Source: Xanthobacteraceae bacterium
GTDB taxonomy: Bacteria > Pseudomonadota > Alphaproteobacteria > Rhizobiales > Xanthobacteraceae
Assembly: GCA_019241285.1 (NCBI GenBank)
Contig: JAFAXD010000339.1
Span: 1 to 34,374, forward strand
Reading direction: 5' to 3'
DNA length: 34,374 bases
In this document: one piece after another, positions 1 to 34,374 of the stretch
Layout: every line of letters starts with the position of its first letter
Position numbering within the stretch: the first letter of the stretch is position 1
Position numbers and translations under genes: made by a program
The notes under the pieces: generated by a model
Seen by the model: only the letters and a program-made list of their open reading frames with translations
Told to the model about the DNA's origin: nothing
Database searches by the model: none

Positions 1-26
1 CAATCCGAATAGCGCGTGAATTCAGT

Positions 27-122
27 GGGAGGCTGACGAGCGACCCGAACCGGAGCTCGTTAGGGCTGCTTCCTTCCGGACCTGACCCGGTTGGCGAGTG
101 GCTCGTCCACCGCCAACCTCCC
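27..122 (-). ncRNA. ffs: Signal recognition particle RNA (bacterial 4.5S type)
   Basis: On the minus strand the core GGTCAGGTCCGGAAGGAAGC is present, the nearly invariant apical domain of bacterial SRP RNA with the GGAA tetraloop that binds Ffh. The 5' GGGAGGTTGGCGG and 3' end around CAGCCTCCC pair to close a long hairpin of about 96 nt, the usual size of the small Gram-negative form. The RNA joins Ffh to target nascent inner-membrane proteins to FtsY and the Sec translocon. Exact ends are inferred from the pairing. A promoter is placed just upstream on the same strand. Confidence 0.93.
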
Positions 123-127
123 GCCCC

Positions 128-156
128 TATATCAGCGGCCCGCCAGCGGATTGCAA
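128..156 (-). promoter_or_regulatory. Predicted sigma-70 promoter of ffs
   Basis: On the minus strand TTGCAA (151-156) is followed after exactly 17 bases by GATATA (128-133). The predicted start of transcription falls within a few bases of the first base of the SRP hairpin at about 122, which supports both calls. The -35 box matches TTGACA at only four of six positions. Confidence 0.6.
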
Positions 157-220
157 GTCGCGCGGCGCCGCACGGTGGACAAAGCCGCGCCAATGCGAAT
201 GATGTCCTGGGGGGATGACA

Positions 221-640
221 ATGACCACTTTGCCGCACTGGGAGCTCGACCCGCAGCTTGGCCGCGACACCGCAGCGGTTGGCGACCTCCCTCTCTCGCG
301 CGTGCTGGTCAGCCGCGACGCCAGCTATCCCTGGCTGATCCTGGTTCCGCGCCGGCCCGGTGCGGTCGAGCTGATCGACTTGTCCGATGCTGACCAGGCC
401 CAGGTGATGGGCGAGATCGCTCAGGTCGGACGGGTGCTCAAGGCTCTCACGGCCTGCGACAAGCTCAACATTGCGGCGATCGGCAACGTGGTGGCGCAAC
501 TGCACATCCACCTCGTTGCAAGGCGCCGCGGTGACGCTGCGTGGCCAAAACCGATCTGGGGCGCTGGGCCCGCGCGTTCCTACACGCCGGATGTGCTCGA
601 TGAGTTCATTACGATGCTTCGCCGAGACCTCGGACTGTAA
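221..640 (+). CDS. HIT family protein (nucleotide hydrolase/transferase)
   Basis: Small HIT-superfamily protein of 139 residues, the usual size for a single-domain member. The C-terminal half has the histidine triad region as QLHIHLVARR, followed by DAAWPKPIWG, the form I associate with the alphaproteobacterial subgroup related to dinucleoside polyphosphate hydrolases. The first triad His is Gln here; the central pair that includes the nucleophile is kept. The expected role is hydrolysis of a nucleoside phosphoramidate or dinucleoside polyphosphate in the cytoplasm; the true substrate is unknown. An ATG at 215 lies directly on the G-rich ribosome-binding tract at 208-214, so the ATG at 221, about six bases downstream, is preferred. 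nudC, another nucleotide-cleaving enzyme, follows on the same strand. Confidence 0.85.
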   Translation: MTTLPHWELDPQLGRDTAAVGDLPLSRVLVSRDASYPWLILVPRRPGAVELIDLSDADQAQVMGEIAQVGRVLKALTACDKLNIAAIGNVVAQLHIHLVARRRGDAAWPKPIWGAGPARSYTPDVLDEFITMLRRDLGL

Positions 641-709
641 TTTGGAATCGCCGCGCCGTTGCGCTGCTACGGCTGGCGTGCGACGTTCCGGCCCCGCTGG
701 AGTTTCTCG

Positions 710-1633
710 ATGCACGACCTCGGGCCGAGGCCGCTTCTCGGTTACATTTCAAATCACCTGGATCGCGCGACCGAGCGTCGCGGCGATGAGTCTTTGGCCG
801 CGCTTGCGGAGGCCGGCGCTTATCTGATCGGCGGCGAACTCGTCGTGCTGCGCAAGGGCGAGGTCTTGAACCCGCTGTTTCCGCTGGCCGATGCGCGCGC
901 ACTCGCACCTGCATCGGAAACGGTCTTGCTCGGCCTTGCCGACAGCGCTCCGCGCTATGGCATCAGCATCGATCAGAGCGCAGCGGAAGCGCTCAAGAGC
1001 CGGCCCGAGTTCCTCGTGATCGATCTTCGCTCGATCGCGATCCAGGGGCTCGTCGCGCCTGAGCACGCGGCTGCGCTGGCAGAAGCCAAGGCGCTGATGA
1101 CCTGGCATGCGCGCCATCGCTTCTGCTCGAATTGCGGAACGCCGACGAACGTTGTCGACGCTGGCTGGAGGCGCGACTGTCCAAACTGCAAGGTGCAGCA
1201 TTTTCCACGCACCGATCCGGTCGTCATCATGTTGGCGATCGACGGCGACAACTGTTTGCTCGGCCGCCAGCGCCGTTTCGGCGCCGGCATGTGGTCGTGT
1301 CTCGCCGGATTTGTGGAGCCGGGCGAAACCATCGAGCAAGCGGTGCGCCGAGAAACCCTCGAGGAGGCCGGGATCCCCTGCGGGGCGGTAACTTATTTTG
1401 CCTCGCAGCCTTGGCCGTTTCCGATGTCGTTGATGATCGGCTGTCACGCCCAAGCGTTGGCCAACAACATCAAGGTCGATCACAGTGAGCTCGAGGATGC
1501 GCGCTGGTTTCCGCGCGAGGAAGCATCTGCCATGCTGGCCCGCCAGCATCCTGATGGGCTGAGCACACCGCCGCCGTTCGCCATCGCCTATCACATCATC
1601 CGCGCCTGGGTGGAGGGCGATGTCGCCGCCTAA
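710..1633 (+). CDS. nudC: NADH pyrophosphatase / NAD-cap decapping Nudix hydrolase
   Basis: 307 residues. It shows the three NudC hallmarks in order: a four-cysteine zinc ribbon (CSNC then CPNC), a complete Nudix box starting GFVEPGETIEQAVRRE and ending EEAGI, and the family motif SQPWPFPMS just downstream. NudC enzymes cleave NAD(H) to NMN(H) and AMP and remove NAD caps from RNA, using divalent metal held by the Nudix glutamates. An in-frame TTG at 659 exists, but the ATG at 710 has GGAG seven bases upstream and begins the conserved N-terminal domain. The 3' end overlaps the following sugar kinase by 14 bases, which suggests co-transcription and translational coupling. Confidence 0.94.
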   Translation: MHDLGPRPLLGYISNHLDRATERRGDESLAALAEAGAYLIGGELVVLRKGEVLNPLFPLADARALAPASETVLLGLADSAPRYGISIDQSAAEALKSRPEFLVIDLRSIAIQGLVAPEHAAALAEAKALMTWHARHRFCSNCGTPTNVVDAGWRRDCPNCKVQHFPRTDPVVIMLAIDGDNCLLGRQRRFGAGMWSCLAGFVEPGETIEQAVRRETLEEAGIPCGAVTYFASQPWPFPMSLMIGCHAQALANNIKVDHSELEDARWFPREEASAMLARQHPDGLSTPPPFAIAYHIIRAWVEGDVAA

Positions 1634-2528
1634 GCGGTGCCGCATTCTGTGCGCCGGCATGGTGGTGCTCGATGAGCTGTTTCGCGTGAAGGATTTCCCC
1701 CCGCCCGACGGCAAGGTCGAGGCGAGCGCGTATGTCACCATCGGGGGCGGCAATGCCGCGAACGCGGCGATTACGATCGCGCGGCTTGGCGGGGACGCGA
1801 GCTACGCAGGGCCCGTCGGCGACGATGCGGCAGGCGATCGCATCCTGGCAAACTTGGTACGAGAGAACGTCGACATCAGCGGCTGTGTGCGCGTACCCGG
1901 GACGGCTTCGCCCGTCTCGGCGATATTCGTCAATACACATGGCGAGCGCTCGATCGTGACGCATCGCGGTGCGCAGCTCAGTGCAACCCGACCGCCGGAC
2001 GGCGCGGCGCTGGTGCGCGCAGTCGACGGTGTGTTGATCGATAACCGTATGCCGACCTTCGCGCGCCCGATTGCCGAGGCGGCGCGGGCGCGCAATCTGC
2101 CGGTCGTGCTTGATGCCGACAAAGCCACAGGCTTGGACGATCCGTTGTTCGCCCTCGCCACGCATGTGATCTTCTCCAGCGAATGCCTGCGCCAGACCGT
2201 CGGCGAAGATGATCTGGCGGTCGGAGTTGCGCGGATCGCCGGCTTGATCAAGAAATTCGTCGCCGTGACGAATGGACCCGGCGATCTTATGTGGAGCGAG
2301 GGCGACAAGGTCTCGTCCATGCCGGTGTTCCAGATCGTCGCGGTCGACACCCTTGCGGCGGGTGATATTTTCCATGGCGCTTTTGCGCTGGCCTTGGTCG
2401 AAGCCAAGCCGCTCACGGAGTGTCTGCGCTTTGCCGCCGCGACCGCCGGGCTGAAATGCACGCGGTTCGGCGGCAGCCCGACCATCCCGAGGCGCCCGGA
2501 GGTGGAGGCATTCCTGAGGAGGATATAG
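1620..2528 (+). CDS. PfkB family carbohydrate kinase
   Basis: 302 residues, typical of ribokinase/PfkB sugar kinases. Near the N-terminus is GGGNAANAAITIARLGG, the sugar-binding glycine signature; near the C-terminus is DTLAAGDIFHGAFALAL at about residues 243-259. It corresponds to the DTxGAGD anion hole and catalytic base (Asp249), with Ala replacing the first Gly. It should transfer phosphate from ATP to a sugar or nucleoside hydroxyl; the sequence alone does not fix the substrate. It starts inside the end of nudC (14-base overlap), so the two are probably one transcript. The next gene, an Lrp-type regulator, is separated by 100 bases with its own operator-like repeat. Confidence 0.87.
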   Translation: MSPPKRCRILCAGMVVLDELFRVKDFPPPDGKVEASAYVTIGGGNAANAAITIARLGGDASYAGPVGDDAAGDRILANLVRENVDISGCVRVPGTASPVSAIFVNTHGERSIVTHRGAQLSATRPPDGAALVRAVDGVLIDNRMPTFARPIAEAARARNLPVVLDADKATGLDDPLFALATHVIFSSECLRQTVGEDDLAVGVARIAGLIKKFVAVTNGPGDLMWSEGDKVSSMPVFQIVAVDTLAAGDIFHGAFALALVEAKPLTECLRFAAATAGLKCTRFGGSPTIPRRPEVEAFLRRI

Positions 2529-2532
2529 TAAT

Positions 2533-2574
2533 ATTTTCTATGCAAGGCGATATAAAGCGGCTATTGTAGAAAAT
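2533..2574 (+). promoter_or_regulatory. AT-rich inverted repeat upstream of the Lrp/AsnC gene (candidate autoregulatory operator)
   Basis: ATTTTCTA (2533-2540) and its perfect reverse complement TAGAAAAT (2567-2574) are centred 34 bases apart, about three helical turns, in a local AT-rich patch of otherwise GC-rich DNA. Lrp/AsnC proteins typically bind AT-rich, phased, imperfect palindromes and repress their own genes. The assignment as an operator is inference. Confidence 0.4.
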
Positions 2575-2628
2575 CGTTCTAGTGCCCGCGCCGTCGCCAA
2601 ACGGTTTGGGCTCGACCCAGGGCCGCCC

Positions 2629-3081
2629 ATGGACGCCATTGACCGTAAAATTCTCGCTGTCTTGCAAAAGGATGCCTCGCTTTCGGTGGCTGAGATCGGC
2701 AACCGCGTGGGGTTGTCATCCACCCCCTGCTGGAAGCGCATCCAACGGCTCGAGGCAGACGGCGTCATCCAGCGGCGCGTCGCCGTGGTCGACCAGGACA
2801 AACTTGGGCTTGGCGTCACCGTCTTTGTGTCCATCGAGACCGGCGATCATTCAGAGGACTGGCTGAAGCGATTCGCCGACGTGGTCGCGGCGCTGCCGGA
2901 GGTGATGGAATTCTACCGGATGGCTGGCGACGTCGACTATATGCTGCGCGTCGTGGTTCCTGATATCCCCGGCTATGACGCTTTCTACAAGCGCCTGATC
3001 GCGACCGTGCCGCTCAAGAACGTGACGTCGCGCTTCGCCATGGAGAAGATCAAGTCCACGACCGAGCTGCCGATTGCCTGA
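2629..3081 (+). CDS. Lrp/AsnC family transcriptional regulator
   Basis: 150 residues with the standard two-domain plan. The N-terminal winged helix-turn-helix begins MDAIDRKILAVLQKDASLSV and runs through LSSTPCWKRIQRLEADGVIQ at roughly residues 1-50. A RAM/ligand-binding domain follows (VFVSIE; MAGDVDYMLRVVVPD; VTSRFAMEKIKSTTELPI), which forms octameric discs and binds amino acids. The pattern LSSTPCWKRIQRLE is typical of global-type Lrp. The target is not identifiable: the flanking sugar kinase and pilin genes are not obvious targets, and the inverted repeat upstream suggests autoregulation. Confidence 0.92.
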   Translation: MDAIDRKILAVLQKDASLSVAEIGNRVGLSSTPCWKRIQRLEADGVIQRRVAVVDQDKLGLGVTVFVSIETGDHSEDWLKRFADVVAALPEVMEFYRMAGDVDYMLRVVVPDIPGYDAFYKRLIATVPLKNVTSRFAMEKIKSTTELPIA

Positions 3082-3140
3082 AGCATGTCTCGCAAAATGG
3101 AGGCCGGTTTGGCGACAAAGGACATGCTCAAAAAAGCGAG
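3082..3140. repeat. Dispersed palindromic intergenic repeat (Bradyrhizobium-group type)
   Basis: AGCATGTC (3082-3089) and GACATGCT (3121-3128) are perfect reverse complements enclosing CGCAAAATGGAGGCCGGTTT. This is the layout of the short repeat common between genes in Bradyrhizobiaceae (GCATGATC, AAAAGTGG, CGGTTTT, GATCATGC). A shortened relative lies at 12019-12053: the tails from 3118 and 12029 match at 22 of 27 positions. Family identity is from memory. Confidence 0.55.
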
Positions 3141-3278
3141 CTAGTCTCCCATTAACCATTTTGATTGGATGCCTCGTCTGCAGGGCGTAGCGAGGCGTGC
3201 GCTTAACTCCGGCGCAACAGCTGCGCGTTAGCCTCGCGCGCAATCCGAATATCGCCGCGTGCGAGCAGGAGTGAGGCC

Positions 3279-3443
3279 ATGTGGAGTTTGTTGCAGCGCT
3301 TCGTCCACGACGAATCGGGGGCAACCGCCGTGGAATATGGCTTGGTGGCCGCCGGCATCTCCGTCGCCATCATCGCGATTCTCAACACACTGAGCGGTCA
3401 ACTCAAGAGCGCCTTCTCGGACATGCTCAAGTCCGGCCGCTAA
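3279..3443 (+). CDS. Flp/Fap type IVb pilin
   Basis: 54-residue prepilin: a short leader with basic and acidic residues, then SGATAVEYGLVAAGISVAIIAIL. The Gly14/Ala15 junction with Glu at +5 and Tyr at +6 is the Flp prepilin processing site, followed by the hydrophobic spine that assembles into the filament. AGGAG lies 7 bases before the ATG. The neighbouring gene encodes a TadV/CpaA-type prepilin peptidase, its expected processing enzyme. The rest of the tad/cpa assembly cluster is not in this window, so the pilus machinery must be elsewhere if functional. Confidence 0.9.
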   Translation: MWSLLQRFVHDESGATAVEYGLVAAGISVAIIAILNTLSGQLKSAFSDMLKSGR

Positions 3444-3458
3444 GCCTGCCGCTTCGTG

Positions 3459-3956
3459 ATGTTGGTCGAAACCGCCAGGCTGTTCTTGTTTCCGTCGCTC
3501 ATGGCGTTCGCCGCCTCGAGCGATCTCCTTACAATGACGATCTCCAACCGGATCTCGCTCGCCTTGGCGTTGGGATTCCTGATCTTGGCCACGGCATGCG
3601 GCTTCACTCCGCAAGCTGTCCTCTGGCACATGCTTGCCGGGCTTGGCGTATTGGCGGCGGGACTTGCGTTGTTCGCGCGCCGCCTCATCGGCGGCGGCGA
3701 TGCCAAGCTTGCCGCGGTAGCGGCGCTGTGGCTCGGGTTGGACCGGCTTGCAGACTTCGCGCTGTTGAGCTCGCTGCTGGGCGGTGCCGTTACGCTTGCG
3801 ATTCTCGCCTTCCGCCGGATGCCGCTGCCCACATGGCTCGCGGATCAGGTCCAGGCCCTAACGCTGCATCAGCCCGACGGTGGAGTGCCTTATGGCATCG
3901 CCCTCGCCGCGGCCGCACTGGTGATCTATCCCTCAACGAGTTGGATGGCTTTCTGA
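3459..3956 (+). CDS. Prepilin peptidase, TadV/CpaA type (peptidase A24)
   Basis: 165-residue polytopic membrane protein. It has the two aspartates of A24 aspartyl proteases: one in SSDLLTMTISNRIS near residue 22 and one in the GGGDAKL motif near residue 81, each at the start of a hydrophobic segment. It lacks the N-terminal cysteine-rich methyltransferase domain of PilD, as TadV/CpaA enzymes do. It should cleave the leader of the Flp prepilin encoded 15 bases upstream, at the inner membrane. A GTG at 3456 is an equivalent alternative start; neither has a clear ribosome-binding site, so translation may be coupled to the pilin gene. Confidence 0.88.
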   Translation: MLVETARLFLFPSLMAFAASSDLLTMTISNRISLALALGFLILATACGFTPQAVLWHMLAGLGVLAAGLALFARRLIGGGDAKLAAVAALWLGLDRLADFALLSSLLGGAVTLAILAFRRMPLPTWLADQVQALTLHQPDGGVPYGIALAAAALVIYPSTSWMAF

Positions 3957-3959
3957 CCC

Positions 3960-3984
3960 GAGCCCGGCTTGTTTGCTCGGGCTC
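3960..3984. terminator. Hairpin downstream of the prepilin peptidase gene
   Basis: GAGCCCG (3960-3966) pairs perfectly with CGGGCTC (3978-3984) across an 11-base loop, starting four bases after the peptidase stop codon. It sits between convergent genes. There is no strong T tract on either side, so it may be a transcript-end stem rather than a textbook intrinsic terminator. Confidence 0.4.
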
Positions 3985-3995
3985 AGGCACGTGCA

Positions 3996-4292
3996 TCAGC
4001 TCGCGTTCGCGACCTCATCGGCGCGGACGTTGTCATTCGCGACGATGCGCGCATCCTCGTACTCCTGGAATAGCGCAACGCCGAGCGACGAGTTTCCCTG
4101 CGGCCGGGACCAGCCCGCATCAAGCGACCCCGCCATTATCCCAAGCCATTCCCGCGGGCCGATGACATCAAGCTGATCGATTACCACATCTAGGGAGCCG
4201 GCCTTCAGACCGCCGGCAGCAAGCGTGGCCAGGCTGAAAACGAACTGCAAGACATACATGATCTTGCTCTTCCAAAAGGGTTTGCGCTTCAT
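3996..4292 (-). CDS. Truncated DoxX-like membrane protein (possible decaying gene)
   Basis: 98 residues. The first 50 look like the start of a small DoxX-type integral membrane protein: MYVLQFVFSLATLAAGGLK is a transmembrane helix ending in the typical AGxxK, followed by VIDQLDVIGPREWLGIMAGSLDAG, which resembles the connection to helix 2. After that the hydrophobic helices 2-4 expected in DoxX are absent; a polar tail (SRPQGNSSLGVALFQEYEDARIVANDN) replaces them. DoxX-like proteins are usually about 110-150 residues with four helices, so this looks like a deletion or frameshift product. It is divergent from a TetR gene and shares its operator region, a common arrangement for a TetR-controlled DoxX gene. 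The family call is tentative. Confidence 0.45.
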   Translation of the reverse strand: MKRKPFWKSKIMYVLQFVFSLATLAAGGLKAGSLDVVIDQLDVIGPREWLGIMAGSLDAGWSRPQGNSSLGVALFQEYEDARIVANDNVRADEVANAS

Positions 4293-4345
4293 GGCACTTC
4301 TCTCATCTTCTGTTCTTGGTCGGGGGGCGTGACAATGCCGCCGAC

Positions 4346-4390
4346 TTGTGGTACTGACCGGTAACGCACATATAGATACTGACCGGTAAC
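4346..4390 (+). promoter_or_regulatory. Twin TetR-type operators over a predicted promoter
   Basis: TACTGACCGGTAAC occurs twice without a mismatch, at 4352-4365 and 4377-4390, offset 25 bases. Each contains the palindromic core ACCGGT. Reading towards tetR, TTGTGG (4346-4351) and CATATA (4369-4374) are spaced by 17 bases; the first repeat fills the spacer and the second lies just downstream of the -10 box, an ideal layout for repression. The repeats sit between divergent tetR and DoxX-like genes and could control both. The binding protein is inferred from adjacency. Confidence 0.65.
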
Positions 4391-4411
4391 ACCCATGTCA
4401 AGGGAACCCCA

Positions 4412-5023
4412 ATGAGCACCGTGCGATCCGCCGTGAAAATCGATCGGGACGAGAGGGCGCCGCCGCGTGAACGTATCCTTGCGGTTGCGGCCGATCTTTT
4501 CTATCGCAATGGAATACGGGGGGTGGGCGTTGAGGCAATCGCCGAAGCCGCCGGCACTAACAAGATGACGCTCTACCGGCACTTCGACTCCAAGGACGAC
4601 CTCGTCGCGGAATACCTCCGGCGCCTCGCCTCTCAGGCTAACTCCGCTTGGGATCGGCGCGCCACGCGCTTCCCCGATGATCCGCGTGCCCAGCTGCGCG
4701 CCTGGCTGACCGAGATGGTTGAGCACATTGGCGCCACCGACGACCGCGGCTGCGCTCTAGCGAATGCTGCCGTTGAGCTACCGGAGCCGGGGCATCCGGC
4801 GCGGCGCGTCGTCGAGGAATTCAAGACCGCCCAGCGCGAGCGACTCATCGCGCTTTGTGCCGCAGCCGGCCTGAACGAGCCGGATATGCTGGCTGATGAG
4901 CTATTCCTGTTGCTCGAAGGAGCCCGCGTCACGGCGCAATGCATGGGGCGCGAACGACTCGGCGATCGCCTGGTCCGCATGGGCGAGACCATGATCTCGG
5001 CGCACGAACCCAAGAAGCGCTGA
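4412..5023 (+). CDS. TetR/AcrR family transcriptional regulator
   Basis: 203 residues. The N-terminal TetR helix-turn-helix spans about residues 22-70 (RERILAVAADLFYRNGIRGVGVEAIAEAAGTNKMTLYRHF). The remaining all-helical part is the ligand-binding and dimer domain; it carries GCALANAAVELPEPGHPA, seen in many TetR proteins that sense small organic or reactive compounds. AGGGAA precedes the ATG by about five bases. Twin operator-like repeats lie just upstream, so autorepression is likely, along with control of the divergent DoxX-like gene. The stop codon lies inside a tandem 11-mer array that runs on to the livM stop codon. Confidence 0.9.
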   Translation: MSTVRSAVKIDRDERAPPRERILAVAADLFYRNGIRGVGVEAIAEAAGTNKMTLYRHFDSKDDLVAEYLRRLASQANSAWDRRATRFPDDPRAQLRAWLTEMVEHIGATDDRGCALANAAVELPEPGHPARRVVEEFKTAQRERLIALCAAAGLNEPDMLADELFLLLEGARVTAQCMGRERLGDRLVRMGETMISAHEPKKR

Positions 5024-5047
5024 CTAAGCGCTGAGTAAGCGCTGAGT
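5015..5047. repeat. Three tandem 11-bp repeats joining tetR and livM stop codons
   Basis: AAGCGCTGACT, AAGCGCTGAGT, AAGCGCTGAGT occur head to tail at 5015, 5026 and 5037, with one mismatch in the set. Each unit holds the palindrome AGCGCT. The first unit contains the tetR stop codon and the last base of the array is the first base of the livM stop triplet on the other strand. Confidence 0.85.
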
Positions 5048-6045
5048 TACCCTGCCTTGCCGCGCGATTTGCTGTCGAGCAAATGCGAGAGTTCGCCGAC
5101 GATGCCGCGCCGGAACAGCAAGATACAAACAACAAAGATTGCACCGATGACAGCCTGGATCGGCAGGCCCGAGTCGGCGAGATAGAACTCGAGCATCTCA
5201 ACCACCACCGCGCCGACCACCGGCCCGAACATGGTGCCGGACCCGCCCAGCAGCGTCATCAGAATGACGTCGCCCGATGTGCTCCAATGCACGTCGGTCA
5301 GCGAGGCGAGCTGCACCACCATCGTCTTGGTGGCACCGGCCAAGCCGGCCAGCGCAGCGGAGAGCACGAACACCAGCAGCTTGTAATCATTGACCCGATA
5401 GCCGAGCGAGATCGCCCGCGGCTCCTTTTCGCGTATGGCTTTGAGGATCTGCCCGAAGGTCGAATGGGTGATGCGGTAGATCAGGAGATAGCCGGCAACG
5501 AAGATGACGGCGGCCGTGTAGTAGAGCACATAGAGGTTATTGAGATCGAAGAGCCCGAGGATTCGGCCGCGCGGAACGCCCGTCAGTCCATCTTCCGCAT
5601 GGGTGAACGGAAGCTGCAGGGCCAGGAAGTAGATCATCTGCGCGAGCGCAAGGGTGATCATCGCGAAATAGAGGCCCTGGCGCCGGATCGCCACGTAGCC
5701 GAACACGACGCCGAGGAAGGTTGCAGCCGCGGTGCCGATCACCGCGCCGAGTTCGAAGGGCAAGCCCCAGACCTTGAGCGCATGCCCCGCCACATACGCA
5801 CTGGCGCCGAAGAATGCCGCGTGGCCGAACGATAGAAGTCCGACCGATCCGAGCAAATTGAACGCGCAGGCAAACAAGCAGAAGCAGAGGATCTTGGCGA
5901 GAAACAACGGGTAGACGAAGAACGGCCCCGCGACCAGCAGCGCGAGCCCGACGGCATAGAGCACGATCGGCGGCAGGCCGAAGCTCGCTAAAGACTTCGT
6001 GCTCGCTGGCTGCGCGTGGGCGGGATCTGCAGACGTTGTGCTCAT
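5047..6045 (-). CDS. livM: Branched-chain amino acid ABC transporter permease, LivM type
   Basis: 332 residues with eight or more hydrophobic segments and the LivM-class permease pattern (FGHAAFFGASAYVAGHAL; KAIREKEPRAISLGYRVNDYKLLVFVLSAALAGLAGA; TLLGGSGTMFGPVVGA). The EPRAISLGY segment is the cytoplasmic coupling loop that contacts the ATPases. It forms the inner-membrane channel with LivH. It is the last gene of the five-gene transporter unit, 13 bases after livH. The symbol reflects family and position; whether the cargo is Leu/Ile/Val or another amino acid, amide or aromatic acid is open. Confidence 0.88.
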   Translation of the reverse strand: MSTTSADPAHAQPASTKSLASFGLPPIVLYAVGLALLVAGPFFVYPLFLAKILCFCLFACAFNLLGSVGLLSFGHAAFFGASAYVAGHALKVWGLPFELGAVIGTAAATFLGVVFGYVAIRRQGLYFAMITLALAQMIYFLALQLPFTHAEDGLTGVPRGRILGLFDLNNLYVLYYTAAVIFVAGYLLIYRITHSTFGQILKAIREKEPRAISLGYRVNDYKLLVFVLSAALAGLAGATKTMVVQLASLTDVHWSTSGDVILMTLLGGSGTMFGPVVGAVVVEMLEFYLADSGLPIQAVIGAIFVVCILLFRRGIVGELSHLLDSKSRGKAG

Positions 6046-6058
6046 GTGGCCTGCTATC

Positions 6059-6928
6059 TCATCGCTCGCGGCCGAACAGCCCGGCGGGCTTGATCAGCAA
6101 CACAATGAACATGATCACGAAGATCACCATATTGGCGCCGGGTGGGTAGAACACCTTGGTGAGCCCCTCGACCACGCCCAACGAAAGCCCAGTGACGATG
6201 GCGCTCAGGATCGATCCCATGCCGCCGACCACCACGACCGCGAAAACGGTGATCACCAGCTCGCCGCCCATCAGTGGGCTGACCGAATAGATCGGTGCCG
6301 CCAGCACACCGGCAAAACCCGCCAGCGCGACGCCGGCGCCGAAACCGAACGTCAGCAGTGCCGGCACGTTGATGCCGAAGGCGCGCGTGAGCTGTGGATT
6401 TTCGGTGGCGGCGCGCAGCGTGCGGCCGAGCGAAGTCTTCTCGATCGCGAACCAGGTGGCAAAGCAGAAGAAAACGGACGCGACGACCACCCAGCCGCGA
6501 TATTTCGGCAGGAACAGGATGCCGAGATCGAAACCACCGCGCAGCTCGAGCGGGACCGGATAGGGCCGCCCAGCGGTGGCAAACCAGTAAACAAACATGC
6601 CCTGGATGAACATCATCAGGCCGTAGGTGAGCAGGAGCCCGTAGATGTGTTCGAGTTTGTAGACGCGCGCGATCAGGGTCTTTTCCAGCACCACGCCGAC
6701 CGCACCGGCGATGAGCGGCGAGAGGATCAATGCCGGCCAATAGCCGATGCCCGCATAATTGAGCAGCATCCATGAGCCAAAGGCACCCAGCATGTAGAAC
6801 GTGCCTTGCGCCACGTTGATGATGCCGAGCAAACCAAAGATCACCGCAAAGCCGAGACTGAGCAGCGCATAAAACGAGCCGTTGATCAGGCCGACAACAA
6901 CCTGTCCCATCAGGATTTCAAGCGACAT
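6059..6928 (-). CDS. livH: Branched-chain amino acid ABC transporter permease, LivH type
   Basis: 289 residues, strongly hydrophobic, with LivH-class signatures: an N-terminal LINGSFYALLSLGFAVIFGL, a coupling loop TSLGRTLRAATENPQLTRAFGIN, and AVVVVGGMGSILSAIVTGL near the C-terminus. Length matches the family (about 290-310). It is the partner of the LivM-type permease in the inner membrane. It starts 3 bases after the livF stop codon, so the ATPase and permease genes are tightly packed in one operon. Confidence 0.9.
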   Translation of the reverse strand: MSLEILMGQVVVGLINGSFYALLSLGFAVIFGLLGIINVAQGTFYMLGAFGSWMLLNYAGIGYWPALILSPLIAGAVGVVLEKTLIARVYKLEHIYGLLLTYGLMMFIQGMFVYWFATAGRPYPVPLELRGGFDLGILFLPKYRGWVVVASVFFCFATWFAIEKTSLGRTLRAATENPQLTRAFGINVPALLTFGFGAGVALAGFAGVLAAPIYSVSPLMGGELVITVFAVVVVGGMGSILSAIVTGLSLGVVEGLTKVFYPPGANMVIFVIMFIVLLIKPAGLFGRER

Positions 6929-6931
6929 CGC

Positions 6932-7654
6932 TCAGATCCCCAAATAGGCCTGGATGCGCGCGCTCTGGCTTGCCACGTCGGCGCGCGCAATCATGTCGAC
7001 GATACGACCGCGTTCCATCACGTAATGCCGGTCCGCCAGTCGCTGGGCGAAGCGGAAGTTCTGCTCGACCAGCAATATTGTGTAGCCATCCTGTTTCATC
7101 AGCTCGATCGCCTGCCGGATCTGCTGCACGATCACCGGCGCCAGACCTTCGGTCGGCTCGTCGAGCAGGAACAGGCGCGCGCCGGTGCGCAGAACGCGGG
7201 CGATCGCGAGCATCTGTTGCTCGCCGCCGGAAAGCCGCGTCCCCTGGCTGCGGCGCCGCTCGCGCAGGTTCGGGAAAAGCTTGAAGATTTCCTCAAGAGC
7301 CATTCCCCCCTCACCGACCCGCGGCGGCAGCAGCAAGTTCTCAGTCACGTCGAGCGTCGCGTAGATTCCGCGCTCTTCCGGCACATAACCGACGCCCAGC
7401 TTGGCAATGCGCTCGGGCGGATCCGCGATCACCTCGCGCCCCCACACGTTGATGGAGCCGGAACGCTTGTCCAGCAGGCCCATGATGGCGCGCAGAGTCG
7501 TCGTCTTGCCGGCGCCATTGCGGCCGATAATGGTGACCACCTCGCCGCGGGCGATCTGCAATGAGACGCCTTGCAGCACATGCGAGTCACCGTAGAGCCC
7601 GTGCAGGTCGGCGATCTTGAGGCACGAGCCGTTCTGTTGCGCGCTGTCACTCAT
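6932..7654 (-). CDS. livF: Branched-chain amino acid ABC transporter ATPase, LivF type
   Basis: 240 residues. Complete ABC ATPase: Walker A GRNGAGKT near residue 45, signature LSGGEQQMLAIARVL, Walker B LFLLDEPTEGLAP, and the switch histidine region replaced by ILLVEQNFRFA, as is normal for LivF. The conserved VGYVPEERGIYATLDVTENL Q-loop region is also typical. It forms the nucleotide-binding heterodimer with LivG. The start overlaps the end of livG by 8 bases, implying coupled translation. Confidence 0.92.
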   Translation of the reverse strand: MSDSAQQNGSCLKIADLHGLYGDSHVLQGVSLQIARGEVVTIIGRNGAGKTTTLRAIMGLLDKRSGSINVWGREVIADPPERIAKLGVGYVPEERGIYATLDVTENLLLPPRVGEGGMALEEIFKLFPNLRERRRSQGTRLSGGEQQMLAIARVLRTGARLFLLDEPTEGLAPVIVQQIRQAIELMKQDGYTILLVEQNFRFAQRLADRHYVMERGRIVDMIARADVASQSARIQAYLGI

Positions 7655-8426
7655 GATCGGACCCTAGATACGCCTCGACCACCGCGGGATCGCGCGAGAC
7701 CTCGCTGTAAGGTCCGTCGGCCAGGATCTCGCCGCGCGCCAAAACTGTGATGCGATCGGACAGATCGGCGACCACCGACAAATTGTGCTCGACCATTAAC
7801 ACCGTACGCGACGCCGCGCTCTTCCTGATCAACTCGGTGATGCGACCGATGTCTTCCTGTCCCAGCCCAGACATTGGTTCATCGAGCAACATCAGCTCCG
7901 GATCGAGCGCGAGCGTCGTGGCGATCTCCAACGCGCGCCGGCGCCCGTAGGAGAGCTCGATCGCCTTGCGCTCGGCCAAGGACTCAAGCCCGACCTCCGT
8001 CAGCAGCGCGCGAGCGCGGTCATTGAGCTCATCAAGGGCACGCTCCGAGCGCCAGAAGTAGAACCCGTCCGGCCGAAAGCGCTGCAACGCCACCCGTACG
8101 TTTTCCAGCACAGTCAGATTGGCGAACACGGCTGAGATCTGGAACGACCGCACCATGCCGAGCCGCGCCACGTCGGCCGGCTGCATCGGGGTGATGTCGA
8201 CCCCTTTGAAGAATACCCGGCCGCTGGTCGGGTTGAGAAATTTGGTCGCGAGATTGAAGACCGTCGTCTTGCCAGCCCCGTTGGGACCAATCAGGGCGTG
8301 AATGGTGCCGCGATGAATCTCAAGGCTCAAGTTCCGCACCGCCGTGAAGCCGCGGAACTCCTTGGTCAGGTTCTGCATGCGCAGCGTGACTTCGCTCGAC
8401 GCATCGCGCTGCGTTGTGGATGGCAT
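7647..8426 (-). CDS. livG: Branched-chain amino acid ABC transporter ATPase, LivG type
   Basis: 259 residues from the ATG at 8426, which lies 10 bases after the livK stop; the reading frame stays open for another 67 codons into livK, but that part is antisense-like low-complexity sequence. Walker A GPNGAGKT, a LivG-type degenerate signature LSYGRRRALEIATTLAL, Walker B LMLLDEPMSGL and switch histidine VLMVEHNLSVV are all present. The DITPMQPADVARLGMVRSFQ segment is the characteristic LivG insertion. It overlaps livF by 8 bases. Confidence 0.9.
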   Translation of the reverse strand: MPSTTQRDASSEVTLRMQNLTKEFRGFTAVRNLSLEIHRGTIHALIGPNGAGKTTVFNLATKFLNPTSGRVFFKGVDITPMQPADVARLGMVRSFQISAVFANLTVLENVRVALQRFRPDGFYFWRSERALDELNDRARALLTEVGLESLAERKAIELSYGRRRALEIATTLALDPELMLLDEPMSGLGQEDIGRITELIRKSAASRTVLMVEHNLSVVADLSDRITVLARGEILADGPYSEVSRDPAVVEAYLGSDHE

Positions 8427-8436
8427 GAGGACTAAC

Positions 8437-9639
8437 TTATTTCCCCGCCAGCGCCGGGCAGCCGCCGTCCGCGAGCGGACGAAACACCTTGTCGCCCGGA
8501 AGCTTGGCGATGACTTTGGATAGATCCCATTCGCCCTTCGATTCGGCCGGCGTCTTGATCTGCATGAGTGCGACGCTGTGCACCATACGCCCGTCGGGAC
8601 GCAGATAGCCGTCATCGGTGAACACATCGCGCACCGGCGTTTCGCGCATTTTCGCGATCACCACTTTGGGGTCGGTCGAGTTGGTGGCTTGCACGGCTTT
8701 CAGATAGTTCTTCACCGCCGAGTAGACGCCGACCTGGAACGAGCCGGGGGGCACCTTTCGCGCGGCCATGAACTTGTCGACCCAGGCCTTCGTCTCGGCA
8801 TCATCGCGCTGCACCCACGGCGTCACGTACCAAACGCCCTGCGCCGTATCGAGGCCCATGCCTTTGATGCCGGATGGCAGATCCACCCCGAACCCGACCA
8901 GCTTGGCGTTGACGCCAAACTCGCGAGCCGCCTTGATCGCGTTGTCGGTGTCAGGGCCACCGCTGTTGAGCGCGAGGACGTCCGGGTTCGCAGCCTTCGC
9001 CTGCAGGATGTATGACGAGAAGTCGGTGGTCCCGAGAGGGTGCTTTAGGCTGCCAACGACCGTTGCACCTTGTGCTTCCAGCGCGCGCCGCACGCCGGCT
9101 TCCATGGCAGCACCGAACGCATAATCGGCATTGAGCAAGAACCATTTCTTGCCGAGCTGCGGGACCGCAGCGCCGATCGCGGCGCCGAGCTCATAGGAGT
9201 CGTAGACCCAGTGTACGCTGTTGTCGGGCGCGCAGGCCTTGCCGGTGAAATCGGCCGATCCGGCGCCGGCGAGCAGAACCGCCTTGTTCTTTTGTTTGGC
9301 GATATCCAGCACGGCGAATGCCACAGCCGAATTCACGAGCTCCGCGATCGCGTCGACCTTGTCGACGTCGAACCAGCGGTTCGCGACCGCGGCGCCGAGG
9401 TCCGGTTTGTTCTGATGGTCACCCGCAAGAATTTCGATCGGTTTGCCGTTGATTTTGCCGCCGAACTCTTCGGCTGCCATCTTCGCAGCTTCCACAGAGC
9501 CGTTGCCTGCCCCGGCCTCATACATGCCCGACAAGTCCGTCAGAACGCCAATCTTCACTTTGTCGTTGGCAATTTCTGCGTACGCCGTCCCGCAGCCGAG
9601 GACCACCGCTGCAATTATCGCGATGCCGTAGGCCCGCAT
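8437..9639 (-). CDS. livK: ABC transporter periplasmic substrate-binding protein, LivK type
   Basis: 400 residues with a Sec signal peptide (MRAYGIAIIAAVVLGCGTAYA, cleavage after AYA). The mature protein begins EIANDKVKIGVLTDLSGMYE, the standard start of type I periplasmic binding proteins of the Leu/Ile/Val receptor family, and continues with GNGSVEAAKMAAEEFGG and later YAFGAAMEAGVRRALEAQGATVVG. The ATG at 9639 is preceded by AGGGAGGA and is preferred to an upstream TTG-type extension. It is the first gene of the importer operon and fixes its specificity; the pocket residues cannot be assigned to a ligand by eye. Confidence 0.9.
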   Translation of the reverse strand: MRAYGIAIIAAVVLGCGTAYAEIANDKVKIGVLTDLSGMYEAGAGNGSVEAAKMAAEEFGGKINGKPIEILAGDHQNKPDLGAAVANRWFDVDKVDAIAELVNSAVAFAVLDIAKQKNKAVLLAGAGSADFTGKACAPDNSVHWVYDSYELGAAIGAAVPQLGKKWFLLNADYAFGAAMEAGVRRALEAQGATVVGSLKHPLGTTDFSSYILQAKAANPDVLALNSGGPDTDNAIKAAREFGVNAKLVGFGVDLPSGIKGMGLDTAQGVWYVTPWVQRDDAETKAWVDKFMAARKVPPGSFQVGVYSAVKNYLKAVQATNSTDPKVVIAKMRETPVRDVFTDDGYLRPDGRMVHSVALMQIKTPAESKGEWDLSKVIAKLPGDKVFRPLADGGCPALAGK

Positions 9640-9676
9640 GGTATTTTCCTCCCTGAATCCCGATCGGGTCGTGATA

Positions 9677-10549
9677 ATGCGCGCAGCCCAAAGCAGCAAA
9701 TCGAATTTGGGGCTTCAGGGGGCGCGGAAACGAGCCGGCGCCCCCTGTTCGCGCCCACTCCCGGCAATTCTCGCAATAGCAGGAGCCCTTATATCCGTGC
9801 AGATTGCGGGCGCCGTGGAGTGCCCACTCAGCCCACAAAACGCCGGATCAGTTGCCTCCGTGACCGATGGCCGCACCTTCATCTTGGCTGATGGTCGCGC
9901 CGTCCGATTGGCGATGATTGAAGTCCCCGCGCTGCCTCCTCCCGGCGCCGCACCGCAACGTCAAACGGCAGCCGGTGAGCGTAGCCGCAAAGCGCTCGAG
10001 GAGTTGATCGGCGGACAGGATCTGCTGCTCGCGCAATTCGGGGCCGACCGGTTCGGACGCGTGCTCGCGCGCGCCTATCTTTCTGACAGCCGCGGACCTA
10101 AGGCTGTTGAAGTCAGCTTGCTTGCTGCCGGGCTCGCCTTCGTTTCGCCATACGCCGGGAACCACAACTGCGCGGCTGACCTGATTGCGGCTGAGCGCGC
10201 CGCACGCGGTGCCAAGCTTGGGCTCTGGGCGGATGCGGAATTTACAACCAGGAATGCCGATGACCCGGACGCTGTGCGCTTGGCGCGCGGCCGTTTCGCT
10301 ATTGTCGAGGGCAAAGTCGTCTCCGTGCGCGAAAGCGGCGCAACCATCTATGTCAACTTCGGGCGCCGCTGGGACCAGGATTTCACCGTCACGATCTCAA
10401 AACGAAACGAGCGTCTGTTTGCGGGGAGCGGACTCATGCCAAAGTCGCTCGCGGGACGCAGGGTAAGGATTCGCGGCGTGGTCGAAGAGCGCGGGGGTCC
10501 CTGGATCGAGGCCATCCTGCCAGGGCAGATTGAAATCGTGGATCGTTGA
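9677..10549 (+). CDS. Exported thermonuclease (SNase)-like protein
   Basis: 290 residues. A basic N-terminus and hydrophobic stretch (PLPAILAIAGALISVQIAGA) indicate export or membrane anchoring. The SNase-like fold follows: VTDGRTFILADGRAVRLAMIEVP, then FGADRFGRVLARAYL, with a C-terminal extension of about 100 residues. In staphylococcal nuclease the loop RLxGIDxPE carries catalytic Arg, Asp and Glu. Here it reads RLAMIEVPAL, keeping the Arg but with Glu for Asp and Ala where the general-base Glu is expected, so nuclease activity is doubtful. The gene diverges from livK, 37 bases away, and runs into the M48 protease gene nine bases downstream. Confidence 0.75.
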   Translation: MRAAQSSKSNLGLQGARKRAGAPCSRPLPAILAIAGALISVQIAGAVECPLSPQNAGSVASVTDGRTFILADGRAVRLAMIEVPALPPPGAAPQRQTAAGERSRKALEELIGGQDLLLAQFGADRFGRVLARAYLSDSRGPKAVEVSLLAAGLAFVSPYAGNHNCAADLIAAERAARGAKLGLWADAEFTTRNADDPDAVRLARGRFAIVEGKVVSVRESGATIYVNFGRRWDQDFTVTISKRNERLFAGSGLMPKSLAGRRVRIRGVVEERGGPWIEAILPGQIEIVDR

Positions 10550-10558
10550 GCCGCTGCG

Positions 10559-12019
10559 ATGAGCCTGCAGCATATCAAGCGCGCGCGTGTGTGGCTCGGG
10601 GCCGTCGTACTGACGCTTGCGCTGTCAGGATGCTCCAGTCTTGACCGAATCGAACATCAAATTCTGCTGCCGGGCCCGCTGGGCCAGAGCGCGAACGACG
10701 ATCCCGTCACGCGCGGACACAAGCGCATCCTCGCTGCGTATGGGGGGGCCTACGACAGCCCGCGGCTCGAGGCCTTGCTCGACAAGACGGTCGAGCGGCT
10801 GGTGGCGGCTTCCGAGCGGCCCGACCTCAAATACAAAGTCACGATCCTCAACTCGCCTGCCATCAACGCGTTTGCCCTGCCGACCGGGCAGCTCTACGTC
10901 ACGCGCGGCGTGATCACGTTGGCCAGCGACACATCCGAGCTAGCCTCCGTGATGGCGCACGAAATGGCGCATGTGATCGCCGACCACGCGTCGATGCGTG
11001 CTGATCAGGCACGCCAGGCAGAGATCGCAAGCCGGGTGGTGAGTGATGTTCTCAGCGACCCGTCGGTCGGGGCACTCGCACTGGCCAAATCAAAGATTGC
11101 GCTGGCAAGCTTCTCGCGCGGCCAGGAACTCGAAGCCGATGGCATTGGCATCGGGATCGCGACGCGCGCCGGCTATGATCCCTATGGGGCTGTTCGCTTT
11201 CTCGTTGCGATGGGCCACAACGCTGATCTCAAAGCCGGCCTGAACGGCTCGGACAAGCACGGCGTCGAACTGCTGGCGACCCATCCGGCCACGCCTGAAC
11301 GCATCAAAACCGCACAACTTAATGCGCGCCAATTTGCAGCCCAGGGAGGCGGCGAGCGCGACAAAGACGAGTATCTCAGCGCGCTCGATGGTTTGATCTA
11401 CGGCGATGATCCGAGCGAGGGTTTTGCCCGCGGACGCCGCTTTCTGCACCCTCGGTTCGGGTTCACCTTTGTGGTACCGGAGGGCTTCAGCATCGACAAC
11501 ACGGCGCAGGCGATCCTCGCGGTCAAGGACGGCGGCGCCGAAGCCCTGCGCGTTGACCGAGTGAGCGTCCCAGCTGAGCAAACGCTCGGCGCTTACCTCA
11601 CTTCAGGTTGGATTGAGAATCCAGACCCGACATCGGTGCGGGACCTGACCATCAGCGGATTTCCGGCAACCACGGCGACCGCCAAAGGGGAGGAGTGGAC
11701 GTATCGGCTTTACGCCGTGCGCTTCGGTAGCGACGTCATGCGCTTCATCTATACGGCAAAGCATATGACGCCGGCCGTCGATCAGTCATTTCGAACGTCA
11801 ATTGAGTCATTCCGCCGCCTCAGCGTCACGGAGATTGAGCAGGCCAAGCCCTTGCGGCTGAAGATTGTAACGGTCCGGCCTGGGGATACGATCGAGTCCA
11901 TGGCCCAGCACCGCATGGCCAGCCTCGATCACCCGGTCGAGCGCTTCCGTTTGCTCAACGGGCTTGGGCCAACAGACGCAATCAAACCCGGAGAGCGGGT
12001 CAAGGTCGTCGCGGAATAG
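10559..12019 (+). CDS. M48 family metalloprotease lipoprotein with C-terminal LysM-like domain
   Basis: 486 residues. The signal peptide ends in a lipobox (LALSGC, Cys25), so it should be a lipoprotein. HEMAH at residues 134-138 and the downstream ELEADGIGI supply the zinc ligands and catalytic Glu of M48 proteases. The C-terminal 60 residues (TVRPGDTIESMAQHR to LGPTDAIKPGERVKVV) resemble a LysM module, which would tether it to peptidoglycan. This matches BepA-like periplasmic quality-control proteases of outer-membrane assembly. The stop codon is followed directly by a short inverted repeat at 12019-12040. Confidence 0.88.
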   Translation: MSLQHIKRARVWLGAVVLTLALSGCSSLDRIEHQILLPGPLGQSANDDPVTRGHKRILAAYGGAYDSPRLEALLDKTVERLVAASERPDLKYKVTILNSPAINAFALPTGQLYVTRGVITLASDTSELASVMAHEMAHVIADHASMRADQARQAEIASRVVSDVLSDPSVGALALAKSKIALASFSRGQELEADGIGIGIATRAGYDPYGAVRFLVAMGHNADLKAGLNGSDKHGVELLATHPATPERIKTAQLNARQFAAQGGGERDKDEYLSALDGLIYGDDPSEGFARGRRFLHPRFGFTFVVPEGFSIDNTAQAILAVKDGGAEALRVDRVSVPAEQTLGAYLTSGWIENPDPTSVRDLTISGFPATTATAKGEEWTYRLYAVRFGSDVMRFIYTAKHMTPAVDQSFRTSIESFRRLSVTEIEQAKPLRLKIVTVRPGDTIESMAQHRMASLDHPVERFRLLNGLGPTDAIKPGERVKVVAE

Positions 12020-12053
12020 AGCGTCGACAAGGACACGCTCAAGCAAGCGAATT
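12019..12053. repeat. Shortened copy of the dispersed intergenic repeat
   Basis: GAGCGT (12019-12024) and ACGCTC (12035-12040) form a small hairpin beginning on the last base of the protease stop codon. The following AAGGACACGCTCAAGCAAGC stretch matches the tail of the repeat at 3118-3144 at 22 of 27 positions. The left arm and the CGGTTT centre of the fuller copy are missing. Confidence 0.45.
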
Positions 12054-12060
12054 AGGACGG

Positions 12061-12093
12061 ACAAAAAACAAAGGCCCGGCAGTGCCGGGCCTT
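12061..12093 (-). terminator. Intrinsic terminator of carD
   Basis: AAGGCCCGGC (12071-12080) and GCCGGGCCTT (12084-12093) form a perfect 10-bp stem with a 3-base loop. On the minus strand it is followed by TTTGTTTTTTGT, a strong U tract, 28 bases after the carD stop codon. On the plus strand the U tract is missing, though the stem may also help to end the protease transcript. Confidence 0.9.
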
Positions 12094-12120
12094 GTCACGC
12101 ATAAAGTGCGGGGGGGTTGA

Positions 12121-12684
12121 TCAGGCTGCTTCTTCTTCGACGATCTCGTCGGCCTTCGGTCCTCCACGGCGGGGGCCCTTGGCAAGAGCGGCCTCGATCT
12201 CCTTGATGGCCTCAGTTTCCGTAATCCGCTGCACGGCGGAGATCTCGCGCGACAGACGGTCGAGCGCGGCTTCGTAAAGCTGCCGCTCGCTGTAGGACTG
12301 CTCAGGCTGCGTGTCCGAGCGATAGAGATCGCGCACGACCTCGGAAATCGCAACGATATTGCCCGAGTTGATCTTGGCTTCGTATTCCTGGGCGCGGCGC
12401 GACCACATGGTCCGCTTGACCCGCGCGCGGCCCTTGAGAGTCTCAAGCGCGCGTTTGACCATCGGCTCCTCAGCGAGCTTGCGCATCCCAACCGCCGCAA
12501 CCTTGGTGGTGGGCACCCGCAGAGTCATCTTGTCCTTCACGAAGTTGATGACAAAGAGCTCAAGTTTGAGCCCAGCCACCTCCTGCTCTTCGATCGCCAC
12601 AATCTGACCCACCCCATGGGCCGGGTAAACGATGAATTCGTTGGTCTTGAACCCTTGCCGCTGGGTCGTCTTTTTTACGGTCAT
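12121..12684 (-). CDS. carD: CarD family transcriptional regulator (RNA polymerase-binding)
   Basis: 187 residues from the ATG at 12684. The CarD/TRCF-type RNA polymerase interaction domain opens with FKTNEFIVYPAHGVGQIVAI and continues to TLRVPTTKVAAVGMRKL; the helical DNA-contact domain includes RVKRTMWSRRAQEYEAKINSG and EQSYSERQLYEAALDRLSREI. CarD binds the beta subunit and stabilises open promoter complexes, notably at rRNA promoters. The frame stays open to a GTG at 12843, adding 53 very basic, Ser/Arg-rich residues. The ATG is preferred because it lies just before the conserved domain with AAGGAG upstream, but related proteins can carry basic N-terminal tails, so the longer form is possible. 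It has a terminator downstream and a promoter and leader ORF upstream. Confidence 0.9.
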   Translation of the reverse strand: MTVKKTTQRQGFKTNEFIVYPAHGVGQIVAIEEQEVAGLKLELFVINFVKDKMTLRVPTTKVAAVGMRKLAEEPMVKRALETLKGRARVKRTMWSRRAQEYEAKINSGNIVAISEVVRDLYRSDTQPEQSYSERQLYEAALDRLSREISAVQRITETEAIKEIEAALAKGPRRGGPKADEIVEEEAA

Positions 12685-12870
12685 TCCCTGCGCAACTCCT
12701 TGGCCTCCCGGCCTAGGGCCGATCGGCTTTGTGACGGAAGCCCCTCGCCGGCTATCCGCGCGAGAAGCGTTTGAAGTCCTGCGGCGCGCGGCCGAGGATA
12801 CCTTGATGGTCTTTTTGGACTTGTGACGCGTTTTTCCTGCCACTGTTATTCGCGTGCTGTGCGCACGCCC

Positions 12871-12957
12871 CTATTTAGACGGTTCCTCGGTAAAGCCCCC
12901 GTAAAAAATATGCTCCCCGGAGGGGAGCTGTCGGAGGTATTTGTGATTGTTGTTCAT
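12871..12957 (-). CDS. Possible 28-residue leader peptide upstream of carD
   Basis: A short ORF (MNNNHKYLRQLPSGEHIFYG, then GFTEEPSK) starts at 12957, within about two bases of the transcription start expected from the promoter at 12966-12993, so the message would be nearly leaderless. A terminator-like hairpin with a T6 run lies inside it. There is no similarity I recognise. Support is its fit to the promoter and its non-shadow location between genes; conservation would have to be tested. Confidence 0.35.
   Translation of the reverse strand: MNNNHKYLRQLPSGEHIFYGGFTEEPSK
12902..12928 (-). terminator. Terminator-like hairpin in the carD leader / downstream of fdxA
   Basis: On the minus strand GCTCCCC-TCC-GGGGAGC (12928 to 12912) is a perfect 7-bp stem with a 3-base loop, followed by ATATTTTTTAC. 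It could end fdxA transcripts (147 bases past the fdxA stop) or act as an attenuator in the carD leader, since a promoter lies between fdxA and the hairpin. Confidence 0.65.
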
Positions 12958-12965
12958 TCGCCGCA

Positions 12966-12993
12966 AATATAGCACATTTTCGGCTGAATTCAA
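12966..12993 (-). promoter_or_regulatory. Predicted sigma-70 promoter for the carD leader
   Basis: Minus strand: TTGAAT (12988-12993) and TATATT (12966-12971) with a 16-base spacer, in an AT-rich pocket between fdxA and carD. The expected transcription start is near 12959. Confidence 0.55.
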
Positions 12994-13074
12994 TGGTTTG
13001 CGGCGCGCAAATGGGGCGAACTTGCTACACTTCCGTATATGATCTCCCTGTGACAAATTGTACGTGAGGCTAAT

Positions 13075-13413
13075 CTAGTCGCCGCTACCCGGCTCCGAGG
13101 AAAAAAATTTCTCGAATTTGTTGGGGACTGCCTCAAACTCCTTGGCGTCCGCGGGCGGCTCTTTCTTGACCGTGATATTCGGCCAGGACTTGGCGAATTC
13201 CGCGTTGATCTCGAGCCATTTTTCAAGGCCAGGCTCAGTGTCCGGCTTGATCGCCTCGACCGGACATTCCGGCTCGCACACCCCGCAATCAATGCACTCG
13301 TCGGGGTGAATGACCAGCATGTTCTCGCCCTCGTAGAAGCAGTCGACGGGGCATACCTCCACGCAGTCCATATACTTGCACTTGATGCAACTCTCATTGA
13401 CGACGTAAGTCAT
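13075..13413 (-). CDS. fdxA: Ferredoxin FdxA (7Fe, 3Fe-4S/4Fe-4S)
   Basis: 112 residues beginning [30 protein letters not shown], diagnostic of FdxA-type seven-iron ferredoxins. The N-terminal cysteines (9, 17 and the distal 50) suit a [3Fe-4S] centre and [12 protein letters not shown] (from residue 40, with Cys21) a [4Fe-4S] centre. The C-terminal extension of about 50 residues, ending in [13 protein letters not shown], is normal for the family. It is a soluble low-potential electron carrier. The ATG at 13413 is preceded by GGAGCAGG; an upstream in-frame extension lacks family similarity. It follows the S4 protein and helicase genes on the same strand after a 218-base gap. Confidence 0.95.
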
Positions 13414-13631
13414 TGCCTGCTCCGGCCGCCGAAACACGACCATTTCGGGTTGCCCACCGCGTGCGCTGAGAAAGTCGCCCTCGGTCGGATCCCAAGGGTG
13501 GCTTACAATTTCCGACCAGAACACGCGAAAAACCGAACCAACTGCCAGGAATTGGCCCGATCACGTGGGTGTCGCTGTAACGCAAGGATGCGGCGCGTGC
13601 AAGAGAAGCGCCGTTATCAACAATTGCCGGC

Positions 13632-13916
13632 TCACGCGCGCGGCGCCGGCGTCGATGACAGGTCTTCGTAGAGGCTCCGGGCGAGCTCAGCCCCGCCGCG
13701 GCGCTCGACAAACCGCAAAACCCTGAGGATGCGCACACCGTGGTCGAGGGCAATGGTCAGCACGTCGCCTGACTTGACCGTCCGGCTTGCCGCCTCGACG
13801 CGGACGCCGTTTCGCCGCACCAGTCCGGAGCTCGCCAATTCCATCGCGGCTGTCCGCGTGCGCACGACCCGCGCGTGCCAGAGCCACTTGTCGATACGCT
13901 GCTGAGTCTCGACCAA
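13632..13916 (-). CDS. S4-domain RNA-binding protein (HslR/Hsp15-like)
   Basis: 94 residues from a TTG at 13916; a GTG at 13931 is an alternative, giving five more residues. The protein is essentially one S4 domain: QRIDKWLWHARVVRTRTAAMELASSGLVRRNGVRVEAASRTVKSGDVLTIA, the fold found in ribosomal protein S4 and in Hsp15, which rescues stalled 50S subunits carrying nascent chains. It lies 40 bases after the helicase stop codon on the same strand and is likely co-transcribed with it, a pairing that points to RNA or ribosome processing. Confidence 0.86.
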   Translation of the reverse strand: MVETQQRIDKWLWHARVVRTRTAAMELASSGLVRRNGVRVEAASRTVKSGDVLTIALDHGVRILRVLRFVERRGGAELARSLYEDLSSTPAPRA

Positions 13917-13956
13917 GGCTACCCAGAACACCCAGGTGGACGCGCCGATTGCCGCA

Positions 13957-16900
13957 TCAATGCCGATCCTTGGCTTCCGCTTCGAGTTGCGCTTTGAGCG
14001 CCGCCAGTTTGGCAAACGGGGAATCCGGATCAGGCTCCTTGCCGCGCCGGTCGCGCCCCGCCTCCCAGACCCGCGGCGGCCGATCTTCGTCGCGCCGGTC
14101 ACGCCGGCGATCCCGATCCCGCCCTTCGCGCCGCCCCTCGTGGCTGCGAGGCGCTGCGCGATCTGTTGTATCGCGCGGTTTGCGGCGGTCCTCACGATCG
14201 CGGCGAGGCTCCTCCCGATGGGGTGTTGGCGACGGAGCCTCTGCGGCGGCCTGCCCTGCGGCAGGCGCTTGGGTCTGCGCCGGTGACTCCGCCGGTTTTC
14301 TGTCGCGCACCGGCCGCCGCCGTCGCGGCCTTCGTTCCTCGGACCGACCTGGCCGCCAGACCTCAATGTACTCCGGCTCGGCTGCGGCCGGGGTGTCGGG
14401 CTTCTCAGCACTTGACGCCTCGGCCTCCGTCGGCCGTTCGGTTGCATCGAGGCCCGCCTCTTCGGCCGCCACTGCACCTTCCGCCGGTACCTCTTCGGAC
14501 ACCGCTAGGACCTCGGAAGTTTGCGGTTCGGCTGCGGAGTCCTGCTCGGCTTGAAGCTCCGTCGCGGCCGGTTCAACCACAGCGTCGGTTGCCGCCTCAG
14601 CAGGCCCGTATTGAGCCGCCGTAGCCGGCTCCTCAGCAGATAAAGGCGGCGTCGTGTCCGGTTCCGCGAGCGCTTGCTCGACAACGCTTTCCTCAGCGGA
14701 AGGAGCTTCAGCGGGCGACGCCTCGACAGGCCGCGGGCGGCGGTCCAGGCGATAGCCAAGGGCGCGCAGGATCGAGCCAAAATCCTCACCCGACGACCCC
14801 GTGAGCGACGTCATGGCTTGGGTGACGGTGAAGCCACGCCCGTCAAACGCACCGGCCGGCTTCGGCGTGACACCATCTTTCCAGAGCAATGCGGGCCGGA
14901 TCAGATCGGCCAACCGCTCCAAAATATCGACGCGCACCGCGCGTTCCCCGCACACGCGATATCCTATGGTGCGGTAGAGCTGTTTGTTGGTGTCCTGGTC
15001 GACCCGGAATGACGTGCGGCCGCTGGCCGCAAGGCGCAGCAGCTCATCCATTCCGGTGAGATCGGGGCCGCCGTTCTTGAGCGCCCACAATTGCGCGGCG
15101 AGCGCGCGTGGACCCGGCTTGAGCAGCGCCGGCACATAGATATGATACGCCCCGAAACGAACGCCGTGCTTGCGCAACGTCGCGCGCGCAGCTTGATCGA
15201 GGTTCTTGACGTCGTCAGCGACTTTGCCGCGCTCCAACACCCCGAGGGCTTCGACGATCTGATAAGCAATGCCGCGGGCGAGGCCGGTGATGTCGTCAGC
15301 CGCACTCAGCACGAACAGCGGCGACAAGGCGCGTTCGATGTGCGTGTGGGTCCACAGGTCGAGCCGCGTCTGCACCGCTTCTTGTGCGGCACCAGTCAAA
15401 TGCTCGTCGGCCAGGATGCGCACCCGCGGGCGCAGCAGATTGTCGCCTGCCGTGAGCTTCGCGACCGCATCACCAATCCAGCGGATGGTCCCATCCGCGG
15501 CAAGGACAAACTGCGAATCCGGCGCGTGCGCGAGGCGCGTAGCGCGCGCCTCGATCTCGCCCGCCAGCGCTTTCTGCGCCGCGCCCGACAGCGCCTTCGC
15601 TTCCGATCCGCCCGCCGACGCATCGGGAGCAAAGCGAAAGCCCTCCAGTCGCCCGATGACATGGCCTTCGACGATCACGTCACCGGTCTTGCTGATTTCG
15701 GTTTCCAGCATCGCGTTCTCTTTGAGGCGTCGCATCAACACACTGGTGCGACGATCAACGAAGCGCTCCGCCAAGCGCTCGTGCAGGGCGTCCGATAGCT
15801 TATCTTCCACCCCGCGGGCAACGCCCTGCCAGTGTTCCGGATCTTTGAGCCAATCGGGACGGTTCGCCGCAAAGGTCCAAGTCCGGATGTGCGCGATCCG
15901 CGTCGATAATGTGTCGATGCCACCATCGGTGCGATCCGCCTGGGCGATCTGCTGTGAGAACCAGTCATCGGGGATGTTACCGTCCCGCATGAGAAAACCA
16001 TAGAGCGTCGTGACGAGCTCTGCGTGCGCGGCGGGTGAGATCTTGCGGTAGTCGGGGACCTGACAAACTTCCCAAAGGCGCTCAATTGCTGCGCGCGTCG
16101 TGGCGATTGCCCGTATGTCTTCATCGCGGCCCGCATGTTCGAGCACAACGATGTCTTCCGCCATCGGTGCGCGCGTGAGCCCCGGCAATGATGGATTCGT
16201 CGTCAACGACGCCGTGAGCGCGCCGATCGAGGAAAAATCAAGATCGTTGCTGCGCCATTGCAGCACGCGCACCGGGTCGAACGCGTGCGCTTCCAGCGCC
16301 TGCACCAACTCATGTTCAAATGGCGGACAGCGTCCGGTGCTGCCGAACGTGCCGTCGCGCGTCGCTCGGCCGGCGCGGCCTGCGATCTGCGCAAACTCGA
16401 TCGGATTGAGCTTGCGATATTGATAGCCATCAAACTTGCGATCCGATGCAAACGCAACGTGGTCTACATCTAGATTAAGACCCATCCCGATCGCGTCGGT
16501 GGCGACCAGATAATCGACGTCGCCCGATTGATACAACGCGACCTGCGCATTGCGGGTGCGCGGCGAAAGCGCTCCGAGCACGACGGCGGCGCCGCCCCGC
16601 TGGCGCCGGATCAGTTCGGCGATCGCGTACACTTCTTCCGTTGAAAACGCCACGATTGCGGATCGACGCGGCAGACGTGTAATTTTTTTGTCGCCCGAAA
16701 AGCTCAGCGTCGACAGCCGCGGCCGGCTCAACACATTGGCGCCGGGAAGCAGCTTGTCGACCATCGGCCGCATGGTGGCGGCCCCGAGGATCAGCGTCTC
16801 CTCGCGCCCGCGCCGATTCAGCATCCGATCGGTGAATACATGGCCGCGCTCAAGATCAGCGGCGAGCTGGATCTCATCGACGGCGAGGAACGCCACGTCG

Positions 16901-17199
16901 AGGTCGCGCGGCATCGCTTCGACAGTCGCGACCCAGTAGCGCGCATTCGGCGGCTTGATCTTTTCTTCACCGGTGATCAGCGCAACGGCGTCGCTGCCAA
17001 CGCGTTCGAGACACTTGTTGTAGACCTCGCGCGCGAGGAGCCGCAGCGGCAACCCGATGAGGCCCGAGCTGTGCGCCAGCATGCGCTCGATGGCGAGATG
17101 GGTCTTGCCGGTATTGGTCGGCCCGAGCACCGCGGTGACGCCTGCACCGCGCGCGCGGGGATCACGGTTCGGCGTTGCAGCGGAAAGAGAGAGTGCCAT
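13957..17199 (-). CDS. SUV3-like DEAD/DEAH RNA helicase with long acidic/basic C-terminal tail
   Basis: 1080 residues. The motor shows Walker A GPTNTGKT (26-33), motif II DEIQ (108-111), motif III-like GAAT (139-142), VATDAIGMGLNL (232-243) and motif VI QIAGRAGR (271-278), the pattern of the mitochondrial SUV3 / bacterial SUV3-like family of NTP-driven RNA helicases. A C-terminal helicase-associated region reaches about residue 810. The last 270 residues are low complexity: first a Glu/Ala/Pro-rich acidic stretch, then a strongly Arg/Asp-rich basic stretch (for example RREGRDRDRRRDRRDEDRPP), probably disordered and RNA- or partner-binding. It precedes an S4 RNA-binding protein gene. The 620-base region upstream holds two LexA-type boxes, the nearer ending about 105 bases before this start. 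Confidence 0.9.
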   Translation of the reverse strand: MALSLSAATPNRDPRARGAGVTAVLGPTNTGKTHLAIERMLAHSSGLIGLPLRLLAREVYNKCLERVGSDAVALITGEEKIKPPNARYWVATVEAMPRDLDVAFLAVDEIQLAADLERGHVFTDRMLNRRGREETLILGAATMRPMVDKLLPGANVLSRPRLSTLSFSGDKKITRLPRRSAIVAFSTEEVYAIAELIRRQRGGAAVVLGALSPRTRNAQVALYQSGDVDYLVATDAIGMGLNLDVDHVAFASDRKFDGYQYRKLNPIEFAQIAGRAGRATRDGTFGSTGRCPPFEHELVQALEAHAFDPVRVLQWRSNDLDFSSIGALTASLTTNPSLPGLTRAPMAEDIVVLEHAGRDEDIRAIATTRAAIERLWEVCQVPDYRKISPAAHAELVTTLYGFLMRDGNIPDDWFSQQIAQADRTDGGIDTLSTRIAHIRTWTFAANRPDWLKDPEHWQGVARGVEDKLSDALHERLAERFVDRRTSVLMRRLKENAMLETEISKTGDVIVEGHVIGRLEGFRFAPDASAGGSEAKALSGAAQKALAGEIEARATRLAHAPDSQFVLAADGTIRWIGDAVAKLTAGDNLLRPRVRILADEHLTGAAQEAVQTRLDLWTHTHIERALSPLFVLSAADDITGLARGIAYQIVEALGVLERGKVADDVKNLDQAARATLRKHGVRFGAYHIYVPALLKPGPRALAAQLWALKNGGPDLTGMDELLRLAASGRTSFRVDQDTNKQLYRTIGYRVCGERAVRVDILERLADLIRPALLWKDGVTPKPAGAFDGRGFTVTQAMTSLTGSSGEDFGSILRALGYRLDRRPRPVEASPAEAPSAEESVVEQALAEPDTTPPLSAEEPATAAQYGPAEAATDAVVEPAATELQAEQDSAAEPQTSEVLAVSEEVPAEGAVAAEEAGLDATERPTEAEASSAEKPDTPAAAEPEYIEVWRPGRSEERRPRRRRPVRDRKPAESPAQTQAPAAGQAAAEAPSPTPHREEPRRDREDRRKPRDTTDRAAPRSHEGRREGRDRDRRRDRRDEDRPPRVWEAGRDRRGKEPDPDSPFAKLAALKAQLEAEAKDRH

Positions 17200-17304
17200 T
17201 CAATGTCCTGGCGCGGTTGCCGGCTGATGCGCAAGCCCGCAGTGCTCGATGACCTTACGGTAGTGATACTCGGGGATCGTGGATCATCCGCGCATTAACG
17301 TTGT

Positions 17305-17319
17305 GAACGGGCTTCGAAC
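17305..17319. promoter_or_regulatory. LexA (SOS) box, copy 1
   Basis: GAAC-N7-GAAC (GAACGGGCTTCGAAC), the reverse complement of GTTC-N7-GTTC, the direct-repeat LexA motif of alphaproteobacteria. A further GTTC follows after another N7 (17327-17330), so the same DNA also reads GAAC-N7-GTTC. It lies 105 bases before the helicase start codon. Confidence 0.6.
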
Positions 17320-17373
17320 GAATCGCGTTCGAATCGCGGACCTATGTTCAATCCGGATTCGTTCACGGCGACA
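17305..17373. repeat. Duplicated element, copy 1, with stem arms GAACGAAT / ATTCGTTC
   Basis: Aligns without gaps to 17596-17664 at 52 of 69 positions. The outer boxes and both arms of the inverted repeat (17316-17323 and 17357-17364) are identical in the two copies, while most differences fall in the central loop around 17347-17356. This is the pattern of a structured or protein-bound element rather than a coding one. Confidence 0.75.
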
Positions 17374-17595
17374 GCTCGCGTCTCCGAGCGCCAACACCAC
17401 AACATAGGGGGGCAATGTGGATCCTGCGAGGCGAAAAAACATCATCAATCCTTAATGCGCGAATTGCCCCCGATCTCAGTTTTGTCGTTAGCCCGAACTC
17501 GGGCGCAAAACCAGAACCCCGCTATGCAGCAGCATGATCACACGCCCACGTGACAAGCGCATAAGCGCGCTAAAACCTGGATGTTCTGGTTCTTA

Positions 17596-17610
17596 GAACG
17601 AGTCTCGAAC
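17596..17610. promoter_or_regulatory. LexA (SOS) box, copy 2
   Basis: GAAC-N7-GAAC (GAACGAGTCTCGAAC), a second exact match to the alphaproteobacterial LexA direct-repeat motif at the same place in the duplicated element. The third half-site of copy 1 is degenerate here (GCCC for GTTC). Confidence 0.58.
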
Positions 17611-17664
17611 GAATCGCGCCCGAATCGCTGACTCATGGCTTGTACTCATTCGTTCACGGCCACA
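17596..17664. repeat. Duplicated element, copy 2, with stem arms GAACGAAT / ATTCGTTC
   Basis: Second copy, exactly 291 bases from the first. Arms at 17607-17614 and 17648-17655. The sequence just after it, GGCCACATGTGGAGGCC, forms a further palindrome; the matching position after copy 1 holds an unrelated hairpin (GCTCG/CGAGC at 17374-17389). Confidence 0.75.
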
Positions 17665-17821
17665 TGTGGAGGCCATCCGCGATCTCTCACGCTAAATGCA
17701 GTGTATTTTCGGTTCTGGCGCGCTCCCGCACGAGCAATGAGGTCATTGCCGTTGCGACTCCACGAGCCGCAAGCAGAGTCAATACGTCACCTGAGATTCT
17801 TGCCGAAATTTATGTCCTGAT

Positions 17822-18652
17822 TTACTGACCGAGCCTGGTCGGCGTGACATTGGGCTGCTGACTGGCAGTGAATTGAGTCGCCTGCATAACGCCGGTTCCG
17901 AGTGGCGTCGGCAGCCTGAACCAAAACGGCACGAGCACGCGAGTCGCCCCAATAGGGGCCAGCGCCACTTCCATATCGCGCTGCGCAATCAGGTATTTGA
18001 GCGCGGCGCGCTCGGGACGATAACCGGCGATCGGGCGGAAATAGATCGCACAGACCACCACGGGTCCTTCATAGCTCTTGTCCAGCTTCACCCGTTCCAT
18101 GCGCTTGTAAGCCAGCTGCAGGTCGTAACGCATACGGCCGTCGAAGATCGAGACCGTGCGTCTACAAGCCTCCGGACTGACCGGATCGCCATTTCCAGGC
18201 ATGCGCAGGAGGGACGCGCTCATTGGATCCGTTACCCCACGCAGGTGCGCCTCGGTCACCGGAATTCGGTCGGGGCCGGGGGGCGGCGGTTGGGGTACAA
18301 TCGAGAATTCCTTGACGTTGCCGCCGGCAATCAGCATGCGCAGAGTGTCGGTTTCGCCGTCCTGGGTGATGGTCGCCGCATAGTTTCCCGGCGCTAGGCG
18401 CCCGTTCACAATGGCGCCCCGCACCGCACTTGTGCCCGCCCCGGTGGAGAATATGCGCAGCAGGCCCGTCGTGGCTCCGCTCGCAGCGGCCGTATACTGA
18501 TCATCGGCGATTTCGATGACCCAGTTGCCCTTTCCGATGGTCACTCCGGCAAAAGTGACCACGAAACGCGCGTCGAGCTTCGCCTGGGCGCAGGCGAGCT
18601 GAGGCGCCAGCGCAAGCGCGGCCGACAACAGCGCACTGCGAATGGACGGCAT
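17822..18652 (-). CDS. DUF3108 domain protein, exported
   Basis: 276 residues. A Sec signal peptide (MPSIRSALLSAALALAPQLACAQA) is followed by the beta-rich pattern of DUF3108 proteins: FVVTFAGVTIGKGNWVIEI, GLLRIFSTGAGTSAVRGAI, CRRTVSIFDGRMRYDLQLAYKRMERVK and VVVCAIYFRPIAGYRP near the C-terminus. It is expected to be periplasmic; the molecular function of this family is not established. It diverges from rpmB, with about 100 bases between its start and the rpmB promoter. Confidence 0.8.
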   Translation of the reverse strand: MPSIRSALLSAALALAPQLACAQAKLDARFVVTFAGVTIGKGNWVIEIADDQYTAAASGATTGLLRIFSTGAGTSAVRGAIVNGRLAPGNYAATITQDGETDTLRMLIAGGNVKEFSIVPQPPPPGPDRIPVTEAHLRGVTDPMSASLLRMPGNGDPVSPEACRRTVSIFDGRMRYDLQLAYKRMERVKLDKSYEGPVVVCAIYFRPIAGYRPERAALKYLIAQRDMEVALAPIGATRVLVPFWFRLPTPLGTGVMQATQFTASQQPNVTPTRLGQ

Positions 18653-18751
18653 CGGGCCTGTCTCGGCACCGATTAAGTCCTTTGTGTGATGGCGGCAGAG
18701 CGACGCGGCATTGCGGCTGAGGCCGTTAAAATACCCCGATTTCCCCTGTTC

Positions 18752-18780
18752 TTGACGCTGGCCGCCCTGATCACTATACG
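18752..18780 (+). promoter_or_regulatory. Predicted sigma-70 promoter of rpmB
   Basis: CTTGAC (18752-18757) and CTATAC (18775-18780) with a 17-base spacer, very close to the alphaproteobacterial housekeeping consensus CTTGAC-N17-CTATAT. It would give an untranslated leader of about 70 bases before the rpmB ATG at 18857. Confidence 0.75.
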
Positions 18781-18856
18781 TCCCCGGTCCAATAAATCCC
18801 GATACTCATTTGGCCCGGCTCGGCGCGGGCCAGGGTCTGTTGACGAGAGGTTTGCC

Positions 18857-19147
18857 ATGTCGCGGCGGTGCGAATTGACGGGCAAGGGTGCGCAGGTCGG
18901 CCACCGCGTCAGTCACTCCAACATCAAGACGAAACGTCGGTTTTTGCCCAACCTGTTCAATGTCACGATGATTTCGGAGGCGCTTGGACGCTCGGTGAAG
19001 CTGCGTGTCTCGGCGAATGCCATCAAGTCCGTCGACCATCGCGGCGGGCTCGACGCTTTTTTGCTGAAGGCGAAGGACGACGAGCTTTCGACCAAGGCGC
19101 TCGACATCAAGCGGCAGGTGGTGAAGAAGCGGGCCGAAGCGGCTTAG
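18857..19147 (+). CDS. rpmB: 50S ribosomal protein L28
   Basis: 96 residues, starting [22 protein letters not shown] and continuing [15 protein letters not shown], the conserved L28 core; the C-terminal half ([19 protein letters not shown]) is the alphaproteobacterial extension. It is a structural protein of the large subunit. GAGAGG lies six bases before the ATG. The upstream in-frame extension to 18686 contains the promoter and is not coding. It converges with the phytase-esterase-like gene, with 17 bases between the stop codons. Confidence 0.97.
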
Positions 19148-19164
19148 GTCGCCCCACCGGGGGG

Positions 19165-20196
19165 TCATTCTCCTATCAGCGCAAACTGCAGCAGGATCGT
19201 ACGCTGCAGCAGCGAAAAATTGTCGTCTGAGATCATGGTGAGCAGAACCTCCCCGGCGCTGCTGCGATGGACGCTCAGTCCCTCCATATTGTCGATCTGA
19301 TACCCCATATCGGCCGTCAGTATCTCTTCGCCGTCGACAACTGCGCCGGGGGCAAGTGTTTGAAGCGGAATGCGCCGGAGACGCATAGCGATCCCGCTGG
19401 TCCAGCTGAAACGGCGCTCCAACAACATGAGATTGCGGTCCGGTAAAACCGCGCAGTCACTGACGTCGAAGTCGTTGTGGCGCGCCACACTGAACTCGCC
19501 AGGCGTTCCGCCGCCGATCAGGAAACCGCGAAGGTTTCCGGCGCTGTCGAGGCCTCGTTCCGAAATCGCAACCAGCGTGCCACCGACCGGCATTGATCGC
19601 GGAATAAACTCGAGACACTCAAGGCCACGATTATTCGGCAAGCTGCTGATGCCCGCCGGAATCGCGATCGGTTGGCCTCGCGCCAGCAAACCGGAACGTC
19701 CGTAGTCGAGCCGCACAATCCGGTTGACGCGTTCGATGCCCACATAGAGCGTGCCGCCATCCACTGCGATCGACTCGGTGTCGTACCAACCACGCGCGGC
19801 GAGCGGGCGCCCGTCCGGCCCGAGAATCGGGGCCATCTCCGCCTCATCAATGCCAATTGGACGACCGTTGGCATAGGCGATACGCCCCTTAAGCCAACGC
19901 CCCTTGTCACTCAGTGAGATGAAGTTCGCCCCATCAGCAAACAGCCGCAAGGCAGACAGGCCGCCAAAGGGTTTGTAGGATGACGAAAGCTGCAGTCCGC
20001 CCCGGAACTCGAGCGGCCCGAAGCGAACGCGACCCCTTTCGCCAGGTTGAAAAGCATCGATCGGCTCCGCCTTGATTTGAATGCGAACGGGGCCGTTATC
20101 CGTCGGCCGGTCGGTCTGGCCGAGTGCCGGCAGCAGCACCAGCACGACAAGGAACGCACTCGCAAGCGCGAGCGCAGTCCGTACAAGCAAACTCAA
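19165..20196 (-). CDS. Exported esterase-like activity of phytase family protein
   Basis: 343 residues with an N-terminal signal peptide ([23 protein letters not shown]). Segments such as [46 protein letters not shown] and [23 protein letters not shown] match the beta-propeller family annotated as esterase-like activity of phytase. The substrate is unknown. The start is a TTG at 20196 that overlaps the cobT stop codon as TTGA, a classic coupled junction, so it is probably translated from the cobS-cobT transcript. Its role in a cobalamin context is not apparent. Confidence 0.8.
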
Positions 20197-22085
20197 GCGT
20201 GCAGCCTTCGTGTCGGCCGGCGGCGCGGGGGAGTTGCCTGCTCATCAAACAATTCGGCGAGCTTCTCGGTCATGACGCCACCGAGCTCCTCCGCGTCCAC
20301 GATGGTCACGGCGCGCCGGTAGTAACGCGTGACATCGTGGCCAATACCGATCGCAATCAACTCGACCGGGGAGCGCAGCTCGATCTCCTCGATCACCCAG
20401 CGCAGATGCCGTTCCAGATAGTTGCCGGGGTTCACCGACAATGTGGAGTCATCAACCGGAGCGCCATCAGAGATCATCATCAGGATCTTGCGCTGCTCCG
20501 AGCGCGCGAGCAGGCGCTTGTGCGCCCAATCAAGCGCCTCGCCATCGATGTTCTCCTTGAGCAGGCCCTCGCGCATCATCAAACCGAGATTTTTGCGCGC
20601 ACGCCGCCAGGGCGCATCGGCCGATTTGTAGATGATATGCCGCAAATCATTCAGCCGCCCGGGGTTTGGCGGCTTCCCGGCGGCGAGCCAGGACTCGCGC
20701 GATTGACCGCCCTTCCAGGCGCGCGTGGTGAACCCCAGAATTTCGACCTTGACCCCGCAGCGCTCCAGCGTGCGCGCCAGAATATCGGCGCACGTCGCCG
20801 CCACCGTGATGGGGCGTCCGCGCATGGAACCGGAGTTATCCAGCAGCAGCGTAACCACCGTGTCGCGGAAGGTGGTATCTTTCTCCCACTTGAATGACAG
20901 CGGGTGGAGCGGGTCAACAATCACGCGCGAGAGCCGCGCCGGATCGAGCACGCCCTCCTCGAGATCGAACTCCCAGGATCGGTTTTGCTGCGCCATCAAC
21001 CGTCGCTGAAGTCGATTGGCAAGGCGTGACACCACACCCTGCAGATGAGCCAGTTGCTTGTCGAGATATCCGCGCAGGCGGTCGAGCTCCTCCGGATCGC
21101 ACAGGTCCTCGGCCCCGACAGTCTCGTCGAAACGCGGCGTGAACGGCTTGTAGTCCGGCCCGCGCGGCTCGTTCATGCCGTGCTGACGCGGCCGCCAGGG
21201 CTCCGCCGAATTTTCGTCGTCGCCCATTTCGGCGTCGTCGGGCATGTCGGTGGCCGGCGCATCCATCGCCTCTTCGGCGGTGTCGGGCCGATCCTCCGCG
21301 GACGCTTTCGCGTCCTCCGCGCTCATACGCTCGGCGTCATCCGACTCCGCCGCCTCGCCGTCCTGACCTTGCTGATCTTCGCTGCCGTTCTCGCCCTCGT
21401 CGTCTTCGCTTTCCTCATCATCGCGCGCGCGCTCATCGCCCATGTCAAGCGAGTCGAGGAGATCGTGCACCACATCGCCGAAGCGGCGCTGCTGCTCGAC
21501 CAGCCGCTCCAGCCGATCGAGCGCGCGGCCGGCACGCTCTTCAACAAATGGACGCCAGAGATCGACGAGTCGCTTCGCGGCGGGAGGAGGGGCCTGGCCG
21601 GTCAGCCGTTCGCGCACCATGAGGGCGACGGCTTCCTCGAGTGGCGCATCAGCCCGGTCAGTTACCTCGTCGAATTTGCCGCGATGAAATTTGTCGTTGA
21701 GCATCGCGGTGAGATTCTGTGCGACACCGTGCATACGCCGCGCGCCGATCGCCTCGACGCGCGCCTGCTCCACGGCCTCAAATACGGCCCGGGCCTGTTG
21801 GCCTCCCGGCATCAGCTTGCGATGGACAGCAGCGTCGTGACAGGCAAGGCGCAGCGCGATCGAATCGGCATGCCCACGCACGATGGCCGCATCTTCACGC
21901 GACAGGCGACGCGGCGGTTCAGGCAGCCGCGCCTTGCCACCGGCAAGGCCAGGTCGTTCCGCCGCAAAGGCGACTTCCACATCGGGATGTCGCGCGATCG
22001 CCCGCAAGCAGCTCGTCACCGCGCGCTTGAACGGTTCAGTCGGAGCTTCCTTGGCTGGCGTTTTCGGCTTGATGTTGGAAGACAT
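20193..22085 (-). CDS. cobT: Cobaltochelatase subunit CobT
   Basis: 630 residues, the usual CobT size. A helical N-terminal domain is followed by a highly acidic linker (about residues 215-300, rich in Asp/Glu/Ala) and a C-terminal von Willebrand A domain with the MIDAS motif DNSGSMRG (Asp416). With CobS it forms the AAA+/VWA chaperone that drives cobalt insertion by CobN into hydrogenobyrinic acid a,c-diamide in the aerobic cobalamin pathway. It lies 31 bases after cobS. The catalytic cobN is not in the window. This CobT is unrelated to the DMB phosphoribosyltransferase that carries the same symbol in enterobacteria. Confidence 0.95.
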
Positions 22086-22116
22086 GGAACAATCTCATGC
22101 CGCGCGCTGACGCCCT

Positions 22117-23103
22117 TCAGCTCAGCGCAACGTTGACCGAACTCTCCGGCAGTTCCTGACCGAAACAGCGCTGATAGAACTCGGCGACGATCGGCCGTTC
22201 CAACTCATCGCATTTGTTCACGAACGTGACGCGGAACGCAAAGCCGAGATCCTTGAAGATATCAGCGTTCTCCGCCCAGGTAAGAACGGTGCGAGGACTC
22301 ATCACCGTCGACAGATCACCGTTCATGAAGGCGTTGCGCGTGAGATCCGCGACGCGCACCATCTTGTTGACGATGTCGCGCCCCTGGTCGGAGTGATAGT
22401 GCTTCGCCTTGGCGAGCACGATGTCGACTTCCTTATCGTGCGGCAGATAGTTGAGCGTGGTCACGATCGACCAGCGGTCCATCTGGCCCTGGTTGATCTG
22501 CTGCGTGCCGTGATAGAGACCCGTGGTGTCACCGAGCCCGACCGTATTGGCGGTCGCGAACAGCCGGAACGCCGGATGGGGCCGGATCACTTTGTTCTGA
22601 TCAAGCAGCGTGAGCTTGCCCGACGCTTCCAACACCCGCTGGATCACGAACATCACGTCCGGCCGTCCGGCGTCGTATTCGTCGAAGCAGATGGCGATGT
22701 TGTGCTGGAGCGCCCAGGGCAGGATTCCCTCGCGAAACTCGGTGACCTGCTGATTGTCCCTGATGACGTTTGCGTCCTTGCCGATCAGGTCGATACGGCT
22801 GATGTGACTGTCGAGATTGACGCGCACGCACGGCCAATTGAGCCTGGCTGCGACCTGCTCGATATGCGTGGACTTGCCTGTCCCATGATATCCGGTGACG
22901 ATGACCCGGCGATTGCGGGCAAAGCCGGCGAGGATAGCGAGGGTCGTGGCGCGGTCGAACCGGTAATCGGGATCGACGTCGGGCACGTGCTCGTCGGCCT
23001 CGGAATAAGCCGGGACCTCCATGTCGCTGTCGATTCCAAACACCTGTCGGATCGACACCTTCATATCGGGCAGCCCGGCCACGGCTTCAGTTGCGGTCGT
23101 CAT
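22117..23103 (-). CDS. cobS: Cobaltochelatase AAA+ ATPase subunit CobS
   Basis: 328 residues. The N-terminus [21 protein letters not shown] is the conserved CobS start. Walker A is GYHGTGKS (71-78), Walker B ICFDE (Asp141, Glu142), and the sensor region reads [21 protein letters not shown]. It is the hexameric ATPase ring of the CobN-CobS-CobT chelatase. cobT follows after 31 bases, and the J-domain protein gene precedes it by 267 bases; no clear promoter was identified in that gap (23104-23370). Confidence 0.96.
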
Positions 23104-23370
23104 GGATCCTCCACAACCTCGGAGTCCGTCCGAGGCGCGAATCGTGTTGGCGGAGCGGGTCGGAACACGTCAACTTAGCAGAACTATGCGCGCCCGCGAA
23201 AGCAGGCCTGAAGATAGCAAAATCGGCCTCGATTTCAGGCGCTTGCCACTGCCCGCTGACGCAGGCAACCCAGCCTTGCGGCGATTGCAGGCCGCTCCGG
23301 CGCACCATTCTCCAAATGGAGTCGAGGTCGCCGGGGATCAAGGTCGAAACTGGCGCGCTTACCTTATAAA

Positions 23371-23976
23371 TCAGCAAAATCCCGTAGACTTCAGATAATT
23401 GTAGGCTTCAATGATCTCCCGCAGCTTGTCCTCGGAGGCCGTGCTGCCGCCGTTTGCGTCGGGATGGTGACGTTTCACCAGGGTCTTGAAGCGCGCCTTG
23501 ATCTCCGCTCGGCTCGCGTCTTCCTCCAAACTGAGTGCATGCAGGGCTTTGCGAGCCGCGTTATGCACCGTTCGGGTCTCGACCCGCTGCTCGGCGCGCT
23601 TGCGGCCCGTAGCGCCGAACTCCTGCCCAACGCCGAATGGATCGGTCGCGTCGAAGCCTGCCATCCGCTCCCGCGCAGAGCGGCCGCCGGTCCCCATTTT
23701 CCAGGTTGGCCGATGGCCGGTGATTGCATCTTTCTGATAGCGGGCCACCGCGTCATCGCTCATGCCGGCAAAAAAATTATAGGAATGATTGTACTCGCGC
23801 ACATGATCGAGGCAGAAGCGCCAGTACTCGTGTTCCTTGCCGCGGCCCTTGGGAGCGCGATGCGTGGCCGCATTGGCACAGCCGGTCCACTCGCAACCAG
23901 GGCATTGCGCGCGGACGCGCCGGTCCATGTCCGGCTTGACGCGAATGCGGTCGTAAATGGGCGAGTCGAACTTCAT
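23371..23976 (-). CDS. J-domain protein with N-terminal cysteine cluster and C-terminal J domain
   Basis: 201 residues. The J domain is at the C-terminus (about residues 143-201: ALHALSLEEDASRAEIKARF, KRHHPDANGG with the HPD at 171-173, KLREIIEAYNYL), so it should stimulate a DnaK-type ATPase. The N-terminal part is not DnaJ-like: it carries CPGCEWTGC (Cys25, 28, 33) and Cys55 in YWRFCLDHVREYNHSYNFF, possibly a zinc site. There is no G/F region or substrate-binding domain, so it is a specialised co-chaperone. In the Bradyrhizobium group this type of gene is found beside cobS and bolA, as here. Confidence 0.86.
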   Translation of the reverse strand: MKFDSPIYDRIRVKPDMDRRVRAQCPGCEWTGCANAATHRAPKGRGKEHEYWRFCLDHVREYNHSYNFFAGMSDDAVARYQKDAITGHRPTWKMGTGGRSARERMAGFDATDPFGVGQEFGATGRKRAEQRVETRTVHNAARKALHALSLEEDASRAEIKARFKTLVKRHHPDANGGSTASEDKLREIIEAYNYLKSTGFC

Positions 23977-24165
23977 GGCTATCCATTATGCGAACTTGGA
24001 CGGCGTCCTCGCAATATTGACAAAAGCGGAATTCTTTGAGGCAAGGTCTGCACCGGCGAACGATCTTCGTTTTGCGCGCGTCGTTTTTGCCGATCCGTGT
24101 CCAACCTGCATCATATGCACGGCAGGCTTTCTCCGGAACGCACGCTGTCCTATCTATGGGTTACG

Positions 24166-24441
24166 ATGAGAACCGCTGACACGATTGTTGAGAAGCTCAA
24201 CAGAGCCTTCGCACCCGACGACTTGCGCGTTCTTGATGAGAGCGCTCAGCACGAGGGTCACGCTGGCCACAGGCCGGGAGGCGAATCTCACTTCCGCATC
24301 TATATTGTGGCGCAAACGTTCAAAGGGAAGTCCCGACTTGAGCGGCACCGGTTAGTCAACGAGGTGCTCGCGACGGAACTGCGCGGCGCAATTCACGCGC
24401 TCGCAATCCATGCGTCCGCGCCTGGCGAGCCGGCGCCATAA
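24166..24441 (+). CDS. BolA family protein
   Basis: 91 residues from the ATG at 24166. BolA fold: MRTADTIVEKLNRAFAPDDLRVLDES, the HEGHAGHRPGGESHFRIYIVA segment with the conserved His/Gly run and class II-type KH-like strand, then GKSRLERHRLVNEVLATEL. BolA proteins bind [2Fe-2S] clusters together with monothiol glutaredoxins and act in iron-sulfur handling, and some affect envelope gene expression. The open frame begins at 24097, but the family starts at about 24166. It diverges from the J-domain gene and ends three bases from the convergent LysR gene. Confidence 0.9.
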   Translation: MRTADTIVEKLNRAFAPDDLRVLDESAQHEGHAGHRPGGESHFRIYIVAQTFKGKSRLERHRLVNEVLATELRGAIHALAIHASAPGEPAP

Positions 24442-24444
24442 GCT

Positions 24445-25359
24445 TCAAACAGGCTCGGGAACCGGTGTAACGCGCGAGCGATCCTCCCATGAGGGCTCAG
24501 CCGCCCCGCGCGGTCTACAGGCTTGCACGAACGCATCGATGATCCGCGCAAACCGAGCGGGTTCGAGTCCTTCTCGCAGATAGATGCCCGACGCCGTTTT
24601 CGGAAACGGCGGAAGCTCATGACGCCCCAGGATCTTCATTTGGTCGGTGACGAGCCGTTCGGCGAGTGTCATGACTCCGACCCCTGCCAGCATGGCCTCG
24701 ACGCGCGCGTCCAGCGAAGGAGCAACAAAGCGGATGACATAAGGTCGCCCGGCTTTTTCAATCGCCTCGATCGTGTGCCGATCGGTGGGCGTCACGATTA
24801 ATGGAATCGTATCGCCGGGCGAAAAAGAGACGCCCGGCGCGCAGACCCACACCCATGGTTCGATCCATTGGGTCACCGCTTGGGCCGGGGGATCTAACGG
24901 ACTGATAATGAATGCAAGGTCGAGGTACCCGGCCGCCAATCGGCGTTTGAGTTCGTCCGAGCAATCGCAAAAAACCTGAATTTCCGTCTCGTCCTCGGCA
25001 CTCCCCTCAATCCGCAATACCTCGGACAGGATTGCTGGCGAAAACACCAGCGGCAACCCGAGCCGAACGCATCGAACAGGCCCCCCGCCCAGGGACAGGA
25101 TCTGGTCGTTCATGGCCAGGATCCGCCGGGCATACTTCACAATGAGCGCCCCGCGGTCGGTGAGGATCAGGGTCGATCCGGCTTTGCTGAATACCTCCGT
25201 ACCGACGAGCTGCTTGAGCCGCCGCATTTGCGCGCTGATCGCGGGCTGAGTAAGCCGCAGCGCCTGCGCGGCCTTTGAGAAGCTGCCTAGATCGACGGTC
25301 GCCACAACCGCACGGAGAAGCTCAATCGGAATGTTGCCGGTAGGAGGCCTGCGCTGCAT
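24445..25359 (-). CDS. LysR family transcriptional regulator
   Basis: 304 residues. The N-terminal winged helix-turn-helix is complete (IPIELLRAVVATVDLGSFSKAAQALRLTQPAISAQMRRLKQLVGTEVF), followed by a periplasmic-binding-like effector domain. The ATG at 25359 has GGAG six bases upstream; a TTG 16 codons earlier is less likely. LysR proteins usually control a divergent neighbour, but here the gene upstream (CNNM/CBS transporter) lies on the same strand, so the target is unclear. The interval 25408-25528 contains an AT-rich stretch and two small hairpins. Confidence 0.92.
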   Translation of the reverse strand: MQRRPPTGNIPIELLRAVVATVDLGSFSKAAQALRLTQPAISAQMRRLKQLVGTEVFSKAGSTLILTDRGALIVKYARRILAMNDQILSLGGGPVRCVRLGLPLVFSPAILSEVLRIEGSAEDETEIQVFCDCSDELKRRLAAGYLDLAFIISPLDPPAQAVTQWIEPWVWVCAPGVSFSPGDTIPLIVTPTDRHTIEAIEKAGRPYVIRFVAPSLDARVEAMLAGVGVMTLAERLVTDQMKILGRHELPPFPKTASGIYLREGLEPARFARIIDAFVQACRPRGAAEPSWEDRSRVTPVPEPV

Positions 25360-25484
25360 GGACAACTCCAATCCGTTCCTTGTACGTTCCTTGTTGATGT
25401 CACCCAATACCTATTTTAGGCGGTAATGCGATTTATAGTTCATCATATTTCGTTATACCTGCCCCCCAAAACCCTCCGGAGTTA

Positions 25485-25517
25485 CGACTTTAGTCGCGAT
25501 TTCACGCAATCGTGAAA
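25485..25517. repeat. Two adjacent hairpins between the CNNM and LysR genes
   Basis: CGACT/AGTCG (25485-25489 and 25492-25496) and TTTCACG/CGTGAAA (25500-25506 and 25511-25517) are perfect inverted repeats side by side, 12 bases beyond the CNNM stop codon. Without a T tract they are not convincing intrinsic terminators; they may stabilise the transcript end or serve as protein-binding sites. Confidence 0.45.
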
Positions 25518-25528
25518 CCGGCCTAGGC

Positions 25529-26815
25529 TCATGCTGACCGACCCGACAACTTCCGGTCGAGGGGGGTGATCCGCAGGGCTGTTATGCGATTGCGGTTTTT
25601 GCGCAGCACATTGAAGCGATACCCGTGAAACGTGAAATTCTGCCCGGGTTCGGGAATGGAGCGTGCTTCATGGATCACGAGGCCCGCGATCGTGGTCGCG
25701 TCCGCGTCGGGCAAGTGCCAGTCCAAAGCGCGGTTGAGATCCCGGATAGGTACCGCGCCATCCACATTAACCGACCCGTCCGGCTGCGGTCGTACGCCCG
25801 GCAGAACGACTTCGTGCTCATCGGCGATATCGCCAACGATCTCTTCCAGAATGTCTTCGAGCGTCACCAGGCCCATGACTTCGCCGTACTCGTCCACGAC
25901 GAGGGCAAAGGGGCTCTTGCGTCGCCGGAACGCGGCAAGCTGCTCGGAGAGCGGCCGCAGATCGGGAACGAACCACGGCGGCTTGGCGATCGCCTCAAGA
26001 TCGATTTTCGCGGCCTCGCCATGAGCTGCCTCGAGGGCGCGAAGGATGTCACGTGCGTGCACAACGCCGATGATGTTTTCCGGACTGTCGCGCCAGAGCG
26101 GCACCCGTGACACTTTCTCGATCACGGTCTCAATGATCTCTTTGGGCGGATCTTCGACATTGAACGTGATCATTTCGGTGCGGTGGATCATGACATCGCC
26201 GACCGTAAGGTCACGCAGGTCTAGCAGGCCGCCGAACATGTCGCGGTCGTGCTTTTCCACGCTGCCTTCGCGGTGCAGGAGATCGACGGCTCCGCGCAGT
26301 TCCTCGTGTGCCGGTAGGAGTGGCGCGGTCTCGCCTAGCACAAACCCGAAGCGCGCCAATATCCAGCGGACGATGTGGCCGATCGCATATAGAATCGGGC
26401 CTAGCAGATTGACGACGTTCTGCATCGGACGTGCGACCAGCAACGAAATGCGGTCGGGCGCGTTGATGGCGACGGTTTTCGGCAAAATCTCGCAGAAGAC
26501 CACGACCAACACAGTCATCAGGACGGTCGCATAGGCGACGCCGACGTCGCCAAACCAGCTCAAGAACAGTCCTGTGGCCAGCGTCGAGCCGGCAATGTTG
26601 GCGACGCTGTTGCCGATCAGCAGGGCCCCGATCAGTTGCTCCCGATCGCCGAGCAGACGATTGACCGTCGCCGCATCCGCACTGCCTTGGCTCTCCAGCC
26701 GAAGCATGGACCCGCGCGAAGATGCAGTAAGAGCTGTCTCACTTCCAGAGAACAGGAACGAGATCAGCAGACACACCACAACGGCGAGAATGATCACCAG
26801 ATCGACAGTTGTCAT
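25529..26815 (-). CDS. CNNM/CorC-type transporter with CBS domains (DUF21 family)
   Basis: 428 residues. The N-terminal CNNM (DUF21) membrane domain has three or four hydrophobic segments (VIILAVVVCLLISFLFSGSETALTA; GALLIGNSVANIAGSTLATGLFL; ATVLMTVLVVVFCEILPKTVA). A tandem CBS pair follows at about residues 205-335 (DVMIHRTEMITF; SPFALVVDEYGEVMGLVTLEDILEEIVGDI), and a C-terminal CorC_HlyC domain ends the protein. Such proteins are linked to Mg2+/Co2+ efflux; older annotation calls them hemolysins. It lies 81 bases downstream of aroB and may be in the aroK-aroB transcript. Confidence 0.92.
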   Translation of the reverse strand: MTTVDLVIILAVVVCLLISFLFSGSETALTASSRGSMLRLESQGSADAATVNRLLGDREQLIGALLIGNSVANIAGSTLATGLFLSWFGDVGVAYATVLMTVLVVVFCEILPKTVAINAPDRISLLVARPMQNVVNLLGPILYAIGHIVRWILARFGFVLGETAPLLPAHEELRGAVDLLHREGSVEKHDRDMFGGLLDLRDLTVGDVMIHRTEMITFNVEDPPKEIIETVIEKVSRVPLWRDSPENIIGVVHARDILRALEAAHGEAAKIDLEAIAKPPWFVPDLRPLSEQLAAFRRRKSPFALVVDEYGEVMGLVTLEDILEEIVGDIADEHEVVLPGVRPQPDGSVNVDGAVPIRDLNRALDWHLPDADATTIAGLVIHEARSIPEPGQNFTFHGYRFNVLRKNRNRITALRITPLDRKLSGRSA

Positions 26816-26896
26816 GGCTCAACGCTTGCTCTGGAATACCGGGCTCTATCCGGATCACCCGGACAGAGCGCAATGTCGGAAAGCCCTCGGTCGAAT

Positions 26897-28021
26897 TTAT
26901 CCGCGCTGCTCCGCCAGGAAAGCGCGAACCTCGGCGGCATCGACGTCATTGGCCACGAATGTCTCGCCAATACTGCGAGCGAGAATAAACGTGAGCTTGC
27001 CGCGTTTGACCTTCTTGTCCTGGCCGATGAGCTGCATGAGCGCATCCGTGTCCGGCACCCCACCCGCAACATCAGCAAGTCGGGTCGGCAGGCCGACGCT
27101 CGTCAGGTGCTGCTCGACCCGCTCGGCATCGGCCTTGGAGACCAAACCCAATCGGGCGGAGAACGCAAACGCGAGGCACATGCCGATGGCGATCGACTCG
27201 CCGTGCAGCAGGCGTTGGGAAAATCCCGCCCCCGCCTCGAGCGCGTGGCCGAACGTATGTCCGAGATTGAGCAGCGCGCGTTCACCGCTTTCGCGCTCAT
27301 CACGGGCAACGATTTCCGCCTTCATCCGGCAGCTTGTGGCGATGGCGTGCTCGCGCGCGGCGCCGCCCGAGAAAACATCGCGCCAGTTTGCCTCAAGCCA
27401 GGCGAAGAACCCGGCGTCACCCAGCAGCCCATATTTGGCCACCTCGGCATAGCCGGACCGAAACTCGCGCGCGCTGAGCGTGTCGAGCACAGACGTATCG
27501 GCCACAACCAGGATTGGTTGATAGAAGGCGCCGATAAGGTTCTTGCCGTGCGGGGAATCGATGGCGGTCTTACCGCCGACGGAGGAATCGACCTGAGCCA
27601 GCAAGCTTGTGGGCACTTGCACGTAGTCGATGCCGCGGCGAACGACCGCGGCGGCAAATCCGGCGAGGTCGCCGACAACGCCGCCCCCGAGGGCAATGAC
27701 CACGTCGCCGCGCTCGATCCGCGCCCCCAGCAGGGCATCGCAGACCCGCTCAAGGGTGGCGAAGCATTTTGAGGGCTCGCCCGGCGCCACCACGATCGCA
27801 ATGCTGGAGATCCCCGCTTGCGTCAGGGCGGATTGCGCCGCCGCGAGGTAGTGGCGCGCGACATTCTCGTCGGAAATCACCGCCGCCTTGGCACCCGGCT
27901 TGAGGGCGGTCACTCGCTTACCCAGCGTCTCGAGGAGGCCGCGCCCAATGGCGATGTCATAAGACCGGTCACCCAGGGCGACCTGGACCAGGGTGTCGGT
28001 CTGACGCACCGGTGCGGTCAT
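26897..28021 (-). CDS. aroB: 3-dehydroquinate synthase
   Basis: 374 residues. It has the NAD-binding stretch ALGGGVVGDLAGFAAAVVRRG, the active-site run QVPTSLLAQVDSSVGGKTAID, and the zinc-ligand motif LNLGHTFGHALE. The enzyme converts DAHP to 3-dehydroquinate, the second step of the shikimate pathway, in the cytoplasm. The start ATG overlaps the aroK stop codon as TAATG, so the two are translationally coupled, the standard alphaproteobacterial arrangement. Confidence 0.97.
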   Translation of the reverse strand: MTAPVRQTDTLVQVALGDRSYDIAIGRGLLETLGKRVTALKPGAKAAVISDENVARHYLAAAQSALTQAGISSIAIVVAPGEPSKCFATLERVCDALLGARIERGDVVIALGGGVVGDLAGFAAAVVRRGIDYVQVPTSLLAQVDSSVGGKTAIDSPHGKNLIGAFYQPILVVADTSVLDTLSAREFRSGYAEVAKYGLLGDAGFFAWLEANWRDVFSGGAAREHAIATSCRMKAEIVARDERESGERALLNLGHTFGHALEAGAGFSQRLLHGESIAIGMCLAFAFSARLGLVSKADAERVEQHLTSVGLPTRLADVAGGVPDTDALMQLIGQDKKVKRGKLTFILARSIGETFVANDVDAAEVRAFLAEQRG

Positions 28022-28608
28022 TACGTTGCTCCAGCGAGCCGTTCGGCCAATCCCGCCATGATATCGGCGACGATGGCCTCGTGCGAAACATCCCGAGAGT
28101 GAATGGTCACGTCCGCCTCGGCATAGATCGGATAGCGCTCCTCGATGAGCCGCTGCAATGTGCGCTCGGGGTCATCGGTCTTGAGCAGCGGCCGATCCGA
28201 ACGCCGCTTGATCCGGCGCAACAGCACATCGAGATCGGCTTTGAGCCATACCGATATGCCACGCGCGCGGATCAACTCCCGAGTTTGCGGATTGATAAAG
28301 GCCCCGCCACCGCTCGCCAATACTTGCGGCCCGTTTTCGAGCAGGCGCGCAATAACGCGCGCTTCACCGGACCTGAAATACGGTTCGCCGTGGGCCTCGA
28401 ATATCTCCGGAATGCTCATGCCAGCCGCGGATTCGATCTCGGTATCAGCATCCACGAACGGCAGATTGAGATCGCTCGCCAGCCGCCGCCCGATCGACGA
28501 TTTGCCGGCGCCCATCATTCCCACCAGAACGATGGACCGGGTCCCCAGGCTGGCCAGGAGGGTGGCAATCTCCGGTGATTGCAGGGTTTTCACAGCAGTT
28601 TCCGACAT
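28021..28608 (-). CDS. aroK: Shikimate kinase
   Basis: 195 residues from the ATG at 28608. The P-loop is GMMGAGKSSIG; DADTEIE supplies the shikimate and magnesium ligands; LASGGGAF is the shikimate-binding glycine motif; RRSDRPLL is the lid arginine region. It phosphorylates shikimate at the 3-hydroxyl with ATP. An in-frame extension to 28677 is possible but has no family similarity. aroB follows with a TAATG overlap. Confidence 0.96.
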   Translation of the reverse strand: MSETAVKTLQSPEIATLLASLGTRSIVLVGMMGAGKSSIGRRLASDLNLPFVDADTEIESAAGMSIPEIFEAHGEPYFRSGEARVIARLLENGPQVLASGGGAFINPQTRELIRARGISVWLKADLDVLLRRIKRRSDRPLLKTDDPERTLQRLIEERYPIYAEADVTIHSRDVSHEAIVADIMAGLAERLAGAT

Positions 28609-28804
28609 GGGATCAACGTCACATAAAGCCAGTCCGCGTACAACCGGCTTTGCGGGCCCTCTTGCCACGGCGATCAAGCCATGGCCCTACTGTCGTGGGA
28701 GGGCGCGCGGGCGGGCCCGAGGGCGGGAGGCAAGTCGTTGAACGAAATGATCTTTTCTCCTTGGGCCGCAGCATGCGCGGCAACCGGGCAGGCCTGAGTC
28801 GGTC

Positions 28805-28954
28805 ATGCCAAGCCTGTTCCGATTTCTGCTCGTTGTCGGCGCCGTGGCGGGCATTGGGTATGGGGTCATGTTCGTACTGGCAAAATTCGTCAAACCCGCC
28901 ACCCGCGAGATCACGGTGACGGTTCCGCCTGACCGCTTCTATAAGCAGCGTTGA
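28805..28954 (+). CDS. Small single-pass membrane protein upstream of xerD
   Basis: 49 residues: MPSLFRFLLVVGAVAGIGYG continues as VMFVLAKFVKPATREITVTV and ends PPDRFYKQR. One hydrophobic helix of about 24 residues is followed by a short polar tail, so it is probably an inner-membrane protein with a small soluble end. Codon use matches the neighbours, and the stop is three bases before the xerD ATG, which implies one transcript. I recall short proteins of this type next to xerD in related genomes, but no function is known. Confidence 0.72.
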   Translation: MPSLFRFLLVVGAVAGIGYGVMFVLAKFVKPATREITVTVPPDRFYKQR

Positions 28955-28957
28955 CCG

Positions 28958-29899
28958 ATGGCGGCCCGCAAAAGCCTGCCCGACGAACGTCTGATCGCGC
29001 TGTTTCTCGACATGCTGGCAGCGGAGCGCGGGGCAGGCGCGAACACGCTATCTGCCTATGCGCATGACCTCGAGGACCTCGGCGCGCACCTCGCCGCGGC
29101 GAAAAAATCAATCCTCGGCGCGACGACGGATGACCTGCGCGGTTATCTCGGAACTCTCGCGCGGCGCGGGCTGAAACCATCATCCGTGGCGCGCCGCCTA
29201 TCGGCGCTACGCCAGCTCTACCGCTTTCTCTACGCGGAGGGGCACGCCACCGCCGACCCGGCCGCCGTATTGGAAGGCCCGCGCCGCGGCCGCGCGTTGC
29301 CCAAAGTTCTGTCGATGCAGGACGTCGATCGCCTGCTCAGCTGCGCGCAAGCGGCTGCGCGTGCAGACACCTCACCGATGCGTCACCTGCGGGCGCTGCG
29401 GCTCGTGTGCCTCATCGAAGTCCTTTACGCGAGCGGGCTACGCGTATCCGAACTGATCGCCCTGCCGGCTTCGGCGGCGCATCGGGACGGTCGAATGCTG
29501 GTGATCCGCGGCAAGGGAGGCCGTGAACGACTGGTCCCCCTCAATACGGCCGCGCGCACCGCGATGCAGGCGTATCAGGACGCCATGTCGGAGCAAGACA
29601 TCACCAGCAAATGGCTGTTTCCGTCGTTCGGGGAAAGTGGCCACCTCACCCGCCAGCATGCGGCGCGCGAGCTCAAGGATCTGGCGCGCGCCGCCGGTCT
29701 TGCGCCGGCGCGCGTCAGCCCGCATGTGCTGCGGCACGCTTTTGCCAGCCATTTACTGCAAAACGGGGCCGATCTGCGGGTCGTGCAAACCCTGCTCGGC
29801 CATGCCGATATCTCGACGACCCAGATCTATACTCACGTGCTCGAGGAGCGCTTGAAAACCATGGTTCGCGACCTGCACCCGCTCGCCGATCCGCAATAG
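28958..29899 (+). CDS. xerD: Tyrosine site-specific recombinase XerD
   Basis: 313 residues, the typical Xer length. A SAM-like N-terminal core-binding domain is followed by the catalytic domain, with the residues in place: Arg162 (SGLRVSEL), Lys186 (RGKGGRERLVPL), His256 and Arg259 (SPHVLRHAFASHLL), His282 (LLGHADISTTQ) and the nucleophile Tyr291 (IYTHV). XerD with XerC resolves chromosome dimers at dif under FtsK control. The context (between aroK and accA, without phage or integron genes) supports the housekeeping enzyme rather than a mobile integrase. It follows the small membrane protein gene by three bases. Confidence 0.93.
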   Translation: MAARKSLPDERLIALFLDMLAAERGAGANTLSAYAHDLEDLGAHLAAAKKSILGATTDDLRGYLGTLARRGLKPSSVARRLSALRQLYRFLYAEGHATADPAAVLEGPRRGRALPKVLSMQDVDRLLSCAQAAARADTSPMRHLRALRLVCLIEVLYASGLRVSELIALPASAAHRDGRMLVIRGKGGRERLVPLNTAARTAMQAYQDAMSEQDITSKWLFPSFGESGHLTRQHAARELKDLARAAGLAPARVSPHVLRHAFASHLLQNGADLRVVQTLLGHADISTTQIYTHVLEERLKTMVRDLHPLADPQ

Positions 29900-29914
29900 A
29901 GTTTTAGAAACCGC

Positions 29915-30871
29915 ATGCGCAGCTATCTCGATTTTGAAAAAGGCGTGGCCGAGCTCGAGGCCAAAGTCGAGGAACTGCGTGCGCTTGCGGACGGCGACAA
30001 CACGGTCGCCATCGGCGACGAAATCTCCCGCCTCGAGTCCAAGGCCGCGGACGCGCTCGAAGAACTCTACGCCAGTCTCACCCCATGGCAAAAAACGCAG
30101 GTCGCGCGTCACCCGCAACGCCCGCACTGTGTGGATTTCATCGCCGGCCTGATCACCGAATTCACCCCGTTCGCCGGCGATCGCAAATTCGCGGAAGACA
30201 ATGCCATCATCGGCGGTTTTGGCCGCTTTCGCGGTGAAAGTATCTGCGTGATCGGGCACGAGAAGGGCTCCGATACCGAAGCACGCATCAAACACAATTT
30301 CGGCATGGCGCGGCCCGAAGGCTATCGCAAGGCCGTGCGGCTCATGGAACTCGCCGATCGGTTCAACGTTCCGGTCCTCGCCCTCGTCGACACCGCCGGC
30401 GCCTACCCGGGCATCGGTGCCGAAGAGCGCGGGCAGGCCGAGGCGATCGCACGCTCGACCGAGACCTGCCTCAACCTGGGCGTCCCCAACGTGGCGGTGA
30501 TCCTGGGCGAAGGCGGCTCAGGCGGAGCAATCGCCATTGCTACTGCCAACCGCGTGCTCATGCTGGAGCACGCGATCTACAGCGTGATCTCGCCGGAGGG
30601 GGCCGCGTCCATTCTGTGGCGCGACACATCGAAGGCCGAGGATGCGGCGACCAACATGAAGATTACGGCCGACGACCTCATGCGGTTTGGCATCATCGAT
30701 GAGATCATCCCCGAGCCCGTCGGCGGCGCGCATCGCGACCCGCCAGCCGCAATTGCCGCGACCGGGGCGGCAATCGAGCGCGCGCTTGCCGAGGTGAAGA
30801 CTCAGGATCGCGAGACCGTTCGGCGCAGCCGTCGCGACAAATTCCTCAACATCGGCCGCAGCATCAGCTGA
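29915..30871 (+). CDS. accA: Acetyl-CoA carboxylase carboxyltransferase subunit alpha
   Basis: 318 residues. It opens with the AccA N-terminal helical segment ([19 protein letters not shown]) and has [21 protein letters not shown] and [40 protein letters not shown], the carboxybiotin/acetyl-CoA site. With AccD it transfers the carboxyl group from biotin to acetyl-CoA to form malonyl-CoA, the first committed step of fatty acid synthesis. It lies 15 bases after xerD. A weak hairpin (AACAAC/GTTGTT, 30889-30909) follows the stop codon. Confidence 0.97.
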
Positions 30872-31124
30872 GTGCGCACACGCGTTTCAACAACTCGATC
30901 GGGGTTGTTTGGGCCGTTGACTGCGGCCGGAATGCAACACTTTGGCGACCATTGCGGGAGCTGAATTAACTATAAAACTCAATCTGTTAAGGGCGGTTTA
31001 CGGTTCGTTCAGCACGGTCGGCTTCAACTCCGCGGCCGAGCCGTTCGCCATGCTTACACCACATCTCGTCATTAACCATCTGGCCTGACCCGGTTGAGGG
31101 TCGGGGGACATTTGGGGGGTCCTG

Positions 31125-32504
31125 GTGCAGCTTCGTGTTTGCCGCACACTGCTTGCGTCAGCAGCGGTTGCCTGCGCGCTTGCGCTGGCCGGCTGCGATA
31201 CCGACAGCGTTTCACTTCCTGCCAAGGCGGTGCGTCCGCTCTCTCCGGACATGTACGCGGAGATGCAGCAGAAGAACATGCCGACGGACTCGCCGATCCT
31301 GGTCCGGATCTTCAAGGAGGAGTCGGAGCTCGAGATCTGGAAACAGGACTCGAGCGGCAAGTTCGCGCATCTGAAGACCTACCCGATCTGCCGCTGGTCC
31401 GGCGAGCTGGGCCCGAAAGTCAAGCAGGGAGATCGCCAAGCGCCGGAAGGCTTCTATACGATCACCCCGGCGCAGATGAATCCGAACTCCAATTACTACT
31501 TGTCGTTCAATCTGGGCTTCCCCAACGCCTATGATCGCGCCAACAACCGCGACGGCGCATTCCTGATGGTGCACGGCGACTGCTCATCCGCGGGCTGCTA
31601 CGCCATGACCGACGAGCAGATCGGCGAGATTTTCGCGCTGGGTCGCGACTCCTTCTTCGGCGGCCAGAAGGCGTTCCAGGTGCAGGCCTATCCGTTCCGC
31701 ATGACGCCGCTCAACATGGCGCGGCATCGGAACAATCCGGCGATGCCGTTCTGGCGCATGATCAAGCAGGGCTATGATATCTTTGAGGTCACGCACGAAG
31801 AGCCGAAGGTCGATGTGTGCGACCGGCACTACGTGTTCAACGCGGTCTCGCCATCAGGAGCCCCGCTGACGCTCAATCCGCATGGCGCCTGCCCGGCCTA
31901 CCGCCTGCCGGAGGAGATTGCGTCCGCCGTCAAGGCGAAGGAGACGGAGGACGAGCGCAAGATCGCCGAATACACACAACGCGGCACCGGCACCGTACCG
32001 GTGCACATGGGAACCGACGGCGGCATGCATGCGGTGTTCCTGGCACGGCTGAAGCAGAAAGCCTCGTGGGAGTCATACTCGCGTCCCGCGAAGGTGATCG
32101 GCGCCCAGCCTGGCGACATGGGCAACAACGTCAACCCGCCGCACGTGCCCGGAAGCACCGAGCTCGCCGCCGCGCCTGCCTTGCCGGCCGATGCGGAAAG
32201 CACGGAAAGCCCATGGCAGAAGTTGACGGCTTCGGTCAGCAACGCGTTCGGCTCCCGACCGGCCCAAGCTGCCCCTGCACCGCAGCCACAATTGGCTGCA
32301 GCGCCGGCGCCGAAGCGCGTGGCGCATAACTCATCGTCAACCAAGGTGGCTCAGAAGCCCGCGGGGAAATCGGACGGCCATGCTCAGCAAGTGGCTGAGG
32401 GCCCCAACGGTCAGCCCGCGGATGCTACACCCGCTGCGGCACCTGCGGCTTCCGGTGGGTTCGACAATCGTTGGTCCGCAGGCGCCGATCAAAACGCGCA
32501 CTAG
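31125..32504 (+). CDS. L,D-transpeptidase family lipoprotein (YafK-like)
   Basis: 459 residues from a GTG start with a G-rich tract upstream. Signal peptide with lipobox LALAGC (Cys24). The YkuD-type catalytic motif is VHGDCSSAGCYAM, with His150 and catalytic Cys158; the MTDEQIGEIF that follows is typical of the YafK branch. It is expected to form or cleave 3-3 peptidoglycan or protein crosslinks in the periplasm. The catalytic part ends near residue 270; the last 190 residues are an Ala/Pro-rich, low-complexity tail that probably spans the periplasm or is disordered. The preceding 253 bases (30872-31124) show no convincing promoter by eye. Confidence 0.88.
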   Translation: MQLRVCRTLLASAAVACALALAGCDTDSVSLPAKAVRPLSPDMYAEMQQKNMPTDSPILVRIFKEESELEIWKQDSSGKFAHLKTYPICRWSGELGPKVKQGDRQAPEGFYTITPAQMNPNSNYYLSFNLGFPNAYDRANNRDGAFLMVHGDCSSAGCYAMTDEQIGEIFALGRDSFFGGQKAFQVQAYPFRMTPLNMARHRNNPAMPFWRMIKQGYDIFEVTHEEPKVDVCDRHYVFNAVSPSGAPLTLNPHGACPAYRLPEEIASAVKAKETEDERKIAEYTQRGTGTVPVHMGTDGGMHAVFLARLKQKASWESYSRPAKVIGAQPGDMGNNVNPPHVPGSTELAAAPALPADAESTESPWQKLTASVSNAFGSRPAQAAPAPQPQLAAAPAPKRVAHNSSSTKVAQKPAGKSDGHAQQVAEGPNGQPADATPAAAPAASGGFDNRWSAGADQNAH

Positions 32505-32573
32505 GGCGCGTTTCAATCAATTCGACAGACTCTCCGTCGCATCACCGGGCCTTGTCCCGGCGATCCCGATAAT

Positions 32574-32654
32574 CGTCATTGCGAGCGAAGCGAAGCAATC
32601 CAGAACGGCCCCTCAGCACTGGATTGCTTCGTCGCTTCGCGCCTCGCAATGACG
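32574..32654. repeat. Long palindromic intergenic repeat (CGTCATTGCGAG type)
   Basis: CGTCATTGCGAG (32574-32585) and CTCGCAATGACG (32643-32654) are perfect reverse complements, and the inner arms GAAGCAATCCAG (32592-32603) and CTGGATTGCTTC (32619-32630) also match, giving an 81-base near-continuous hairpin. The CGTCATTGCGAGCGAAGC stretch is a widespread dispersed bacterial repeat. It lies between the convergent L,D-transpeptidase and secA genes. Confidence 0.85.
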
Positions 32655-32691
32655 AGTTCGACGAGTTGATAGGTCTTTGCTCGAAATCCAA

Positions 32692-34374
<1,683 letters not shown>

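Follow-up and report, generated by a model that had tools for sequence, protein, structure and literature searches.

A probable ancient cis-regulatory DNA module, duplicated upstream of a SUV3-like helicase gene in Alphaproteobacteria

We have analysed a window of 34,374 bp (the whole of contig JAFAXD010000339.1 from a Xanthobacteraceae bacterium) in which the gap between two genes holds two copies of the same composite element. This region is probably a duplicated, ancient and composite cis-regulatory DNA module, situated upstream of the gene for a SUV3-like helicase. By comparing sequences among genomes we could establish the architecture of the module, how deeply it is conserved, that it always has the same orientation to SUV3, that copies exist in tandem and, occasionally, at other loci, and that some lineages have lost it. 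It has been kept before this helicase gene across much of the Alphaproteobacteria. As to what reads it, the candidates that we consider below are NrdR, the methyltransferase CcrM, LexA and a further DNA-binding protein, as well as readings in which the element is transcribed.

The locus and its two copies

The gap is flanked by the gene of the SUV3-like helicase (13957-17199, minus strand; DEXQc_Suv3 and Helicase_C domains by Pfam), whose start faces the module, and by that of a DUF3108 protein (17822-18652, minus strand, also by Pfam), whose 3' end borders the module here and is not adjacent to it in many relatives. From the start of the helicase at 17199 to the stop of DUF3108 at 17822, no open reading frame reaches 100 aa, in agreement with the first-pass annotation, which had described the region as free of genes. 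The same annotation had drawn attention to two GAAC-N7-GAAC motifs within two copies of 69 bp at a distance of 291 bp, and both observations were recovered by a motif scan and a direct-repeat search. The motif (GTTC-N7-GTTC if read on the minus strand) is exact at 17305-17319, 106 bp from its start to the helicase start, and at 17596-17610, and the repeat extends over 17305-17373 and 17596-17664 (69 bp, 75% identity, spacing 291 bp). By itself the bare motif is near chance level, both in the window (3 occurrences, a number also attained in 9 of 100 shuffles, versus 1.06 expected) and across the 6.6-Mb genome (168 exact matches versus 181 for a reversed control). The copies as units, unlike the bare motif, are far above chance.

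The GAAC motifs belong to a larger element that reads GAAC-N7-GAACRAA-N4-G-N-CCGAATCR...TTYGTTC, followed by two palindromic boxes of the CNANATNTNG type 31 or 32 bp apart. In the direction leading away from the helicase, the order of the parts is block A, TTAA, block C, the inverted TTYGTTC, the two CNANATNTNG boxes and a second cluster of GANTC sites, and the duplicated regulatory stretch covers ca. 120-250 bp. In copy 1 (plus strand) a TTAAC lies just 5' of the repeat (17295-17299); a TTAA at about -10 is a recurrent part of the module in the alignments, and TTAA is enriched from -150 to 0. Block C of this copy, GAAC-N7-GAACGAA...TTCGAATCGCGGACC (17305-17343), was delimited by the direct repeat and by its match to the pattern of the relatives, with half-sites at 17305 and 17316 and CGAATC at 17330-17335. 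It is followed by the inverted half-site TTCGTTC (17358-17364, plus strand), which is kept in the alignment, and by two boxes that resemble those of NrdR, a box being called when at least five of six key positions agreed. These are at 17366-17381 (CGACAGCTCG core at 17369) and, 31 bp after it, at 17397-17412 (CAACATAGGG core at 17400), each with five of the six positions.

Copy 2 has the same layout. A degenerate block A (17537-17558, plus strand) corresponds to TGTCTCACAATGCGACGC in the relatives and to the palindrome GTCCCGAAACGGGAC in one of the genomes (G012). Its block C, GAACGAGTCTCGAACGAATCGCGCCCGAATCGCTGACTC (17596-17634, plus strand), is the form kept in the relatives and contains four GANTC sites, at 17600, 17611, 17622 and 17630. 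The inverted TTCGTTC (17649-17655, plus strand) was identified from the alignment; the first NrdR-like box (17657-17672) carries the palindrome CCACATGTGG at 17660 with all six key positions, and the second (17689-17704) has CTAAATGCAG at 17692, 32 bp further on, with five of six. The second GANTC cluster (17756-17799) includes GACTC at 17756, GAGTCAA at 17776 and GATTC at 17795, and matches a GAGTCAA block located 150-300 bp downstream in the relatives. In the entire window, the only two box pairs spaced at 31 or 32 bp are those of the two copies.

Conservation and association with SUV3

When the gap and its borders were searched at the DNA level against 40 related genomes, the block 17596-17634, extending to about 17670, was matched in most genomes of the same family and in two from other families. 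The identity was often 80-95%, although most of the gap, unlike this block, gave no alignment. The aligned block reads TGTNTCACAATGCGACGC ... TTAA ... GGAACGAGTCTGGAACGAATCGCGCCCGAATCGCTGACTC ... TTCGTTCAC ... RACATSTSG ... CCACTAGATCGAG. We then defined a core pattern (GAAC-N7-GAAC-N-AA-N7-CGAATC, 16 bases, at most one mismatch) and searched whole genomes with it. It was present in 139 out of 149 genomes of the family, with a single match of the reversed control among the matches listed. With one extra fixed base, as used for the order and class scans, it appeared in 210 of 297 genomes of the order, where the reversed control was almost without matches, and in 23 of 289 of the class, part of the latter being chance matches; those of six families (f152, f58, f102, f53, f65 and f157) stand in front of SUV3, also in other orders of the class. 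The named genera that carry the module include at least Bradyrhizobium, Rhodopseudomonas, Nitrobacter, Afipia, Bosea, Devosia, Kaistia, Roseibium, Stappia and Methyloligella. Positions left free by the pattern are still constrained, with a purine in 100% of the cases at offsets 15 and 31, G in 96% at offset 22 and C in 90% at offset 24. The expectation that the boxes would be conserved in relatives while the flanking bases drift, put forward as a check by the first-pass annotation, agrees with the alignments, including that of 23 Bradyrhizobium loci in which the module (a unit of ca. 270 bp ending in the second GANTC cluster) is kept, the surroundings drift and the space that separates the module from SUV3 is free to vary. 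At three Bradyrhizobium loci (L184, L195 and L197), palindromic repeats of the GGCTTGACCGGGCGATCCAGTACGCCGCGG type are inserted in this space and leave the module undisturbed.

Taking adjacent genes as called by a simple method based on third-position GC, SUV3 adjoins the block-A side of the module in 164 of 202 non-redundant loci, and its start codon faces the module in all 164, which supports the tie between the boxes and the SUV3-like helicase suggested earlier. The distance between them has a median of 110 bp (range 1-712 bp). Adjacency to DUF3108 is secondary and missing in several families. SUV3 itself was found in all ten element-poor genomes chosen for follow-up; several of these have no module upstream of an intact SUV3, and others keep intact or divergent copies. 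The module is thus not essential for having SUV3, as several lineages have the intact gene without it.

Copies of the module are single or in tandem, the tandem spacing ranging from 100 to 790 bp and often being ca. 254 or 222-224 bp. In one family (f48; L152 and L153), three to four diverged copies fill ca. 0.9-1.2 kb upstream of SUV3 and form a noncoding array of unusual length, and one assembly has two SUV3-DUF3108 loci with a module at each (G013:C19 and G013:C98), by duplication or contamination. The DNA search detected no further copy elsewhere in the genome of the window. A mobile repeat was discarded on these grounds, the genome having no other copy by DNA search and the position being kept across families, and no similar DNA was found in a plasmid collection.

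Some genera have extra dispersed copies, most of which likewise precede a start codon. Their neighbours include a secreted coiled-coil protein (9 loci), a glutamine-synthetase-like gene (5) and TonB receptors (2); other dispersed copies are not before a start codon, e.g., those at GIY-YIG loci and one between convergent genes (L104). The secreted coiled-coil protein (motif QDVPGIEICTAEKTMERRTSCLQSNVNFL) has an upstream module in many relatives (L105, L074, L227, L252, L280 and others), and is a candidate for a co-regulated partner of SUV3. At five loci without SUV3 (L045, L046, L047, L076 and L077) a module copy is flanked by a DUF3108 paralogue on one side and the glutamine-synthetase-like gene on the other. 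DUF3108 accompanies the module twice, at this locus and at that of SUV3.

What may read the module

The two palindromic boxes resemble an operator of NrdR. NrdR is a regulator that senses the building blocks of DNA (dNTPs) and, to our knowledge, has been described almost entirely from ribonucleotide reductase genes. For orientation we used what we take to be the letter consensus of the NrdR box. The spacing rule is that of PMC12051234, according to which the binding sites of NrdR are paired palindromes of 16 bp with a gap of 15-16 bp, about three turns from centre to centre. Among 252 elements, 196 have a CNANATNTNG box ca. 64 bp after the first GAAC; as they are related by descent, they do not represent independent events. 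A second box follows at 31 bp in 93 and at 32 bp in 40 of them (133 of 196), 12 more have it at 30 bp, and nearly all other spacings occur 0-5 times. The two main spacings alternate among elements. Five or six key positions of the boxes hold 1.6-2.0 bits, figures raised by the five-of-six filter, and the 15-bp linker between the boxes is almost without information (ca. 0.05 bits per position). NrdR is encoded in all seven genomes tested, that of the window and six relatives (TIGR00244 above its cut-off).

The likeness to an NrdR operator lies in several features: two palindromic boxes at 31 or 32 bp from start to start (a linker of 15-16 bp), an unconserved linker and NrdR encoded in the genome. 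There are also differences. Box 1 is conserved at all six key positions, but in box 2 the T that the NrdR palindrome has at position 11 is systematically missing (T in 18%). The probable NrdR pairs that precede nrdJ are poorer in G+C than either box of the module; they have the 31-bp spacing in some of the same genomes and centres unlike those of the module. Besides, the module is not located before a ribonucleotide reductase gene and its boxes are embedded among GAAC and CCGAATC words. The passages of the NrdR literature within reach (with most subscription papers and the RegPrecise tables outside the search) make no mention of such a site. From these sequence features, the paired boxes may well be a non-canonical NrdR operator, although we lean slightly towards doubting it.

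The direct repeat GTTC-N7-GTTC is the established LexA operator of the Alphaproteobacteria, and the first-pass annotation had taken both motifs for LexA-type boxes, with the helicase or a small transcript under SOS control. Both window copies have the exact GAAC-N7-GAAC (a direct repeat with 11 bp from one half-site to the next), the pair is kept in the copies of all 26 relatives first found by DNA search, and the half-site GAAC-R-AA resembles that of LexA. However, the boxes preceding uvrA, dinB, imuA and recA of the same genome (GAACAAAAAGAGAACAA, GAACAAATAGAGAACAC, GAACAAAGAGAGAACAT and GAACATATTGCGAACAT; the genes were recognised by eye from their N-termini) read GAAC-A-(A/T-rich)-GAAC-A, whereas the window boxes have a G after each GAAC and lack the A/T-rich spacer. 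Under a small model built from these four sites, the window boxes obtain -4.0 and -7.9 bits, which places them 41st and 85th among the 100 sites listed of the 168 GAAC-N7-GAAC matches. In some other orders, the first GAAC can decay to GATC, GACC or GGAC and the rest of the motif stays. The module does not precede any known SOS gene, it has more half-sites, including the inverted one 42 bp away, and LexA would leave the CCGAATC and TTYGTTC words unexplained, GAAC-N7-GAAC being merely the edge of a longer motif. Given this sequence evidence we have rejected the LexA operator and consider it very improbable that the module is one. Elsewhere in this genome, a LexA-like box (GAACAATACGAGAAC, 3.3 bits) was observed near an apparent biotin synthase gene (L379, G000:C210:9905). 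An EcfG promoter (GGAAC-N16/17-GTT) was also rejected since the spacing does not fit, and no sigma-70-type promoter was matched in this region of the window.

Could the module be transcribed instead? It might represent small RNA genes that form a family with tandem and dispersed members, each having a conserved promoter of its own, and the core would then be the promoter or the 5' part. Whole units do duplicate in tandem and keep their architecture at other loci, even in the gap between convergent genes mentioned above. However, RNAalifold applied to the alignment gave six pairs with zero compensatory changes, and the sole candidate helix (GAACRAA/TTYGTTC) has varying partners whose counts in a strand test (G-C 114, G-T 51, A-C 16, A-T 25) imply that neither strand keeps the pairs, so that a structured RNA was rejected. 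The alignments contain no conserved terminator, the window has one weak terminator match at chance level, and Rfam returned a single weak and unrelated match, none of relevance. Tandem units can be as short as 100 bp and the orientation to SUV3 is fixed. We find a family of RNA genes unlikely. A small protein was rejected as well, as the conserved words, with spacings of 11 and 14 bp, cannot share a reading frame. It had been pointed out that an ATG follows each box by 25 bases; this is true of both window copies, but the ATG is missing at that position in nearly all relatives. The small plus-strand transcript that was suggested to start there fails for these reasons, the ATG being unconserved, no coding frame fitting and no RNA pairing holding.

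The density of GANTC, the sites of CcrM methylation, allows another interpretation, in which the module would be a site of chromosome maintenance (controlled by methylation, or acting in titration or segregation) that happens to sit beside SUV3. GANTC reaches 50/kb in the core, where the pattern that we searched imposes one site per copy (that of CCGAATC). The density is 13/kb at 150-300 bp downstream and ca. 1-2/kb in the flanks. Of the 36 single changes seen at the first GANTC (offset +4), 28 affect the free N, as would be the case if selection kept the methylation site itself. Sequences like DnaA boxes (TTWTNCACA) are enriched at 150-300 bp downstream of the core (0.34/kb versus 0.00-0.05/kb elsewhere) and occur in ca. 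5% of the loci, e.g., L019, L033 and L035; copy number and spacing are tolerant. Against it, the orientation to the helicase gene is consistent and the element is not the origin: oriC, a candidate raised by the GANTC cluster and the DnaA-like boxes, was rejected because in G192 the origin given by GC skew is ca. 0.5 Mb away. In another genome (G139) the element is in the origin-proximal part, at coarse sampling. We regard such a maintenance site as improbable. As in promoters regulated by GcrA/CcrM, GANTC is dense in the module, with several sites in 11-bp phase and TTAA sites nearby. The difference is that only one core GANTC has the free-N signature, which is absent at +15 and +34. The part of the literature searched describes no CcrM-regulated promoter with this architecture.

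Implications for the control of SUV3

The composite cis-regulatory module that we favour would act through DNA-binding proteins, neither as an RNA or peptide nor as an operator for LexA, and would set the transcription of the SUV3-like helicase. The paired boxes, as a non-canonical NrdR operator, would tie expression of the helicase to the supply of dATP and other dNTPs; a putative further protein would bind the GAAC and CCGAATC words, and CcrM methylation of the clustered GANTC may add a timing coupled to replication. The complete scheme, in which the module couples SUV3 expression to NrdR and CcrM via an undescribed protein reading GAAC-N7-GAACRAA-N6-CCGAATCR, is a doubtful proposal as a whole, one that we advance tentatively. 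The literature searched, mostly without subscription papers, gave no match for the sequence words of the module or for the combination of GAAC, LexA and direct repeat.

Noncoding DNA that is conserved across bacterial orders usually marks an important and discoverable regulator. A binder specific to the GAAC/CCGAATC part, if there is one, would be a protein yet to be discovered. If NrdR reads the paired boxes, this regulator would extend from ribonucleotide reductase genes to RNA metabolism. The SUV3 family is best known from the mitochondrial RNA degradosome, and its role and control in bacteria have been little studied. If the coupling proposed here is true, RNA turnover would be linked to replication status in Alphaproteobacteria.
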